Below, piece after piece: positions 1 to 64,000 of a DNA stretch of 64,000 bases; within the stretch, counting starts at the first letter, position 1, and every line of letters starts with the position of its first letter. The DNA comes from Armatimonadota bacterium. Lineage in GTDB: Bacteria; Sysuimicrobiota; Sysuimicrobiia; Sysuimicrobiales; Humicultoraceae. The notes below the pieces were generated by a model. It ran no database searches. It saw nothing but the letters and a program-made list of their open reading frames with translations, and was not told the origin of the DNA. Made by a program: the position numbers and the translations under genes. The DNA lies in NCBI GenBank assembly GCA_031459855.1, contig JAVKHP010000001.1:2563906-2627905 (forward strand), read 5' to 3'.

Positions 1-37
1 GTTCGTCGAGAGCTTCATGTACGCGGGGTTGCGGTGA
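1..37 (+). CDS. 3' end of an upstream gene (partial)
   Basis: The second frame reads FVESFMYAGLR and stops with TGA at 35-37. It has the composition of a genuine protein C-terminus, and nothing else explains these bases. No family can be named from 11 residues. The 94 bases that follow hold only the leader of the next gene. Confidence 0.35.
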   Translation, partial: FVESFMYAGLR

Positions 38-131
38 TCGTGTACCGAGGAAAATTCACGGACGACGGGGAAGTCAGACCCCGGGACCCTGTGGTACGCG
101 CAGACTGCCGAGGAGAGGGGCTGAGACGACG

Positions 132-1268
132 ATGAGGCGGATCATGCGGACAGGTGCGCTGGCAGTGGCACTCGCGGCCGTGGTCCTGCCGGCCGCGTGG
201 CTCGGCGCCCAGCCGGCCATCGAGGACCGGCTGGTGATCATCACGCCGGTGGCGCGGACCGTGGCCGACCCCACCGTGGCCGCGTTTCGCGAGTTCGCGC
301 GGCGGCAGTTCAACGTCGACGTGCGGGTGACGGTGGTCTCCGCCGGCACCCCGGTGGCCTACGGCCGCATCCGCGAGTGGGGCGGCCGGCCCGAGGCCGA
401 CATCTTCTGGGGCGGGGAGCCGGCCCTGTTCGACGACCTGGCCGAGCGGAAACTGCTGGCCCCCCTGGAGCTGCCCGAGGCCGTCTGGCGCGAGATCCCG
501 GCGGCCATCGGCACCCCCAAGCAGGTGCTCCTGAAGGACCCGCGGGGGTTCTGGGTGGGATGCTGCCTGACGCCCTACGGGCTGGTCTACCACCCGCGGC
601 TGCTGAAGCGGCTGGGGATGGACGCGATCCGCGACTGGGACGACCTGCTCGACTGCCGGCTGAAGGGCCAGGTGGCCCAGGCCACGCCCGACCGCTCCAG
701 CTCCAACCACGCCTCCTACGAGGTCATCCTGCAGATGCACGGCTGGCAGAAGGGGTGGGAGTGGGCCCAGCGTCTGGGCGCCAACACCGGCATCTTCGTC
801 GCCCGCAGCCGCGACGTGCCCACCGTGGTGGCCAAGGGCGAGTTCGCCGTGGGCTTCGCGGTGCCGGCCTACATGGCGTTCGAGGACGTGCTGGACGGCC
901 ACGACCTGAAGTACGTGCACCCCACGGCGGCCTTCGTCACCCCCGAGCCGCTGGCCATCCTGGCCGGATCGCGCAACCCGCGGGCGGCCCGGGCCTTCAT
1001 CCAGTACGCGCTCAGCGACGAGGGGCAGCGGGTGATGATGGCCCGCGGCCAGTACGGCATCACCCCCAAGCACCGGATGGAAGGGCCGCCGGGCTCGCCG
1101 CTGGCGCGCATGGCCGAGTTTGCAGGCATCAAGTCGTTCTTCGACCGGCCCGTGCGCAACGTCTACGACGACAACGTGGCCCAGCAGCGCTACAGCCTGG
1201 TCAACGATACGTTCCGCAAGCTCATCGTGGAGCGGCACAACGAGCTGAAGCGCCTCTACTGCCCGTGA
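132..1268 (+). CDS. ABC transporter substrate-binding protein, Fe3+/thiamine-type (SBP family 1)
   Basis: Periplasmic binding protein of an importer whose ATPase and permease follow directly. An N-terminal hydrophobic signal peptide (about residues 1-26, ending near LGAQPA) lacks a lipobox Cys. The mature part begins EDRLVIITPV and has the layout of FbpA/ThiB-like proteins at the usual length (378 aa). A purine-rich GAGGAGAGG lies upstream of the ATG; an in-frame ATG at 144 is an alternative start. It is a close full-length paralogue of the binding protein at 55498-56637, which sits behind an FMN riboswitch, and both end in RL(Y/H)CP. The substrate is therefore uncertain: iron by family, flavin or a precursor by the paralogue's regulation. 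Confidence 0.85.
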   Translation: MRRIMRTGALAVALAAVVLPAAWLGAQPAIEDRLVIITPVARTVADPTVAAFREFARRQFNVDVRVTVVSAGTPVAYGRIREWGGRPEADIFWGGEPALFDDLAERKLLAPLELPEAVWREIPAAIGTPKQVLLKDPRGFWVGCCLTPYGLVYHPRLLKRLGMDAIRDWDDLLDCRLKGQVAQATPDRSSSNHASYEVILQMHGWQKGWEWAQRLGANTGIFVARSRDVPTVVAKGEFAVGFAVPAYMAFEDVLDGHDLKYVHPTAAFVTPEPLAILAGSRNPRAARAFIQYALSDEGQRVMMARGQYGITPKHRMEGPPGSPLARMAEFAGIKSFFDRPVRNVYDDNVAQQRYSLVNDTFRKLIVERHNELKRLYCP

Positions 1269-1278
1269 CGGGACGGCG

Positions 1279-2361
1279 ATGCAGGTCCGCCTGACCGACG
1301 TCGTCAAGCGGTTCGGCCCGGTCGAGGCCATGGCCGGGGTGTCGGTGACCATCACCGACGGCGAGTTCTTCACCCTGCTGGGGCCCTCGGGTTGCGGCAA
1401 GACCACGACGCTGCGAGTCATCGCGGGCTTCTACGACCCCGACGCGGGGACCGTGCACTTCGACGACACCCTCATGAACGGCGTCCCGCCCGCCGAGCGC
1501 GGGATCGGCATCGTCTTCCAGAACTACGCGCTGTGGCCGCACATGACCGTCTACGAGAACGTGGCCTACGGCCTGCGTCTACGGCGCGTACCCCCCGACG
1601 AGATCCGCCGCCGGGTCGAGGCGACGCTCGAGCAGGTGGGGCTGCAGGGCCTGGGCGACCGCACGCCGGGCCAGCTCTCCGGGGGCCAGCAGCAGCGCGT
1701 GGCCGTGGCGCGGGCGCTGGTGTTGAACCCCCGGGTGCTGCTGCTCGACGAGCCGCTCTCCAACCTCGACGCCAAGGTGCGCGCCCGGCTGCGCAGCGAG
1801 ATCCGCCGCCTGCAGCAGGAGCTGCGCATCACGACGATCTACGTCACCCACGACCAGGAAGAGGCCATGGTCCTCTCCGACCGCATCGCGGTCATGGACC
1901 GGGGCAGGATCCTCCAGATCGGGACGCCGGTGGACCTCTACGAGCGTCCGGCCAGCCTGTTCGTCGCCGACTTCATCGGGACCAACAACCTGGTCGCCGG
2001 CACCGTGACGGCGTCCCACGACGGCCAGGTCGTGGTGGAGACCCCGGCAGGCCCGCTCCGGGGGGTCGCGCGCGATGCGCTCCCCCCGGGCAGCCGCGCG
2101 GTGGTGGCGGTGCGCCCGGAGCACCTGGTCCTGGCGCGGGAAGCGCCGGGACCGCTGGACGTGACGCTGCGGGGTCGGGTGGTGCTCTCGCAGTACCTGG
2201 GCAACGTCGTGCGGTACGAGCTGGAGACGGGCGGGGGGATCGTGATGCTGGTCGACGTGCACGACCCGCGCCGCCACCGCCTCCTGGCCCCCGGGGCGGA
2301 GGTCACCGTGGGGTTTGCCGCTACCTCGGCGCTGGTCTTCCCGGAGGACCGACGGGCGTGA
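1279..2361 (+). CDS. ABC transporter ATP-binding protein (FbpC/PotA type)
   Basis: Cytoplasmic ATPase energising the importer formed with the flanking genes. Walker A GPSGCGKT is at about residues 35-42, followed by a Q-loop (VFQNYALWPHM), the signature LSGGQQQR, Walker B LLLDEPLSNLD and a switch His in YVTHDQEEA. A C-terminal TOBE-like region runs from about residue 240. 360 aa is normal for the CUT1/iron/spermidine subfamily. It starts 10 bases after the binding protein, and its stop overlaps the GTG start of the permease, so the three genes are an operon. Confidence 0.93.
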   Translation: MQVRLTDVVKRFGPVEAMAGVSVTITDGEFFTLLGPSGCGKTTTLRVIAGFYDPDAGTVHFDDTLMNGVPPAERGIGIVFQNYALWPHMTVYENVAYGLRLRRVPPDEIRRRVEATLEQVGLQGLGDRTPGQLSGGQQQRVAVARALVLNPRVLLLDEPLSNLDAKVRARLRSEIRRLQQELRITTIYVTHDQEEAMVLSDRIAVMDRGRILQIGTPVDLYERPASLFVADFIGTNNLVAGTVTASHDGQVVVETPAGPLRGVARDALPPGSRAVVAVRPEHLVLAREAPGPLDVTLRGRVVLSQYLGNVVRYELETGGGIVMLVDVHDPRRHRLLAPGAEVTVGFAATSALVFPEDRRA

Positions 2362-4082
2362 GCTCCCCGGCGGTCGACGTCGTCCCGCTGCCGGCCGCAG
2401 CCCGCCGCTGGCGCCTGCCGGCGGTGGTCTGGGTGGCGCCGATCTACGGCTTCCTGTTCCTCTTCATCGTCTTCCCCCTGTGGCGCCTGTTCGCCGACGC
2501 CGTCTCCACCGACGAGGGCCAGTGGACGGTGCGCTACCTGGTGGACTTCGCCCGCGACGCGTTCTACCAACGGGCGCTGCTCAACTCGGTGGTGGTCGCC
2601 GGCGGCACGGTGCTGGGCTGCGCCGTCATCGGCTTCCTGGCGGCGTTCCTGCTGGTGCGCTACGATTTCCCGGGCCGCGCGTTGTTCTCGTACCTGACGA
2701 TGCTGCCCATCATCATGCCGCCCCTCGTGGGCATCATGGGGCTGGTCTTCATCCTCGGGCGGGCCGGCACCGTGAACGTGCTGTTGATGGACTACCTGGG
2801 GCTGCGGACCCCCGTGAACTTCATCTACGGCTGGCACGGGGTCCTGCTGGCCATGATCCTGCACTACTTCCCGCTGATCACGCTCAACGTGGTCGACGGC
2901 CTGAGCAAGGTCGACGCCTCGCTGGAGGAAGCCGCCGAGGCCGTCGGCGCCCGCGGTCTGCGCAAGGTCCTGGACATCACCATCCCGCTGGTCACCCCGG
3001 GGTTCATTTCGGGCGCCACGCTGGTCTTCATCCTGGCCTTCGCCGACTTCGCGACGCCGCTGGTGGTGGGCGTGCAGAACCTGATCGCCTCGCAGGCGTA
3101 CCTCAACATCGTCCAGTTCGTCGACCGGCGGCTGTTCAAGATGGGCATCGTGATCGGCGCGCTGATGGCGGCCATGGCCATCGTCTTCCTGGTGGTGGCC
3201 CGCCGCATCGTGGCCATGCGGGAGTACGCCGTGGTCTCCTACCGGGCCGTCGAGCGTCGGCCGCTGGGCGGCCTGTGGCGGGTGGTGGTGCCGGCCTTCT
3301 TCACGGCCGTGCTGACCCTGGCCTTCCTGCCCTACCTGGGCGTGGCCCTGGCCGCGTTTGGCCGCGCGTGGTCGCTGACGCCGTTCCCCACGCGGTTCAC
3401 GCTGGCCCACCTGGACGCCGTACTGCACCTGACGCCGATCTACGTCATCAACACCCTGCGCTGGAGCGTCCTGGCCGTGGCGATCATCCTGGCGGTGGGC
3501 GTGCCGCTGGGGTGGGTGCTGGCGCGGAGCACGGTGCCCGGGCGCGGGCTCATGGACGCCATCGTGACCCTGGTCCTCGCCCTCCCCGGCACGGCCATCG
3601 GCATCGCCTACATCCGCGCGTTTCACTTTCCCCTCCCGCTGGTGGGGCTGGTGCTGAGCCGCCTGTGGATCATCATGCCGCTGGTGCTGGCCGTGCGCCG
3701 CATGCCGTACACCGTGCGCGCCACGTTCGCGGCCCTGTTGAACCTCCACCGGTCCATGGAGGAAGCGGCCGCCAGCGTGGGCGCCTCCGGCCTGCGCACC
3801 TTCTTCGACGTCACCCTGCCCCTGATCTGGCGCGGTGTGCTGGCCGGCGCGCTCTTCTCGCTCATGTTCGCCCTGCAGGAGGCGGCGGCCACGATCCTGC
3901 TGTTCCTGCCGGGCTGGGAGACGATGACCGTCGGCATCTTCACGTTCTACACGTCGGGCACGATCGGACAGGCTGCCGCCCTGGGCTTCGTGCTGATCCT
4001 GCTGTGCGCGGCGACGCTGTACGCCGTCTACCGCCTGACGGGCGCGCGCATGGGCGGGCTGTTCGGCTCCGGCGGCGGATGA
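2358..4082 (+). CDS. ABC transporter permease, two fused permease domains (FbpB/ThiP type)
   Basis: Inner-membrane permease of 574 aa with about twelve hydrophobic segments. It has two EAA loops, EEAAEAVGARGLRKVLDITI in the first half and EEAAASVGASGLRTFFDVTL in the second, marking two fused MetI-like domains in one chain as in FbpB and ThiP. The GTG start at 2358 overlaps the TGA of the ATPase gene, indicating translational coupling. The open frame extends upstream, but that part only shadows the ATPase. Confidence 0.92.
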   Translation: MSSPAVDVVPLPAAARRWRLPAVVWVAPIYGFLFLFIVFPLWRLFADAVSTDEGQWTVRYLVDFARDAFYQRALLNSVVVAGGTVLGCAVIGFLAAFLLVRYDFPGRALFSYLTMLPIIMPPLVGIMGLVFILGRAGTVNVLLMDYLGLRTPVNFIYGWHGVLLAMILHYFPLITLNVVDGLSKVDASLEEAAEAVGARGLRKVLDITIPLVTPGFISGATLVFILAFADFATPLVVGVQNLIASQAYLNIVQFVDRRLFKMGIVIGALMAAMAIVFLVVARRIVAMREYAVVSYRAVERRPLGGLWRVVVPAFFTAVLTLAFLPYLGVALAAFGRAWSLTPFPTRFTLAHLDAVLHLTPIYVINTLRWSVLAVAIILAVGVPLGWVLARSTVPGRGLMDAIVTLVLALPGTAIGIAYIRAFHFPLPLVGLVLSRLWIIMPLVLAVRRMPYTVRATFAALLNLHRSMEEAAASVGASGLRTFFDVTLPLIWRGVLAGALFSLMFALQEAAATILLFLPGWETMTVGIFTFYTSGTIGQAAALGFVLILLCAATLYAVYRLTGARMGGLFGSGGG

Positions 4083-4083
4083 G

Positions 4084-4893
4084 ATGCCCGAAGGGCTGGC
4101 GCGGCCGGCGCGCCTGTACGCCGGGTACGCGTTCGACCTCGACGGCACGCTCTACCTGGGCGAGACGGTCCTGCCCGGCGCCGTCGAGACCGTGGCCGCG
4201 GTGCGGCGGGCCGGTGCCCGCGTCGTGTTCCTCTCGAACAACCCGCTGCGCACCCGCGAGGAGTACGCGGCCAAGCTGACCCGGCTCGGCATCCCCGCGG
4301 CGCCCGAGGACGTGATCAACTCGTCCTACGTCCTGGTGCGCTACCTGTCGGCCACAGCGCCCGGGGCGTCCCTGCTCGTCATCGGCGAGCCATCGGTGCA
4401 GGCCGAGCTGCGCGTGGCGGGCTTCGCCCTCACCGAGGATCCCCGCCGGGCGGACTACGTCGTGGCCTGCTTCGACCGGACCTTCGACTACCGCAAGCTG
4501 AAGCTCGGGTTCGACGCGCTGCGCGCGGGCGCGCGCTTCATCGCCACCAACCGGGACGCCTACTGTCCCACCCCGGACGGCGGCCTGCCCGACTGCGGGG
4601 CGATCATCGCGGCGCTGGAGGCGTGCTCTGGCCGCCAGGTGGAGACCGTGGTCGGCAAGCCCTCGCCGATCACCGGGCGGGCGCTGCTCGAGCGCCTGGG
4701 CACAGCGCCCGCCGACGCCCTCATGGTGGGCGACCGCCTGGAGACCGACATCGCCCTGGGCGTCGCCGTGGGGATGGCCACCGCGCTGGTGCTGACCGGG
4801 GTGACCACGCGCGAGGCGGCGCTGGCCGCCTCGCCCCGGCCCGATTACATCCTCGAGAGCGTCGCCCAGGTGTTACCGGAGGCCCACGGGTGA
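4084..4893 (+). CDS. HAD-IIA family hydrolase (NagD/phosphoglycolate phosphatase-like)
   Basis: Cytoplasmic phosphatase of the haloacid dehalogenase superfamily. Motif I FDLDGTLYLGE (nucleophile Asp near residue 18), motif II VVFLSNNPLRT, motif III Lys in VVGKPSP and motif IV MVGDRLETDI are all present. The sequence between motifs II and III matches the class IIA cap. 269 aa is typical. The natural substrate cannot be read from sequence; nitrophenylphosphatase, sugar-phosphate and glycerol-phosphate phosphatases share this fold. The next gene overlaps it and glpD lies nearby, which makes a glycerophosphate-related role plausible but unproven. Confidence 0.9.
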   Translation: MPEGLARPARLYAGYAFDLDGTLYLGETVLPGAVETVAAVRRAGARVVFLSNNPLRTREEYAAKLTRLGIPAAPEDVINSSYVLVRYLSATAPGASLLVIGEPSVQAELRVAGFALTEDPRRADYVVACFDRTFDYRKLKLGFDALRAGARFIATNRDAYCPTPDGGLPDCGAIIAALEACSGRQVETVVGKPSPITGRALLERLGTAPADALMVGDRLETDIALGVAVGMATALVLTGVTTREAALAASPRPDYILESVAQVLPEAHG

Positions 4894-5627
4894 GCCGGCC
4901 GCAGGTGATCGCGCACCGGGGCGCGTCGGCTCAGGCGCCCGAGAACACGCTGGCGGCCTTCCGGCGGGCGCTGGCGCTCGGAGTCGACGCGGTGGAACTC
5001 GACGTGCACCTGTCGGCCGACGGCGAGCCGGTCGTGCTGCACGACTCGATCGTCGACCGCACGACCGACGGCACCGGCCTGGTGCGGGACCTGGCGCTGG
5101 CGGCCCTGCGGCGTCTGGACGCGGGGCGCTGGTTCGGCGAGGCGTTCGCCGGCGAGCGCATCCCCACGCTGGCCGAGGCGCTCGACCTCCTGCGCGGGGT
5201 GCGCGTGATCGTCGAGATCAAGAACGGGCCGATCTACTACCCGACGATCGCGGAGCGGGTGGTGGCGGTGACGCGCGCAGTCGGCCACCCGGCGGTGACG
5301 ATCTCGTCGTTCGACCACCCGGTGCTGCTGGAGGTCCGGCGCGCCGACCCCGCCGCGGATACGGCCGTGCTGTTCATGGGACGGCCGGTCGATCCCGTCG
5401 CGCTGGCGACCGCCGCGGGCGCCCGTCGGCTCCACGCGCACTGGATGTGGGTCACGGCGGACATGGTGGCCATGGCCCACCAGGCGGCCCTGGCCGTGGA
5501 GGTCTGGCCTGTCGACGACCCCGTCCACATGGCCCATGTCGCAGCGCTGGGCGTCGACGGCATCATCACCAGCTATCCCGACCGGCTCCAGGCGGTCCTC
5601 ACCGGGCGGCGCGCCGACGTGCGCTGA
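4890..5627 (+). CDS. ugpQ: Glycerophosphodiester phosphodiesterase
   Basis: Hydrolyses deacylated phospholipids (glycerophosphodiesters) to sn-glycerol 3-phosphate and an alcohol. The N-terminus IAHRGASAQAPENTLAAF carries the catalytic His/Arg and Glu. It is followed by ELDVHLSADGEPVVLHD with the metal ligands, and by a second catalytic His. The chosen GTG start at 4890 overlaps the TGA of the HAD gene and gives 245 aa, the usual size; no signal peptide, so cytoplasmic. The product is the substrate of the convergently encoded GlpD. The symbol is by family similarity only. Confidence 0.9.
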   Translation: MSRPQVIAHRGASAQAPENTLAAFRRALALGVDAVELDVHLSADGEPVVLHDSIVDRTTDGTGLVRDLALAALRRLDAGRWFGEAFAGERIPTLAEALDLLRGVRVIVEIKNGPIYYPTIAERVVAVTRAVGHPAVTISSFDHPVLLEVRRADPAADTAVLFMGRPVDPVALATAAGARRLHAHWMWVTADMVAMAHQAALAVEVWPVDDPVHMAHVAALGVDGIITSYPDRLQAVLTGRRADVR

Positions 5628-5634
5628 GCGCCGG

Positions 5635-7302
5635 TCAGCCGGAGGCTGCAGGGAGGGGGGCTGTGGCGGTCAGCGCGGCCGTCTCGCGGTGGCGCAACGC
5701 CCGATACACCTCGAGCTGCCGGGCGAGTTCCGCCTCGTCCCAGGCCAGCTCGCGAGCCAGCAGCCGCGCCACCCCGGGAGCGGCCGCATCCGCCGCCTGC
5801 GCGTCCAGGACCGCCAGGCGCGTCCGCAGGTAGAGGCAGTCGGCCAGCCCCACCGCCTGCTCGGCACGGCACGCATAGACCACCTCTGCGGCCACATGCG
5901 GGAGACCGGGCGCAAGCGGCGCGGCCAGCGAGGGATCGGCGCGCACGAGGGCCGCGAGCTCGCGGGCCAGGCCCCCGTAGGTCTCCAGCACGTGTGCGCA
6001 CACTGGCGCGGGCAGCCCCACCGCCTCGAGCGCGTCGCGCGCCTCGTCCAGGCCGTCAGCCCCGGCCAGGGGCAGCGTCGCCGTCTGGCAGGGCCGCGCG
6101 CCGCCCAGGCGGGCGGCCACCACGTTGACCGCATCCTCTGCCATCTTGCGGTAGGTCGTGAGCTTGCCGCCGGTGACCGTGACGAGCCCCCCGGGCGAGG
6201 TGACCACCACGTGGTCCCGCGAGAGCGCCGCAGTCGACCCGGCAGCAGCGCCGATCAGCGGCCGCACGCCGGCGTAAGTGGCGGTGATGTCGTCGTGCCT
6301 CAGCGGACGCACCAGGTAGCGGTTGGCGTGCTCGAGCAGGTAGGCCACCTCGGCCGCGGTCGCCACCGGCGCGGCCAGATCGCCGTCGTAGGGCTCGTCG
6401 GTGGTGCCCAGCACGAACCGGCCGGCCCACGGCACGATGAAACCCAGCCGGCCGTCGTCGGTTTCGGGAATGACGATGGCGTCGGTGGCGTCCACGGCCT
6501 CCGGACGCACCACGAGGTGGACGCCCTTGCTGTGGCGGATCCGGAAGGTCGGGGGCGCGTCCAGCGCGGCCACGCGCTCGGCCCAGATTCCCGTGGCGTT
6601 GACCACGGCGCGGGCCGGCACCTCGACCGTGCGGCCCGAGAGTCGGTCGAGCACCGCAGCCCCTCGGACCGTGCCGTGCTGCCGCACCAGCGCGGTGACC
6701 TCGGCGTAGTTCACCGTGATCGCGCCGTGGGCGCGGGCGGTGGCGAGCACCGCGTGCGTGAGCCGCACGTCGTCGGTGCGCGCGTCGTAGTAGCGCAGGG
6801 CCATCCGCAGGCCGGCCGTCCGCAGGCCGGGGGCCAGCCGGCGCAGCTCGTCGAGCGACAGGCGCCGGTGGCGCAGCTGCGGCGCGCGGGCGAAGAGATC
6901 GTAGACGGTCAGCCCCAGGCGCACGCCCAGGGGGGCGAACGGGCGCGCGAGCGCCGGCAGCCGCACGCCCAGCGGTCGGCGCGCCCCGGCGTACAGCGGC
7001 ACGACGAACGCCAGCGGACGCACCAGGTGCGGGGCGAGGCGCAGCAGCCGCCCGCGCTCGACGAGCGCATCGCGCACCAGGCTGACGTGTCCCTGGGGGA
7101 GGTAGCGAATCCCGCCGTGCACCAGCCGCGTGGATCGGCTGCTGGTGCCGGCGGCGAAGTCCGCGCGCTCCACCAGGCCGACGCGGTAGCCGCGCGTGGC
7201 CGCGTCCAGGGCCACGCCCGCCCCCGTGATCCCGCCGCCGATCACGAGCACGTCGACCCCGGCCGCCAGCGCGCGAAATGCGTCGTCGCGCGATTGCCGC
7301 AT
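5635..7302 (-). CDS. glpD: FAD-dependent glycerol-3-phosphate dehydrogenase
   Basis: Oxidises sn-glycerol 3-phosphate to dihydroxyacetone phosphate and passes electrons to quinone. The dinucleotide-binding motif VLVIGGGITGAGVALDA is at about residues 18-34, followed by the family signature around GTSSRSTRLVHGGIRYL. The C-terminal DUF-type domain is present; 555 aa is normal. A GAGAGGGGTG stretch upstream of the ATG serves as ribosome-binding site. It converges with the glycerophosphodiesterase gene 7 bases away, so the two products act in sequence although not co-transcribed. Confidence 0.95.
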   Translation of the reverse strand: MRQSRDDAFRALAAGVDVLVIGGGITGAGVALDAATRGYRVGLVERADFAAGTSSRSTRLVHGGIRYLPQGHVSLVRDALVERGRLLRLAPHLVRPLAFVVPLYAGARRPLGVRLPALARPFAPLGVRLGLTVYDLFARAPQLRHRRLSLDELRRLAPGLRTAGLRMALRYYDARTDDVRLTHAVLATARAHGAITVNYAEVTALVRQHGTVRGAAVLDRLSGRTVEVPARAVVNATGIWAERVAALDAPPTFRIRHSKGVHLVVRPEAVDATDAIVIPETDDGRLGFIVPWAGRFVLGTTDEPYDGDLAAPVATAAEVAYLLEHANRYLVRPLRHDDITATYAGVRPLIGAAAGSTAALSRDHVVVTSPGGLVTVTGGKLTTYRKMAEDAVNVVAARLGGARPCQTATLPLAGADGLDEARDALEAVGLPAPVCAHVLETYGGLARELAALVRADPSLAAPLAPGLPHVAAEVVYACRAEQAVGLADCLYLRTRLAVLDAQAADAAAPGVARLLARELAWDEAELARQLEVYRALRHRETAALTATAPLPAASG

Positions 7303-7482
7303 CGCTGCACGTCACCCCTCTCGCTGACCTGGCACTCGCCACGCCCGTCCGTGCTCGTGGCGGTTGCCACTTCCACGGTACCACGGGAACGCGACGGCGC
7401 CATCGGGCGCGCAACGGACCCACGAGCGGTGGCCCGCCCCGGCCGCGCCGCCACCTCGCAGCGACGCAACGGCCGGTAGTGG

Positions 7483-7511
7483 TTGCTGCGTCCGGGACGG
7501 TCTGTTATCCT
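7483..7511 (+). promoter_or_regulatory. Predicted sigma-70 type promoter of ispH
   Basis: TTGCTG at 7483-7488 and TATCCT at 7506-7511 are separated by exactly 17 bases. The expected transcription start is near 7518, 25 bases before the GTG of ispH. A TTG at 7483 that could extend the ispH frame upstream lies inside this -35 box, which argues against it as a start. Confidence 0.6.
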
Positions 7512-7542
7512 GCGAACGACGGCCGGGAGCAGGAGGCAGCGC

Positions 7543-8415
7543 GTGGAGATCGTGCTCGCCAGGCACCAGGGCTTCTGCGGCGGCGTGCGCCGGGCGGTCG
7601 AGATGTCCGAGGCCGCTGCGCGCGACACTGGTGGTCGGGCCCAGACGTGGGGCCCGCTGATCCACAATCCCCAAGTGGTGGGGAAGCTCGAGGCGCAGGG
7701 GCTGGCGGTCGTCGAGCGCCTGGACGACCTCGGCGGCGAGGCGTTCGTCGTGTCCGCCTACGGCGTGGAACACGCGGTACTGGACGCGGCGCGCGCGCGG
7801 GGCATGCGGATCGTGGACGCGACCTGTCCGGTGGTCATCCGGGCGCACTCGCTGGCCCACCGGCTGGTGGAGGAAGGCTACCAGCTCATCGTCGTCGGGG
7901 ATCACGGGCATCCCGAGATGGTGACGCTGAAGGAGGCTCTGGGCGACAAGGTGACCGTCGTCCACACCCTGGAGGAAGCCCGGCAGGTCAAGCTACGCGG
8001 CAAGATCGGCGTCATGTCGCAGACGACCCAGTCCATGGAGAACTTTCGCGCCATCGTCGGCGACCTGGCGCTGCGCACCAAGGAGCTGAAGGTCCTCAAC
8101 ACGCTCTGCCCCGCCATCACCGTGCGCCAGGAGGAGGCCGAACGCCTGGTGGAAGAGGTGGACGCGCTGGTGGTGGTGGGCGGACACCACAGCAGCAACA
8201 CCACGCGTCTGGCCGAGATCGGGCGCGCGCGGGGTGTGCCCACCTACCACATCGAGGTCGCCGACGAACTCGTCCCGGCGTGGTTCCACGGTCGGCGCAA
8301 GGTGGGCGTCATGTCGGGGGCCTCCACCCCCGAGTGGATCATCGCTCAGGTGATCCGCCGCCTCGAGGAGATCGGGGCGGCGCACGAGGAGGCCGCTGCC
8401 TCGCCGGTGCCGTGA
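7543..8415 (+). CDS. ispH: 4-hydroxy-3-methylbut-2-enyl diphosphate reductase
   Basis: Last enzyme of the MEP isoprenoid pathway; an iron-sulfur protein reducing HMBPP to IPP and DMAPP in the cytosol. The three cluster cysteines are visible in ARHQGFCGGVRRAVE, VDATCPVV and LNTLCPAITVRQEE. The GTG start at 7543 is chosen because a perfect AGGAGG (7531-7536) precedes it by 6 bases and the predicted promoter lies just upstream. This gives 290 aa, the usual bacterial length. The stop overlaps the start of der. Confidence 0.95.
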   Translation: MEIVLARHQGFCGGVRRAVEMSEAAARDTGGRAQTWGPLIHNPQVVGKLEAQGLAVVERLDDLGGEAFVVSAYGVEHAVLDAARARGMRIVDATCPVVIRAHSLAHRLVEEGYQLIVVGDHGHPEMVTLKEALGDKVTVVHTLEEARQVKLRGKIGVMSQTTQSMENFRAIVGDLALRTKELKVLNTLCPAITVRQEEAERLVEEVDALVVVGGHHSSNTTRLAEIGRARGVPTYHIEVADELVPAWFHGRRKVGVMSGASTPEWIIAQVIRRLEEIGAAHEEAAASPVP

Positions 8416-9752
8416 GCGCCCGCGCCGGGCTGCCGGTCGTCGCCATCGTCGGCCGGCCCAACGTCGGGAAGTCCGCGCTGTTCAACCGCCTGATCGGCCG
8501 TCGCGTCGCCATCGTCGAGGACGTCCCGGGCGTCACCCGCGACCGCCTCTACGCGGAGACCGCGTGGCGCGGGCGGCGATTCGTCCTGGTCGATACCGGC
8601 GGGTTGATCTCCGACGCCACCGAGGGGCTCGCGGCCCGCATCCGCGCCCAGGCCACGCGGGCCGCTGCGGAGGCCGACGTGGTGCTTCTCGTGGTCGACG
8701 CCCACGACGGCCTGGTGCCCGAGGACCATGCTGTGGCCGAGGTGGTCCGCCGCGCGGGCGCGCCGGTGCTGGTCGTCGCCAACAAGGTGGACGGTCCCGC
8801 GCGCGACCCTGCGGTCGGCGAGTTCTTCGCCCTGGGGTTTGGGGACCCGCTGCCGGTCTCGGCGCTCCACGGGCGGGGGGTGGGCGACCTGCTGGATGCC
8901 GTGGTGGCGCTGCTCCCGCCGGCGCCCGCCGAGGCGCCCGCGGCCGCGGCGCCGCCGGCGGTGGCCATCGTCGGGCGGCCCAACGTCGGGAAGTCGTCGC
9001 TGGTCAACGCCATCCTGGGTGAGGAACGCGTGGTGGTGGACGCCGCCCCGGGCACCACCCGCGACGCCGTCGACACCGTGCTCGCCCGCGATGGGCAGCG
9101 CCTGGTGCTGATCGACACCGCGGGGTTAAGGCGACCCTCGCGCGTGCACGAGGCGGTCGAGGCGTACGGCGTCGCCCGGACGCGCCGGGCGATCGCGCGG
9201 GCCCAGGTGGCCGTGCTCGTGCTGGATGCCGCCGAGCCCGTGGCAGACCAGGACCAGCACATCGCGCGCCAGATCGCCGAGGCCGGGCGTGGGCTCGTCA
9301 TCGCCCTCAACAAGTGGGACCTGGTGGCGGCGACACCCCGGCGGGACCCCCAGCGCGAACGGGCGGTGCGCCACGCGCTCCGGTTCGTGCCCTACGCGCC
9401 GCTGGTGGTGACCTCGGCCGTGCGCGGCTGGGGTATCGGGACGTTGCTGACCACCGTCGAGCAGGTGGCTGCCGCCTACCGCGCGCGCATTCCCACCGGC
9501 GTGCTGAACCGCATCGTGGGCGAGGCCGTCCGGCGCATGCAGCCGCCGGCCGACGCCGCAGGCCGCCGGCTGCGCATCTACTACGCCACGCAGCCCGAGT
9601 CCGCGCCGCCGCGCATCGTCCTGTTCGTCAACGAGCCCCAGCGGATGTCCGAGGCCTACCTGCGCTACCTCGAGCGCGCGATCCGCCAGGCGTATCCGCT
9701 GCCGGGCGTACCCCTGCACTTCGTCCTGCGGCGGCGCGGGGAGGCCCCGTAG
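8412..9752 (+). CDS. der: Ribosome biogenesis GTPase Der (EngA)
   Basis: Double-GTPase protein required for 50S subunit assembly. Two tandem G domains each carry the P-loop GRPNVGKSA/S, a DxxG in VDTGG or IDTAG, and an NK(W/V)D specificity motif (NKVD, NKWD). A C-terminal KH-like domain ends in PLHFVLRRRG. The GTG start at 8412 overlaps the ispH stop by 4 bases and gives 446 aa, the normal size; the longer open frame upstream only shadows ispH. Confidence 0.96.
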   Translation: MSARAGLPVVAIVGRPNVGKSALFNRLIGRRVAIVEDVPGVTRDRLYAETAWRGRRFVLVDTGGLISDATEGLAARIRAQATRAAAEADVVLLVVDAHDGLVPEDHAVAEVVRRAGAPVLVVANKVDGPARDPAVGEFFALGFGDPLPVSALHGRGVGDLLDAVVALLPPAPAEAPAAAAPPAVAIVGRPNVGKSSLVNAILGEERVVVDAAPGTTRDAVDTVLARDGQRLVLIDTAGLRRPSRVHEAVEAYGVARTRRAIARAQVAVLVLDAAEPVADQDQHIARQIAEAGRGLVIALNKWDLVAATPRRDPQRERAVRHALRFVPYAPLVVTSAVRGWGIGTLLTTVEQVAAAYRARIPTGVLNRIVGEAVRRMQPPADAAGRRLRIYYATQPESAPPRIVLFVNEPQRMSEAYLRYLERAIRQAYPLPGVPLHFVLRRRGEAP

Positions 9753-9846
9753 CCGACGCGCCGGGCGGTGCATCGCCCCTCCCGGCAGGCGGCGAGGAGC
9801 CCGGCGCCCGACGACGAAGGGAACCACCGAGGCGAGATCCCCGGCC

Positions 9847-10650
9847 ATGCCCGAACTGCCCGAGGTCGAAACCGCACGCCGCACGCTCGCCGCGCAGGTG
9901 GTGGGGCGACGCATCGTGGGGGTCGACGTGCGCCGCCCGGTGGCGCTCCGCACCCACCGGCCCGCCGAGGCTGCCCGCCTGCTGGTCGGACGCACGATTC
10001 GCGACGTGCAGCGCCGCGGCAAGGCGCTGCTGGTGACCCTCGACGAGGGCTGGACGCTCGTGTTCCACTACACCCTGTGGGGCGTGGTGGTCGTGCGCCC
10101 CACGCCCGCCAACGATGCCATGACCGCGATGGTCGTGGCGCTCGACGACGGGCGGGTGATCGAGTTCCGCGAGCTGCAGCTCAGCAGCCTGCACCTCGTG
10201 CCCACCGACGACCTCGCCCGCGTGTCGTTCCTGGCCGACCTGGGCGTCGACCCGCTCGATCCGGGGTTGACGTACCGCCGTTTCCGGGAGCTCACGGCGG
10301 GGCGGGGCACCGTGCGCAACCTCCTAACCGACCAGCGGCGCCTGGCCGGCATCGGGAACCTGTGGGTGCAGGAGATCCTGTTCGCCGCCGGCCTGCGCCC
10401 CACACGTACCGCCGCGTCCCTCGACGAGGCTGCCTGGCGGCGGCTCTTTCGGGCGGTGCGGACTGTGCTCGCCCGGGCCGTCCGCGCCGGCGGGGAGCCC
10501 GACTTCGTCGACGCCACGGGCCGAAAGGGCCGCGCGCGCCTGCACGTCTACGGGCGCGGTGGGCAGCCCTGCCGCGTGTGCGGGGCGCGCATCGTCGCCG
10601 CCCGCGCCGCCGGGCGTCCTGCGTTCTACTGTCCGCAGTGCCAGCGATGA
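9847..10650 (+). CDS. mutM: Formamidopyrimidine-DNA glycosylase
   Basis: Excises oxidised purines (8-oxoguanine, FapyG) and nicks the abasic site. The N-terminus MPELPEVETARRTL carries the catalytic Pro2 and Glu3. The RRGKALL segment carries the conserved Lys, and a C-terminal zinc finger CRVCG...YCPQC closes the protein. 267 aa is typical. There is no strong Shine-Dalgarno; the start is fixed by the obligatory Pro2. It follows der by 94 bases. Confidence 0.96.
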   Translation: MPELPEVETARRTLAAQVVGRRIVGVDVRRPVALRTHRPAEAARLLVGRTIRDVQRRGKALLVTLDEGWTLVFHYTLWGVVVVRPTPANDAMTAMVVALDDGRVIEFRELQLSSLHLVPTDDLARVSFLADLGVDPLDPGLTYRRFRELTAGRGTVRNLLTDQRRLAGIGNLWVQEILFAAGLRPTRTAASLDEAAWRRLFRAVRTVLARAVRAGGEPDFVDATGRKGRARLHVYGRGGQPCRVCGARIVAARAAGRPAFYCPQCQR

Positions 10651-10681
10651 GCGCGGACGTGTCCGCCGCCTGTGGCCAGAC

Positions 10682-11038
10682 ATGAGCCCCAAGATGCCCA
10701 CCCCCGTCGAGATCGGCAGCGTGGTCGAGCGGACGTTCCGCGTCGTCTGGTCCGATGGCCACCGCGCCGAGTACACGTGGCGCACCCTGCGAATGCGCTG
10801 CCCCTGCGCGGCGTGCGCAGGCGAGTGGCGCCATCGGCCACCGCCGTTGACCGAGGCCGACGTCCCCGCCGACATCCGCGCCATGAGCGTCTCGAAGGTC
10901 GGCAACTACGCGCTGCGCTTCGTCTGGTCCGACGGCCACGACACCGGGCTGTACACGTATGCGAAGCTGCGGTACGAGCTGTGCGAGTGTGGCGACTGTC
11001 GGGCGGGGCGATCGCATGGGCTCTCGCCTACGCGGTGA
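10682..11038 (+). CDS. DUF971 domain protein (GBBH-like N-terminal domain)
   Basis: Small protein of 118 aa consisting of one DUF971/GBBH-like N-terminal domain: WSDGHRAEYTWRTLRMRCPC near the start and a mirrored WSDGHDTGLYTYAKLR later. The family domain occurs alone in bacteria and at the N-terminus of gamma-butyrobetaine hydroxylase, and is linked to iron-sulfur proteins. Cys pairs CPCAAC and CECGDC are extra and may bind metal. It starts 31 bases after mutM, probably in the same transcript. No enzymatic activity can be assigned. Confidence 0.75.
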   Translation: MSPKMPTPVEIGSVVERTFRVVWSDGHRAEYTWRTLRMRCPCAACAGEWRHRPPPLTEADVPADIRAMSVSKVGNYALRFVWSDGHDTGLYTYAKLRYELCECGDCRAGRSHGLSPTR

Positions 11039-11175
11039 CTGCAGGTGAGGGATGCGAACGCGCGACTGTCCGGCCGTGCGGCCGGGGACGTGGTAGGCTC
11101 TCAGGACCTGTAGGCCACGACCGCCGCGCCCGTAGGCCCCGAGCGGGCGTCTGTGGTATACTCCGCGCAGAGACC

Positions 11176-11253
11176 TCGGGCCGTAGCGCAGCATGGTAGC
11201 GCGCCTGAATGGGGTTCAGGAGGTCGGCGGTTCAAGTCCGCCCGGCCCGACCA
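11176..11253 (+). tRNA. tRNA-Pro (anticodon GGG)
   Basis: The acceptor stem TCGGGCC pairs with GGCCCGA, and CCA is encoded at 11251-11253. The D-arm (GCGCAGCATGGTAGCGC), the anticodon stem CCTGA/TCAGG with loop ATGGGGT (anticodon GGG) and the T-arm GGCGGTTCAAGTCCGCC are all intact. A TATACT -10 box lies at 11157-11162 without a clear -35. Confidence 0.97.
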
Positions 11254-11292
11254 GAGGAAAGCCAGCTCCAGGGTGATGTTCATTTTGAATGA

Positions 11293-11520
11293 TTATTCGG
11301 ATGGAGGCCACCCTTCGCGATCATAGTGGTCGACGTACCACCGGACGTCTGATTTCGGTTGGTGATTAGCTGGCAGGGTGCGAAGGATTCGGGTGGCCAT
11401 GTCTTCTGAGAGGCACCCCTGCTTGAAGCAGCGAAGGATTGCGACGGTGCGCGGATCTTTCCAGAATCCGGCCGGCTTCACTCTTTCGCCGGGCCTCGAC
11501 TGCTCATAAGGCCAGTCCAT
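11293..11520 (-). CDS. Small hypothetical protein, 75 aa
   Basis: Not a family I recognise. The ATG is preceded by a near-perfect AAGGAGGTG Shine-Dalgarno with about 8 bases spacing, which strongly supports translation. The product is soluble and rich in Trp, Pro and charged residues (RWYVDHYDREGWPPSE at the end), with two Cys and no signal peptide or TM segment. It lies just downstream of tRNA-Pro in a stretch less GC-rich than its surroundings, a common spot for acquired DNA, but no integrase or repeat is seen. Confidence 0.65.
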   Translation of the reverse strand: MDWPYEQSRPGERVKPAGFWKDPRTVAILRCFKQGCLSEDMATRILRTLPANHQPKSDVRWYVDHYDREGWPPSE

Positions 11521-12035
11521 TGTCTACACCTCCTTCGTCTCCTGCCCTGCGGGCTACCGTCGGGGCACACCCCCCGGTCCTCACGGTGGGCTCCCAGGAA
11601 CGCCATGACCTCCTGCAGTCGCCAAAGGGCCTTAGAGCGGGCCGTGGCGGCTAGTCGCAACGTTTGGGTCGCTGGTTTCGCACCATCCGGAGAGAAACGT
11701 GGGCACCTCCGCGTCCACCACCATCCGTCACGTGATTGAAGAATGAAGAAGAACACCAACGCTTCCTCCGAACCTCGTTGCGCGTCCTCGACTCCGTCTC
11801 CGCGGGGGGTGCGACGACCATCACCTGCAGCAGATGGACGTCCTCGTGTGAGCCCGTACGTGACGCTGGCCCGCGACCTCCAGCGGGGGCGCACGGCTGA
11901 GGGATCTCGTGCGGGAGGGCCTGCTGGCCTCGGATCTCCGCCGTGCCTGGCTGGACGCGAGCGCCAGGATCTGCGATGGTCCCGTGATCCGCGCGTTGCG
12001 GGCTCGCCTCCCGTCCGGCGTCGCAGGTCTGACAC
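11521..12035. other. Gene-poor stretch, no convincing gene
   Basis: Open frames here on both strands are short and have the Arg/Ser/Pro-rich composition of non-coding GC-rich DNA. A plus-strand frame around 11909-12060 reads like protein (VREGLLASDLRRAWLDASAR) but has no start context and runs into the lacD-like gene. It could be a gene remnant. No RNA gene, terminator or repeat was found. Confidence 0.5.
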
Positions 12036-13040
12036 TCAGTTCACCACCTCCGTCGCCACCGGCAGCCGCCACTCAGCCTCCACCGGCACGGGCGGGACCT
12101 CTGCGAGGGCCTGGTTCAGGGCCCGCAGCACGGACACCCCGTCTGCTTCCAGGGCCTGCCTGACGCGCTCCATGTCGGGATACGCCTGCACCGCCTCCCA
12201 CCACACGGCCCGCCCCGCCAGGTAGCCGCGCGCGCCGGCGGCCAGCGCAGCCCGGAAGGCGGCCACGAACCGATCGCCGGGCATGCCGCCGCTCAGCAGC
12301 ACCCAGGGCGCGGGCAGCAGCCGGGTGATCTCGCGCATGGCCTCGGTGAGGTCGGCCAGGCTGTAGAGCGTGCCACCCCACTCCCGCACGTGTGTTGGAT
12401 CGCCCGGTAGCGCCAGCTTGTACAGGTCGACGCCGTACGTCGGCGCGGCGAAGGTGCGGGCGAGCTCCACCGACAGCTCCGGTAACGCCCGGGCGTACTC
12501 GTCGGCGGCCTGTCCGGGCAACGGGTAGGGAAGGAGCTCGAGCACGAACGGCCGATCGGCGACTCTGCACGCCTCGCCCACCTCGCGCACCAGCGCCTGC
12601 TGCGCGCGGGCCACGTCGGGCGGGGCCGCCGGGTGGGAGAAGACCAGCAGCTTGAGGGCCTCGGCGCCTGCGCGGACTGCCGTAGCGACGCTCCAGTTAG
12701 GGATCAGGCGGCTTCGGCGAAAGCCTGCGGGCGTGGTCTCCACCCGATGGTCCTCCAGCGTCAGCAGCAGGCCGACGCTGCGCGGCAACACGGGGAGCAC
12801 GCGGTGGTAGCCGTAGGTCGGATCGACCAGGAGCCCGGTGACGTGGCCGGCCAGCACCTCGGCCAGCAAGCGCTTGAGGGCTCCCAGGGCGGCCCCGGGG
12901 GCGCCGGCAGCGGCGTCCGCGCCGCGCGTCACCAGGGGGAGCAGTTGCGCCCGCTGGTCGATGGCCAGGATGGCGTAGCGGCCCGCGCCGTCCGAGATGC
13001 GAGCGAGACCGCGGGCCTTGCCTGGTGTCGTGGGTGTCAT
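12036..13040 (-). CDS. Tagatose 1,6-bisphosphate aldolase-like protein (LacD/DeoC fold)
   Basis: Class I aldolase-like TIM barrel of 334 aa. Recognisable parts: ISDGAGRYAILAIDQR near the N-terminus, VDPTYGYHRVLP, KLLVFSHP, VDLYKLALPG (Schiff-base Lys candidate) and VLLSGGM, matching the LacD family. The ATG at 13040 is chosen over the longer frame because GGAGGATCGAC precedes it. It is transcribed divergently from the IclR gene, so the regulator may control it. The actual substrate (tagatose bisphosphate, sulfofructose phosphate or another ketose phosphate) cannot be told from sequence. Confidence 0.8.
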   Translation of the reverse strand: MTPTTPGKARGLARISDGAGRYAILAIDQRAQLLPLVTRGADAAAGAPGAALGALKRLLAEVLAGHVTGLLVDPTYGYHRVLPVLPRSVGLLLTLEDHRVETTPAGFRRSRLIPNWSVATAVRAGAEALKLLVFSHPAAPPDVARAQQALVREVGEACRVADRPFVLELLPYPLPGQAADEYARALPELSVELARTFAAPTYGVDLYKLALPGDPTHVREWGGTLYSLADLTEAMREITRLLPAPWVLLSGGMPGDRFVAAFRAALAAGARGYLAGRAVWWEAVQAYPDMERVRQALEADGVSVLRALNQALAEVPPVPVEAEWRLPVATEVVN

Positions 13041-13152
13041 GTCGATCCTCCGGTGCGGTTCCTCGGAGTTCCTACGCGTCAGGCCGGTTCTACCATAGCG
13101 CGCGCACGACAGCCTGTCACATGCGGGCCACAACGCGTTTGACTTGAAAGAT

Positions 13153-13169
13153 CCACCACCCATTGGTGG
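13153..13169. repeat. Short hairpin-forming inverted repeat
   Basis: CCACCA and TGGTGG, separated by CCCAT, form a perfect 6-bp palindrome upstream of the aldolase gene. It could be an operator or chance; there is no T-run, so it is not a terminator. Confidence 0.35.
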
Positions 13170-13182
13170 GGGCGGGCAGGCG

Positions 13183-13279
13183 CCCTCGAGTCACGGCGGG
13201 AAACGACGCGTACGCCAGGATGCTCCGGAGAGCGATGAGGACGAAGGGAGGTAGCGCCTCGAGTCACAGGGCGGGAAAC
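13183..13279. repeat. Direct repeat pair upstream of IclR gene
   Basis: The segments at 13183-13204 and 13258-13279 share the pattern CCTCGAGTCAC...GGCGGGAAAC with one or two differences, about 75 bases apart. They lie in the divergent intergenic region between the aldolase and the IclR regulator and may be regulator-binding sites or a duplication scar. Confidence 0.5.
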
Positions 13280-13305
13280 AACAAGTGTGCCGGGGGGTGT
13301 CGCTT

Positions 13306-13365
13306 GGCCCCGGGGGGCTTGGTCCCGGGTCGTATGGCCTCGGGTCGTATGACCCCGGGAGGACG
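13306..13365. repeat. Four imperfect 15-bp tandem repeats
   Basis: Units start at 13306, 13321, 13336 and 13351; the two central ones share CGGGTCGTAT and all share a GGxCCCGGG-like core. The array ends a few bases upstream of the -35 box of the predicted IclR promoter. A head-to-tail array in this position suggests regulator binding, but it could be a simple slippage product. Confidence 0.6.
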
Positions 13366-13371
13366 TTGTGG

Positions 13372-13400
13372 TTGCGCGGCGACCCCGGGTCCGCTATGAT
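13372..13400 (+). promoter_or_regulatory. Predicted promoter of the IclR gene
   Basis: TTGCGC at 13372-13377 and TATGAT at 13395-13400 are separated by 17 bases. A start near 13407 gives a ~23-nt leader. A 5-bp inverted repeat TCTCA-N5-TGAGA (13421-13435) spans the GTG start codon and could be an autoregulatory operator. Confidence 0.6.
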
Positions 13401-13429
13401 AGGCCAAAGATTAGACATCATCTCATATC

Positions 13430-14287
13430 GTGAGACACAGGCTTCCATACCAATCCCGCCGGCGCGCTGCCGGGTGGCGCGCCAACGGCACCTCCAGCCT
13501 GGCCAAAGGGCTGGGGCTGCTCGACGCGTTCTCGCTGGAACGCCCCGGATTGACCCTGGCGGAGCTCACCGCCGCCTCGGGGCTGCCCCGCGCCACGGTC
13601 CACCGGCTGCTCAGCGCCCTCCGCGCCCTGGGCTACGTGCACTACGATCCGCCCACGCGGCAGTTCCGCCTGGGCTACAAGTTGCTCGAGCGAGGCTACC
13701 TGGTGGCGGAGCAGATCGAGCTGCGTCCCGTGGCGCGGCCGCACCTGGAACGGCTGCGCGACGAAACCGGGGAGACCGTCTCGCTCCAGGTGGTGGACGG
13801 CGACGAGGGCGTCTACGTCGAGAAGCTCGAGCCCCTTGCGGGATTTCGGCTGTGGACGCGGGTGGGGATGCGCCGGCCCCTCCACGCCGGCTGCTCGATG
13901 AAGGTGCTGCTGGCCCACCTGCCGCCTGAGCGGATCGACGCCATCCTGCAGCGCGGGCTGCCGCGCCTGACGCGGTTGACGATCACCAACCCCGACGCGC
14001 TGCGCCGCGACCTGGCCGCCATCCGGGCGCAGGGCTACAGCGTGACGTTCGGGGAGTCGCACGACGGGGTGCACGGCGTGGCGGCGCCGATCCGCGACCA
14101 CACGGGCCGCGTGGTGGCCAGCGTCAGCGTGCTGGCGCCGGCGGCTCGCATTCCCAAGAGCCGCATCCCCGAGCTCATCGAGAAGGTGACCGACACCGCC
14201 CGGCGGATCTCTCGTGATCTCGGCTACGTAGGCCCTCCAGTCGTGGCTGGCGACGCCGGGAGGAAGGGGCGGGGCACCACACCGTGA
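13430..14287 (+). CDS. IclR family transcriptional regulator
   Basis: DNA-binding regulator of 285 aa. An N-terminal winged helix (about residues 23-80, SLAKGLGLLDAF through PRATVHRLLSALRALGYVHYD) is followed by the IclR effector domain with typical GETVSLQVVDGDEGVYVEKL, HAGCSMKVLLA and GVHGVAAPIRDHTG. The GTG start is supported by the promoter 30 bases upstream although no Shine-Dalgarno is visible. It heads the amidohydrolase/M24/ABC gene set with a 4-base overlap to the next gene, so it is probably the local pathway regulator. Confidence 0.9.
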   Translation: MRHRLPYQSRRRAAGWRANGTSSLAKGLGLLDAFSLERPGLTLAELTAASGLPRATVHRLLSALRALGYVHYDPPTRQFRLGYKLLERGYLVAEQIELRPVARPHLERLRDETGETVSLQVVDGDEGVYVEKLEPLAGFRLWTRVGMRRPLHAGCSMKVLLAHLPPERIDAILQRGLPRLTRLTITNPDALRRDLAAIRAQGYSVTFGESHDGVHGVAAPIRDHTGRVVASVSVLAPAARIPKSRIPELIEKVTDTARRISRDLGYVGPPVVAGDAGRKGRGTTP

Positions 14288-15300
14288 GCGCGCTCGAAGC
14301 CTTCGGGGCCATCGACGTCCACGCGCACCTCGCGCCGCGGGACGCACTGGCGCGCCTGGGGTGGCTGCGGGTCGCCGATGGAGAGACAGCGGTGCGGGTG
14401 GGCGACCGCTGGCACGCCGTGCCCCGCGCGCTCGTGGACCCCGACGCCCTGCTCGAGGACGGTGCCGCGCGCGGGATCGGGGTGCGCGTGGTGAGCCTGC
14501 CGCCCTTCCTCCTGCGGCACGACCTTCCCCCGGACGACGGCGTGGCGTACAGCCGGGCGATGAACGACGGGCTGGCCCTCCTGGCCCGCGGGGCCGGCGG
14601 CCGTCTCCGGGTTCTCGCCACCGTGCCGCTGCAGGATCCCGCGGCCGCCGCCGCTGAGGCGCGGCGCGCGTGCGACGCGCTGGGCTGCGACGGCGTGGCG
14701 ATTGCCGCCAGCGTCGCGGGCCGCGTGGAGCTCGACGATCCGGCCCTCGCGCCGTTCTGGGAGGCCTGCGAGCGGCTGAACGCGCTGGTCTTCCTCCACC
14801 CGCACGACGTCGCCGGCGCCGCCCGCATGCAGCGCTACCACCTGCGCAACCTGGTCGGGAATCCGACCGAGACCGCGCTTGGCGCGGCCCACCTGATCTT
14901 CGGTGGCGTGCTGGCGCGGTATCCGGGGCTGCGCGTGCTGCTGGCGCACGGGGGCGGCGCCCTGCCGTGGCTGCTGGGGCGGCTCGACCGCGGCTTCGCG
15001 GTGCGTCCCGAGTGTTCGGGCGCCGCGGTGCCGCCCAGCCAGCAGGCCCGACGGTTCTTCTACGACACGCTGGTCTTCAGCCCGCCGGCGTTGCGGGCGC
15101 TAGTGGAGTGGGTGGGGCCGGCCCAGGTGGTGCTGGGGACCGACGCCCCGTTCGACATGTCGGATCCGTATCCCGTGACGACGGTCGCGCAGGCGTTGGG
15201 CGACGCCGATGCTCGTCACGCCGTGCTGGCGGGCAACGCCGCCCGGCTGCTGACGTCGGCCCAGGGGGGCGGCCCGCCGCCCCCGGCGCCGTCCGCCTGA
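14284..15300 (+). CDS. Amidohydrolase family 2 protein (ACMSD-like)
   Basis: Metal-dependent TIM-barrel hydrolase or decarboxylase. IDVHAHLAPR provides the first HxH metal pair, VFLHPHDV a further His, and VLGTDAPFDM the conserved late Asp; AHGGGALPWLLGRLDRG is characteristic of amidohydrolase_2/ACMSD-like members. 338 aa is usual. The GTG start overlaps the IclR stop. Members decarboxylate aromatic or heterocyclic acids or hydrolyse lactones; the substrate here is unknown but is presumably the compound handled by this operon. Confidence 0.85.
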   Translation: MSALEAFGAIDVHAHLAPRDALARLGWLRVADGETAVRVGDRWHAVPRALVDPDALLEDGAARGIGVRVVSLPPFLLRHDLPPDDGVAYSRAMNDGLALLARGAGGRLRVLATVPLQDPAAAAAEARRACDALGCDGVAIAASVAGRVELDDPALAPFWEACERLNALVFLHPHDVAGAARMQRYHLRNLVGNPTETALGAAHLIFGGVLARYPGLRVLLAHGGGALPWLLGRLDRGFAVRPECSGAAVPPSQQARRFFYDTLVFSPPALRALVEWVGPAQVVLGTDAPFDMSDPYPVTTVAQALGDADARHAVLAGNAARLLTSAQGGGPPPPAPSA

Positions 15301-15334
15301 GACGACAGGTCGTCGCGACCACAGGGAGGCCACG

Positions 15335-16534
15335 ATGGCAGTCGCCGAACGACCGGCCGCGGACATCTACCCGAAGTTCTCGGCCGCCGAGTACCAGCGC
15401 CGTCACGCCCTGCTGCGCGAGTTGCTGATCGCCAGGGGGTTGGACGGCGCCATCGTGTACGGCGGGTACAAGGACCTCTACCAGGCCAACGCCCGCTGGC
15501 TGACAGGCATGCGCGAGTCGATGCAGTTCTACGCGTTCTTCCCCAGAGACGGCGCGCCGGCGGCCTGGAACTCGCTCTACCCCCACCTGCACGCGGCACG
15601 GCGCATGTCGGCCATCGCCGACACCCAGTGGGGCGGGGCCAGCATCGCCCACACCGTGGCCCGACACATCCGGGCGCTGGGGCTTGCGGCCGGCCGGCTG
15701 GGCCTGGTGGGCGTGCACTCGCGGCGGGGGATCACCCTGCCCATGGACCACTACCTGATCTGGCGCGAGGAGCTGCCCCAGGCCGAGTTCGTGAACATCA
15801 CCCGGGACGTCGAGAACCTCCAGCAGGTCAAGAGCGAGGAGGAGCTGGCCTTCTACCGCCGCGGCGCCGCGTACACCGACTACGCTATGGCCGAACTGAT
15901 CAAGGCCATCCGGCCGGGCGTCACCGAGGTCGCGCTCTACGGGCGTATCCTGTCGGCGGCGTACGAGTGCGGCGGCGACGCCCTGGACGTGGTGCTCATC
16001 GGCAGCACGGCCCAGGACGCGCCCGACATGCCCTACCCACGGCACGTCCCCAGCCAGCGTGCGATCCAGCCGGGGGACGTCGTCCTCAACGAGATCAGCG
16101 TGGGCTACGGGGGCTGCTCCGGGCAGTTGATCGTTCCCATCAGCGTGGGCGCCCCAACGCCCGAGTACCGGGACCTCTACCGGGTGGCCCGCGAGGCGTT
16201 CGAACGGGTCCGGGCGGTGTTGCGGCCCGGCGCGACCCAGGACGACATCCTGGAGGCCGCGCGGCCGATCACCGACGCCGGCCTGGCGGCCGAGGCGCCG
16301 ATCGTCCACGGCTGGCCGAATCCCCCGATGTTCCCCATCCTGCCGGTGGGGAAGCCCGCGGAGACCTACAGCCCGGAGCCCTTCGTGCTGCAGGCCAACC
16401 AGCTCATCATGATCGAACCCAACCCGACCACGCCCGACCTGCGGCGCGGTGTCTTCCTGGGCGCGCTGTGCGTGGTCACGCCCGAGGGGGGCCGCTGCCT
16501 GCAGGAGCACCCGCTCGACTTCGCGGTGGTCTGA
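15335..16534 (+). CDS. M24 (creatinase/Xaa-Pro peptidase) family protein lacking metal ligands
   Basis: Pita-bread fold protein of 399 aa with an N-terminal creatinase-type domain (about 1-165) and a C-terminal M24 domain. By eye alignment, the expected Asp-x10-Asp metal pair is Glu253 and Gln264 (NEISVGYGGCSGQ), His325 and Glu361 remain, and the last metal Glu is Gly376. It is therefore unlikely to be a dimetal aminopeptidase and resembles creatinase, which works without metal. Good Shine-Dalgarno GGGAGG. It sits between an amidohydrolase and an ABC importer, consistent with breakdown of an imported C-N compound. Confidence 0.82.
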   Translation: MAVAERPAADIYPKFSAAEYQRRHALLRELLIARGLDGAIVYGGYKDLYQANARWLTGMRESMQFYAFFPRDGAPAAWNSLYPHLHAARRMSAIADTQWGGASIAHTVARHIRALGLAAGRLGLVGVHSRRGITLPMDHYLIWREELPQAEFVNITRDVENLQQVKSEEELAFYRRGAAYTDYAMAELIKAIRPGVTEVALYGRILSAAYECGGDALDVVLIGSTAQDAPDMPYPRHVPSQRAIQPGDVVLNEISVGYGGCSGQLIVPISVGAPTPEYRDLYRVAREAFERVRAVLRPGATQDDILEAARPITDAGLAAEAPIVHGWPNPPMFPILPVGKPAETYSPEPFVLQANQLIMIEPNPTTPDLRRGVFLGALCVVTPEGGRCLQEHPLDFAVV

Positions 16535-16623
16535 CGCGGGGCACGGGCAGACGGCGCAGGCACGATCTACGTGCGCACGGGATCGACCGAGCAGAATACA
16601 CGACGACCACGGGAGGTGGGAGC

Positions 16624-18177
16624 ATGAACGCATTGCGGTGGCTGCACCGGAGCTGGCCGGTGCTGCTGGCGGTCGCGCTCGTGGGGAGCGCGCCGGCCGT
16701 GCCCGGGTGGGGGCAGGCGAAGGACACGCTGGTCATCGCCCTGCCCTTCGAGGTGCCGACGCCCGACATCCACAAGGCCACCGGACTGCCGATCCTCGGC
16801 ATGCTGGCCCAGATCGGCGACTCGCTGGTGGTGCTGGACGAGAAGGGGAACGTGAAGCCCTGGCTGGCCGAGTCGTGGACCACCGAAGACGGCGGACGGT
16901 CGCTGGTCTTCAAGATCCGCGACAACGTCAAGATGCACGACGGGCGCACGGTCACCGCTGACGACGTCGTCTACAGCCTGGAGCGCTTCCGGCGCCTGTC
17001 CATCGGGCGGTCGGCGCTGGCCATGGTCGAGAGCATCACCGCGCAGCCGGGCAACCGGGTGAAGATCACGACCCGGACGCCGTTCGCGCCCCTGCTGAAG
17101 ACCTTCATCTACCAGACGATCACCGTCTACAGCAAGGCCGCCATCGAACGGGTGGGCGACGAGGAGTTCTCTAAACACCCCATCGGCCCGGGGCCGTACC
17201 GGTTCGTGCGCCTGGTGCGGGGTGACCGCATGGAGCTCGAAGCCTTCGACCAGTACTGGGCCGGCAAGCCCAGGATCCGGCGCATCGTCGTGCGCTACGT
17301 GCCCGACATGAGCGCCCGGGTGGCGGCCCTGGAGGCCGGCGACGTGGACGTGATCCACGACTTCACGCCCCAGGACGCCGAGCGCATCCGCAGCAACCCC
17401 AACCTGGTCTTCATCAACCCCCCGTCGGCCGGCTTCATCCGCTTCAACATGAACACCCAGCGGCCGCCCTTCAACGACGTGCGGGTCCGCCAGGCGATGA
17501 CCTACGCCATCGACCGCGACGCCATCGTCAAGCAGATCTTCCGTGGCCTGGCCCGGGTCTCCCGCTCGCTGGTGCCCGCCAACGCCGTCGGGTACGTCGA
17601 GACCTACGACGTCTACCGGTACAACCCCGAGCGCGCGCGGCAGCTGCTGCGGGAGGCCGGCGTGCCCGACCTCACCTTCACCTTCAGCTACGGTGCCGGC
17701 CGCTACCTGATGGACAAGGAAGTGGCCGAAGCGGTGCAGGCGCAGATGGCCCGGGCCGGCGTGACCATGCGCATTAACCAGATGGAGTGGGGGCAGTTCT
17801 CGGCCATGATCCGCCTGCCGCTGGAGCGCAACCCCAGCCAGATGACCATGACCTGGTGGCGCACCGTGAACGGCGACGCCGATAACGCCATCGGCATCTA
17901 CTCGCGGGCCGAGCTGCCGCCGCGGGGCAACAACGTGCCCTTCTACTCGTCCGACGAGTTCGAACGCCTCTACGCAGCCCAGCAGGTCGAGACCGACCCC
18001 GAGCGGCGCCGCGCGCTGATCCGCCAGCTCCAGCAGGTCCTGATGCAGGACCTGCCGTCGATTCCCATGTACCAGCAGCCCATCTTCTGGGCCACCCGCA
18101 AGCACGTCGCGGGGTTCCCCAAGAAGGTCACGTCGTTGAGCACGGTGTGGCCGTTGTACGACGTGGAGCTCAAGTAA
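16624..18177 (+). CDS. ABC transporter substrate-binding protein, family 5 (dipeptide/nickel/oligopeptide type)
   Basis: Periplasmic receptor of 517 aa. The signal peptide (about residues 1-31, ending at GWGQA) lacks a lipid-attachment Cys. Family landmarks: the LAESWTTEDGGRSLVFKIRDNVKMHDG region, YSLERF, HPIGPGPYRFV, RFNMNTQRPPFNDVRVRQAM and YAIDRDAI. The start is fixed by GGGAGGTGGG before the ATG; the longer open frame upstream shadows the M24 gene. Two permease genes follow but no ATPase genes, which must be encoded elsewhere. Confidence 0.92.
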   Translation: MNALRWLHRSWPVLLAVALVGSAPAVPGWGQAKDTLVIALPFEVPTPDIHKATGLPILGMLAQIGDSLVVLDEKGNVKPWLAESWTTEDGGRSLVFKIRDNVKMHDGRTVTADDVVYSLERFRRLSIGRSALAMVESITAQPGNRVKITTRTPFAPLLKTFIYQTITVYSKAAIERVGDEEFSKHPIGPGPYRFVRLVRGDRMELEAFDQYWAGKPRIRRIVVRYVPDMSARVAALEAGDVDVIHDFTPQDAERIRSNPNLVFINPPSAGFIRFNMNTQRPPFNDVRVRQAMTYAIDRDAIVKQIFRGLARVSRSLVPANAVGYVETYDVYRYNPERARQLLREAGVPDLTFTFSYGAGRYLMDKEVAEAVQAQMARAGVTMRINQMEWGQFSAMIRLPLERNPSQMTMTWWRTVNGDADNAIGIYSRAELPPRGNNVPFYSSDEFERLYAAQQVETDPERRRALIRQLQQVLMQDLPSIPMYQQPIFWATRKHVAGFPKKVTSLSTVWPLYDVELK

Positions 18178-18202
18178 CCCGCAGCACGCGGGCCGGCGCG
18201 TC

Positions 18203-19123
18203 ATGAGGGCCTACCTTGCCCGCCGGATGCTGGTGGCGATCCCCAGCCTGCTCGCGGTCACGGTGTTGGTATTCGTCGCCATGCGGGTCGTGCCGGGCGA
18301 CCCGGCCGTGCTGCTGGCCGGGGACTTCGCCACCCCCGAGACCGTGGCCGCGCTGCGCGCCCGCTGGGGCCTCGATCGCCCGCTGGTGGTGCAGTATGCG
18401 GTCTTCATGGCGCGCCTGGTCCGCGGCGACCTGGGCGCGTCGATCGTCAGCGACCTGCCCGTGCTGGACGAGATCCTGCAGCGGTTCCGGGTGACGCTGG
18501 TGCTGGCCCTGGCCGCGATCGGCGTCGCGGTGCTGATCGGGCTGTCGGCGGGCATCCTGGGCGCCATCCGGCCGTACTCGGCGTGGGACTACGGCAGCAT
18601 GGTGCTGGCGCTGGCAGGCGTCTCCACGCCGATCTTCTGGTCGGGCATGCTGCTCATCCTCCTGTTCGCGGTGCGGCTGAGCTGGCTGCCCGCCGGCGGC
18701 GTGGCGTCGTGGCAGAGCTTCATCTTGCCGGCGCTGAGCCTCGGCTTCTTCGCCGCGGGCATCATCGCCCGCCAGACCCGGTCGGCCATGCTGGACGTGC
18801 TCCGCCAGGACTACATCCGCACCGCCCGGGCCAAGGGCGTGCCCGAACGGGGGGTCATCCAGGTGCACGCGCTGCGCAACGCCCTGGTGCCGGTGGTCAC
18901 GATCGTCGGGCTGGAGTTCGGCCGGCTGCTGGGCGGTGCCGTGCTCACCGAGACGGTGTTCAGCCTGCCCGGGCTGGGCAGCTTCCTCGTCGTCTCGATC
19001 TTCAAGCGCGACTACCCCGTGATCCAGGGTGTGGTGCTGTGGCTGGCGCTGGCGTTCGTCCTCATCAACATGCTCGTGGACATCGTCTATGCGGCCCTTG
19101 ACCCGCGTATCCGCTACGCCTGA
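18203..19123 (+). CDS. ABC transporter permease, DppB type
   Basis: Inner-membrane permease of 306 aa with six predicted TM helices. The N-terminus RRMLVAIPSLLAVTVLVFVAMRVVPGDP is typical of DppB/OppB. The EAA loop YIRTARAKGVPERGVIQVHALRNALVPV is followed by the usual GLEFGRLLGGAVLTETVFSLPG. Partner of the binding protein upstream and the DppC-type permease downstream. Confidence 0.93.
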   Translation: MRAYLARRMLVAIPSLLAVTVLVFVAMRVVPGDPAVLLAGDFATPETVAALRARWGLDRPLVVQYAVFMARLVRGDLGASIVSDLPVLDEILQRFRVTLVLALAAIGVAVLIGLSAGILGAIRPYSAWDYGSMVLALAGVSTPIFWSGMLLILLFAVRLSWLPAGGVASWQSFILPALSLGFFAAGIIARQTRSAMLDVLRQDYIRTARAKGVPERGVIQVHALRNALVPVVTIVGLEFGRLLGGAVLTETVFSLPGLGSFLVVSIFKRDYPVIQGVVLWLALAFVLINMLVDIVYAALDPRIRYA

Positions 19124-19139
19124 CCTGCCCGCGCGCGCG

Positions 19140-20018
19140 GTGGCCGGCGATGCGGCGGGCGTGTGGACTGGCCGCGCCGGGTCGGCGGCGCTGGCCTGGC
19201 GGCGGTTCCGCCGGCACCGCGGGGCGCAGATGGGCCTGGGGGTCGTGCTGGCGTTCGGGCTCGTGGCGCTGCTGGCCCCGGTGGTGGCGCCCTACGGGCC
19301 CACCGACGCCGACCTGGAGCGCCGGCTGCAGCCGCCCTCGCGGCAGCACTGGCTGGGCATGGATCAACAGGGGCGCGATCTGTTCTCGCGCATCGTCTAC
19401 GGCGGACGTGTCTCGCTGGTGATCGGCGTGATCGCCGTGGGCGTGGCCGCGGGCGTCGGCATCCCCATCGGGGCGCTGTCGGGCTACCGGGGCGGGTGGC
19501 TCGGGCAGGTGCTGATGGGGCTCGTCGACGTGCTGCTGTCCTTCCCGGCGATCCTGGTGGCGATCATCATCGTGGCGCTCGCCGGCCCGGGGCTGCGCAA
19601 CGCGATGCTGGCCATCGGCATCGCGCAGATGCCCGCCTACGCCCGGCTGATGCGCGCCGAGGTGATCCGGCTGCGTGCCGAGATGTTCGTGGAGGCCGCC
19701 CGGGCCATCGGGGTGCCGGAGGGACGTATCCTGGTGCGGCACATCCTGCCCAACGCGGCCGGCCCGCTGATCGTCCAGTCCACGCTGAACCTGGCCGGGG
19801 CGATCCTGTCGGCGGCGTACCTGGGCTTCCTCGGGCTGGGGGCGCAGCCGCCCACCCCGGAGTGGGGCGCGATGCTGGCCGATGGCCGCACCTACCTCCG
19901 CACCGCGCCCCACGTCGCCGTCTACCCGGGCGTGGCGGTAATGCTCGTGGTGCTGGGGTTCAACCTGTTCGGCGACGGCTTGCGAGACGCGCTCGACCCG
20001 CGGGCGACGCGCCGGTAG
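19140..20018 (+). CDS. ABC transporter permease, DppC type
   Basis: Second permease subunit, 292 aa from GTG 19140. The WRRFRRHRGAQMGLGVVLAF start of TM1, the GMDQQGRDLFSRIVYGGRVSL periplasmic segment, the EAA loop FVEAARAIGVPEGRILVRHILPN and the terminal FNLFGDGLRDALDPR are classical DppC. An in-frame ATG at 19089, overlapping the previous gene by 35 bases, is an alternative start; neither has a clear Shine-Dalgarno. Completes the importer without ATPase genes. Confidence 0.9.
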   Translation: MAGDAAGVWTGRAGSAALAWRRFRRHRGAQMGLGVVLAFGLVALLAPVVAPYGPTDADLERRLQPPSRQHWLGMDQQGRDLFSRIVYGGRVSLVIGVIAVGVAAGVGIPIGALSGYRGGWLGQVLMGLVDVLLSFPAILVAIIIVALAGPGLRNAMLAIGIAQMPAYARLMRAEVIRLRAEMFVEAARAIGVPEGRILVRHILPNAAGPLIVQSTLNLAGAILSAAYLGFLGLGAQPPTPEWGAMLADGRTYLRTAPHVAVYPGVAVMLVVLGFNLFGDGLRDALDPRATRR

Positions 20019-20170
20019 ATGCGCCGCCCGCGCACACGCCGAACCGGCACCCCACGGGCGACCGCGCAGTATGCGGCGGCCGCGGCAGCCGTGCCCGGAC
20101 GGCTCGCGGGCGCCATCTGACCACCCGAGGTGGCCACGCACGCATTCATGGGGGAGGAAGGGAGACGACG

Positions 20171-20857
20171 ATGGCGCTACCACCGGAAGTCGAACTCCAG
20201 ATCGAACTGGCCCGGAGCGCGTTGCTGCTCATCGACCTGCAGCGGCGACACGTGGATCCCGCGGTGAGCTACCACCCCATCGCCCCGGAGACCACGGCGC
20301 GGATCGTGGCGGCGGCCCGGCAGGCCCTGGAGGTCGCGCGCGCCCACGGCGTGCCCGTGGTGCACGTGGCCACCTACTCGCGGCGGCCCTCCCCGTGGGG
20401 GTTCGTCGACCACCACAACCCCTTCTGGGCCTACCAGACCGGCAAGATCGTCCCGGGCATGGGCCGCCCCCGGCAGACCGGGAAGAACGTGGAAGGGTCC
20501 GTCTACGCCGAGATCCTGCCCGAGCTCGCCCCGCAGCGCGACGAGCCCGTGGTCGTCAAGCGCCGGTACTCGGCGTTCTACGGCACCGATCTCGAGCTGG
20601 TGCTGCGGGGGCTGCGGACCGAGACCCTGTTCGTGCTGGGCGTGAACACCAACAACTGCGTGCTCGCCACCGTCTTCGACGCCTTCAGCCGCGACCTGCG
20701 CGTCGTGGTGCTGGCCGACGCCTGCGGGTCGATGAACGGCGAGGACTACCACCGGGCGGCGCTGCGGCAGGTGGAAGCCGCCCTGGGGTTCACCATGACC
20801 GTGGGGGAGTTCGCCGACCTGGTCGCGCGCCGGCGTGGTGCGGAGGTGCGGGCATGA
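20171..20857 (+). CDS. Isochorismatase-family cysteine hydrolase
   Basis: Cytoplasmic amidohydrolase-like enzyme, 228 aa, with the family's catalytic triad visible: Asp22 (LLLIDLQ), Lys130 (VVVKRRYSAF) and Cys163 (VNTNNCVLAT, preceded by the usual non-proline turn). Relatives hydrolyse N-carbamoylsarcosine, biuret, ureidoacrylate or nicotinamide. Next to a creatinase-like M24 protein, an N-carbamoyl or ureido substrate is a reasonable inference, not a demonstration. The ATG follows a GGGGGAGGAAGGGAG tract. The stop overlaps the next start (ATGA). Confidence 0.88.
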   Translation: MALPPEVELQIELARSALLLIDLQRRHVDPAVSYHPIAPETTARIVAAARQALEVARAHGVPVVHVATYSRRPSPWGFVDHHNPFWAYQTGKIVPGMGRPRQTGKNVEGSVYAEILPELAPQRDEPVVVKRRYSAFYGTDLELVLRGLRTETLFVLGVNTNNCVLATVFDAFSRDLRVVVLADACGSMNGEDYHRAALRQVEAALGFTMTVGEFADLVARRRGAEVRA

Positions 20858-22626
20858 CCGACGCGCCCGCAGGCTCGCCGGTGGCGCACGCGCGCCGCGC
20901 CCAGGAGGCCGACGCCATCGCGGCGATCTCCGGAGCGCAGCTGCTGGAGTACACCCGGCAGATCGCGCGCTGGGTGCGGCTGTCGGGGTCGCCCGACGAG
21001 CGCCAGGCGTTCGCGTACGTGGAAGGCGTGCTGCGCGGGTTGGGCCTGCGCACGCAGCTGCTGGAGCACGACGCGTTCATCAGCCTGCCCGGGGCCGCGC
21101 GATTGCGCGTCACGGCGCCGGTACGCGAGACGCTCCCGTGCATCACCCATGCGTTCGCGGCGCCCACCGGGCCGGACGGCATCCGGGGCGAGCTGGTCTA
21201 CGTGGGCCAGGGAAGTGCCGACGACTACGCGCGGACCGACGTCCGGGGGAAGATCGCGCTGGTCGAGGGGCTGGGCATTGGCGGGAAGGTCCGCCGCGCG
21301 GAGGAGCACGGCGCCATCGCCCAGGTGTTCATCCATGGCGAGCACACCCACGAGACCAGCGTCTCACCGCTGTGGGGACCGCCCACGCCTGAGACCGCGC
21401 ACCTGCTGCCCCGCACCCCGAGCTTCTCGGTCACCCGCGCGGTGGGTGCCCGGCTCAAGGCGCTGCTGGCGCAGGGGCCCGTGCGCGTGCGGGCCTGGGC
21501 GGAGGTGGACACCGGCTGGCGGACGATCCCGCTGCTGGTGGGCGATCTGCCTGGGGAGGTCGAGCCGGATCGCTTCGTGCTCCTCTCCAGCCACCTCGAT
21601 TCGTGGCACTACGGCGCCATGGACAACGGCGCGGCCAACGCCACGGTGCTGGAGGCGATCCGGGTGCTCGTCCGGGGCCCGCGGCGTCGAGGGCTGCGGG
21701 TTGCGTTCTGGTCGGGGCACTCCCATGGCCGGTTCGCCGGCTCGGCGTGGTACGCGGATCACTTCTGGTTCGACCTCTACCGGCACTGCGTCGCGCACGT
21801 GAACGTCGACTCGACGGGTGGCCGTGGCGCCACGGTGCTGGAAGAGGCGCCGGTGATGGCCGAGACGCGGGCGCTCGCCGCAGAGTTCGTCCGGGCGATC
21901 GGCGGGCAGGACCTGCGCGGCAGGCGCATCGGGCGCTTCGCCGACCAGTCGTTCGTGGGCGTGGGGCTGCCGTCGGTCTTCGGGACCTTCTCCGAGCAGG
22001 ACGCCGCCGACCCCGAGACCCGCCGGGGCCTGTCGTTGTTCGAACACGCCGGGGGCCGTGCCGCCGGCCTGGGGTGGTGGTGGCACACGCCCGAGGACAC
22101 GCTGGACAAGATCGACGAGGCGTTCCTGGTGCGGGACACCCGGATCTACACTGGCGTGCTCTTCCGCCTGCTGAACGAGCCCGCCCTACCTCTCGACTAC
22201 AGCGCGACGGCACGGGAGCTGCGCGACCTGCTCGCCCGCTACCAGGCGGCGGGGCGCGGCCGTCTGGACCTGTCGGCGGAGCTCGCGGCGGCCGCGGCGC
22301 TGGAGGACCAGGCCGACGCGCTGCGGCAGGCACTGACCGCCGCGGCGGCTGCCGGAGACGAGGCCCGGCTGCGGGCACTCAACGACGTCGTGATGCGGCT
22401 CGGACGCCTGCTCGTGCCGGTGAACTACACCGTGCGCGGGCCGTTCGAGCACGACCTGGGCGTGGCGCTGCCGCCGCTGCCGGGCCTGGCCGCGGCTGAC
22501 GCCCTGGGGACGGCCGCTCCCGAGAGCGACGAGGCCAAGATGCTCTACGTGGCACTGCGCCGTCAGGCCAACCGCGTGCGGTTCGCGTTGGAAGAAGCCC
22601 TCGCCGCTATTCGGGCGGTTCTCTAG
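20854..22626 (+). CDS. M28 family metallopeptidase with PA domain, altered catalytic motif
   Basis: 590 aa protein with an N-terminal helical part, a PA-like insert (about 100-220: [26 protein letters not shown]) and an M28 zinc-peptidase domain ([20 protein letters not shown] supplies His and Asp ligands; HVNVDSTGG and [14 protein letters not shown] supply later ones). The usual Glu-Glu of the GxEExGLxGS motif is replaced by Ser-His in [11 protein letters not shown]. No signal peptide is seen, so cytoplasmic. It overlaps the cysteine hydrolase gene by 4 bases and is the last gene of the operon. Confidence 0.82.
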
Positions 22627-22724
22627 CCGCACGTCGACGCCGCCGGGACGCCCGGACCTGCGCGGACGGGCGCCCGATCGCGCAAGCCCCCCACGAGTAT
22701 GCCTTCCCGGCGCGTGGGGCCACC

Positions 22725-22754
22725 TTGACCGCGACCGCCTGCGCGCGCTATGGT
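22725..22754 (+). promoter_or_regulatory. Predicted promoter of csoR/copper operon
   Basis: TTGACC at 22725-22730 and TATGGT at 22749-22754, 18 bases apart. Transcription would begin near 22761, immediately before the palindromic operator. Confidence 0.55.
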
Positions 22755-22771
22755 GAAGTTGACGTTGATAC

Positions 22772-22791
22772 CCCCTCCCCCATGGGAGGGG
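22772..22791. promoter_or_regulatory. CsoR-type operator palindrome
   Basis: CCCCTCCC (22772-22779) and GGGAGGGG (22784-22791) form a perfect 8-bp inverted repeat around CCAT. CsoR-family repressors bind C/G-tract pseudo-palindromes of this kind. Its position between the predicted promoter and the csoR start fits autorepression relieved by Cu(I). Confidence 0.7.
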
Positions 22792-22806
22792 CCAAAGGAG
22801 CGGCCC

Positions 22807-23124
22807 GTGGAACACGCAGCCCCCGCCCCGCATCGCCACGGCCACGGCTCGGCCGAGGCCCGCGCGAAGATCGTGACGCGCCTGCGCAGCGTCGCCGGCC
22901 ACGTGCGCGGCGTGGAACGCATGCTGGAGGAAGGGGCCTACTGCGTGGACGTCATGCGGCAGATCCTGGCGATCCAGCGGGCGCTGGACCGCATCAACGC
23001 CCTGGTGCTGGAGGACCACCTGCAGACGTGCGCGTCCACGGCGATCCGCTCCGACGATCCGCGCGAGCGGGAACGCACGATCGCCGAGCTGCTGGAGGTC
23101 TTCGAGATGTCCAGCAAGCTGTAG
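22807..23124 (+). CDS. csoR: Copper-sensing transcriptional repressor CsoR
   Basis: All-helical metal-responsive repressor of the CsoR/RcnR family, 105 aa. The Cu(I) ligands Cys46, His71 and Cys75 keep the exact CsoR spacing (25 and 4 residues) in GAYCVDV and EDHLQTC. A His-rich N-terminal tail (HRHGHG) precedes the helices. The GTG at 22807 is chosen because AAAGGAG precedes it; an upstream ATG at 22750 would run through the operator. copA and the CopZ-like gene follow on the same strand. Confidence 0.88.
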
Positions 23125-23213
23125 GCCGGACGGACTGCGGGCGCGTGGTGGCGCGTCGCAGCGTGCGGACCATCGGATCCGTGAGGATCGCAGGCCCAAG
23201 GGAGCAGAGGCCT

Positions 23214-25715
23214 ATGAGCGTCGTGACCGAGCGCACGAAGCCCGCACAGGAGCGCACACGACCCCGGCGTGTCGATCTCCCGGTGGCCGGCATGTCGTGC
23301 GCGTCGTGCGTGGCCCGCGTGGAGCAGCATCTCCAGCGGGTCCCCGGCGTGGTCACCGCCCAGGTGAACTTCGCCGCGGAGCGGGCGGCGGTGACCTTCG
23401 ATCCGGCGGCGGTCCGCGTGGAGGATCTGGTCGCCGCGGTCCACGACGCCGGCTACGAGGTGCCCCGCGCCCGCACCGTGATCCCCATCGCCGGCATGTC
23501 GTGCGCCTCGTGCGTGGCCAAGGTGGAAGCCGCGCTGCGCGCCGTGGACGGTGTGGTGACCGCGGCGGTCAACCTGGCCCGCGAGCAGGCCACCGTGGAG
23601 TACGTGCCGGGTGTGGCGAGCCCCGACGCCCTGGCGCGCGCGATCCGCGCCGCGGGGTACGAGCCGCTGGCCACCGAGGAGGCCACGGTCGACCGCGAGG
23701 CCCAGCGGCGGGCCCGCGAGCTGCGTGACCTGCGCCTGCGGCTGGCCGTCGCCGCCCTGCTGAGCGCGCCGATCCTCTGGGGCAGCCTGCCCCACATGGG
23801 CATCGCCGTCTGGACGCCACCGCTCCTGCACGACTGGACCGTGCAGTTCCTGCTGGCCACGCCCGTGCAGCTCTGGGCCGGCTGGCGGTTCTACCGCGGC
23901 CTGTGGGCCGCCCTGCGTCACCGCAGCGCCGACATGAACACGCTGATCGCCGTGGGCACGTCGGCTGCCTACCTGTACAGCGCGGCGGCCACGTTCGCGC
24001 CCCAGTGGTTCGCGGCCAGCGGTGTGCCGCCGACGGTCTACTACGAGACGGCGTCCATCATCATCGTCTTCATCCTGCTGGGCCGCTACCTGGAGGCGCG
24101 GGCCAAGGGCCAGACCAGCGAGGCGATCCGGCGCCTGCTGAGCCTGCAGGCGAAGACGGCGCGCGTGCTGCGCGATACCCAGGAGGTGGACGTCCCGGTC
24201 GAGGAGGTCCAGGTCGGCGACGTCGTCGTGGTGCGCCCCGGCGAGCGCATCCCGGTGGATGGCATCGTGATCGCGGGGCGCTCCACCGTGGACGAGTCCA
24301 TGATCACCGGCGAGTCGATGCCGGTCGAGAAGGGCGAGGGTGACGAGGTCATCGGCGCGACGCTCAACAAGACCGGTGCCTTTCGGTTCCGCGCCACACG
24401 GGTCGGCCGCGACACGACGCTGGCGCAGATCATCCGGCTGGTCGAGGAGGCGCAGGGCAGCAAGGCGCCGATCCAGCAGCTGGCCGACCGCGTGGCGGCC
24501 TACTTCGTGCCGACGGTGATCGCCATCGCGCTCGTGACGGCTGCGGTCTGGCTGCTGATCGGTCCACAGCCCCGCGTGACCTACGCGCTGCTGACCTTCG
24601 TGGCGGTCCTGATCATCGCGTGCCCCTGTGCCCTGGGCCTGGCCACGCCCACTGCCATCATGGTGGGCACCGGCCGGGGGGCCGAGGCCGGCATCCTGAT
24701 CCGCGGCGGCGAGGCCCTGGAGACGGCCCACCGGCTCACCGCGGTGGTCTTCGACAAGACCGGCACACTGACCCGCGGCGCACCACAGGTCACCGACGTG
24801 GTGCCCGCCGACGGCGTGGACGCCGCACGCCTGCTGCACCTGGCCGCGTCCGCCGAACGCCACTCCGAGCACCCCATCGGCGAGGCGGTCGTGGCCTACG
24901 CGCGCGCCCGCGGGATCGCCCCGAGCGACCCGTCGGCCTTCGAGGCGGTCCCCGGCCATGGCATCGAGGCCGTCGTGGACGGGCATCGGGTGCTGGTGGG
25001 CAACGCCGCGTTGCTGGAACGGGCGGGGCTGATCGCCAACGGCCTGCGGGCCGACGTCGAGCGCCTGGCCGCGGCCGGGAAGACGCCGATGGTCGCGGCC
25101 ATCGACGGCGCACCGGCCGGTGTCATCGCGGTGGCCGACACCCTGAAGCCTCACAGCCGCGAGGTCGTGGCCGCGCTGCAGCGCATGGGCATGCAGGTCC
25201 TGATGCTGACCGGCGACACCCGGCGGACGGCCGAGGCGATCGCGGCGCAACTCGGCATCACCCGGGTGCTGGCCGAGGTGAAGCCCGGGGAGAAAGCCGC
25301 GCAGATTCAGGCCCTGCAGCGCCAGGGTCACGTGGTGGCCATGGTCGGCGACGGCATCAACGACGCGCCTGCCCTGGTGCAGGCCGACCTGGGCATCGCC
25401 ATCGGCGCCGGGACCGACGTGGCCATCGAATCGGCAGACATCGTCCTGGTGGGCGACGATCTCCGGGGCGTGCTGGCGGCCATCGCCCTGAGCCGGCGCA
25501 CGATGCGGACGATCCGGCAGAACCTGTTCTGGGCGTTCGCGTACAACGTGGCCCTGATCCCGGTCGCGGCAGGCGTGTTGTACCCGTTCACGGGGACGCT
25601 GCTCAACCCGGCTCTGGCGGCGCTGGCCATGGCGGCCTCGTCGGTCACGGTGGTCAGCAACAGCCTGCGCCTGCGCCGGTTTCGGCTGCCTGCGGCGGCT
25701 GCGGCGGCAGCGTAG
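23214..25715 (+). CDS. copA: Copper-exporting P1B-type ATPase
   Basis: Inner-membrane Cu(I) efflux pump, 833 aa. Two N-terminal heavy-metal domains have GMSCASC (Cys29/Cys32 and Cys97/Cys100). The TM part contains the CPC motif [15 protein letters not shown]. The actuator TGES, the phosphorylation site [13 protein letters not shown] and GDGINDAP are all intact. The ATG follows GGGAGCAGAGG. It lies downstream of csoR and upstream of a copper chaperone gene, a standard copper-resistance operon. Confidence 0.96.
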
Positions 25716-25936
25716 CGTTGGCCCACCCACCGCGGCCCCTGAGGGCAGGCGCACACACAGGGAGCGCGACGCCTTGCGAGGGGTGCGCCTGCCGGTCCTG
25801 CCGGCGGCCTGTGACGGTACCGGGGATATGGGCGAGGGGAAAGGGAACGCAGACACGACGCCCATGGGCGGGTGCCCAGGGGGTCCTGGCGGTCCCGTGG
25901 GCGCACAGCCAGAGAGAGAAAGGAGAGGGGAACGCA

Positions 25937-26143
25937 ATGACGAGCAAGACGTTCGATGTCCCGAAGATCCACTGCGAGGGATGCGTCCAGACCGTGACCG
26001 AGGCAGTGCGCAAGCTGCCCGGCGTCGAGAAGGTGGAGGCCAGCGCAGTGACCAAGCGGGTGCTGGTCGAGTTCGATCCGCGTCGGGTCGACGAGGCGCG
26101 CATCCGCGAGGCGCTGAAGGCCGCGGGGTACCCGGCGGCCTGA
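25937..26143 (+). CDS. Heavy-metal-associated domain protein, CopZ-like copper chaperone
   Basis: 68 aa ferredoxin-like HMA domain with the Cu(I)-binding motif IHCEGC (Cys13, Cys16). It presumably carries copper to CopA. The ATG is preceded by AAAGGAGAGGGG. The 221 bases between copA and this gene hold no other gene; a CCCATGGG palindrome at about 25862 is too short to call an operator. Confidence 0.88.
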   Translation: MTSKTFDVPKIHCEGCVQTVTEAVRKLPGVEKVEASAVTKRVLVEFDPRRVDEARIREALKAAGYPAA

Positions 26144-26234
26144 CCGGCGCGCACGGCAGGGCGCCGGCGCCCTGGTCTCGCAGCCGCGCGGAGTGCGGCG
26201 GCCGTGCACGGGGCGCCCGGAAGGTGCTGACCCA

Positions 26235-26783
26235 TTGAACTGCACGCTACGGCCGCGGGTCGTGATCCTGGCCGTGGTCGGGCTGGTGGTGGGTGCGCTG
26301 GCGCTCCTCATCGTCCGCGCCGGCCGCCAGGCCTCGATCACTGCGGCACTGGCGCGCGGGCTCACCCCTGACGCACCGCCGTTCGTGCTGCCGCGCCTGG
26401 ACCGCGACGGCACCCTGGAGCTGGCTGCGCTCCGGGGCAAGGTCGTCGTGCTCAACTTCTGGGCGTCGTGGTGCGTGCCGTGCCGCGACGAGGCACCGCT
26501 GCTGGAAGCCATCTGGCAACGGTACCGGGATCGGGGCGTCGTGGTTGTCGGCGTGAACGTGCAGGATCTCATCCCGGCGGCCCAGCGGTTCCTGCGGGAG
26601 ACGCGGACGACGTATCCGGTCGTGCGCGACCGCGACAACCGCATCTACCGGGCCTATGGACTCACCGGCGTGCCCGAGACGTTCTTCATCGACCGGCAGG
26701 GACGGATCGTGCGCAAGTTCCCGGGTGTCGTGACGGACCAGGCCGCGTGGGCTCGGGCTGTCGAAGAGGTGCTGGCGCGGTGA
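26235..26783 (+). CDS. TlpA/ResA-like membrane-anchored thioredoxin
   Basis: Extracytoplasmic thiol-disulfide oxidoreductase. One N-terminal TM anchor (about residues 9-27) is followed by a thioredoxin fold with the active site WASWCVPC (Cys80, Cys83) and the cis-Pro segment GVPETFFID. 182 aa from a TTG start, chosen because GGAAGGTG lies about 8 bases upstream; a GTG at 26193 is the alternative. Relatives reduce apocytochrome c or copper-protein cysteines, so its place behind the copper genes may be functional. Confidence 0.88.
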   Translation: MNCTLRPRVVILAVVGLVVGALALLIVRAGRQASITAALARGLTPDAPPFVLPRLDRDGTLELAALRGKVVVLNFWASWCVPCRDEAPLLEAIWQRYRDRGVVVVGVNVQDLIPAAQRFLRETRTTYPVVRDRDNRIYRAYGLTGVPETFFIDRQGRIVRKFPGVVTDQAAWARAVEEVLAR

Positions 26784-26946
26784 GGCGGTCCGCACCACCC
26801 CGTACGCCATGCGCAAGGGTGCGGCACGGGACCCAGGGCGGCTGCGCCGGTACCGCGAGCGTCGCACCATGCCCCGGTGCTGCTCCCGGATACAGCGCCG
26901 ACGCCACGGCCGTCGATGCCGGCTGTGCTATACTGGCGCCGGGTGC

Positions 26947-27022
26947 GCGCCCGTAGCTCAGCGGACAGAGCAACTGGCTTCGAACCAGTAGGTCGGGGGT
27001 TCGACTCCCTCCGGGCGCGCCA
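26947..27022 (+). tRNA. tRNA-Arg (anticodon TCG)
   Basis: Acceptor stem GCGCCCG/CGGGCGC with discriminator G and encoded CCA (27020-27022). Anticodon stem ACTGG/CCAGT encloses loop CTTCGAA, anticodon TCG. The T-arm contains GGTTCGACTCC. TATACT at 26929-26934 is a likely -10 box. Confidence 0.97.
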
Positions 27023-27256
27023 GGTCTCCAGCACCTGACGAGTCAGCGCGCGTTCTGCCCGGGCGGGACGCGTCGCACAGCTTGGGTGGAAGCTGGACCG
27101 TCGCTATCCCCAGGGACCCACGCCACAGACCCCACGCCCTGGACGTGCGTCACTGCCGGACCACGCGCTACCAGCGTCGCGGCAGGACATGCACTGCGCT
27201 CTGCCCAATGGTGCCCCACGGCACCGCGTGTGGCACTCGCGGCCGGAGGGTAACGC

Positions 27257-28300
27257 ATGGAGACCTACACGCCCACAGCGTCGACGACGCGCGTCGCGTG
27301 CGCCTCGGGCGATGCGCTGAGGCCTAACGACCTACTGACGATGCTCTACTACATGCGCCTGCAGCGAGCTGTCGAGGATCGCGCGATCAAGCTGTACTAC
27401 CAGGGCAAGATCCCCGGCGCCTACTTCACGGGGTGGGGCCACGAGGCGATCGTCGTGGGCGCCACCTACGCCCTGGCACCGCACGACCTGATCGCGCCGA
27501 TGCACCGCGACCTGGCGGCGTACATCATGCGGGGGATCAGCGTCGCCCGGGTCTTCGCCCAGTTCCTCGACCGGGAGGGCGGGCCGACCCGCGGCCGCGA
27601 CGGCAACGTGCACATGGGCGATCCGCGGTTGGGGATCCTGCCGTTCATCAGCCACATGGCGGCCTCGGTGCCCGTGGCAGCGGGCATGGCCCTGGCCTGC
27701 CGGCAGCGCGGCGAGGACCGTGTGGTGATGACCTTCTTCGGTGACGGCGCCACCAGCACGGGCGCGTGGCACGAAGGGGTCAACTTCGCCGCGGTGTTCC
27801 GGCTGCCGGTGGTGCTGGTGCTGGAGAACAACCAGTACGCCTACTCGACGCCGCTGTCGCGCCAGACCGCGGCCCGGGCCCTCGTGGACAAGGCGCCAGG
27901 CTATGGCATCCCCGGGGTCGCGGTCGACGGCAACGACGTCCTGGCGGTCTTCCGGGCGGCCCGGGAGGCCGTGGCCCGGGCCCGCCGGGGTGAGGGACCC
28001 GCGCTGATCGAGTGCCGCACGATGCGGGTGCGCGGGCACAGCGAGGCCGACCGCTATACGTACGTCCCGCCGGACCTGCTGGAGCAGTGGCGGGCCCGGG
28101 ATCCGATCGTCCTGTTCGAACGCCTGCTGCGGCACGACGGCGTGCTGACGGCCGACGCCGACCGCGCGATGCAGGAGCGCATCGCCCAGGAGGTCGAGGA
28201 AGGCCTCGCCTGGGCCGAAGCGAGCCCGGAGCCCTCGCCCGCGTCGGTGGCAGACGGCGTCTACGCCCCCGCCCAGGAGACGTTGCCGTGGCCCAGATGA
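27257..28300 (+). CDS. Pyruvate/2-oxoacid dehydrogenase E1 component, alpha subunit
   Basis: Thiamine-diphosphate enzyme subunit, 347 aa. The ThDP motif starts at GDG 162-164 (FFGDGATSTGAWHEG) and ends with ENNQYAYST (Asn191/192). KIPGAYFTGWGHEAIVVG and the regulated loop RVRGHSEADRYTYV fit PdhA/AcoA. GGAGGG precedes the ATG. Its stop overlaps the beta-subunit start. No E2 or E3 gene is in the window, so whether the substrate is pyruvate, acetoin or a branched-chain oxoacid is open. Confidence 0.92.
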   Translation: METYTPTASTTRVACASGDALRPNDLLTMLYYMRLQRAVEDRAIKLYYQGKIPGAYFTGWGHEAIVVGATYALAPHDLIAPMHRDLAAYIMRGISVARVFAQFLDREGGPTRGRDGNVHMGDPRLGILPFISHMAASVPVAAGMALACRQRGEDRVVMTFFGDGATSTGAWHEGVNFAAVFRLPVVLVLENNQYAYSTPLSRQTAARALVDKAPGYGIPGVAVDGNDVLAVFRAAREAVARARRGEGPALIECRTMRVRGHSEADRYTYVPPDLLEQWRARDPIVLFERLLRHDGVLTADADRAMQERIAQEVEEGLAWAEASPEPSPASVADGVYAPAQETLPWPR

Positions 28301-29262
28301 CCTACCTGGAGGCGATCCGCGACGCCCTGCTGGTGGCCATGCGGCAGGACGACCGGGTCTTCCTCATCGGCGAGGACATCGGCGTCTACGGGGGCGCGTT
28401 CGGCATCACCCGCGGCTTCCTCGACGAGTTCGGACCGCTGCGGGTGATCGACGGGCCGCTGGCCGAGACCGCCAACGTGGGCGCCGGCGTGGGGGCTGCG
28501 GTCATGGGCATGCGCCCGGTGGTGGAGATGCAGTTCGCCGATTTCGTGACCGATGCCATGACCCAGGTCGTGAACATGGCGGCGACGTTCCACTACCGTA
28601 CGGGCTGGCCGCTGCCGCTGGTGCTCCGCATGCCCTACGGCGGCGACGTGAAGGGCGGGCCGTTCCACTCCCAGTGCAAGGAGGCCTGGTTCGTCCACAC
28701 GCCCGGGCTGAAAGTGGTGGCGCCCGCCTTCGCAGCCGACGCCAAGGGGTTGCTGCTGGCGGCGATCCGCGATCCCAACCCCGTCCTCTACTTCGAGCAC
28801 AAGCACCTCTACCGCTACCAGAAGGAGGAGGTGCCCGAGGGCGACTACACCGTGCCCATCGGCACGGCGCGGGTGGTCCGCGAGGGCACCACGCTCTCGG
28901 TGTTCTCCTACGGCTGGATGCTCCACAAGTGTCTGCAGGCCGCTGACCAGGTGGCGGCGGAGGGGATCTTCCCGGAGGTGGTGGACCTGCGCAGCCTGGC
29001 GCCCCTGGACACCGAGGGGATCCTCGCATCGGTCCGTCGCACCGGGAAGGCCCTCATCGCCTACGAGGCCAACCGCACCGGCGGGGTCGGCGCCGAGGTG
29101 GCCGCGCGCATCGCAGAGGCCGCGTTCGAGGACCTCGACGGCCCCATCGTGCGCGTGGCCAGCGCGGATGCACCGGTGCCCCACAGCCCCGTCCTGGAGG
29201 CTGCCTTCCAGCCGCAGGTTGCCGATCTCGCGGCGGCCATGCGCCGGCTGGCGGCCTACTGA
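28288..29262 (+). CDS. Pyruvate/2-oxoacid dehydrogenase E1 component, beta subunit
   Basis: Partner of the alpha subunit, 324 aa. FLIGEDIGVYGGAFGITRGF, VIDGPLAETANVGAGVGAA, MQFADFVTDAMTQVVN and MPYGGDVKGGPFHSQ are E1-beta hallmarks; the C-terminal transketolase-like domain ends normally. The GTG at 28288 is preferred because AGGAGA lies 7 bases upstream; the in-frame ATG at 28297 is the alternative. The genes overlap, so the subunits are co-translated. Confidence 0.92.
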   Translation: MAQMTYLEAIRDALLVAMRQDDRVFLIGEDIGVYGGAFGITRGFLDEFGPLRVIDGPLAETANVGAGVGAAVMGMRPVVEMQFADFVTDAMTQVVNMAATFHYRTGWPLPLVLRMPYGGDVKGGPFHSQCKEAWFVHTPGLKVVAPAFAADAKGLLLAAIRDPNPVLYFEHKHLYRYQKEEVPEGDYTVPIGTARVVREGTTLSVFSYGWMLHKCLQAADQVAAEGIFPEVVDLRSLAPLDTEGILASVRRTGKALIAYEANRTGGVGAEVAARIAEAAFEDLDGPIVRVASADAPVPHSPVLEAAFQPQVADLAAAMRRLAAY

Positions 29263-29465
29263 TCGGGCGCAGGAGTTCGTGGGCCAACGGCGAACGGCAG
29301 CAGCGAACCACGACCGACGACAGAGGCCAACACGGCATTCGGGGCAGCGTTCACCGCTCGCGATCGGGGCGCGGCAACGATGGTACCACAGCCGGGCAGC
29401 GCGGGCGGTTTTCGTTGGCGCGCCATATCAGCCAGCTCATACCGCGGCGCGGGAGGGGGACGCAG

Positions 29466-31040
29466 ATGCGGTGGACTGTCCTGGCGACGTGCGCGGTTGG
29501 AGTCGGGTTCGTGCTAGCGGTGGCCGCCACGGTGGGCGGCCAGGCCCGACATGGCGGCGCGCTGGTCATCCGGGCGGCCTCGGACCCCGGGACATTGAAC
29601 GGGGCCATCACCACGGCCAGCCCGGCGCACACCGTCGCCGACTCGATCTTCAACGGCCTGGTGCAGCTCGACGCACGGCTACAACCGGTGCCCGATCTGG
29701 CCGAACGGTGGACCGTCGCGCCCGACGGCCGCACGTACACCTTCAGGCTGGCGCGCGGGGTCCGGTGGCACGACGGCCGGCCGTTCACGTCGGCCGACGT
29801 GAAGTTCACCTACGAGCACGTGCTCCTCACGTACCACGCGCGGACGCGGGCGGGTCTGGAGGGCGTCCTGGACGCGGTGGACGCGCCCGACCCGCACACG
29901 GTGGTGTTTCGGTTCAAGCGTCCGTTCGGCGCGCTGTTGCAGCGGGCCGACGTCACCGAGGCGCCCATCCTGCCGCGGCATCTCTATGAGGGGACCGACG
30001 TGCTGCAGCATCCGGCGAACGCAGTGCCGGTGGGCACCGGCCCGTTCCGGTTCAAGGAGTGGCAGCGCGGGGCGGAGGTGACGCTCGTCAAGAACGAGGC
30101 CTACTTCAAGCACGGCGCGCCTAGCATGGATCTGCTGGTCTTCCGGATCCTCCCCCAGCCCGCGCTGGCCGTGATCGCGCTGGAACGGGGGGAGGTGCAC
30201 TACCACGACACCGTGCCCGCTCCTGACGTCCGCCGGCTCCAGGCAACAGGTGCGTTCACGCTCGTGCCGGCCCTGGCAGGACCGGGCGGGTCCTTCTGCA
30301 TCTCCACGGCGTTTCCCAACCTGACCCGGCCGCCATTGGACCAGGTGCGGGTGCGGCAGGCGATCTACCAGGCGCTCAACCGCGAGTTCATGGTGCTGGC
30401 CGTCGCGGGGGGGCTCGGACGCGTCGCCACCGCCCCGATCTCGCGCGGCATCCCCTGGGCGCATCATCCCGGGCTGCCGCCGGTACGCTATGATCCGGCG
30501 CGCGCCAACGCGCTGCTGGACGAGGCCGGCGTGCGCCGCGGGGCAGACGGCGTACGGCTCCGTCTCACGTTCCCGGTGGCCACGACGCAGATTCGGTACG
30601 CCGAGGTCATGCGCGACAACCTGCGGGACGTCGGCATCGAGGTGGTCGTGCAGCCCATGGAGTTCACCGCGGCGGTGCAGACGGTGTTCGTCCGCCGGGA
30701 GTTCGACCTGGCGTTCGCATCGTACTGCAACGGCCCCGATCCGGACATCGGGGTCAAACGAATGTACGTCAGCAGCAACATCCAGCCCATCCCCTTCAGC
30801 AACGGAGCAGGCTACCGCAATCCGCGGGTCGACGACCTGTTCGACGCGGCCACCCGATCGCTCGACCTGCCGCAGCGCGGCCGCCACTACCGGGACATCC
30901 AGGAGATCCTGTGGCAGGAGGTCCCGTACTTCTGGCTCGTGGAGACGTTTCGGTACGTGGGGTACCCCAGGACGCTGCGCGACGTGCAGTCCTGGTCGGG
31001 GAACGTCGCGGAGCGTGCGTACTGGAGCGTCGCCCGCTGA
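29466..31040 (+). CDS. ABC transporter substrate-binding protein, family 5
   Basis: Periplasmic receptor of 524 aa with a signal peptide ending near VGGQA and no lipobox. Typical parts: LAERWTVAPDGRTYTFRLAR, VRWHDGRPFTSADVKFTYEH, VPVGTGPFRFKEW, VRQAIYQALNREF and VPYFWLVE near the end. The ATG is fixed by GGGAGGGGG. The ~200-base gap after the E1 genes contains no gene. Heads a three-gene importer set without ATPases. Ligand unknown (peptide, nickel or glycoside). Confidence 0.9.
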   Translation: MRWTVLATCAVGVGFVLAVAATVGGQARHGGALVIRAASDPGTLNGAITTASPAHTVADSIFNGLVQLDARLQPVPDLAERWTVAPDGRTYTFRLARGVRWHDGRPFTSADVKFTYEHVLLTYHARTRAGLEGVLDAVDAPDPHTVVFRFKRPFGALLQRADVTEAPILPRHLYEGTDVLQHPANAVPVGTGPFRFKEWQRGAEVTLVKNEAYFKHGAPSMDLLVFRILPQPALAVIALERGEVHYHDTVPAPDVRRLQATGAFTLVPALAGPGGSFCISTAFPNLTRPPLDQVRVRQAIYQALNREFMVLAVAGGLGRVATAPISRGIPWAHHPGLPPVRYDPARANALLDEAGVRRGADGVRLRLTFPVATTQIRYAEVMRDNLRDVGIEVVVQPMEFTAAVQTVFVRREFDLAFASYCNGPDPDIGVKRMYVSSNIQPIPFSNGAGYRNPRVDDLFDAATRSLDLPQRGRHYRDIQEILWQEVPYFWLVETFRYVGYPRTLRDVQSWSGNVAERAYWSVAR

Positions 31041-31049
31041 GGACGACGC

Positions 31050-32018
31050 GTGCTGCTGCTGCTGCGCTTCGCCGGACGGCGCATGGTCACGGCACTGCCG
31101 ATGCTGGCGGCCGTGGCAGTGGTGACGTTTCTCCTGGTCCGGCTGGCGCCCGGCGACCCCGTCTACGTGCTGGCCGGGGAAGGCGGGACGCCGGCGTACT
31201 ACGCGCTGGTGCGACAGCGCCTGGGGCTGGACCGGCCGCTTCCCGAGCAGCTGGCCCGGTACCTGGCGACGCTGGCGCGTGGCGACCTGGGCTGGTCGTT
31301 GCACCAGCAGCGCCCGGTAGGTGCGTTGATCGTCGAGCGGCTCCCGGCGACGCTGGTGCTGGCGGGAGCGGCGTTCCTGCTGGCCACCGCAGCGGGCCTG
31401 GGGCTCGGCGTCTGGGCGGCCGCCCGTGCCGGGAGCGTGGTGGATCGTCTGCTGCTCGTGACGGCCACGGTCGGGTCGTCGTTGCCGGTCTTCTGGACGG
31501 GGTTGCTGCTGGTGCTGGTCTTCGCGTGGCACCTGCACTGGGTGCCCGTTCAGGGCATGATGGCAGCGCCAGCGCCCGACACGGCAGCGGCGCGCGTGCT
31601 GGACGTCCTGCACCACCTGGTGTTGCCCGCCTGTGCCCTGGCCCTGCAGCCGCTGGCCTCCGTCTCGCGTCTGATGCGGCTAAAGCTCCTCGAGGCCCTG
31701 GCCGAACCCTACATCGTCACGGCCCGGGCCAAGGGCCTCTCCCAGGGCCGGGTACTCGCCCACGCCGCCCGCAACGCCCTCCTGCCAGTGCTGACGGTCA
31801 TGGGCGGGTACGCGCAGATGCTGGTCTCCGGCGCGGTGCTGACGGAGACGGTGTTCGCGTGGCCGGGGCTCGGGCGGCTGGCCCTGGATGCCACCTTGAC
31901 GCGCGACTACCCCCTGATCCTCGGCCTGGTGCTCACGGGCGCGGCGAGCACCGTGGCGCTCCACTGGCTGACAGACGTGCTCTACGGCGCCATCGATCCG
32001 CGGATCACCTATGGCTGA
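31050..32018 (+). CDS. ABC transporter permease, DppB type
   Basis: Six-TM permease, 322 aa. FAGRRMVTALPMLAAVAVVTFLLVRLAPGDP is followed by the EAA loop YIVTARAKGLSQGRVLAHAARNALLPV and AVLTETVFAWPGLGR. A GTG start lies 10 bases after the binding-protein stop. The stop overlaps the next gene by 8 bases. Confidence 0.92.
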   Translation: MLLLLRFAGRRMVTALPMLAAVAVVTFLLVRLAPGDPVYVLAGEGGTPAYYALVRQRLGLDRPLPEQLARYLATLARGDLGWSLHQQRPVGALIVERLPATLVLAGAAFLLATAAGLGLGVWAAARAGSVVDRLLLVTATVGSSLPVFWTGLLLVLVFAWHLHWVPVQGMMAAPAPDTAAARVLDVLHHLVLPACALALQPLASVSRLMRLKLLEALAEPYIVTARAKGLSQGRVLAHAARNALLPVLTVMGGYAQMLVSGAVLTETVFAWPGLGRLALDATLTRDYPLILGLVLTGAASTVALHWLTDVLYGAIDPRITYG

Positions 32019-33069
32019 GGCGCCGGGCCGTCGTCGGTACGGCCGACACCCGGCGGGACGACGCAGGCGGGTGCTGTGGCAGCCCCCCGATCTTGCCGCG
32101 GGCGGTGTGGTACTGGTCGTGGCGTGCGTCGTGGCGCTGTTCCCGCACGCTGTGACGTCCGCCGATCCCATGCGCACCGGCGGTGTACCGCTGCAGCCCC
32201 CCTCGTCCACGCACCCGTTGGGCACCGATGAACTGGGGCGTGACCTGTGGAGCAACCTCGTCCATGGCACGCGCACATCCCTGGCGGTCGGTGTCCTGGC
32301 CACGACGCTGGGAACCTCCATCGGGGTCGCCGTGGGTGCTGTGGCGGGTTACCACGGCGGGTTCTGGGACGAGGGCCTGATGCGTCTTGCGGAACTCGTG
32401 CAGATCGTGCCGCGGTTCCTGCTGGCGCTGCTCCTGGTCGCCCTGTTCGGCAGCCGCCTGAGCGTCCTCACCCTCGTCATCGCCGCCACCACCTGGCCGG
32501 TGGTCGCCCGCGTCGTCCGCAGCGAGGTCCTGTCCCTGCGTCAGCGCGACTTCGTGGTGGCCGCGCGGGCTGTGGGCGCCCGTGACGCGCGGGTCATCGC
32601 GCGGCACCTGCTGCCCAACGCCCTGCCTGCGGTGTTGATCGGCGCACCGGTACAGGTCGGGCGCGCGATCGTCCTCGAAGCAGGGCTGAGTTTTCTGGGC
32701 CTGGGCGACCGGGCGACGGCCAGCTGGGGCAGCCTCCTGCAGAGTGCCCAGAGCTATCTCCGCGACGCGTGGTGGCTGGCCGTGTTCCCTGGCGGTGCCC
32801 TGACGCTCGTCGTCCTGGCGCTCTTCGGGATCACCGAAGGGCTCCACCGGCTCTACACGCCGGGGTGGAGCTCCCCGTCCGCGCCGGTCGATGGGCCGCT
32901 GGCGCCTGCGCCGGTTCCGCCCGTCGTCCCTCAGCGTACCGGTGCCGGCTCCAGGCTATGGCAGGAACAGTCGCCGCAGGTGCAGCGCTCGCCGAAAAGG
33001 GTCCGCTCCACCCGCAGGAGCAGGTCAGCCTGGTCCCGTGGCAGGCTGTACCGCAGCTCTGGAAGGTAG
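32011..33069 (+). CDS. ABC transporter permease, DppC type, with an aberrant C-terminal extension
   Basis: DppC-like permease (GTDELGRDLWSNLVHGTRTSL, EAA loop FVVAARAVGARDARVIARHLLPN). The family sequence ends around residue 290 (LFGITEGLHRLYTP). The frame then continues for about 60 residues of Pro/Ser/Arg-rich, non-family sequence to a stop at 33069, running 139 bases antisense into the XRE gene. A lost stop codon is the simplest explanation; the N-terminal ~290 residues should suffice for function. Confidence 0.85.
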   Translation: MAEAPGRRRYGRHPAGRRRRVLWQPPDLAAGGVVLVVACVVALFPHAVTSADPMRTGGVPLQPPSSTHPLGTDELGRDLWSNLVHGTRTSLAVGVLATTLGTSIGVAVGAVAGYHGGFWDEGLMRLAELVQIVPRFLLALLLVALFGSRLSVLTLVIAATTWPVVARVVRSEVLSLRQRDFVVAARAVGARDARVIARHLLPNALPAVLIGAPVQVGRAIVLEAGLSFLGLGDRATASWGSLLQSAQSYLRDAWWLAVFPGGALTLVVLALFGITEGLHRLYTPGWSSPSAPVDGPLAPAPVPPVVPQRTGAGSRLWQEQSPQVQRSPKRVRSTRRSRSAWSRGRLYRSSGR

Positions 33070-33248
33070 AGCAACAACTTCAGGGTGTGTAGCAGCGAGG
33101 GCACCTCTTTCCCCTGTTCCCACAGGGAGACGGTGCCCTGGGTAACCCCGACGGCCCGCGCCACGTCGTGTTGGGTCATGCCGCGCGCCGTGCGCGCGCG
33201 TTTGAGGGCAGTGGCCAGTGGCTGGCGCTCCATGGCCGGGTTCCCCAT
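32931..33248 (-). CDS. XRE-family helix-turn-helix regulator with Cys-rich tail
   Basis: 105 aa cytoplasmic DNA-binding protein. Residues about 10-65 form a Cro/CI-type HTH (ALKRARTARGMTQHDVARAV, TVSLWEQGKEVPS). The C-terminus carries CTCGDCSCH, a compact Cys/His cluster suited to binding a metal. It is divergent from the hydrogenase operon, so it may regulate that operon in response to metal or redox state (inference). ATG 33248 lies about 4 bases from the predicted transcription start; ATG 33233 is an alternative. Confidence 0.82.
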   Translation of the reverse strand: MGNPAMERQPLATALKRARTARGMTQHDVARAVGVTQGTVSLWEQGKEVPSLLHTLKLLLYLPELRYSLPRDQADLLLRVERTLFGERCTCGDCSCHSLEPAPVR

Positions 33249-33258
33249 GGTAGGGTTG

Positions 33259-33288
33259 ATTGTAGGCGGGTGCGTCCGCCGGGGTCAA
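33259..33288 (-). promoter_or_regulatory. Strong predicted promoter of the XRE gene
   Basis: On the minus strand TTGACC (33288-33283) and TACAAT (33264-33259) are 18 bases apart. The expected start near 33252 leaves almost no leader before ATG 33248, so the message may be leaderless. Confidence 0.7.
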
Positions 33289-33364
33289 TGCGCCCTGTAC
33301 CGCTACCACCGGACAGGCCGGTGTGCTCGCTGTCCTCGCGGTCGGTTGCCGGGTCCCGGACGGG

Positions 33365-33393
33365 TTGCGTGAGCGGACAGCAGGTGGTACCGT
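33365..33393 (+). promoter_or_regulatory. Predicted promoter of the hydrogenase operon
   Basis: TTGCGT at 33365-33370 and TACCGT at 33388-33393 with a 17-base spacer. A start near 33400 gives a ~185-nt leader that is rich in inverted repeats. Confidence 0.45.
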
Positions 33394-33401
33394 TAATGCA
33401 A

Positions 33402-33560
33402 CGACCCGAGAGTCGCCTGGGCGTCGGTTGCGGCAGAGCAACCCCGGCAGAAGCCGGGGGGCGGGGGGCCGGATGCCGGTCGCAGCGAACATGATGTCCG
33501 CACAGGCGAGGGCAACCGCGTGGGACGGGCCGCGGGCGGTCAACGGACCGCCCGCGGCCC
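33402..33560 (+). promoter_or_regulatory. Structured 5' leader of the hydrogenase operon
   Basis: Four perfect inverted repeats in succession: CGAC/GTCG (33402-33415), GGTTGC/GCAACC (33426-33443), CCCCGGC-AGAA-GCCGGGG (33442-33459, sharing two bases with the previous one) and a 15-bp perfect stem with loop AACG (33527-33560). The overlap of the second and third makes them partly exclusive. No T-run follows the last stem. It matches no riboswitch class I know. An attenuator, protein-binding RNA or unknown riboswitch is possible. Confidence 0.5.
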
Positions 33561-33584
33561 GCGCATTATGGTGAGGAACGAGAC

Positions 33585-34394
33585 GTGGCGGACGGGACGC
33601 TGCGCATCGCGGTGTGCGGCAAGGGCGGGGCTGGTAAGACCACCGTGGCCGGCACCCTCGCGCGGTTGCTCGCCCGGCGCGGGCGTCGGGTGCTGGCCAT
33701 CGACGGCGACTCCAACCCCAACCTCGCCATCACGCTGGGGATTCCTCCCGATCAGGCCGCGACGCTTCCGCCGCTGCCGCGCACGCTGGTGGAGGATCGC
33801 GTCGACGAGGACGGCACGGTGCGCCGCGTGCTGACGACGCCGGCTGCGGAGATCATCGCACGGTACGGTGTGCCGGCACCCGACGACGTCACGCTGGTGC
33901 TGATGGGGCGTGTGGATCATGCGGGGGCCGGGTGAATGTGCCGCACCCATGCTACCGTGCGTAGCCTCATCGGCGAGCTGGTCTCGGCAACGGACAGGAC
34001 GGTCGTTGCGGACATGGAGGCCGGGCTGGAACACCTCAGTCGCGGCACGCCCCGTCACGCCGACGCCATCGTGGCGGTCGTCGAGCCGTACTTCAAGTCG
34101 CTGGAGACCGGCCGGCGGGTGTACGACCTGGCGCAGGAGTTCGGTGGGACCCGGACGGGAGTGGTCGCCAACAAGATTCGCAGCCCTGAGGACGACGGCG
34201 CGGTGCGCGCCTTCTGCGCGCGACATGGCCTGCGCCTGCTCGGTGTGATTCCATTCGACGAGGTGTTCGTGGCTGCCGACCGGCGGGGACGGGCGCCGGT
34301 CGACCTCGATCCCGGCGCGGCCGGTATCGCGGCGATCGGACACCTGGCAGAGATCCTGGAAGACCTGTCGCGGGATCGACACGTGCGTGCCTGA
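33585..34394 (+). CDS. CooC-type nickel-insertion ATPase with in-frame UGA at the CXC motif (candidate selenoprotein)
   Basis: MinD/CooC-family P-loop ATPase of 269 residues if UGA is read through. The deviant Walker A GKGGAGKTT is at residues 12-20, the switch region starts at IDGDSNPN, and LVLMGRVDHAGAG precedes the UGA codon (33933-33935, residue 117), followed by MCRTHATVRSLIGELV and VVADMEAGLEHLSRGT. CooC proteins have Cys-x-Cys at this point, so UGA replaces the first Cys, giving U-M-C. The second half stays in frame and intact. The GTG start has GTGAGGAA upstream. Alternatives: a nonsense mutation (TGC/TGT to TGA), or two half-proteins by stop-restart, since ATG directly follows the UGA. 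In this operon it probably helps nickel insertion into the hydrogenase. Confidence 0.75.
33940..33974 (+). promoter_or_regulatory. SECIS-like hairpin downstream of the in-frame UGA
   Basis: Lower stem GCCG (33940-33943)/CGGC (33971-33974), internal loop, perfect upper stem GCTAC (33951-33955)/GTAGC (33961-33965) and apical loop CGTGC. The loop begins 20 bases after the UGA and has G at its second position followed by U, within the limits described for bacterial SECIS elements. A competing hairpin CGCAC/GTGCG (33942-33961) exists, so folding needs testing. Confidence 0.5.
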
Positions 34395-34427
34395 GAGGTG
34401 CATGCCTGCCTGAAGGGGGCCGGAATC

Positions 34428-35711
34428 ATGTCGCACGCGGGAACCCACGTCCTGCCCGAACAGACGCTGGAATCGACCGCGCGTGCGACCCTGGAGCGGG
34501 AGCCGCGGCCGGCACCGCAGCGGGTCCCGTTCGGTCCCCTGCGCGTCGTGCACGCGTTCTGGCTGGCGGGAATGAGCTGCGACGGTTGCACCATCGCCGT
34601 CTCCGGTGCGACGAATCCCGGCGTCGAGGGGTTGCTGACGGGAACGATCCCCGGCCTGCCCAAGGTGCTGTTGCACCACCCGGTGCTCTCGGTGGAAGCG
34701 GGCGAGGAGTTCGTCCACAACTTCCGCCTAGCCGAGGAGGGCAAGCTCGGCGCGCCGTTCGTGGTGATCTTCGAGGGCTCGGTGCCCGACGAGCGCGTGG
34801 CCGCGGAAAGCGGCGGCTACTGGGCGGCGCTGGGGGTGGAGGAGCGCGACGGCGTGCGTCGCCCCATTCCCACCGCCGAGTGGCTGCAGCGCCTCGCGCC
34901 GCGTGCGGCGGCCGTCATCGCCATCGGGACCTGTGCCACCTGGGGAGGCATCCCCGCGGCGATCGGGAACCCGACGGGCGCCATGGGCGTCATGGACTTC
35001 CTCGGCAAGGAGTACCGCAGCGCGCTGGGCCTTCCGGTGATCAACATCCCGGGATGCTCGCCGGTGGGCGACAACTTCACGGAGACCGTGGCCGCCATCC
35101 TGCTGTTCCTCCAGGGGCTGGGGCCGCTACCCGAGTTCGACGAGCTCGGACGCCCCGCATGGCTCTTCAGCCAGACGGTGCACCAGCAGTGCGTACGGGC
35201 CGGGTACTACGAGGAGGGGAGTTTCGCCGAGCGCTACGGCGACAAGGAGTGCCTGGTCGAGATCGGCTGCTGGGGGCCCGTGGTGCAGTGCAACATCACC
35301 AGCCGTGGCGCCATCAACCACCTCGGCGGCTGCATGAACACCGGCGGCATCTGCATCGGCTGCACGATGCCCGGGTTCCCCGACCGGTTCACGCCGTTCT
35401 ACCAGACGCCCCCCGGGGCCGTGCTGTCGACCAAACCGGCGAAGATCACCGGCACGTTCGTACGCCCGCTACGCCGTCTGAGCATGCGGTTTCAGAACCG
35501 GGAGTTGCGCTGGGACGCCGCTGGCGGGGTACCGACCGGCTGGGGACACGTGAAGGAACCGTCGGCGCTGGAACGGGCGCTCCACGCCCTCTACGAGTGG
35601 TGGCAGTTTCGCACCGCAGAGCGCCCGGGCCGCACGCGGCCCGAGGAGCAGTACCCTGACGGCTACGAGGTGCCGGCCGTTGTCCGGGCGCGGCGGGAGG
35701 GGCGGTCGTGA
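34428..35711 (+). CDS. hhyS: [NiFe] hydrogenase small subunit, group 1h-like
   Basis: Iron-sulfur electron-transfer subunit, 427 aa. Proximal-cluster Cys51/Cys54 in GMSCDGC, with GTCATWGG and NIPGCSPVGDN supplying the rest; medial/distal ligands in VHQQCVRAGYYEEGSFAERY, IGCWGPVVQC and GGCMNTGGICIGCTMPGFPD. The pattern resembles the high-affinity, O2-tolerant group 1h (Hhy) enzymes. No twin-arginine signal, so the enzyme faces the cytoplasm. The ATG at 34428 (AAGGGGG upstream) is chosen over GTG 34398. Its stop overlaps the first of five small membrane-protein genes. Confidence 0.9.
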   Translation: MSHAGTHVLPEQTLESTARATLEREPRPAPQRVPFGPLRVVHAFWLAGMSCDGCTIAVSGATNPGVEGLLTGTIPGLPKVLLHHPVLSVEAGEEFVHNFRLAEEGKLGAPFVVIFEGSVPDERVAAESGGYWAALGVEERDGVRRPIPTAEWLQRLAPRAAAVIAIGTCATWGGIPAAIGNPTGAMGVMDFLGKEYRSALGLPVINIPGCSPVGDNFTETVAAILLFLQGLGPLPEFDELGRPAWLFSQTVHQQCVRAGYYEEGSFAERYGDKECLVEIGCWGPVVQCNITSRGAINHLGGCMNTGGICIGCTMPGFPDRFTPFYQTPPGAVLSTKPAKITGTFVRPLRRLSMRFQNRELRWDAAGGVPTGWGHVKEPSALERALHALYEWWQFRTAERPGRTRPEEQYPDGYEVPAVVRARREGRS

Positions 35712-36004
35712 CCGACGCCGAGCTGTTGAGCCGGTGGTACCTCTTCCTGGCCCTCGGTGGCGTCATCGTGGCCGTCGTGGCCCTCCTCCTGGCGGCGATC
35801 CTCATGACCGCCCGGCGCATCGAACGGGCCGCGAGCCGGTGCCTGACCGCCGTCCGGCAGGTCGCCGACCGCACGGCGGCCATCTGGGAGCTGGACTCCA
35901 CCAACGCGGTCGCCTGGGAGCTGCGGGAGGCCGCGCGAACGGTCCGGCAGCGGGCGGAGGAGATCGCGCAGGCGCTCCAGGCGCCCGCGGGTCCCCGCGT
36001 CTGA
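35708..36004 (+). CDS. Small single-TM protein 1 of 5 between hydrogenase subunits
   Basis: 98 aa, no family recognised. One hydrophobic helix (about residues 10-32, LFLALGGVIVAVVALLLAAI) is followed by basic TARRIERAA and then a charged helical tail with few helix breakers. Positive-inside predicts the tail is cytoplasmic, where the hydrogenase must sit. The GTG start overlaps the hhyS stop by 4 bases, so it is translationally coupled to the hydrogenase. Confidence 0.82.
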   Translation: MTDAELLSRWYLFLALGGVIVAVVALLLAAILMTARRIERAASRCLTAVRQVADRTAAIWELDSTNAVAWELREAARTVRQRAEEIAQALQAPAGPRV

Positions 36005-36016
36005 GGGAGGAGTGCG

Positions 36017-36322
36017 ATGGCGGTCGCCGCCAGCCAGCCCACCATCACCCTCGTGTGGAGCGTCTCGCTGCTGCTGGGGCTCGTCGTGCTGGTCGTGGTC
36101 GTGGCGCTGTTGCAGGCGATCCTGACGACCGTGCGCCGGGTGCACGACGTCGCGGGCACCCTCTGGACCGAGGGCCAGCGCCTGGCCAACAACACGGTGC
36201 ACGTGCCGCTGCTGGAGCGCACCACCCTGTTGCTGGAGGGCGTCGTCGCCGAGGCACGCGGACTCAGGGCGGCCACCGAGCGTATCAGGGAGGCGCTCGA
36301 GCGGACGGGAGGCCGTGCATGA
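36017..36322 (+). CDS. Small single-TM protein 2 of 5 between hydrogenase subunits
   Basis: 101 aa with the same plan: TM helix at about residues 12-34 (VSLLLGLVVLVVVVALLQAI), basic TVRRVHDVA, then a helical tail (LWTEGQRLANNTV..., TERIREALERTGGRA). GAGGGAGG precedes the ATG. It looks like a diverged paralogue of its neighbours rather than an enzyme. Its stop overlaps the third gene (ATGA). Confidence 0.82.
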   Translation: MAVAASQPTITLVWSVSLLLGLVVLVVVVALLQAILTTVRRVHDVAGTLWTEGQRLANNTVHVPLLERTTLLLEGVVAEARGLRAATERIREALERTGGRA

Positions 36323-36606
36323 TCGTCGGATGGACGCTCCTTGCGGCCCTCGGCGTCGCCACGCTGGCCGCGGTGCTCATCGGGTACCTGGTGGCACTGG
36401 TGGGCGTGCTCGACCGCCTTGGCGGCCAGCCGACGAGCCTTCTTGCCAGGATTCGCATGGGCGTGCGTGCCATCGAAGTGGAGACCGGCCACCTCCCGCT
36501 GCACGTGGAGCGGCTCAACGCTGGCGCGGCAGCGCTGCGACACGAGCTGCAGGCGGTGGCAGCCGCCCTGGCCGCGGCCGCGCATGCGGTGGGAGGGAGG
36601 CGCTGA
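36319..36606 (+). CDS. Small single-TM protein 3 of 5 between hydrogenase subunits
   Basis: 95 aa. TM helix at about residues 4-28 (WTLLAALGVATLAAVLIGYL), then LDRLGGQPTSLLARIRMGVRAIEVETGHL and an Ala-rich helical tail. It starts at ATG 36319 overlapping the previous stop and ends at 36606, overlapping the next start by one base. Likely subunit of the same membrane assembly as the other four. Confidence 0.8.
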   Translation: MIVGWTLLAALGVATLAAVLIGYLVALVGVLDRLGGQPTSLLARIRMGVRAIEVETGHLPLHVERLNAGAAALRHELQAVAAALAAAAHAVGGRR

Positions 36607-36908
36607 TGCCCCCGGCGGTGCTTTGGATCTGGTGGGCAACCCTGCTGGTGAGCGTGGGGATCGTCATCCCAACGGTGTGGTACCTGCTGCATCGGGTCCT
36701 GCGGGCGACGCACGCCATTGAGCGGTACGCGGCGGAGACGCTCCAGGCCGGGCTGGGCATCGCACGGCACGCGCAGGGGATCGCCGCGCTCGGCGTCACC
36801 ACGGACGTCGCGGCCGACCTGCTCCGAGTCACGCAAGAGGTGGCGCAGCACGCGGCCGTAGTGGAGCAGGCGCTGGGCCGCCAGAGGCTGGAGGGGGATC
36901 GGCCGTGA
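36606..36908 (+). CDS. Small single-TM protein 4 of 5 between hydrogenase subunits
   Basis: 100 aa. TM helix at about residues 4-27 (AVLWIWWATLLVSVGIVIPT) with an aromatic Trp cluster, then LLHRVLRATHAIERYAAETL and a helical tail ending QALGRQRLEGDRP. The basic/hydrophobic heptad-like tail suggests helix-helix packing. It overlaps the genes on both sides (TGATG and GTGA). Confidence 0.8.
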   Translation: MPPAVLWIWWATLLVSVGIVIPTVWYLLHRVLRATHAIERYAAETLQAGLGIARHAQGIAALGVTTDVAADLLRVTQEVAQHAAVVEQALGRQRLEGDRP

Positions 36909-37171
36909 CGCTGCTGGTCTGGGCAACCGGCCTGACCGCCGTGGCGCTGGTCGCCGTGCTGGCAGGGTACCTGCTGGCGGCGAGCGTGGCGCTGGTGCGG
37001 GCGCGCCGACACCTGGAGCGGCTGGCGGAGGGACTGGAGGCGATCGCCGCCGAGGTTCAGCCGCTGGGCGATCGCCTGCGCGCCGTCAACACCGTCGCAG
37101 CAGATCTCCTCACGGGCCTGCGCCAGGTCGACGAGCACCTGAGGGGCATCACCGTCGTGTTGCGATTGTAG
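36905..37171 (+). CDS. Small single-TM protein 5 of 5 between hydrogenase subunits
   Basis: 88 aa from GTG 36905. TM helix at about residues 3-27 (LVWATGLTAVALVAVLAGYL), basic RARRHLERLAEGLEAIAAEV, then an amphipathic tail (LRQVDEHLRGITVVLRL). Last of the five; 37 bases separate it from the large-subunit gene. The TM-plus-coiled-coil design recalls the membrane stalk subunit of mycobacterial Huc by architecture only; no sequence relationship is claimed. Confidence 0.8.
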   Translation: MTLLVWATGLTAVALVAVLAGYLLAASVALVRARRHLERLAEGLEAIAAEVQPLGDRLRAVNTVAADLLTGLRQVDEHLRGITVVLRL

Positions 37172-37208
37172 GGGAAGACCAGGCTCGCCACCGGAGGCGA
37201 AGGCGCTC

Positions 37209-39086
37209 ATGTGCTTCAAGAACCTCCCCATCGAGTTCGACGCTCAGGGTCGCGCCCATCTGCGCGAGGACGTACGCAACCCCTACGGCTACGAAGCCCG
37301 GTCGCTGGCGACGGAGGAGGAGCGGATCGAGGAGCTGCTGCGGCGCAACGGGCACATTCGCTCTGTGGACTTCGACCCCGTAACCCGGGTCGCGGGGGCG
37401 CTGGCCTTTCACGCGGTCGTCGACCTCAACGCGCGGCGCGTCCTCGCCGCCAACTCCATGGCCACATTGTTCCGCGGGTACGAGGTCATCATGAAGGGCC
37501 GGGATCCTCGGGACGCGCTGTTCATCACCAGCCGGGCGTGCGGCGTCTGCGGTGGGGTCCATGCGACGACCTCGGCGCTCGCCATGGAGATGGCGTTCGG
37601 CATCGCGCCGCCGCCGCTGGGCATCGTGGTGCGCAACCTGCTGCTGGCGCTGGAGTTCCTCTACGACCACCCCCTGCACCTGTTCTTGCTGGCCGGACCC
37701 GACTACTCCCAGGCCATCGTCTCGGTCACCAACCCGGAGCTGTGGGAACGCGCCCAGCGCACCGAGGCGCCCCGGGCCGGCGTCCATGGTTACCGAACCG
37801 TGGGCGAGATGATGGTCGACCTGAACCCGCTCACGGGGAAGCTGTACCTGGAAGCGCTGCACATGACGCGGGTGGCGCGCGAAGCGTACGTGCTGATCGG
37901 CGCCAAGTACCCGCACCCCGAGACGGTGGTGCCCGGGGGGATGAGCGTCACCGTCACCCTGTCCACGTTCAACCAGATCTACGTGCGGTTGCAGCAGTTC
38001 TTCGACTATGCCAAGAAGGTGGCAGCGTTCTGGGACGACCTGGTGGAGTTCTTCTACGCCGCGGATCCCCGCTACCGGCAGCTGGGCGTGCGGCCGGCCA
38101 CCATGATCGACCCGGGCATCTGGGACGACCCCGAGGCCTACGACGCGACCTACGCCCGGTGCGATCAGTGGGGCGAGCGGCGCTGGGCGACTCCAGGCGT
38201 GGTCGTCGACGGGCAGGTCGTCACGACGAGCCTGCAGGCGCTCAACATCGGCCTGGAGGAGTTCGTCGAGCACGCCTACTACGAGCCGTGGAACGGGCAT
38301 CGGTTCCCGACCGACCTCGCCGGCAACCCGTTGAGCCCCTACCACCTGTGGAACCGGGAGACGAAGCCCAAACCGGTCGGGCAGAACTGGAAGGAGAAGT
38401 ACAGCTGGGCCGCGGCGCCGCGGTGGGACCGGCGGGTGATGGAGGCGGAGTGCACGACGCGCATGTGGATCACGGCAGCGGCACAGAAGCTGCCCAGCAG
38501 CGCCTTCATCGAACCCACCGGCAGCAGCCTGCGGTTGCGGATCCCGGCGGCAGCGATGCCCGAGATGGAACTTGAGTGGACGATCCCGACCGTGTGGAAC
38601 GCGTTCGAGCGTAACCGCGGCCGTGCCTACTGCATTGCGTACACCGCGATGGTGGCACTCGACAACTGGTTGCGCGGCATGCAGTACCTCAAGCAGGGCG
38701 AGACGCGTGTCAGCACACGCTTCGAGGTTCCGCGGCGGGGGCTGCGCATCGGCGTGGGCTTCTGGGGCGCCGGACGCGGCTACCTGACCCACCACCTGGT
38801 GCTGGAGAACGGCACCGTGGCCAACTACCAGATCCTAACACCGTCGACGTGGAACGCGTCACCCAAGGACCCCTGGGGGCGCGGAGGCCCCTACGAGGAG
38901 GCGGTGCTGAACACGCCGATCCTGGAGGCGTTCACCAGCCCCGACGAATACCGCGGCATCGACATCCTGCGGGTGATCCGCTCCTTCGACCCCTGCATGC
39001 CGTGCACGACACACGTCCACGTGGACGGGATGGACCGGGTGATCAGCCGGGAGGTCAACACTTGCGCCTGTGAGCTCGACGGGTGA
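37209..39086 (+). CDS. hhyL: [NiFe] hydrogenase large (catalytic) subunit, group 1h-like
   Basis: Catalytic subunit of 625 aa. L1 motif RACGVCGGVHA gives Cys111 and Cys114; L2 motif DPCMPCTTH gives Cys596 and Cys599, with predicted maturation cleavage after His602 removing a 23-residue tail (which itself contains CAC). The N-terminus CFKNLPIEFDAQGRAHL and overall sequence fit the group 1h/actinobacterial-type uptake hydrogenases that oxidise atmospheric H2. GGAGG lies upstream of the ATG. Both Ni ligands at L2 are Cys, so this is not a [NiFeSe] enzyme. Confidence 0.92.
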   Translation: MCFKNLPIEFDAQGRAHLREDVRNPYGYEARSLATEEERIEELLRRNGHIRSVDFDPVTRVAGALAFHAVVDLNARRVLAANSMATLFRGYEVIMKGRDPRDALFITSRACGVCGGVHATTSALAMEMAFGIAPPPLGIVVRNLLLALEFLYDHPLHLFLLAGPDYSQAIVSVTNPELWERAQRTEAPRAGVHGYRTVGEMMVDLNPLTGKLYLEALHMTRVAREAYVLIGAKYPHPETVVPGGMSVTVTLSTFNQIYVRLQQFFDYAKKVAAFWDDLVEFFYAADPRYRQLGVRPATMIDPGIWDDPEAYDATYARCDQWGERRWATPGVVVDGQVVTTSLQALNIGLEEFVEHAYYEPWNGHRFPTDLAGNPLSPYHLWNRETKPKPVGQNWKEKYSWAAAPRWDRRVMEAECTTRMWITAAAQKLPSSAFIEPTGSSLRLRIPAAAMPEMELEWTIPTVWNAFERNRGRAYCIAYTAMVALDNWLRGMQYLKQGETRVSTRFEVPRRGLRIGVGFWGAGRGYLTHHLVLENGTVANYQILTPSTWNASPKDPWGRGGPYEEAVLNTPILEAFTSPDEYRGIDILRVIRSFDPCMPCTTHVHVDGMDRVISREVNTCACELDG

Positions 39087-39945
39087 CGGCCTCGCATCTG
39101 CACCGCGGGTGCTGATCGGCGGCGTCGGCTACCGGTACACCCGCGACCTGGCGTTTGGGCCAGCGGTGGTGGATCGGTTGCGCGGCGAGATCTGGCCGCC
39201 CAACGTGGAGGTGGAGGACCTGTCCTACACGCCGGTGGCCATCGTCCAGCGGTGGCTGGAGACGCCCTGCGCCCGGTTGTTCCTGGTGGGGGCGCTGCCG
39301 CGCGGTGATCGCACACCGGGCGTCCTCGTGCGGTACGCGCCGACCGCGGTGTCCCCGCCGCCGGACGAGGTGCAGCGGCGAATCGGAGAGGCGCTGGGAG
39401 GCGTCATCAGCCTCGAGAACCTCGTGGTCGTCGCGCGGCACTTCGGAGTGCTCCTCCGCGACACCGAGGTCCTGGAACTCGAGCCCGTCGACATCGGGTG
39501 GGGCGAGGGGCTAAGTCCTCCGGCGGCGGCGGCCGTGGAGGTTGCCGTGGGCATCGTCCGGGATCTCGTGCCGGTCCACGACGCCGGACTCCTGCGGGCG
39601 CTGCACGAGCGCGACGAGATCCTGCAGATTCTCTACTGGCTCGAGGGCGAACGGCTGGTCGATACCGTCGCCGCGACGGACCTGCTGCCGTTTCTGCCAC
39701 TGCCCCCGCAGGTCATTGCGGCGCACTTGCGGGTCCTGGGGCGCCAGGGCTACGTCGACCGTGTGCCGGACGCCGGGGACCGGTATCGGTTGACGGCCGC
39801 GGGCCGGCGGGAAGGCGGCCGACGATTCGCCGAGGAGTTCGCGCCGCTGCTGCGCCAGGGCCACGGCGAGTGCAACGATCCGGCCTGTGACTGTCATCGC
39901 ACCGGTGACCCCACCCGGTGCCCGGCTCACCAGCGCACCGGATGA
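39070..39945 (+). CDS. Hydrogenase-associated fusion: inactive HyaD-like domain + winged helix + Cys/His tail
   Basis: 291 aa. Residues about 13-150 resemble the hydrogenase maturation protease fold (VLIGGVGYRYTRDLAFGPAVVD, LFLVGALPRG), but the metal-binding Asp expected in the VDAI position is Gly, so protease activity is doubtful. Residues about 180-255 read as a winged helix (HERDEILQILYWLEGERL, LRVLGRQGYVDRV, RYRLTAAGRR). The end carries CNDPACDCH...RCPAH, a probable metal site. The GTG start overlaps hhyL by 17 bases. It could be a nickel-responsive or maturation-checking factor (inference). Confidence 0.7.
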   Translation: MSSTGDGLASAPRVLIGGVGYRYTRDLAFGPAVVDRLRGEIWPPNVEVEDLSYTPVAIVQRWLETPCARLFLVGALPRGDRTPGVLVRYAPTAVSPPPDEVQRRIGEALGGVISLENLVVVARHFGVLLRDTEVLELEPVDIGWGEGLSPPAAAAVEVAVGIVRDLVPVHDAGLLRALHERDEILQILYWLEGERLVDTVAATDLLPFLPLPPQVIAAHLRVLGRQGYVDRVPDAGDRYRLTAAGRREGGRRFAEEFAPLLRQGHGECNDPACDCHRTGDPTRCPAHQRTG

Positions 39946-40487
39946 CACGCCGCGCCCTCATCGCCTGCATGGGCAACGTCCTGCGGGCGGACGATGGCTT
40001 CGGCATTGCGGTGGCGCGGGCGCTGCGAGGCCATGCAGCGCTGCCCGCCGACGTGCGCGTCAGCGAGGTCGGCATCGGAGGGATCCCGCTGGTGCACGAC
40101 TTGATGGAAGGCTACGACCTGGTGGTGGTAGTGGACGCCATCCAGCGCGGCAGGCCGCCGGGCACGGTCGTGGTGCTCACCCCGCAGGTGCCCGACCTGC
40201 GCGGCACGGACTGGGGGGCCGTGGCCGGGCGTCTGGGAGACCCTCATACCACGACGCCAGGGCGTGCGCTGCTGCTGGCCCGGGCGCTGGGCGTGCTTCC
40301 CAAGGCGGTAGCGATCGTCGGCTGCGAGCCTGCGGACGTCGAGAGCGTGCGGATCGGCCTGACGCCGGCCGTGGCGGCCGCCGTGGCTCGCGCCGCAGAC
40401 GAGGTCGTGGCGCTGGTGCGGCGGTGGCGGCAGGCAGGCATGCTGGTCGCGGGCGACGCGACGCCGACCGCGGTGCGACTTCTCTGA
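39942..40487 (+). CDS. Hydrogenase maturation protease (HyaD/HybD family)
   Basis: Endopeptidase that clips the C-terminal tail of the large subunit after nickel insertion. GNVLRADDGFG provides Asp18, VVVVDAIQRG Asp65 and DPHTTTPGRAL His102, matching the three nickel-sensing residues of HybD. 181 aa is standard. The ATG at 39942 overlaps the previous stop. Its target would be the site after His602 of the large subunit. Confidence 0.92.
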   Translation: MTRRALIACMGNVLRADDGFGIAVARALRGHAALPADVRVSEVGIGGIPLVHDLMEGYDLVVVVDAIQRGRPPGTVVVLTPQVPDLRGTDWGAVAGRLGDPHTTTPGRALLLARALGVLPKAVAIVGCEPADVESVRIGLTPAVAAAVARAADEVVALVRRWRQAGMLVAGDATPTAVRLL

Positions 40488-41368
40488 TGGCCGGTCTGCC
40501 ATCGATCCGCGATCCCATGGCGTTCGCCGAGACGCTGGAGACGCTGTTCCGCCGCGCGGAGGCCCACAGCGATCCCGTGGTGCGCGAGCTGGTGCTGGAC
40601 GTCGCAGCGGCGGTGATGCACCTGCACCACGACGCGTTGCGCCGGATCGTGGCCACGCTGCAGGCTGCGTCGTCTGGGGCAGGGCTCCTGGCCGCGCTCC
40701 AGGACGATCCGGTGGTAGGACCCGTGCTGGCCGATCACGGGCTGCTGGACGAGGGCCCGCTGCGGGCGCGGGTGGAGCGTGCCCTGGAGCACGTGCGGCC
40801 GTACATGCACGGCCACGGCGGCGACGTGGAGGTCCTGGACGTGGCCGACGGCGTGGTGCGCCTGCGCCTGGCAGGCGCGTGCGTCGGATGCGCGTCATCG
40901 ATGGTGACGCTCCGGGCGGGAGTGGAGCAGGCGCTCAGACAGGGGGTGCCGGAACTCCGGGGCATCGAGGTGGAAGGAGCCGCCCCCATGCCGGTGCACG
41001 CGCTCATCCCCCGTGCTGGTTGGACGGACGCTGGGGCGGTGGAGGCGTTCTCGTTCGGGGTGCGACGCATCATGCTGCGCGGCACGGCGGTGGTCCTGTG
41101 CACGGTGTTCGGCAGAATCGTCGCGGCGCGCGACCGCTGCCCACGGGGTGGGGGCTCGCTGGACGGGGCGCGACTGGAGGCGTTCCTCCTGGTCTGTCCC
41201 TGTCACGAGGAGCGTTACGACCTGCGCAGTGGCCGCCACGCCCGCGATCCCGCGCTTGCGCTGGAGCTGCTCCCCGTAGTGGTCGAGCGCGGCACGGTAC
41301 GCGTGGCGCTCGACGAGGCGGCGGTTGCGCCGCCCGCCTCACCACGGTACGCTGAAGATCGGACCTGA
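40487..41368 (+). CDS. NifU C-terminal domain - Rieske-type fusion protein
   Basis: 293 aa. An N-terminal helical part is followed by a NifU-like domain (about 95-165: RPYMHGHGGDVEVLDVADG, AGACVGCASS with Cys132/Cys135). The C-terminal Rieske-like domain (about 168-285) has its first motif Cys218-Pro-Arg220 instead of Cys-x-His, and the second Cys237-Pro-Cys-His240 intact. A [2Fe-2S] cluster with unusual ligation is possible. Related NifU/Rieske genes accompany high-affinity hydrogenases and are thought to carry electrons. One-base overlap (TGATG) with the protease gene. Confidence 0.85.
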   Translation: MAGLPSIRDPMAFAETLETLFRRAEAHSDPVVRELVLDVAAAVMHLHHDALRRIVATLQAASSGAGLLAALQDDPVVGPVLADHGLLDEGPLRARVERALEHVRPYMHGHGGDVEVLDVADGVVRLRLAGACVGCASSMVTLRAGVEQALRQGVPELRGIEVEGAAPMPVHALIPRAGWTDAGAVEAFSFGVRRIMLRGTAVVLCTVFGRIVAARDRCPRGGGSLDGARLEAFLLVCPCHEERYDLRSGRHARDPALALELLPVVVERGTVRVALDEAAVAPPASPRYAEDRT

Positions 41369-41370
41369 CC

Positions 41371-41631
41371 ATGTGCGTCGCGCTGCCCGGCCAACTGCTG
41401 GAGATCGTCGATCCGGACCGCCGGCTCGGCCGGGTCGAGGTGCTCGGCGTGACGCGCCTGGTCAACCTCGCGCTGCTGGACGACCCTGCGCCCGGCGACT
41501 GGGTGCTGATCCAGACCGGCTTCGCCGTGGAGAAGGTGGACGAGGCCACGGCGCGCGAGACCCTGGACTTCCTGCGAGCGCTCGAAGCGGACGCCGCGGC
41601 CGGGCTGTCGGCCGACGACACCTCCCCATGA
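41371..41631 (+). CDS. hypC: Hydrogenase maturation factor HypC
   Basis: 86 aa chaperone carrying the Fe(CN)2CO moiety together with HypD. The N-terminal MCVALPGQLLEIVD contains the essential Cys2, and the OB-like body (GDWVLIQTGFAVEKVDEATA) is typical. It starts 2 bases after the NifU-Rieske gene. HypA, B, D, E and F are not in this window. Confidence 0.95.
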   Translation: MCVALPGQLLEIVDPDRRLGRVEVLGVTRLVNLALLDDPAPGDWVLIQTGFAVEKVDEATARETLDFLRALEADAAAGLSADDTSP

Positions 41632-42383
41632 GCCGCGAGGGGGCACTGCTGGCGGCCCGGTTCAGTTTCATGCCGAACCGCCTGGGCTACTGCGGGCCCG
41701 AGGAGAACCGGGCCCTGCTGGACTACGTCGCCGAGGGAGCGGCCGATCGCGGCCTGGAGCAGATCCTGGCGCGGTTTGCGGGGGCGTTCCCGTACTACGC
41801 GTTCATCGCCGCGGTCAACGGCCTCGCCGACCCGCTGGACGTGCAGGTCGTCGAGGCGTACTGGATCGGTAACGCCCTCCTGCACCGGGTGGAGGTCGCC
41901 GACCTCCATCGGCACCTCACCGACCGGTTCAGCCGGCGCTTCCCGCCCCGGATTCTGCAGACGGCGCTCCGGCAGGTGCCCCGGGGCGCGCGCCCGCACC
42001 ACAACTTCCACGTCTTCAGCATGCCGATCCGCACCGGCCACCTGGAGATCCCCCACACCGTCGAGACCCTGGACCAGTGCAGGGTCAGCTGGGGCAGGGT
42101 GCTGGCCGTCCACGGGGACCGCCTGGTGGTCGAGCGTCGGCCGCTGCGACTGGTGGACGACCGTCTGACTTTGGGACCGCCAGAGCCGCGCGAGGTGTTC
42201 ATGCGGTTCGACGGCAAGGCGCTGCTGGCGGACGTGCAGCCCGGAGACGTGGTGGCCATCCACTGGGGCGGGGCCTGCCACCGCCTGACGCCGCGACAAC
42301 TGCGGTTCCTGGCGTACTACACCCGTCACCACCTGGCGCTGACCAACGAGGCGCGGCGCGGAGCTGTGCTGGTCGACCGATGA
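41628..42383 (+). CDS. Hydrogenase-cluster protein, DUF6390-like
   Basis: 251 aa, soluble, no known catalytic motif. It begins MSREGALLAARFSFMPNRLGYCGPEE and ends in a basic region (HRLTPRQLRFLAYYTRHHLAL). It fits a family I associate with hydrogenase operons of actinobacteria and relatives (DUF6390); I am moderately sure of that name. It overlaps hypC and the next gene by 4 bases each, so it is part of the same translation unit and probably a maturation or assembly factor. Confidence 0.7.
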   Translation: MSREGALLAARFSFMPNRLGYCGPEENRALLDYVAEGAADRGLEQILARFAGAFPYYAFIAAVNGLADPLDVQVVEAYWIGNALLHRVEVADLHRHLTDRFSRRFPPRILQTALRQVPRGARPHHNFHVFSMPIRTGHLEIPHTVETLDQCRVSWGRVLAVHGDRLVVERRPLRLVDDRLTLGPPEPREVFMRFDGKALLADVQPGDVVAIHWGGACHRLTPRQLRFLAYYTRHHLALTNEARRGAVLVDR

Positions 42384-43930
42384 TGCGGGCGGCGGTGGTC
42401 CTCCTGGCCGTGCTGGCAGCGGCCGGGACCGCGGCCGGGCAGCCTACGGTACTGCGGCTGACGTGGTGGACGGACGTCGGGTTCCCCACGCCGTTCGCCT
42501 TCTCCACGTTAGGACCCGGCGGCGTCGTCCGGCTCACGCTGGTGTACGACACCCTGGTCTGGAAGGACGAGCGGGGGCTCATCCCGTGGCTGGCCCAGAC
42601 GTGGCGTCCGAGTCCGGACGCCCGGGCCTACGTCTTCACGCTGCACGACGGCATCACCTGGCACGACGGGCGGCCGCTCACCGCGCACGACGTCCGGTTC
42701 TCGTTCGAGTACTACCGCCGCCACCCGTTCCGATGGGTCGACACCCAGCTGGTCACCGGCGTCGAGGTGCGCGACCGGCGGACCGTGGTGGTGCGCCTGG
42801 CCGAGCCCTTCGCGCCGTTCCTCGAGACCATCGCCGGCGTGGTGCCCATCATCCCCGAACACGTCTGGCGGGGGATCGAGCGGCCCGAGCGGGTCCACGA
42901 CCTCGCCGCGGTCGTCGGGTCCGGGCCCTACCGCCTGGTCGAGTATCGGCCCGAGGCCGGCCTGTATCGGTTCGTGGCGTTCGACCGCTATTTCCGCGGC
43001 CGCCCGCGCATCGACGAGATCCGGTACACGGTCACCCCGGCAGAGCGCCAGGTCCTGGCCGTGCAGACCGGCCAGGTCGACCAGGCGATGGCCACGACCT
43101 ACGACGTCGTGCGCCTGCTGGCCGGGCATCCCTACCTGCGGGTGCTGGAGACCGAACCCCTCTCGGTTGCACGCCTGCTGTTCAACCTGGACCAGGCGCC
43201 CACGAGCCTGCGCCCCTTTCGCCACGCGGTGGCCTACGCCCTCGACCGCGCACGGATCGGCGAGACGATCGTGCGGGGGCCCGCCGTGCCCGGCAGCGCG
43301 GGGGTGGTCCCGCCCACGGATCCCTGGTACACCGCCCGCGTCCGGGCCTACCCCTACGAGCCGGCCCGCGCCCGCGCGCTGTTGCGCGAGGCCGGCTTCG
43401 AGGACCGCGACGGCGACGGCGTGCTGGAGGGGCGCGATGGGGCCCGGCTGCAGGTCGAGCTCACGTCGACGCCGGTACGCGACGTGGACCTGATCGAACA
43501 GATGCTCCGCGCGGTCGGCATCGACGTCCGCCTGCGCACCGTGGACGCGGCCATGCGCGCGCAGCTGGGCGCCGAGGGGCGGTTTCAGCTGCTGCTGACG
43601 TTCCACACCGGGAGCGGCGGCGATCCCGACTACCTGCGCACCTGGTTCACCGGCCGGGACGCCAACCAGTTCGCCGCGGGCAGCGTGATGCGCTCGCCGA
43701 CATACGTGCGCCTGGCGCAGCTCCAGGCGCGCGCGGTGGACCCCGCGCAGCGGCGACGCTACGTCGAGGCGATGCAGGTCGCGCTCAGCGAAGCACTGCC
43801 CACGCTGCCGCTGTACTACCGGCGCTTCTACTGGATCTACGACAGCCGGAAGTTCACCCCGCTGGCGACGCGCGGTGGCCTGCTCAACGGCATCCCGCTC
43901 GCCGACAACAAGCTGGCGTTCCTCCGCTGA
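42380..43930 (+). CDS. ABC transporter substrate-binding protein, family 5, probable nickel receptor (NikA-like)
   Basis: 516 aa periplasmic binding protein; signal peptide of about 20 residues ending TAAGQ, no lipobox. Family features: LAQTWRPSPDARAYVFTLHD, ITWHDGRPLTAHDVRFSFEYY, VGSGPYRLVEY, AVAYALDRARI. The ATG overlaps the stop of the DUF6390-like hydrogenase gene. A nickel role (NikA belongs to this family) is inferred from this coupling; peptide binding cannot be excluded. Confidence 0.85.
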   Translation: MMRAAVVLLAVLAAAGTAAGQPTVLRLTWWTDVGFPTPFAFSTLGPGGVVRLTLVYDTLVWKDERGLIPWLAQTWRPSPDARAYVFTLHDGITWHDGRPLTAHDVRFSFEYYRRHPFRWVDTQLVTGVEVRDRRTVVVRLAEPFAPFLETIAGVVPIIPEHVWRGIERPERVHDLAAVVGSGPYRLVEYRPEAGLYRFVAFDRYFRGRPRIDEIRYTVTPAERQVLAVQTGQVDQAMATTYDVVRLLAGHPYLRVLETEPLSVARLLFNLDQAPTSLRPFRHAVAYALDRARIGETIVRGPAVPGSAGVVPPTDPWYTARVRAYPYEPARARALLREAGFEDRDGDGVLEGRDGARLQVELTSTPVRDVDLIEQMLRAVGIDVRLRTVDAAMRAQLGAEGRFQLLLTFHTGSGGDPDYLRTWFTGRDANQFAAGSVMRSPTYVRLAQLQARAVDPAQRRRYVEAMQVALSEALPTLPLYYRRFYWIYDSRKFTPLATRGGLLNGIPLADNKLAFLR

Positions 43931-44922
43931 TGGCCCCGGGGCCCGGGCGCTGGCCGCTGGGGCGCTATGTGGGCGTCCTGGCGGCGTTGGTGCTCCTCAA
44001 CTTCTTCCTGCCGCGGCTGCTCCCGGGTAGCCCGCTCGCCGCGGGAGGCGCGGAGGGCGCGCCGTTCCTGCCAGCACGGGCGGCGGCCGAGCTGCGGCGC
44101 ACCTACGGGCTCGACCGGCCGATGGCGCAGCAGCTCGTCCAGTACCTGGCCGGCCTGGCGCGGGGCGACCTGGGGCGATCGCTCACCTCGCACCGTCCGG
44201 TGACCGCGCTGATCGCCGAGCGCCTGCCATGGACCGTATTCCTGGTGGGTCTGGCGGTCCTCGTGGCCGCCGCGCTGGGCGCGGCGCTGGGCACCATGGC
44301 GGCGTGGTCCCCGCAGCGCCCGCTGGTGCGTCTGGCTACACCGCTGGTGGTGGGCCTCGGGACGCTCCCCGAGTTCCTGGTCGCCATGGGCCTGATCGTG
44401 GTGCTGGGCACAGGGTGGCAGCTGTTCCCCGTAGGCGGCGCGGTCACGCCGTTTCTGCCCCACCAGGGCCCCGGTGGCCTCGCCGCGTGGGTCGCTGACG
44501 TGGTCCGTCACGCCGCCCTGCCCGGCGCGACACTCGTCGCGGCCCTCGTGCCAGCGTTCTTCCTGCTCTCGCGCAACGCCCTGGCAGCCACCCTCGGCGC
44601 CCCGTACCTGCTGGTGGCGCGCGGCAAAGGGCTCGACGAACGCGGGGTGCTGTGGCACGCGTGGCGCAACGCCCTGCCGTCGGTGGCGGCGTTGCTCGGG
44701 CTGCGCCTGGGGTACGCCGTGACCGGCGCGGCCGTGGTGGAGCGGATCTTCGCCTACCCGGGGATGGGGTTACTCCTGGTCGACGCCGTGGCGCAGCGGG
44801 ACTACCCGGTGATGCAGGGCGTCTTCCTGACCGCGAGCGTGGCGGCACTGGCCACGGTGGCGACCCTCGATGCGCTGGCGGCCATGCTGGATCCGCGGCT
44901 GCGTCGCGGGGGTGCGCGATGA
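43930..44922 (+). CDS. ABC transporter permease, NikB/DppB type
   Basis: 330 aa, six TM helices. LNFFLPRLLPGSPLAAGG, RTYGLDRPMAQQLVQYLAGLARGDLGRSL and the EAA loop YLLVARGKGLDERGVLWHAWRNALPSV fit the family; AAVVERIFAYPGMG follows. One-base overlap with the binding-protein stop (TGATG) and four-base overlap with the next gene. Probably imports nickel for the hydrogenase. Confidence 0.88.
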   Translation: MAPGPGRWPLGRYVGVLAALVLLNFFLPRLLPGSPLAAGGAEGAPFLPARAAAELRRTYGLDRPMAQQLVQYLAGLARGDLGRSLTSHRPVTALIAERLPWTVFLVGLAVLVAAALGAALGTMAAWSPQRPLVRLATPLVVGLGTLPEFLVAMGLIVVLGTGWQLFPVGGAVTPFLPHQGPGGLAAWVADVVRHAALPGATLVAALVPAFFLLSRNALAATLGAPYLLVARGKGLDERGVLWHAWRNALPSVAALLGLRLGYAVTGAAVVERIFAYPGMGLLLVDAVAQRDYPVMQGVFLTASVAALATVATLDALAAMLDPRLRRGGAR

Positions 44923-45803
44923 CGCGCGCCCCCGCTGTCGGACGCAGGTTCCGGCCACGGGGGGCGACGTGGCTCGCTGCCGGCGTGCTGCTCGCCGCCA
45001 TCGGCGCGGCAGCTCTGGCCGGCGTGCTTGCGCCCTACCCGCCACGCGCCCCGGTCGGTGCGCCCGTGGAGCCGCCGTCCCCTGCCCATCGCCTGGGCAC
45101 CAACGACCTCGGCCAAGACCTCCTCAGCCTCTGGCTCCACGGTGCGCGGGTTTCGCTGACCGTGGGGTTCGCCGCTGCCTTCCTCTCCACGACGGCATCC
45201 GGGCTCGTCGGGATCCTCACGGTCGTCGGGGGGAGGTACCGGGGGGTACTGCTCGCGGTCACCGACGTGCTGCTGGCGATCCCGCACCTGCCCGTGATGG
45301 TCCTCCTGGTGGCGCTGCTTGGGCCCGGCCTGCTCCATCTCGTGGTCGCCCTCACGCTCCTGGGCTGGCCGGCCTACGCCCGGGTGGTCCGGGCATTGGT
45401 GGCGACGACCATGGAACAGGACTACGTGGAGGCGGCCCGCGCGGTAGGCGCGCCCGGCGTGCGCATCGTGCGCACCTGCATCGTGCCGGTGCTCCTTCCC
45501 GTGCTGTGGACGAAGTTCTTGCTCACCGTGCGGTGGGCGATCCTCATGGAGGCCACGCTGGCGCTGCTCGGCCTGGGGGATCCGACGCAGATCAGCTGGG
45601 GGCTGATCCTGCACACCGCCTTCGCCTACCCGCTGCTCTTCACGGGCACCGCGTGGAGCTGGTGGGCGGCGCCTCCTGCGTTGGCCATCGCCGGCATCAC
45701 CCTGGCCCTGTCGGTCATCGGCAGGGACTTCGAACTCTGGCTGAACCCGGCAGCACAGGCCGCAGGGCACCAGGAGCCCGGGCCCCGCGCGGTCAACTCC
45801 TGA
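44919..45803 (+). CDS. ABC transporter permease, NikC/DppC type
   Basis: 294 aa. The HRLGTNDLGQDLLSLWLHGARVSLTVGF segment and the EAA loop YVEAARAVGAPGVRIVRTCIVPVLLPV are DppC/NikC hallmarks; the C-terminus departs from the usual GDGLRDxLDPR (VIGRDFELWLNPAAQ). Last gene of the coupled hydrogenase-transporter run. No NikD/NikE ATPase genes follow; they must be supplied in trans. Confidence 0.87.
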   Translation: MTRAPAVGRRFRPRGATWLAAGVLLAAIGAAALAGVLAPYPPRAPVGAPVEPPSPAHRLGTNDLGQDLLSLWLHGARVSLTVGFAAAFLSTTASGLVGILTVVGGRYRGVLLAVTDVLLAIPHLPVMVLLVALLGPGLLHLVVALTLLGWPAYARVVRALVATTMEQDYVEAARAVGAPGVRIVRTCIVPVLLPVLWTKFLLTVRWAILMEATLALLGLGDPTQISWGLILHTAFAYPLLFTGTAWSWWAAPPALAIAGITLALSVIGRDFELWLNPAAQAAGHQEPGPRAVNS

Positions 45804-45807
45804 GAGC

Positions 45808-48060
45808 ATGGGGCACGCAGCATATCGTGGGGCACGCGTCAAGCGGCTGGAAGACCCGCGGCTGGTCACCGGCCGCGGGACGTTCACCGGGGACCTCTCC
45901 GCGCAGGGGCTGCGGTATGTGGCGATCGTACGCAGTCCTCTGGCGCATGCGCGCGTACGCGGCATCCGCGCGCCGGCGGGCGTCGAGCTTGTAACGGCGC
46001 GTGACCTCCCCGACCTGCCTCCTCTGTCCGGGGAGATTAAGGGCGGCGCGGTGGTGCCACACCCGGTGCTGGCCATCGACCGGGTGTGCTACGTGGGGCA
46101 ACCGGTTGCCGCCGTGGTGGCCGACGGTCCGTATGCGGCCGCCGACGCCGCCGAGCGCGTCGAGGTCGACTACGATCCGCTCCCGGTGGTGGCCGACCCG
46201 GAGGACGCGCTGGCTCCGGGCGCGATGGTCATCCACGAGGGCCTTGCGTCCAACGTGGCCTACCGCCGTCATCGGCGCTACGGCGATCCCGACGCGGCGT
46301 TCGCCCGCGCGCCGGTGGTGCTCCAGCAGCGCATCGCCCACCAGCGCCTGGCTGCGGTCCCGCTGGAACCGCGCGCGGTGCTGGCGGTGCCGCCATCGGG
46401 GCGTCGGGGACGACACCTCGTGGTGTGGTCGTCCACCCAGATGCCCCACGACCTCCACGCGCTGCTGGAGGCGTTGCCCCAGCTGGCCGGGCTGCGCATC
46501 CGGGTCGTGGCACCCGACGTGGGCGGCGGGTTCGGTGCGAAGATCAACATCTACCCCGAGGAACTGCTGCTGCCGGTGCTGGCCGTCCGCCTGGGACGCA
46601 CTCTGAAGTGGGTGCAGACGCGCCGGGAGGACTTGCTGGCCACCAGCCACGGCCGGGCGCAGGCCGCCGACGTCGCGCTGGCCGCGGACCGCGACGGGCG
46701 CATCCGCGGGCTGCGGCTGCGGATCGTCGCCGACGTCGGCGCCTACCTGCTGTCCACCACCGCCGACGTCCCGACCCTCACGACCCGCATGGCAACAGGA
46801 CCCTACGAGATCACGGACGTCGAGGTCGAGCTGGTGGAAGTGTACACCAACCACATGCCCACCGGCGCCTACCGGGGCGCCGGGCGCCCGGAGGCTGCGT
46901 TCTACCTCGAACGCATGCTCGATCTGCTGGCGCGTGAGATCGGGACCGATCCCGCCGAGGTCCGCCGGCGCAACTTCATACCCCCCGAACGCTTCCCCTA
47001 CCGCACCCCCGCAGGCTATCTCTACGACAGCGGCGCCTACGCCCGTGCCCTCGACCGCGCGCTGGAGGTCGTCGACTACGCGGGGTGGCGGCGGCGGCAG
47101 GCTGAGGGCCGGCAGCAGGGCCGCTACCTCGGCATCGGGCTTGGCAGCTACGTGGAGTGGTGCACCTACGGCGAGGATCGCGTGCGCGTGCAGGTGGACA
47201 CCGCCGGCAGGGTGACGGTGCTGACCGGGATCTCGCCGCACGGGCAGGGGACGGCCACCGGCCTCGCTCAGGTGGTGGCCGACGTGCTGGGCGTGCCCCT
47301 GGACACCGTGACGGTCGTGCATGGGGACACCGCGCGGATCCCCACGGGCGAGGGCACGGCCGGCAGCCGGTCGTTGGTGGTGGGCGGCACCGCCGCCTAC
47401 CGGGCGTCGGAACGCCTGCGCCGCAGGCTGGTGGCCCTGGCGGCCGCGCAGCTGGAGGCCCGCCCCGAGGACCTGGTGCTGGCCGAGGGCCGGGTCTTCG
47501 TGGCGGGCACCCCCGAGCGCGGCGTGACGCTCGGTGCCCTGGTCGCCCGCACAGGCCGGCGCATGCTGTGGGCACGCGCGACGTTCGACGCCGGCGACGC
47601 CACGTTCCCGTTCGGTACGCATGTGGCCGTCGTGGAAGTGGATCCCGAGACCGGCCAGGTGTCCCTGCGCGCGTACGTGGCGGTCGACGACTGCGGCGTG
47701 GCGATCAACCCGCTGCTGGTGGAAGGACAGATCCACGGCGGGGTCACGCAGGGCCTGGCCCAGGCCCTCTACGAGCAGATCGTCTACGACCGCCAGGGGC
47801 AGCTCGTAACGGCGACCCTGGCCGACTACGCCGTGCCGCGGGCACCGCAGCTGCCGCGCTTCCAGGCGCACCGTACCGAAACGCCCACGCCGCGCAACCC
47901 GCTGGGGGCCAAGGGCGTGGGGGAGGCCGGCACGATCGGCGCCACCCCGACCGTGGTCAACGCGGTGCTGGACGCCCTCGCGCCCTTTGGCGTGCGCCAC
48001 CTCGACATGCCGCTGTGGCCGGGCAAGATCTGGCGGGCGATCCACGCGCGTCGCGCGTAG
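45808..48060 (+). CDS. Xanthine dehydrogenase/CoxL-family molybdopterin-binding subunit (form II type)
   Basis: 750 aa molybdenum-hydroxylase catalytic subunit. The start KRLEDPRLVTGRGTFTGDL, the Mo-site loop AYRGAGRPEA (form II; the form I CO dehydrogenase signature AYxCSFR is absent), GGGFGAK, and the catalytic Glu region GAKGVGEAGTIGA are intact. No FAD-binding or 2Fe-2S subunit genes adjoin it, so its redox partners are elsewhere. It starts 4 bases after the permease gene and may be read from the hydrogenase operon transcript. Substrate unknown. Confidence 0.88.
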   Translation: MGHAAYRGARVKRLEDPRLVTGRGTFTGDLSAQGLRYVAIVRSPLAHARVRGIRAPAGVELVTARDLPDLPPLSGEIKGGAVVPHPVLAIDRVCYVGQPVAAVVADGPYAAADAAERVEVDYDPLPVVADPEDALAPGAMVIHEGLASNVAYRRHRRYGDPDAAFARAPVVLQQRIAHQRLAAVPLEPRAVLAVPPSGRRGRHLVVWSSTQMPHDLHALLEALPQLAGLRIRVVAPDVGGGFGAKINIYPEELLLPVLAVRLGRTLKWVQTRREDLLATSHGRAQAADVALAADRDGRIRGLRLRIVADVGAYLLSTTADVPTLTTRMATGPYEITDVEVELVEVYTNHMPTGAYRGAGRPEAAFYLERMLDLLAREIGTDPAEVRRRNFIPPERFPYRTPAGYLYDSGAYARALDRALEVVDYAGWRRRQAEGRQQGRYLGIGLGSYVEWCTYGEDRVRVQVDTAGRVTVLTGISPHGQGTATGLAQVVADVLGVPLDTVTVVHGDTARIPTGEGTAGSRSLVVGGTAAYRASERLRRRLVALAAAQLEARPEDLVLAEGRVFVAGTPERGVTLGALVARTGRRMLWARATFDAGDATFPFGTHVAVVEVDPETGQVSLRAYVAVDDCGVAINPLLVEGQIHGGVTQGLAQALYEQIVYDRQGQLVTATLADYAVPRAPQLPRFQAHRTETPTPRNPLGAKGVGEAGTIGATPTVVNAVLDALAPFGVRHLDMPLWPGKIWRAIHARRA

Positions 48061-48199
48061 CCGACGTTCCGGCCAACCGACGTGGTGGGGCGAGGGGCCG
48101 GACAATCCACGCACCGCGCGTCACCCACCTGGTCGCGCACGCTGGAGCCGCTCGAGGGGCGAGGTACTGCGTTGCAGGTAGCGGCGCGGAGCTGCGGGC

Positions 48200-50815
48200 C
48201 TATCGCGCGCTGGCGCGTCGGCCGCGGGATGCGCCCAACCGCCGCTCCAGACGCGCCAGGGCATCCGCCAGGTCGATCGCTTCGCGCAGGACCGGCGCCA
48301 GCGGATCGGGCAGCGACGCAAACCGCTGGGGGACCGTGGCCAGCGTGAACCGCGCCGGCGTGAGCCTGGCCGTGACCTCGCTCCAGCGCAGGGGACAGGA
48401 GACCGGCGCCCCGGGCAGGGGACGCAGCGAGAACGGCGCCACGATGGTGCGGCCCTGGCCGTTCTGCCCCACGTCGACGTACACCCTCCCGCCCCGCGCC
48501 CCCAGCGGGCGCGCCACCGTGGCGATCGCCGGCGCCGCCTCGACGGCCAGGAGCGCCAGCAGCCGCGCAAACGTGCGCGCCTCCTCGTAGGTGTACCGTG
48601 CGCCCAGCGGCACCAGGACGTGCAACCCGCTGCCGCCGGACGTCTTCACGTAGTGCGGCAGCGCCAGCTCCTCGAGCATGCGGTGCAGACCGCGGGCCAC
48701 GGCCACGCAGTCCGTGAAGGGCGCGTCCTTGGGGTCGAGGTCGAGCACGAGCCAGTCGGGCCGGTCCAGGCTGCCCACCCGGGACGCCCAGATGTGGAGG
48801 GGGATCGTGCCCAGATTGGCCACGTACCGCAGGGTGTCGAGGTCGTCGACGATGACGTAGCGGATCTCGCGCTCGGCCTCGGCGGAGTAGATCCGCGCCG
48901 TGCGCACCCATGCCGGCACGAACGCCGGCGCATCCTTCTGGAAGAACGACTTGCCGGCGATGCCATCGGGGTAGCGCGTGAGCACCACCGGACGATCCTT
49001 CAGGTAGGGCAGCACCAGCGGCGCCACCGCCTCGTAGTAGGCGATCAGATCGCCCTTGGTGTAGCCCTCGCGGGGCCAGAAGACCTTGGTGGCGTTGGTG
49101 ACGCGCACCCGCGGCGGCGCCACGTCGGTGGGTCCGTGGTCGGACGGGGCGACGATCGCCGCGGACACCGCCTGCTCGTCTTCGGGCTCCTCCCGTCGGC
49201 ACTCCTCGGGCGCCCGGTCGGGCCGCAGCCCCAGGAACACCGGATGCCGGAGCCCCCCGTCCTGTGTCCACTCCGCGAAGCGCACCTCGCACACCAGGCG
49301 CGGCTCCACCCACCGGTGGATGCGCCCCGTGGGCGCGCCGCTGGCGAACGGGGACGTGGCGCGCGCCAGGGGGCGCAGCGCCTCCCACACCCGGGCCAGC
49401 GTGGCGTCGTCGAACCCCGAGCCGACCTTGGACACGTAGGTCAGGCGGCCCTCCTGATCGTAGAGCCCGAGGTGCAGCGCGCCGAAGAACCGCCGCGCGC
49501 CCCGTGGCAGCGTGTACCCGCCGATGACGAACTCCTGGCGCCGGACGCACTTGATCTTCACCCACTCTCGCGAACGCCCCGGCACGTACAGGCTGTCAGC
49601 GCGCTTGGCGACGATCCCCTCCAGTCGCTGCTCGCAGACGAGGTCGTAGAAGGCGTCCCCGTGCTCGGCGACGTGGTCGCCGTAGCGGACGACCCCCAGC
49701 GGCGGCACCACCAGACGCAGGCACGCCTTTCGCTCGAGGAGCGGCAGCCGGCGCAGGTCGTGGCCCTCCACCGCCAGGCAGTCGAAGAAGACCGCAACGA
49801 CCGGATGGGTGTGCACAGCGGCGGCCACGTCGGCACGGCGCCGCAAGAGCATCCGGGCCTGGAGGCGCTGGAAACTCGGCCGGCCGTGGGCGTCGAACGC
49901 CACGATCTCCCCGTCCAGGACGACGCGGGTCACGGGGAGCCACCGCAGGGCCTCGGCGATCTCGGGGTAGCGGTCGGTCACCACCTGCCCGCTGCGGCCG
50001 ACGAGCGCCACCGTCTCCCCGCGCCGTTCCGCCAGCACCCGCACGCCGTCGTACTTCACCTCGAAGATCCACCCCGGGTGGGAGAACGGCCGGATTGCCG
50101 GGGTCGCCAGCATGAACGCCTGGGTCCGGGCGGAGACGTCGCCGCGGGGTGCGCCGGCCGCCTGGAGCCGCGCCGCGATCGCCTGGAGGCGTCGCGCCGG
50201 CTCGCGCATCTCGTCTATGGTCAGCCCCGAGCGGACCGAATGAGGGTAGCGGGCGGTCAGCTCCTCGTCGCCGCTGCCCGGACCGGCCTTCTTGATCAGC
50301 AGCCAGTTCCGCTCCGTGCGGGCCATGCGGACCAGGGTCCACCACCCGCGCATCTTGTAGCCGGAGAACTCCACCTCGAGCCGGCCGCGCGCTAGCTGCT
50401 CCAGCGGGTCGTCGGGCGCGCCCAGGCGGTACGTGCCGGTGTCCCACACGATCACGGGTCCAGCGCCGTAGTTGCCCGGCGGGATGACGCCCTCGAAGTC
50501 GGCGTACTCCAGCGGGTGGTCCTCGACCTGGACGGCGAGCCGTTTCTCCTCGGGCTTCACCGAGGGGCCCAGGGGGACGGCCCAGCTCTTCAGCACGCCA
50601 CCCATCTCCAGGCGCAGGTCGTAGTGCAGCCGCCGGGCGGCGTGCTGCTGGACGACGAACCGTGGCGGACCGCCCCGCGGGCTTCCGCCGAACGGCTCGG
50701 GCGTCCGCTGCGGATCGCGCTTGTGTCGGTAAGCCGCGAGCGCGGCGGCGGCCGTTGGGACGGGGGCGGCTCCGCCGGCGCGCCCACCGCGGGCTTGAGC
50801 GTGCTGGCGCTTCAT
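48200..50815 (-). CDS. ligD: ATP-dependent DNA ligase D, PE-LIG-POL arrangement
   Basis: Non-homologous end-joining ligase, 871 aa. N-terminal 3'-phosphoesterase (VVQQHAARRLHYDLRLEMGG, SWAVPLGPS), central ligase with nucleotidyl motif FEVKYDGVRVLAERRG (Lys nucleophile) and LDGEIVAFD, then the primase/polymerase (KVFWPREGYTKGDLIAYYE, LVLDLDPKD with its acidic pair). All three domains appear intact. The ATG at 50815 faces ku with a 45-base divergent intergenic region; the longer open frame upstream shadows ku. Confidence 0.95.
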   Translation of the reverse strand: MKRQHAQARGGRAGGAAPVPTAAAALAAYRHKRDPQRTPEPFGGSPRGGPPRFVVQQHAARRLHYDLRLEMGGVLKSWAVPLGPSVKPEEKRLAVQVEDHPLEYADFEGVIPPGNYGAGPVIVWDTGTYRLGAPDDPLEQLARGRLEVEFSGYKMRGWWTLVRMARTERNWLLIKKAGPGSGDEELTARYPHSVRSGLTIDEMREPARRLQAIAARLQAAGAPRGDVSARTQAFMLATPAIRPFSHPGWIFEVKYDGVRVLAERRGETVALVGRSGQVVTDRYPEIAEALRWLPVTRVVLDGEIVAFDAHGRPSFQRLQARMLLRRRADVAAAVHTHPVVAVFFDCLAVEGHDLRRLPLLERKACLRLVVPPLGVVRYGDHVAEHGDAFYDLVCEQRLEGIVAKRADSLYVPGRSREWVKIKCVRRQEFVIGGYTLPRGARRFFGALHLGLYDQEGRLTYVSKVGSGFDDATLARVWEALRPLARATSPFASGAPTGRIHRWVEPRLVCEVRFAEWTQDGGLRHPVFLGLRPDRAPEECRREEPEDEQAVSAAIVAPSDHGPTDVAPPRVRVTNATKVFWPREGYTKGDLIAYYEAVAPLVLPYLKDRPVVLTRYPDGIAGKSFFQKDAPAFVPAWVRTARIYSAEAEREIRYVIVDDLDTLRYVANLGTIPLHIWASRVGSLDRPDWLVLDLDPKDAPFTDCVAVARGLHRMLEELALPHYVKTSGGSGLHVLVPLGARYTYEEARTFARLLALLAVEAAPAIATVARPLGARGGRVYVDVGQNGQGRTIVAPFSLRPLPGAPVSCPLRWSEVTARLTPARFTLATVPQRFASLPDPLAPVLREAIDLADALARLERRLGASRGRRASAR

Positions 50816-50823
50816 GGTATCGT
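50795..50823 (+). promoter_or_regulatory. Predicted ku promoter
   Basis: TTGAGC at 50795-50800 and TATCGT at 50818-50823 are 17 bases apart. The box overlaps the ligD start codon, so transcription in one direction would affect the other. Confidence 0.5.
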
Positions 50824-50860
50824 ACAGGACACCTTCAGGCGCCTCCGGGAGGAACCGCCG

Positions 50861-51715
50861 ATGCCGCCGCATTCGATCGGTTCCGGTACGATCTCGTTCG
50901 GCCTCGTGGCCATTCCCATCAAACTCTACACCGCCACCTCCCCCGGCGGAATCCGGTTCAACCTGCTCCACGCCAGGTGCGGCAGTCGTGTCCGCCAGCA
51001 GTACTTCTGCCCCACCGAGCAGGTGGTCGTCGACCGTGCGGAACTCGTCAAGGGCTACGAGTACGCCAAGGACCGCTACGTGCAGGTGACCGACGAGGAA
51101 CTGAAGGCACTGGAAGGCGACGCGTCCCGGGTCATCGACATCGCGGAGTTCGTGCCCCTCCCGCAGGTGGACCCGATCTACTTCGAAAAGAGCTACTACC
51201 TCGGGCCCGACAAGGGAGGGGAGAAGGCCTACCGCCTCCTCGCCGACGCCATGGCCAAGACGAACCGCGTGGCGCTGGCCACGTTCGTGATGCACGGCAA
51301 GGAGAGCCTGGTGCTGATCCGGGCGGCCCAGGGCGGGCTCGTGCTCCACACCATGTACTTTGCCGACGAGGTCCGCAACTTCGGAGAGATCAACCGCGGG
51401 GAAGACGTGAAGGTGAAGGAAGGGGAGCTCCAGCTGGCGGTCAAGCTCATCGACGAGCTGGCGACCGACCGGTTCGCGCCGGAGAAGTACCACGACGAGT
51501 ACCGGCTGCGCGTCCTGGACCTCATCAACACCAAGGTGGAAGGGAAGGAGGTCGTGCCGGTGGGGCCGCAGGTCCAGCGGGCCCAGGTCATCGACCTCAT
51601 GGAGGCCCTGAAGAAGAGCCTGGAGAAGCGCGTGCCGCGGGAGAAGAAACCAGCGGCTCCGGCCAGACGCACGACAGCGGGTGAGGCGGGGAGGGCGCGG
51701 GCTGCCAGGAGATGA
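50861..51715 (+). CDS. ku: Non-homologous end-joining protein Ku
   Basis: Homodimeric DNA-end-binding ring protein, 284 aa. SIGSGTISFGLVAIPIKLY opens the Ku core; CPTEQVVVDRAELVKGYEY and DIAEFVPLPQVDPIYFEKSYYL follow, ending in a Lys/Arg-rich tail (EKKPAAPARR) typical of bacterial Ku. GGGAGGA lies 7 bases before the ATG. Its stop overlaps the MerR-TPR gene by 4 bases. Works with the divergently encoded LigD. Confidence 0.96.
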   Translation: MPPHSIGSGTISFGLVAIPIKLYTATSPGGIRFNLLHARCGSRVRQQYFCPTEQVVVDRAELVKGYEYAKDRYVQVTDEELKALEGDASRVIDIAEFVPLPQVDPIYFEKSYYLGPDKGGEKAYRLLADAMAKTNRVALATFVMHGKESLVLIRAAQGGLVLHTMYFADEVRNFGEINRGEDVKVKEGELQLAVKLIDELATDRFAPEKYHDEYRLRVLDLINTKVEGKEVVPVGPQVQRAQVIDLMEALKKSLEKRVPREKKPAAPARRTTAGEAGRARAARR

Positions 51716-52542
51716 CGCACTTCACCACCCGCGAGGTGGCGAAGATCCTCGAGCTGCCCGAGGGGCGCGTGCGCGCCTGCGTGCGCGCCGGGCTCGTCAC
51801 CCCGCGCCAGGGCCGCGGCCGCCGGCTGGAGTTCTCGTTCCAGGACCTGCTGCTCCTCAAGACGACCCGCAGCCTGCTGGACGCCCGCGTCCCCCTGCGG
51901 CGCATCCGGCGGCTGCTGCAGTCACTACGGCGCCAGCTCCCCGACGACCGGCACCTCACCAGCCTCACGATCTACGCCGACGGGCGACGGATCGTGGCAT
52001 GGGACGGGCAGGCCCGCTGGCAGCCCGACTCCGGCCAGTTCCTATTCAACTTCGACGTGCAGGACGTCGCGGAGGAGGTCGCGCTGCCGACGCCGGCCGG
52101 ACCGGCCACGGCCCTGGACGCCGAGGACTGGTTCACCCTAGCCTGCGAGCTCGAGGCATCGTCGCCCGCGGAGGCCCGCCTGGCCTACCGGCAGGCGCTG
52201 GAGCTCGATCCCACCTTCGCGGACGCCCACACGAACCTGGGCCGGCTGTACCACCAGGCAGGGGACACCGCCCGTGCCGAGGCGCACTACCGCCAGGCCA
52301 TGCGCCACGCGCCGGCCGATCCGATTCCCTACTTCAACCTCGGCGTGCTGCTCGACGACCTGGGACGGTACGTGGAGGCCGCGCAGATGTACCGGCAGGC
52401 GCTCGAGCGCGACCCGCAGTTCGCCGACGCCCACTACAACCTGGGCCTGCTCTACGACACCATGGGCCGCCGCGCGGAGGCCATCGCGCACCTGCGCAGC
52501 GCGCGCGCCCTCTACGGGCGCCCCGCCCGGACACGCCGGTAG
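51712..52542 (+). CDS. MerR-type HTH protein with C-terminal TPR repeats
   Basis: 276 aa. Residues 1-75 form a MerR-like winged helix (TTREVAKILELPEGRVRACVRAGLV, LLLLKTTRSLLDARVPLRRI). From about residue 140 there are three to four tetratricopeptide repeats (ARLAYRQALELDPTFADAHTNLG, AEAHYRQAMRHAPADPIPYFNLG, AAQMYRQALERDPQFADAHYNLG). Coupled to ku by a 4-base overlap, so it may control or assist end-joining. The combination is known in bacteria but its role is not. Confidence 0.85.
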   Translation: MTHFTTREVAKILELPEGRVRACVRAGLVTPRQGRGRRLEFSFQDLLLLKTTRSLLDARVPLRRIRRLLQSLRRQLPDDRHLTSLTIYADGRRIVAWDGQARWQPDSGQFLFNFDVQDVAEEVALPTPAGPATALDAEDWFTLACELEASSPAEARLAYRQALELDPTFADAHTNLGRLYHQAGDTARAEAHYRQAMRHAPADPIPYFNLGVLLDDLGRYVEAAQMYRQALERDPQFADAHYNLGLLYDTMGRRAEAIAHLRSARALYGRPARTRR

Positions 52543-52651
52543 GAGCCCGGACCGGGGTGGCGGTGGGCGCAGACGCCGGCGGCCGCGGGACGGGAATAGA
52601 CCGACCGGACCGCAGAGTTGCGTCTCACAGAGCAGCTGCGAGGAGACCCTG

Positions 52652-53953
52652 ATGACCGAGACGACGGCCCGCTCGCCCATGCCCATGCACTACGCGTGGG
52701 TCGTCCTGGGCGCGGTGATCCTCGTTCTGCTGACCTCCTCGGGCGTGCGGGCCTCGTTCGGGGTGTTCATCAAGCCCCTGGAGGCGGACTTTCACGCGAC
52801 GCGTGCGGCGCTGTCCCTGGTGGCGTCCCTGTCCCTGTTGCTGTACGGTGCGGTGGGTCCGGCGGTGGGGTACGTGGCCGACCGCTGGGGCCCCCGCCGG
52901 GTGCTGACCGGCGCGGCCGCGTTGCTCGGCCTCGGTGCTCTCGCGTCGTCGGTTGCTACAGCCCTGTGGCACGTCTACCTGACCGCCGGGATCGTGACGG
53001 CGCTGGGCGCGGGTGGTGCCGCGATGTCCGTGGCGGCGTCGCTGGCCGCGCGGTGGTTCGACACCCGGCGCGGGCTGGTGCTGGGCCTGGCCGGGGCGGG
53101 GATGGCGGCCGGACAGCTGCTCATCGTGCCCCTGGTCATGGCCGTGACCCTCGCGTGGGGCTGGCGGACCAGTTACCTGGGCCTGGGGCTCGGGTTCTTG
53201 GCGGTCATCCTCCCCGTGGTGCTCCTGGTGATCCGCGACGATCCCCAGGACGTCGGGCTGCGGCCGTACGGCGCGGCCGACGACGCGCGCCCCGTGACGG
53301 CGGCGCACCGGGCGGCCGCGCGGACGGGGATACGGGACGCGGCCAGGACACTGCCCTTCTGGTTGCTCGCGGGCTCGTTCTGGGTATGCGGCTACACCAC
53401 GTCGGGGCTCGTGCTCACCCACCTGGTCCCGCACGCGACCGACCATGGGTTCCACGCGGGCCAGGCGGCGCAGGCCCTGGGCGTCATGGGCGCGCTCAAC
53501 GTCCTGGGCACCGTGGCGTCGGGCTGGATCTGCGACCGCTACGGCGCCCGCACGCCGCTCGCGGCCTACTACCTGCTGCGCGGGGCGTCGCTGGCCTTCC
53601 TGCCCTTCGTTGGCACTGTGCCCGGCCTGTTCGCGTTCGCGGCGGTCTACGGCCTGAACTACATCTCCACGGTCCCGGCGACCACCGCACTGACCGCCCA
53701 GATCTACGGGCGCTACTCCGTTGGCGAGCTGTCCGGCTGGATCTTCTTCTCGCACCAGATCGGGGCGGCCGTCGGCGCCCTCGTAGGCGGGGTCCTCTAC
53801 GATCGGTTGGGGACCTACACTCTGGCGTTCCACTCGGCGGCGGCGCTCGCCCTGATCGCCGGGCTGCTGGTGTTGGCGATCCGTCCGGCTCCGCTCGGCG
53901 GATCACCGTACCCGGCCAGGTCGACGCCCGTGCCGGTCCCCGCAGGGGACTAA
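52652..53953 (+). CDS. Major facilitator superfamily transporter (oxalate/formate-antiporter-like)
   Basis: 433 aa with twelve predicted TM helices. MHYAWVVLGAVILVLLTSSG at the N-terminus, the loop DRWGPRR between TM2 and TM3, and ICDRYGARTPLAAYY in the second half are MFS signatures. The N-terminal helix plus GVFIKPLEADF suggest the monocarboxylate/oxalate-formate branch. GAGGAGA precedes the ATG. It stands alone, and substrate and direction are unknown. Confidence 0.9.
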   Translation: MTETTARSPMPMHYAWVVLGAVILVLLTSSGVRASFGVFIKPLEADFHATRAALSLVASLSLLLYGAVGPAVGYVADRWGPRRVLTGAAALLGLGALASSVATALWHVYLTAGIVTALGAGGAAMSVAASLAARWFDTRRGLVLGLAGAGMAAGQLLIVPLVMAVTLAWGWRTSYLGLGLGFLAVILPVVLLVIRDDPQDVGLRPYGAADDARPVTAAHRAAARTGIRDAARTLPFWLLAGSFWVCGYTTSGLVLTHLVPHATDHGFHAGQAAQALGVMGALNVLGTVASGWICDRYGARTPLAAYYLLRGASLAFLPFVGTVPGLFAFAAVYGLNYISTVPATTALTAQIYGRYSVGELSGWIFFSHQIGAAVGALVGGVLYDRLGTYTLAFHSAAALALIAGLLVLAIRPAPLGGSPYPARSTPVPVPAGD

Positions 53954-53972
53954 CGTCGTCGGGAGGTCAGCG

Positions 53973-54017
53973 ATGCGCGACCATCGACACGGGACGCCCG
54001 TCGGCGTGGCGTGCTGA
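53973..54017 (+). CDS. 14-codon leader ORF coupled to the VWA gene
   Basis: MRDHRHGTPVGVAC, with GGGAGGT 4-9 bases before its ATG; its TGA overlaps the ATG of the next gene (TGATG). The VWA gene has no Shine-Dalgarno of its own, so ribosomes probably load here and restart. The peptide itself is probably unimportant. Confidence 0.45.
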   Translation: MRDHRHGTPVGVAC

Positions 54018-54997
54018 TGCGGGCGCCCTTCGTGTGGCCCGCAGTTCTCTGGCTGCTGCTGCTGGTGCCGGCCCTGGGGCTGCTGTATCGGCGAGCACGC
54101 CGCCGTGCGCCCGCGGGCCCCGTGCTGGTGCCGCACGTCGGCATGCTGCGCGCGGCCGCGGCCCACGCGCGGCCGGGGCGCCAGCACCTGGCCGCGGTGC
54201 TGTTCTTGACGGCGCTGGTGCTCGTGCTCGTCGCGCTCGCCAGACCGCAGGTCCCCCTGCCCGTCCCCGCAGACCGCGCCGCGATTGTGCTCGCCATCGA
54301 CAGCAGCGGCAGCATGCGGTCTACCGACGTGCTCCCGAACCGGCTCGCGGCGGCGCAGGAGGCGGCCCGGGCGTTCATCCGCACGGTGCCCCCGAGTGTG
54401 CGCATCGGCCTGGTGGCGTTCGGGGGATACGCGTCGTTGCTGGTCCCGCCCACCACCGAGCGCCAGCCCCTGTTCGATGCCCTCGACGGGCTCCGGTTCA
54501 TCCGGCGGACAGCGATCGGCGAGGGGTTGCTCGAGGCGGTGGCGGCGCTGCCAGGACGGGTGCGGCCCGAGCCCGACGGCACCCTGACCGTGCGGCCGGC
54601 GGGGCCGCTGCCGCCAGGCGTGGTGATCCTGCTCTCGGACGGCCGCAGCAACACCGGCATCGACGCGGTGCAGGCCGCTGCCATTGCCCGGCTGCAGCAG
54701 GTCACCGTGTACACCGTGGGCGTGGGGCAGCCGCAGACGCCCGACGGCGCGTGGACCATTGGCGGTCCGCTGGACGAGACCGAGCTGCAGGCCATCGCGC
54801 GGGAGGCCGGCGGCAAGTACTTCCGGGCCACGTCGGCCGAGGGCTTGCGCGAGACCTACGAACGGCTCGCGCGGGCCGTGGGGTGGGAGCGCCGCCCGCA
54901 GGAGGTGACCGGGGTCGTCGGGCTCCTCGGCGGCATCGCCCTGGCGGCGGCCCTGCTCGTCTCCGGGGCGATCGTCCACCGGCTGGGGATTCCGTAG
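54017..54997 (+). CDS. VWA-domain membrane protein (BatA-like)
   Basis: 326 aa. Two N-terminal TM helices (about 5-22 and 58-76) are followed by a von Willebrand factor A domain with a complete MIDAS: DSSGSMRSTD, a Thr in RRTAIGEG and ILLSDGRSNTG; the C-terminus has a third TM helix (VGLLGGIALAAALLVSG). This matches BatA/BatB aerotolerance-type proteins, usually paired with a MoxR ATPase that is not seen here. GTG 54011 is a possible earlier start. Confidence 0.88.
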   Translation: MRAPFVWPAVLWLLLLVPALGLLYRRARRRAPAGPVLVPHVGMLRAAAAHARPGRQHLAAVLFLTALVLVLVALARPQVPLPVPADRAAIVLAIDSSGSMRSTDVLPNRLAAAQEAARAFIRTVPPSVRIGLVAFGGYASLLVPPTTERQPLFDALDGLRFIRRTAIGEGLLEAVAALPGRVRPEPDGTLTVRPAGPLPPGVVILLSDGRSNTGIDAVQAAAIARLQQVTVYTVGVGQPQTPDGAWTIGGPLDETELQAIAREAGGKYFRATSAEGLRETYERLARAVGWERRPQEVTGVVGLLGGIALAAALLVSGAIVHRLGIP

Positions 54998-55044
54998 GGC
55001 AGCACGGGACGCACGCAGTGCAGTGCGCCTCTGCGAGTGCTGCC
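54998..55044 (+). terminator. Two-tier hairpin after the VWA gene
   Basis: Outer stem GGCAGCAC (54998-55005)/GTGCTGCC (55037-55044) and inner stem CGCAC (55010-55014)/GTGCG (55023-55027), beginning right after the stop codon. There is no T-run, so termination or RNA 3'-end protection is only a guess. Bases 55045-55227 show nothing recognisable. Confidence 0.35.
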
Positions 55045-55227
55045 TGCGTCACGGCAACTTCCCGACCCTTCCGTACAGGCCCCGTTCACAACATGGACGC
55101 CTCACCGGGCGCCCTCGGTCGGTTGCGCACGGTGACCTCGGTGTTCTTGTACTCCGCAACGCGCGCAGGCCGCCGCACCGGTGCCCGGGCTGCTCAGAGG
55201 GCGTGGGAGCCGGGGACGCGGGACCAG

Positions 55228-55256
55228 TTGCGGGCATCGTCGGCCCGCGCTATGCT
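55228..55256 (+). promoter_or_regulatory. Predicted promoter of the FMN-riboswitch transcript
   Basis: TTGCGG at 55228-55233 and TATGCT at 55251-55256, spacer 17. A start near 55263 places the whole riboswitch in the leader. Confidence 0.6.
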
Positions 55257-55276
55257 GAGAGCCAGCACCGAGAGGC

Positions 55277-55419
55277 CGCAGCCTTCCGGGGCAGGGTGAG
55301 GCGCGCACGGCGCGCCAATTCCCGATCGGCGGTTACAGCCCGTGAGACCGGCGCGCGCCGGTCGTGGCCCGGTGGAATTCCGGGGCCGACGGTACAGTCC
55401 GTATGAGGTGAAGGCTGCG
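55277..55419 (+). ncRNA. FMN riboswitch (RFN element)
   Basis: Aptamer that binds flavin mononucleotide. A 10-bp P1 stem is formed by 55277-55286 and 55410-55419. Conserved core segments occur in order: GGGGCAGGGTGA (55288-55299), a GGCGCGC/GCGCGCC hairpin, AATTCCCGATCGGCGG (55317-55332), ACAGCCCGTGAG, a variable ACCGGC/GCCGGT hairpin, CCCGGTGGAATTCCGGGGCC and GACGGTACAGTCCGTATG. All match the RFN consensus. A terminator follows at 55450, so high FMN should stop transcription before the binding-protein gene. Confidence 0.96.
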
Positions 55420-55449
55420 AGTTCCTGGCGCGTTCGCATCGCCCCGGGG

Positions 55450-55478
55450 GACGCCCGAGATCGGGCGTCTTTTGCTTT
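55450..55478 (+). terminator. Intrinsic terminator of the FMN riboswitch
   Basis: GACGCCC (55450-55456)/GGGCGTC (55463-55469), with further pairing possible into the loop, then TTTTGCTTT. It lies 30 bases downstream of the aptamer and ~20 bases upstream of the binding-protein start, the expected place for an expression-platform terminator. Confidence 0.88.
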
Positions 55479-55497
55479 GCGCCAGAAGGAGCCGACC

Positions 55498-56637
55498 ATG
55501 GTCGCACGAGTTGTCCGCGGGGCTGCCCTCGTACTGGTGGCGCTGGGTCTGCTGCTTGGTCCGTCGCATCCGGCGCCCGGGCAGGCGCTGGAAGATCGCC
55601 TGGTGGTCATGACGCCCATCCCGCGCGAGGTCGCCGATCCCGTGGCGACCCGCTTCGCCGAGCACACCCGACAACGGTACGGCGCCGCTGTCCGGCCCAC
55701 GCTGGTCTACCTGGGCGGCCCGACGATGTACGCCCGGGTGCTCGAATGGCGCGGGCGCCCCGACGCCGACCTGCTGTGGGCCAGCGAGGCGGAGGTGCTG
55801 GACGACCTCGTGGCCCGCCGGCTCATCGTGCCGCACGAGCTGCCCGACGCCCTAGTCCGCGAAGTCCCCCAGACGGTGGGGGAACCCCGCCCGATCCCAC
55901 TGCGCGACCGGGGCGGCTACTGGATCGGCACCGCGTTGACGCCGGCCGGGATCGTCTACCACCCGCGCCTGCTGCGGCGCCTGGGCCTCGAGCCGCCGCG
56001 GGACTGGGACGACCTGCTGGACTGCCGGTTCCGGGGCCAGGTCGTCCAGACCACCCCGGACCGCTCCGCCACCAACCACGCGTCGCTCGAGGTGATCCTG
56101 CAGCTGCGCGGCTGGCAGCGGGGGTGGGAGTGGGCGCAGCGGCTGGCTGCCACCACCGGCATCTACGTCACCCGCAGCCGCGACGTGCCCACGTTCGTCG
56201 CCAGGGGCGAGTTCGCCGTCGGCTTCGCCGTGCTCAGCTACATGGCGTTCCAGGAGGTGCGCGACGGCCACGAGATCCGCTTCGTGAGCCCGCCCTACGC
56301 CTGGATCTCGCCGGCGCCGTCGGCGATCCTGACGGGCGCGCGCGCGCCACGCGCCGCCCGCGCCTTCCTCCAGTTCCTCCTGAGCGACGAGGGGCAGCAG
56401 CTCATGATGGCCCACGGACTGTTCCCGATCCTGCCGCGGTTCAAGATGGAAGGCCCGCCCGGGTCCGTGGCCGCTCAGGCCGCTGCCTTCTCGGGCATGC
56501 GCTCGTTCTACGAGCGGCCCGTGCGCACCATCTACGACGACGACCTGGCCCAGAAGCGCTACCAGGAGGTGAACGAGCTGTACCGCAAGCTGGTCTTCGA
56601 GCGGCACGAGCAGCTCCGCCGCCTGCACTGCCCGTAG
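55498..56637 (+). CDS. FMN-riboswitch-controlled ABC substrate-binding protein, candidate flavin receptor
   Basis: 379 aa periplasmic binding protein of SBP family 1, signal peptide ending at PAPGQA without lipobox. It aligns without large gaps to the protein at 132-1268 (shared blocks LTPxGxVYHPRLL, DWDDLLDCR, TPDRS, NHAS, GWEWAQRL, SRDVPT, GEFAVGFAV, PVR, YDD). AGAAGGAG precedes the ATG. The upstream FMN riboswitch implies repression by FMN, hence a role in flavin or precursor uptake. No ATPase or permease adjoins it; it may use the one at 1279-4082 or another. Confidence 0.85.
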   Translation: MVARVVRGAALVLVALGLLLGPSHPAPGQALEDRLVVMTPIPREVADPVATRFAEHTRQRYGAAVRPTLVYLGGPTMYARVLEWRGRPDADLLWASEAEVLDDLVARRLIVPHELPDALVREVPQTVGEPRPIPLRDRGGYWIGTALTPAGIVYHPRLLRRLGLEPPRDWDDLLDCRFRGQVVQTTPDRSATNHASLEVILQLRGWQRGWEWAQRLAATTGIYVTRSRDVPTFVARGEFAVGFAVLSYMAFQEVRDGHEIRFVSPPYAWISPAPSAILTGARAPRAARAFLQFLLSDEGQQLMMAHGLFPILPRFKMEGPPGSVAAQAAAFSGMRSFYERPVRTIYDDDLAQKRYQEVNELYRKLVFERHEQLRRLHCP

Positions 56638-56640
56638 TGC

Positions 56641-56668
56641 TGGACATGCCGTTCGGCCGGTCTATAAT
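56641..56668 (+). promoter_or_regulatory. tRNA-Lys promoter
   Basis: TGGACA (56641-56646), 16-base spacer, and a perfect TATAAT (56663-56668), 14 bases before the tRNA. Confidence 0.8.
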
Positions 56669-56682
56669 AGGGGACGGAACGA

Positions 56683-56758
<76 letters not shown>

Positions 56759-56908
56759 GCGGGCACGTCTAGTAGTTCCGGCGCTCTCGCGCTTCGAGAC
56801 CACGCGCACCACAGCGACGATTCTACGCCGCGTGTACGACCCACTCCCCCGATCGCTTCCCGGGACGCCCTCGCGTACTATAGTACCGTTGGGGAGTGAG
56901 CACACTCC

Positions 56909-58114
56909 GTGGCCTTGCCGCGTCTTCGCCCTGGCCTGGACGCCTACCCCGTACGGCTGAGCGGCCGCGACCTGATCGCGGTACGCGACCCCGACGGCGT
57001 GGCCGAGCGGCCGGTGCTGCTGTCCCCGCAGGCGTTCTTCGTGGCGCTGCTGCTGGACGGGCACCGCGACGTCGTCGACGTGCAGGCCGAGTACGCCCGC
57101 CGGTCGGGCGGCGACCTCCTGTTCTCCTGGGACCTGCGGCGGCTCGTCGAGGAGCTCGACCACCACGGCCTGCTGGAGAGCGACGGCCTGCGCGCACGCC
57201 GCCAGGCCATGGAAGACGCGTTCCGGACATCACCGGTGCGACCGGCGTTCCACGCCGGCACTGCCTACCCGGCGGACCCCGACGCGTTGCGCCAGACGCT
57301 GGCCGAGTACCTGCGCGCCGCCTCACCCGAGGAGCTGGGCGACCTCCAGCCACGGGGCATCGTCGCCCCGCACATCGACCTGGGTCGGGGCGGCTGGTGC
57401 TACGGCTGGGCGTATGCGGCGCTGGCCCGCCGTCTGCCCCCCACGTGTCTGCTCCTCGGCGTGGCCCACGGTGCCCCTCCTGTCCCGATCGTGCTGACGT
57501 GCAAGCCGTTCCTCACGCCCCTGGGCACGGTGCCCGTGGACCTGGAGATCGCAGCGGCGCTGCAGGACCGGCTGGGCGACCTCACGGCGCACGAGATCGC
57601 GCATCGGACCGAGCACTCGCTGGAGTTCCAGGTGCTCTTCCTGCAGGCCATCAGCCAGGGCCGTCCTCCGGCGATCGTCCCACTCCTGGTCTCGGCGTTC
57701 GAACGGTGGGTGGCGCCAGGAGAGTCGCCCCGTCGCGTCGAGGCCGTGGAGCGCGTGGTGCAGGCGGTGCGGGAGGTGCTGGCGGCCCGGGCCGACGAAA
57801 TCGCGGTCGTCGTCGGCGTGGACTTCAGCCACGTGGGGCCTCGCTTCGGGGATCCGGAGCCCGTCTCCCCGGTCCTGGCCGCGCGCACCGCGGCGCGGGA
57901 CCGAGAGGTGCTCGAGGCCATCGTGGCCGGCGATGCCGACGGGTTCTGGCAACGGGTCACGGTCGGCGGCAATCCCCAGCGGATCGACGCCCTGTCGGCC
58001 GTGTACCTGGCACTGCGCGTGCTCGACCCGGTGCGCGGACGGCTGCTGCGGTATGGCACCGCAGAGGACCCTGCAGGCGGCCTGGTCTCGTTCGCCAGCC
58101 TGGCCCTAGTCTGA
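56909..58114 (+). CDS. amrB: MEMO1 family protein (AmmeMemoRadiSam system protein B)
   Basis: 401 aa. An N-terminal extension (about 1-100, PqqD/winged-helix-like) precedes the MEMO domain: AGTAYPADPDALRQTLAEYL, GIVAPHIDLGRGGWCYGWAY (metal-site His), LLGVAHGAP, EHSLEFQVLFLQ and GVDFSHVGPRFGD. MEMO proteins resemble extradiol dioxygenases/LigB; AmmeMemoRadiSam proteins work with a radical-SAM enzyme not present here. The GTG start is supported by GGGGAG only at 12 bases distance, so it is moderately certain. Confidence 0.88.
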   Translation: MALPRLRPGLDAYPVRLSGRDLIAVRDPDGVAERPVLLSPQAFFVALLLDGHRDVVDVQAEYARRSGGDLLFSWDLRRLVEELDHHGLLESDGLRARRQAMEDAFRTSPVRPAFHAGTAYPADPDALRQTLAEYLRAASPEELGDLQPRGIVAPHIDLGRGGWCYGWAYAALARRLPPTCLLLGVAHGAPPVPIVLTCKPFLTPLGTVPVDLEIAAALQDRLGDLTAHEIAHRTEHSLEFQVLFLQAISQGRPPAIVPLLVSAFERWVAPGESPRRVEAVERVVQAVREVLAARADEIAVVVGVDFSHVGPRFGDPEPVSPVLAARTAARDREVLEAIVAGDADGFWQRVTVGGNPQRIDALSAVYLALRVLDPVRGRLLRYGTAEDPAGGLVSFASLALV

Positions 58115-58256
58115 CCCGCTCCAAGGGCTGCCGGTCTCCACGATCCTGGCGCGTTGCGGCGGCGGCTGGGCATCCCGACCCCGATTGCTGCGGGGTCCAC
58201 CGAGGCCGACACGGTCCTGGTGCGGGCACGCGCCCGACGGCCGCCCGGCCGCCGCA

Positions 58257-58285
58257 TGGACATCTCCCGGGGCCTGCCGTAGAAT
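58257..58285 (+). promoter_or_regulatory. Possible promoter for tRNA-Leu/tig
   Basis: TGGACA (58257-58262), 17-base spacer, TAGAAT (58280-58285). It shares its -35 box with the tRNA-Lys promoter and lies about 95 bases before tRNA-Leu. The rest of 58115-58378 shows no gene. Confidence 0.5.
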
Positions 58286-58378
58286 GGCAGACGGCGGACG
58301 TGGCCGGGCCGGCAGGGCGTGACCAGCCGGCCTGTCTGTTTCCCGTTACAGGGTGGGGGATACCGCGCTGGGGTATGT

Positions 58379-58466
58379 GCGGGCGTAGCCAAACTGGTAG
58401 AGGCGCCAGACTTAGGATCTGGTCGGCGTTGAGCCGGTGGGGGTTCGAGTCCCTCCGCCCGCACCA
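58379..58466 (+). tRNA. tRNA-Leu (anticodon TAG)
   Basis: Acceptor GCGGGCG/CGCCCGC, discriminator A, encoded CCA (58464-58466). Anticodon stem CCAGA/TCTGG with loop CTTAGGA gives TAG. A long class II variable arm follows, then GGGGGTTCGAGTCCCTC. It lies 36 bases upstream of tig. Confidence 0.97.
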
Positions 58467-58502
58467 GGTCGTGCCCCCTGGACATCGAGCAGGAGGCTGT
58501 CG

Positions 58503-59756
58503 ATGAAAGTAGAGTGGAGGCGGGAGTCGCCCAGCCGGGCGGTTCTCGACGTCGAGGTGCCCGCAGGGGAGGTGAGCCGGGAGGTCCAGGCAGCCGCGCG
58601 GCGACTGGCCCGTCAGGTGCGGGTGCCCGGATTTCGGCCGGGCCGGGCGCCCCGGGCGGTGCTCGAGCGCTATGTTGGACGCGACGAGATCTACAACGAG
58701 GCCCTGGAGGGCCTGGTGGCTGCAGCCTACCGGCGGGCCGTGGCCGAGGCCGGCGTCGTGCCGGTTGGGCGTCCGGAGTTCGACGTGCCGCCGCTCGACG
58801 AGACGCAACCCCTGCGGTTCACGGCGCGGGTGGACATCGCCCCCGAGGTGGATCCGGGCGACTACGCGACCGTGCGGGTGCCATACACCGCACCCACGGT
58901 GAGCGACGCGGACGTCGATGCTGCTATCGAGGACCTGCGGCGCCGCCATGGCCGTCTGGTGTCGGTGCAGGAGCCGGCCACCCGCGGTGACTTCGTGCTG
59001 GTCCGCCCGACGGCGGTGGAAGGCGTCGAGCGCTTTGCCGTCGGCCGGGAAGTGCTGATCGAGCTGGGGGCCGGCGTGTTCCCGCCGGATGTCGAGACCG
59101 GGCTCGAGGGGGCGAAGGCGGGGGACGAGCGCACGCTCGCGGTGGGTGAGGCTGGCCGGCTGGTGGTGACCGTGGTGGACGTCCGGCGCCGCGACCTGCC
59201 GCCCCTGGACGACGCCTTCGCCCAGACGGCCGCCGGCGTCGCCTCGGTCGACGCGCTGCGCGCCCGGCTGCGCGAGCAGCTGGAGCGCGACGCAACCGCG
59301 CGGGCCCAGGAGGCCTACGGCGACCAGGTGCTGGCCGCGGTGCTGGAACGCGCCCGGATCGAGCTGCCGGTGAGCATGGTCGAGCACGAGCTGGACCACC
59401 TCGTCGAGGACCTGCAGGAGTCGCTGCAGCGGCGCGCGCTGACGCTGGAACGCTACCTGGTCGCGACCGGCCAGGGACTGGAGACGCTGCGGGAGGAGCT
59501 GCGGCCGCGCGCCGAACGACGGCTCAAGGTGCGCCTGCTGCTCGACGCCATCGCTGACCGGGAAGGGCTGACCCCCACGGAAGAGGAGATCGCTGCGGAG
59601 GAGGAGAAACTCGCCGCGGAGTTGCAGCTCGATCTCCCGCGGCTGCGGGAGTGGCTGGCGGACGAGACCCGGCGCGCGACCCTGCGGGCGGTGCTGCGCC
59701 GGCGCAAGGCCGCGGCCGCCCTGGTGGCGCGCGCGAGAGGCGAGGTGGACGGCTAG
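58503..59756 (+). CDS. tig: Trigger factor
   Basis: Ribosome-associated chaperone and peptidyl-prolyl isomerase, 417 aa. The N-terminal ribosome-binding domain contains the signature [17 protein letters not shown]; the central FKBP-type domain (about 150-235) and the long helical C-terminal domain follow. AGGAGG lies 8 bases before the ATG. clpP follows after one base, clpX and lon after that: the common protein-quality-control cluster. Confidence 0.95.
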
Positions 59757-59757
59757 G

Positions 59758-60360
59758 ATGACCCTGGTACCCATTGTCGTGGAGCAGACGCCGCGTGGGG
59801 AACGCGCCTACGACATCTACTCGCGGCTGCTGAAGGAGCGCATCGTCTTCCTGGGCGGGCCCATCGACGACGATGTGGCCAACCTCATCATCGCCCAGCT
59901 CCTCTACCTCGAGGGCGAAGACCCCGACAAGGACATCATGCTCTACATCAACAGCCCGGGCGGCGACCTGATCGCCTCGCTGGCGATCTACGACACCATG
60001 CAGTACGTGCGGCCCGACATCGCCACCATCTGCGTGGGGCTCGCCGCCAGCGGGGGGGCGCTGGTGCTGGCCGGGGGCACCAAGGGCAAGCGCTCGGCCC
60101 TGCCGTACTCCCGCATCATGATCCACCAGCCCTGGGGTGGCGCGCAGGGACAGACCACCGACATCGACATCCAGGCCAAGGAGTTCCTGAAGATGCGCGC
60201 CATCATGAACGAGATCCTGGCGCGGCACACCGGCCAGCCCCTGGAGCGGATCGAGCGGGACACCGACCGCAACTTCTGGATGAGTGCCAGCGAGGCCAAG
60301 GAGTACGGGCTCATCGACCAGGTCATCCGGCCGCGGGAGCGCGTGGCGAAGGGCGGATGA
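59758..60360 (+). CDS. clpP: ATP-dependent Clp protease proteolytic subunit, Asn172 variant
   Basis: 200 aa barrel-forming serine protease. Numbering matches Bacillus ClpP without gaps: Ser98 in GLAASGGAL and His123 in MIHQPWGG are present, but position 172 is Asn ([10 protein letters not shown]) instead of the catalytic Asp. The residue after Ser98 is Gly instead of the usual Met. Listeria ClpP1 also has an Asn triad residue and low activity alone. The gene is in the canonical clpP-clpX position, so it may need a second ClpP or be active with Asn. Confidence 0.94.
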
Positions 60361-60367
60361 GGGAACC

Positions 60368-61636
60368 GTGTTCCGTGGCAGCGACGAGCGTGACCGCATG
60401 AAGTGTTCCTTCTGCGGCAAGCCCCAGGCGCAGGTGCGCAAGCTCGTCGCCGGGCCGGGCGTGTACATCTGCGACGAGTGCATCGAGCTGTGTAGCGAGA
60501 TCGTCGAAGAAGAGCTGGCGGCGGAGGAACCGCGGCCGGGGCTCCGGCCCACGCCCAAGCCGCGGGAGATCTACGAGGCCCTGTGCGAGTACGTGGTGGG
60601 TCAGGACCGGGCCAAGAAGGCCCTGGCGGTCGCCGTCTACAACCACTACAAGCGCATCGGCACCCGTCGGCCCTCCGACGTCGAGCTCCAGAAGTCCAAC
60701 ATCCTGCTGATCGGGCCCACCGGGTGCGGCAAGACCCTGCTGGCGCAGACCCTGGCCCGCATCCTCGACGTGCCGTTCGCCATCGCCGACGCCACCTCGT
60801 TGACCGAGGCGGGGTACGTGGGGGAGGACGTCGAGAACATCCTGCTGCGGCTCATCCAGGCCGCGGACTACGAGATCAAGAAGGCCGAGCGGGGCATCGT
60901 CTACATCGACGAGGTGGACAAGATTGCCCGCAAGAGCGAGAACCCGTCCATCACCCGCGACGTGTCGGGCGAGGGCGTCCAGCAGGCGCTGTTGAAGATC
61001 CTGGAAGGCACGGTGGCCAACGTGCCGCCCCAGGGTGGCCGGAAGCACCCGCACCAGGAGTTCATCCAGATCGACACCACCAACATCCTCTTCATCTGCG
61101 GCGGGGCCTTCGAAGGGCTCGAGCGCATCATCGAGGCCCGCGTGCGCCAGACGAGCATGGGCTTTGGGGCACCGGTGGCCTCCCGCACCAAGCGCGACGT
61201 GGCGGCACTGCTGGCGCAGATCATGCCCCAGGACCTGCTGCGCTTCGGGTTGATCCCGGAGTTCATCGGGCGGTTGCCCATCGTCGTGCCGCTGGAACCG
61301 CTCGACGAGGACGACCTGGTGCGGGTGCTGGTGGAGCCCAAGAACTCCCTGGTGCGGCAGTACCAGAAGATCCTCGAGATGGACAACGTGGAGCTCGCGT
61401 TCACCGACGAAGCGCTGCGCGCCATCGCCCGGGAGGCCATGGCGCGGAACACGGGGGCGCGCGGCCTGCGGACCATCATCGAGGAGATCATGCTCGACAT
61501 CATGTACGAGGTCCCCTCCCGCGCGGACATCCGGCGCTGTATCGTGACCGAGGACGCCGTCCTGCGCCGGGCGGGGCCGCTGCTGCTCACCGCCAGCGAC
61601 CTGAAGAAGCACAGCCGCGAGCGGTCGGCGTCGTAG
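60368..61636 (+). CDS. clpX: ATP-dependent Clp protease ATP-binding subunit ClpX
   Basis: Hexameric AAA+ unfoldase, 422 aa. N-terminal zinc-binding domain CSFCGK...CDECIELC, Walker A GPTGCGKT, Walker [12 protein letters not shown], the pore-loop GYVGED and the sensor/ClpP-docking regions are intact. The GTG at 60368 gives the normal short N-terminus before CSFCGK. It begins 7 bases after clpP. Confidence 0.95.
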
Positions 61637-62018
61637 GCGCGGGGCCGGGGCCCGACGGATTCCGGACTCGAGGTGCGGGGCCCAGGCCGAGCGGTTCCCG
61701 GGTCCGAGCGGGTTCCCTGCGCGCGGACCCCGGCTGTGTGGACACAGCTGCTGCCCTGTCGGCTCTCTGGGACGCAGTCCGACACGTTGCACAGTGCCAA
61801 GATTATCCTGTAATATTTATATTTGATAAATCCGCGCCACTGCGATGGCGCGGTGGTCGGGAACACGCGCGATCCGGGAATCGTTGCTATAGTACGAGGA
61901 CCGGCGGGGCATGCCCGACCGGTCCACATCGTCGCTGGCTGGAGCCCGAACGCCGGAGGGCTCAGGGCCAGCGGACGAGATCGTGACCGGCCCGTACGAG
62001 GGCCAGAGGAGGACATCG
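61637..62018. other. clpX-lon intergenic region with AT-rich patch and hairpins
   Basis: No gene. GCTGTG/CACAGC (61733-61748) and CCGCGCCA/TGGCGCGG (61832-61853) are perfect hairpins. Between them 61800-61831 is strikingly AT-rich (TAATATTTATATTTGATAAA). TATAGT at 61888-61893 is a candidate -10 box for lon, without a clear -35. No CIRCE element is seen. A heat-responsive lon promoter is plausible. Confidence 0.45.
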
Positions 62019-64000
62019 GTGGCAGGCACCAACGTGCCCACCCAGATCCCCGAGCGGCTGCCGCTTTTGCCGCTGAAAGGGACGGTCGTATTCCCCACGC
62101 AGGTCCAGGGGCTGGGCGTGGGGCGACCCAAGTCCCTGCGGGCGCTGGAGGCAGCGCTCGAGCGCGACCGGCTCATCGTCCTGGCAGCGCAGCGGGACGA
62201 CGACATCAACGACCCGCGGCCCAAGGACATCTACACCGTCGGCACGGTCTGCCGGGTATTGCAGGTCGGTAAGCAGCCCGACGGCGTGCTCCAGGTCATC
62301 GTCGAGGGCCTGCGGCGGGTGAGCATCACCGAGTTCCCGCAGGAGGAGCCGTACTTCGAAGTGGCCGTCGTCCTGCAGGCGGACACCGTGGAGAAGACGC
62401 CGGAGGTCGAGGCGCTCATGCGCGCGGTGCTCTCGCAGTTCGAGCGGTTCGCCCGGCTCGCGCGCACGGTGCCGCCCGACCAGCTGGTGGCCGCCAGCCA
62501 GGCGGAGGATCCGGGGCGCCTGGCGGACCTGGTGGCCCAGCACCTCACGCTCAAACTGGAGGAGCGGCAGGGTCTGCTGGAGGCCGATCCCAAGACGCGC
62601 CTGGACCAGCTCAACACCGTGCTGACGCGCGAGCTGGCGGTGATGGAGCTGGAGCGGAAGATCCACAACCGCGTCCGCAAGCAGATGGAGAAGTCCCAGC
62701 GCGAGTACTTCCTCAAGGAGCAGATGAAGGCCATCCAGCAGGAGCTGGGCGAGAGCGACGAGCGGCAGGCTGAGGTCAACGAGTACCGGAAGAAGATCGA
62801 GGCCGCCAACTTGCCCGAGCACGTCAAGCAGAAGGCGCTGGAGGAGCTCGGGCGGCTGGAGAAGATGCCGCCCATGGTGGCCGAGGCGGTCGTGGTGCGC
62901 ACCTACCTCGACTGGATCCTGGCGATCCCGTGGACCACCCGCACCGAGGACCGGCTGGACATCGACGAGGCGCGCCGGATCCTCGACGAGGACCACTACG
63001 GGCTCGAGAAGGCCAAAGAGCGCGTCATCGAGTACCTGGCGGTCCGCAAGCTGTCGCCCGAGTCGCGCGGCCCGATCCTGTGCTTCGTGGGCCCCCCGGG
63101 CGTGGGCAAGACCTCCATGGGGCGATCCATCGCCCGCGCGCTGGGCCGCAAGTTCGTCCGGGTGTCGCTGGGCGGCGTGCGGGACGAGGCGGAGATTCGC
63201 GGGCACCGGCGCACCTACGTGGGGGCGCTGCCCGGGCGGATCGTCCAGGGCCTGAAGCAGGCCGGCAGCCGCAACCCCGTGTTCATGCTGGACGAGATCG
63301 ACAAGCTGGGGGTGGACTTCCGCGGCGACCCGTCGGCGGCACTGCTGGAGGCGCTGGACCCCGAGCAGAACCACGCGTTCAGCGACCACTACCTGGAGCT
63401 GGCCCTGGACCTCTCCGAGGTGATGTTCATCACCACGGCCAACATCCTGGAGACGATCCCGCCCGCGCTGCGGGACCGCATGGAGGTCATCCGCTTCCCG
63501 GGCTACATCGAAGAGGAGAAGGTCAAGATCGCCGAGCAGTTCCTGGTGCCCAAGCAGTTGAAGGCCAACGGCCTGACGCCGGAGCAGCTCGCCTTCACCG
63601 ACGACGCGCTGCGGCTCATCGCCCGCGAGTACACGCGGGAAGCGGGCGTCCGGAACCTCGAGCGCGAGATCGGCGCCATCTGCCGCAAAGTGGCCACGGG
63701 TGTCGCCCGCGGTACCGTCACCCGCGCGCGCATCACCCGCGCCAACGTCCACAAGTACCTGGGGCCGCCCAAGTTCCGGTTCGGCACCGCCGAGAAGCAG
63801 GACGAGGTCGGTGTGGCCACCGGCCTGGTCTACACCGAGATGGGCGGCGACGTGGTGTCGGTGGAGGCCACGCTGATGCGCGGGGAGGGGAAGCTGGTCC
63901 TCACCGGGCAGCTGGGCGACGTGATGAAGGAGTCGGCGCAGGCGGCCCTGTCCTACGTGCGCTCGCGCGCGCGCCGGTTCGGCGCCGACGAGGCGTTCTA
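62019..64000 (+). CDS. lon: ATP-dependent protease Lon (3' end beyond window)
   Basis: 660 codons visible. The N-terminal substrate-binding domain starts LPLLPLKGTVVFPTQVQGLGVG. A coiled-coil segment (ERKIHNRVRKQMEKSQREYFLKEQMKAIQ) is followed by the AAA+ domain with Walker A GPPGVGKTS and Walker B VFMLDEIDKLG. The protease domain has begun (GLVYTEMGGDVVSVEATLMRGEG), but the catalytic Ser-Lys pair lies past the window edge. The GTG at 62019 is preceded by AGAGGAGGA. Confidence 0.96.
   Translation, partial: MAGTNVPTQIPERLPLLPLKGTVVFPTQVQGLGVGRPKSLRALEAALERDRLIVLAAQRDDDINDPRPKDIYTVGTVCRVLQVGKQPDGVLQVIVEGLRRVSITEFPQEEPYFEVAVVLQADTVEKTPEVEALMRAVLSQFERFARLARTVPPDQLVAASQAEDPGRLADLVAQHLTLKLEERQGLLEADPKTRLDQLNTVLTRELAVMELERKIHNRVRKQMEKSQREYFLKEQMKAIQQELGESDERQAEVNEYRKKIEAANLPEHVKQKALEELGRLEKMPPMVAEAVVVRTYLDWILAIPWTTRTEDRLDIDEARRILDEDHYGLEKAKERVIEYLAVRKLSPESRGPILCFVGPPGVGKTSMGRSIARALGRKFVRVSLGGVRDEAEIRGHRRTYVGALPGRIVQGLKQAGSRNPVFMLDEIDKLGVDFRGDPSAALLEALDPEQNHAFSDHYLELALDLSEVMFITTANILETIPPALRDRMEVIRFPGYIEEEKVKIAEQFLVPKQLKANGLTPEQLAFTDDALRLIAREYTREAGVRNLEREIGAICRKVATGVARGTVTRARITRANVHKYLGPPKFRFGTAEKQDEVGVATGLVYTEMGGDVVSVEATLMRGEGKLVLTGQLGDVMKESAQAALSYVRSRARRFGADEAF

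Follow-up and report, generated by a model that had tools for sequence, protein, structure and literature searches.

The window, by which we mean the whole 64,000-nucleotide stretch of DNA that was analysed, carries a [NiFe]-hydrogenase locus whose genes, as given here, all lie on the + strand. The small-subunit gene hylS (hhyS; 34428 to 35711), whose product has no Tat motif by inspection, is separated from the large-subunit gene hylL (hhyL; 37209 to 39086) by five open reading frames of 88 to 101 aa that span 35708 to 37171: hylTM1 (35708 to 36004), hylTM2 (36017 to 36322), hylTM3 (36319 to 36606), hylTM4 (36606 to 36908), and hylTM5 (36905 to 37171). The start of hylTM1 overlaps the hhyS stop by 4 nt, hylTM1 and hylTM2 are 12 nt apart, and the remaining TM neighbors overlap by 1 or 4 nt; Shine-Dalgarno-like purine-rich stretches accompany these genes. 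An earlier note on this DNA had described five small genes here, overlapping or nearly so, which the open reading frame positions bear out, and had called the hydrogenase signal-less, which agrees with our inspection, where no signal sequence was found. Upstream lies a gene for a CooC-type (MinD/CbiA-like) ATPase (33585 to 34394) with an in-frame TGA at 33933 to 33935. Downstream are genes for a hydrogenase maturation protease-like protein (TIGR00072; 39070 to 39945) and a HycI/HupD-type hydrogenase maturation protease (39918 to 40487). An Rfam search across the locus gave no match above the cut-off. We note that a molybdenum hydroxylase large subunit with AYRGAGR, a form II-like CO dehydrogenase (CODH) motif, is encoded about 7 kb from the hydrogenase (45808 to 48060); no HylTM cassette was noticed at this gene.

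The best solved matches of HhyS and HhyL were HofK and HofG of the group 1h enzyme 5AA5 (Cupriavidus, actinobacterial-type). We scanned for hydrogenase loci using one genome per species, which gave 80 loci, and built a HylL tree of 85 rows (81 distinct) that includes four group 1h references from Streptomyces, Mycobacterium, Cupriavidus, and Methylocystis. The window HylL clusters with Hymenobacter roseosalivarius and 79 others, and a very long branch parts this clade from the four references. Its members come from Chloroflexota, Thermomicrobiota, Gemmatimonadota, Bacteroidota, Pseudomonadota, Rubrobacteraceae, Acidobacteriota, and SAR324. The group 1l [NiFe]-hydrogenase (Hyl) locus is reported to carry five interposed TM proteins, HylTM1-5 (PMC9561532), and the window's hydrogenase and its five genes are almost certainly a group 1l enzyme with hylTM1-5. 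Because the hydrogenase belongs to this group, the five-TM set has already been described, and the proposal of an undescribed hydrogenase membrane module has to be given up. Two cultured marine strains with group 1l did not substantially consume H2 (PMC10305171). The window's genome contains three heme-copper oxidase genes.

In 52 of the 85 rows of the HylL tree, window included, the TM genes number exactly five and keep one order. The search for the same gene order in other genomes that the earlier note had proposed thus returned 51 further loci from many phyla, and we rejected the possibility that the cassette is unique to the window's locus. Smaller interposed sets comprise four TM genes (3/85 loci) or two (2/85). 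At 11/85 loci, mostly from Acidobacteriota with some from Chloroflexota, three or four TM genes lie upstream of the small subunit; the cassette has evidently moved within the locus, being upstream in some genomes and between the subunits in others. Contig ends interrupt a further 13/85 loci. None of the four group 1h references has TM genes at its locus, and in all four the small-subunit gene directly neighbors the large-subunit gene. The view that hhyS and hhyL are normally neighbors therefore holds for the group 1h references and fails for group 1l, where interposition is the rule. Conservation of the five genes goes far beyond chance. Distances of the TM proteins correlate only moderately with those of HylS/HylL (0.31 to 0.52), which counts against the anchor proposed below.

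Across the 52 five-gene loci, nearly all members of each TM family have one hydrophobic segment, which begins at a median residue of 3 to 13 depending on the family. Lysine plus arginine counts were 0.06 to 0.38 in the 15 residues before this segment versus 1.4 to 3.0 in the 15 residues after it. Because the counts are so much higher after the segment than before, an N-out/C-in topology is predicted to hold, in line with the positive-inside argument by which the earlier note had placed the tails in the cytoplasm. HylTM4 is predicted to be a single continuous helix from residue 3 to 97 (pLDDT 89), and in each of the five families the tails are more amphipathic than permuted sequences. The plan attributed to each of the five, an N-terminal TM helix, a basic patch, and a helical tail, is therefore well founded. 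Searches of known domain families gave only sub-threshold Pfam matches, for TM1, TM2, and TM5 (DUF948, DUF805). No cofactor or quinone-binding motif is recognisable in the window's five TM proteins, so direct electron transfer through them seems unlikely.

Profile-profile comparison sorts the five families into two paralogue classes. Class A comprises TM1, TM2, and TM4, joined at 98.7 to 98.9%, and class B comprises TM3 and TM5, joined at 98.7%, while links from A to B are weaker (3% to 94%), with the reservation that such scores may be inflated by low-identity single-TM/coil proteins. Class profiles, trained on five-gene loci alone, read A-A-B-A-B in 52/52 five-gene loci. For loci outside the training set they read ABAB in 10/10 complete upstream sets and in 2/3 four-gene interposed sets (the third, L080, was ambiguous), and AB in 2/2 two-gene interposed sets. 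Because the smaller sets are AB and ABAB, the basic unit seems to be an A-B pair that has undergone duplications. We note that A-B-A-B lies upstream of the small subunit gene in L064, L070, L087, L091, L093, L097, L098, L105, L107, and L109. Two paralogue classes in the fixed order A-A-B-A-B are, as a computational result, new; the available part of PMC9561532 mentions neither A/B classes, nor the small-subunit extension, nor the CODH link described below.

HylS of the window extends past its VPTGWG motif (SALERALHALYEWWQF), with a predicted helix at residues 380 to 393. In all representatives compared, TM-bearing small subunits run past a VPSGWG-like motif into a helix-containing extension. 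A FYekmQf-like helix in this extension is found at TM-bearing loci and is absent from the four TM-less 1h enzymes. Measured from a fixed point in complete rows, the TM-bearing subunits continue for at least 90 residues versus 70 to 79 in the four 1h references; in L133, an actinobacterial locus with TM genes, the small subunit ends sooner, possibly through a frameshift. An AlphaFold monomer of HhyS was poor overall (mean pLDDT 62), and of this model we used only the extension helix at 380 to 393, which was predicted with moderate confidence. That TM-bearing small subunits have a C-terminal extension lacking in four 1h enzymes is a further new, computational observation, and we infer that this extension may be the docking site for the TM proteins.

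We searched whole genomes with the class-A profiles. The hydrogenase cassette was the sole match in the window's genome, and the genomes of 60 relatives gave nothing convincing, with one match at E=9.9e-4. Each of 22 Hyl genomes had 1 to 3 class-A matches, together on one contig, and no stand-alone class-A copies were found in these 22. Exclusivity of class A to hydrogenases, which held in the Hyl genomes and the relatives, failed in Actinomycetota. There, 17 of 199 genomes had class-A matches, nine of them hydrogenase-linked, the link resting on the locus or, in the two genomes G186 and G262, on strong HylTM2 matches of Hyl type. Every one of the other eight has a gene for a close form I CoxL, versus 34/199 genomes overall. 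The cassette directly adjoins coxL with AYRCSFR in G179 (L149), G202 (L146), G255 (L147), and G266 (L145); in G210 it lies about 8 kb from coxL on one contig, and in G234, G277, and G299 cassette and coxL are on different stretches. The gene order of L146 is coxM-coxS-coxL-XdhC-XdhC-CoxG-cassette. In L145, L146, L147, and L149 the cassettes are A-B-A-A-B, which is 3A+2B as in Hyl, permuted. By profile comparison, CODH-linked A proteins match HylTM1/2/4 at 97 to 98%, and CODH-linked B proteins match TM5/TM3 at 97 to 98%.

Further cassettes were seen in L144 (HylTM-like, A-B-A-A-B, on a short contig without a cox gene) and L150 (A-A-B-A-B, with cox about 8 kb away). Longer class A/B-like proteins with INxTA-type helical repeats adjoin the actinobacterial cassettes (L137:6681-8872, L144:2752-4865, L146:7358-9427, and L150:16986-19659), in the order A-B-A where read.

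The literature searched, which gives partial coverage, yielded no HylTM-CODH link, and 3A+2B homologues adjoining form I CODH in four Actinomycetota genomes are, computationally, a new finding. Homologues in unrelated contexts had been named as grounds against an anchor. The cassette is indeed not confined to hydrogenases in Actinomycetota; the CODH context is, however, functionally related, which argues for a general trace-gas adaptor. These loci suggest a membrane-docking device common to Hyl and form I CODH.

The CooC-type gene upstream of hylS has a feature of its own. Its TGA at 33933 replaces the first Cys of a CxC motif, and across the window and related loci the codon at this site is TGA in 26/57 and Cys in 31/57, with none other. 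The TGA places are the window, L031, L035, L038, L040-L042, L044, L050, L053, L056, L058, L061, L064, L068, L070-L073, L078, L093, L096, L097, L105, L107, and L109. A bSECIS-like 5-bp stem with GU in the loop lies about 23 nt downstream of the TGA. Pairing is found in 84 to 96% of TGA loci versus 21 to 55% of Cys loci at four of the five stem positions, the loop-closing pair being common in both groups (93% in Cys loci). Folding energy relative to synonymous recoding gave z of -1.69 for TGA loci and -0.55 for Cys loci. The window's genome encodes selA (549 bits) and tRNA-Sec (66 bits), and 20/23 of the TGA genomes have selA, compared with 3/26 of the Cys genomes (Fisher p 8.6e-8, without correction for phylogeny). 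CooC is not mentioned in a review from 2026 that covers 119 prokaryotic selenoprotein families. On this evidence the CooC-type ATPase is probably a new selenoprotein family and, as such a candidate, may matter more than the TM cassette. If CooC carries Sec, standard annotation splits a maturation gene in two, and selenium supply would be tied to atmospheric H2 oxidation through maturation of air-hydrogen hydrogenases.

We observed in-frame UGA in other genes as well. In three Rubrobacteraceae, the middle Cys of the HylTM2 CPGCPxC motif is UGA (L058:4253, L061:9061, and L078:9051), and in each it is followed by a perfect hairpin of 6 bp with GGUC as the loop. One TGA falls within the HylTM2 match in the Actinomycetota genomes G186 and G262. 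The window's genome also encodes a second [NiFe]-hydrogenase large subunit (L121:3362-5071; G000:C1:808861-810567), in which UGA replaces both Cys of the L1 motif (RI-U-GV-U) and a 6-bp hairpin lies downstream, its CGUGC loop identical to that of CooC. For this large subunit, none of 42 other genomes from the phylum gave a relative at E<=1e-40.

We propose that the five TM helices and their cytoplasmic tails would form a hetero-oligomer that serves as membrane base and stalk, that the tails or the bundle would bind cytoplasmic HylSL via the HylS C-terminal extension, and that HylSL would thereby be kept at the membrane, giving electrons from H2 a path to the quinone pool. In some Actinomycetota, this device, again as 3A+2B, appears to serve form I CODH. 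We consider it fairly likely that HylTM is such a hetero-oligomeric anchor or stalk, docking a soluble trace-gas oxidoreductase at the quinone pool. The earlier note had put forward a five-protein anchor of this kind; the architecture, the linkage in 22 genomes, and the tracking of the HylS extension by the cassette speak for it, and contact with the enzyme is what we infer from them. The hydrogenase might instead be attached to the membrane by an unrelated protein. Alternatively, the TM proteins may help to assemble, insert, or quality-control the hydrogenase (and CODH) at the membrane while staying outside the working complex. The operon does contain maturation genes (the CooC-like ATPase and maturation proteases), and the window's TM proteins are without cofactor sites. 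However, the TM genes lie between structural subunits with overlaps of 1 to 4 nt, their presence tracks an extension on the mature small subunit, and five related proteins in a fixed class order resemble stoichiometric parts, so we regard a role in assembly as unlikely.

We weighed two further explanations. The TM proteins could form a scaffold or microdomain that gathers trace-gas enzymes near respiratory complexes with no enzyme-specific stalk, as the weak DUF948-type similarity and the occurrence of the module beside both Hyl and form I CODH, which are unrelated enzymes, might suggest. Set against this are the occurrence of one enzyme per locus in tight operon linkage, the lack of stand-alone copies in the Hyl genomes searched, and the HylS extension, which suggests direct docking; we find such a scaffold quite improbable. 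An electron conduit, in which a metal or Fe-S centre held by CPGCPxC of HylTM2 relays HylS electrons to quinone, is very unlikely. Most HylTM2 proteins conserve the motif, and UGA for its middle Cys in three Rubrobacteraceae loci is typical of redox or metal sites, but the motif is absent from the window, from many of its nearest relatives, and from A-B and A-B-A-B sets. Because of these absences, CPGCPxC is not a general mechanism, and it probably matters where present.

An anchor or stalk thus remains our preferred reading. In its broader form, towards which we lean on balance, HylTM1-5 would be one case of a general [AAB]+[AB] docking module for Hyl and form I CODH, and CooC would be an unlisted Sec-x-Cys selenoprotein. 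The HylTM set bears on the question of how high-affinity hydrogenases that have no signal sequence get to the membrane: for the Methylacidiphilum group 1h enzyme, membrane association appears necessary for high affinity, with an unknown partner (PMC7174314). A two-class, fixed-order TM set common to H2 and CO oxidisers offers a specific candidate that can be tested, in which the HylS extension would be where the enzyme docks.

The window follows the Hyl arrangement of small subunit, five short TM proteins, and large subunit (PMC9561532), and departs from most Hyl in that its HylTM2 lacks the C-terminal CPGCPxC typical of relatives. The group 1h enzymes of Streptomyces, Mycobacterium, Cupriavidus (HofKG, 5AA5), and Methylocystis have homologous catalytic subunits, as in Hyl; unlike the window, they have adjacent subunit genes, no HylTM homologue nearby, and no small-subunit extension. 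With Huc (PMC10017518), HylTM shares the idea of an amphipathic helical stalk, a cytoplasmic hydrogenase, and a quinone acceptor, which for HylTM are predicted. HucM, however, is one 188-residue protein that forms a tetrameric hydrophobic tube linking the enzyme to the membrane, with peripheral membrane contact (PMC10017518), whereas HylTM comprises five single-TM proteins. Homology to the Huc stalk is not supported, as Huc chains are absent from PDB matches of the TM2 and TM4 profiles and of TM5 at E up to 1; the likeness drawn in the earlier note thus stands as an architectural analogy and, for the three proteins searched, not as sequence homology. Form I [MoCu]-CO dehydrogenase differs from Hyl in its catalytic enzyme, yet four Actinomycetota cox loci carry A-B-A-A-B. 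CoxG, the proposed membrane/quinone partner of form I CO dehydrogenase (PMC13240472), is also present beside the cassette in L146, the cox locus checked.
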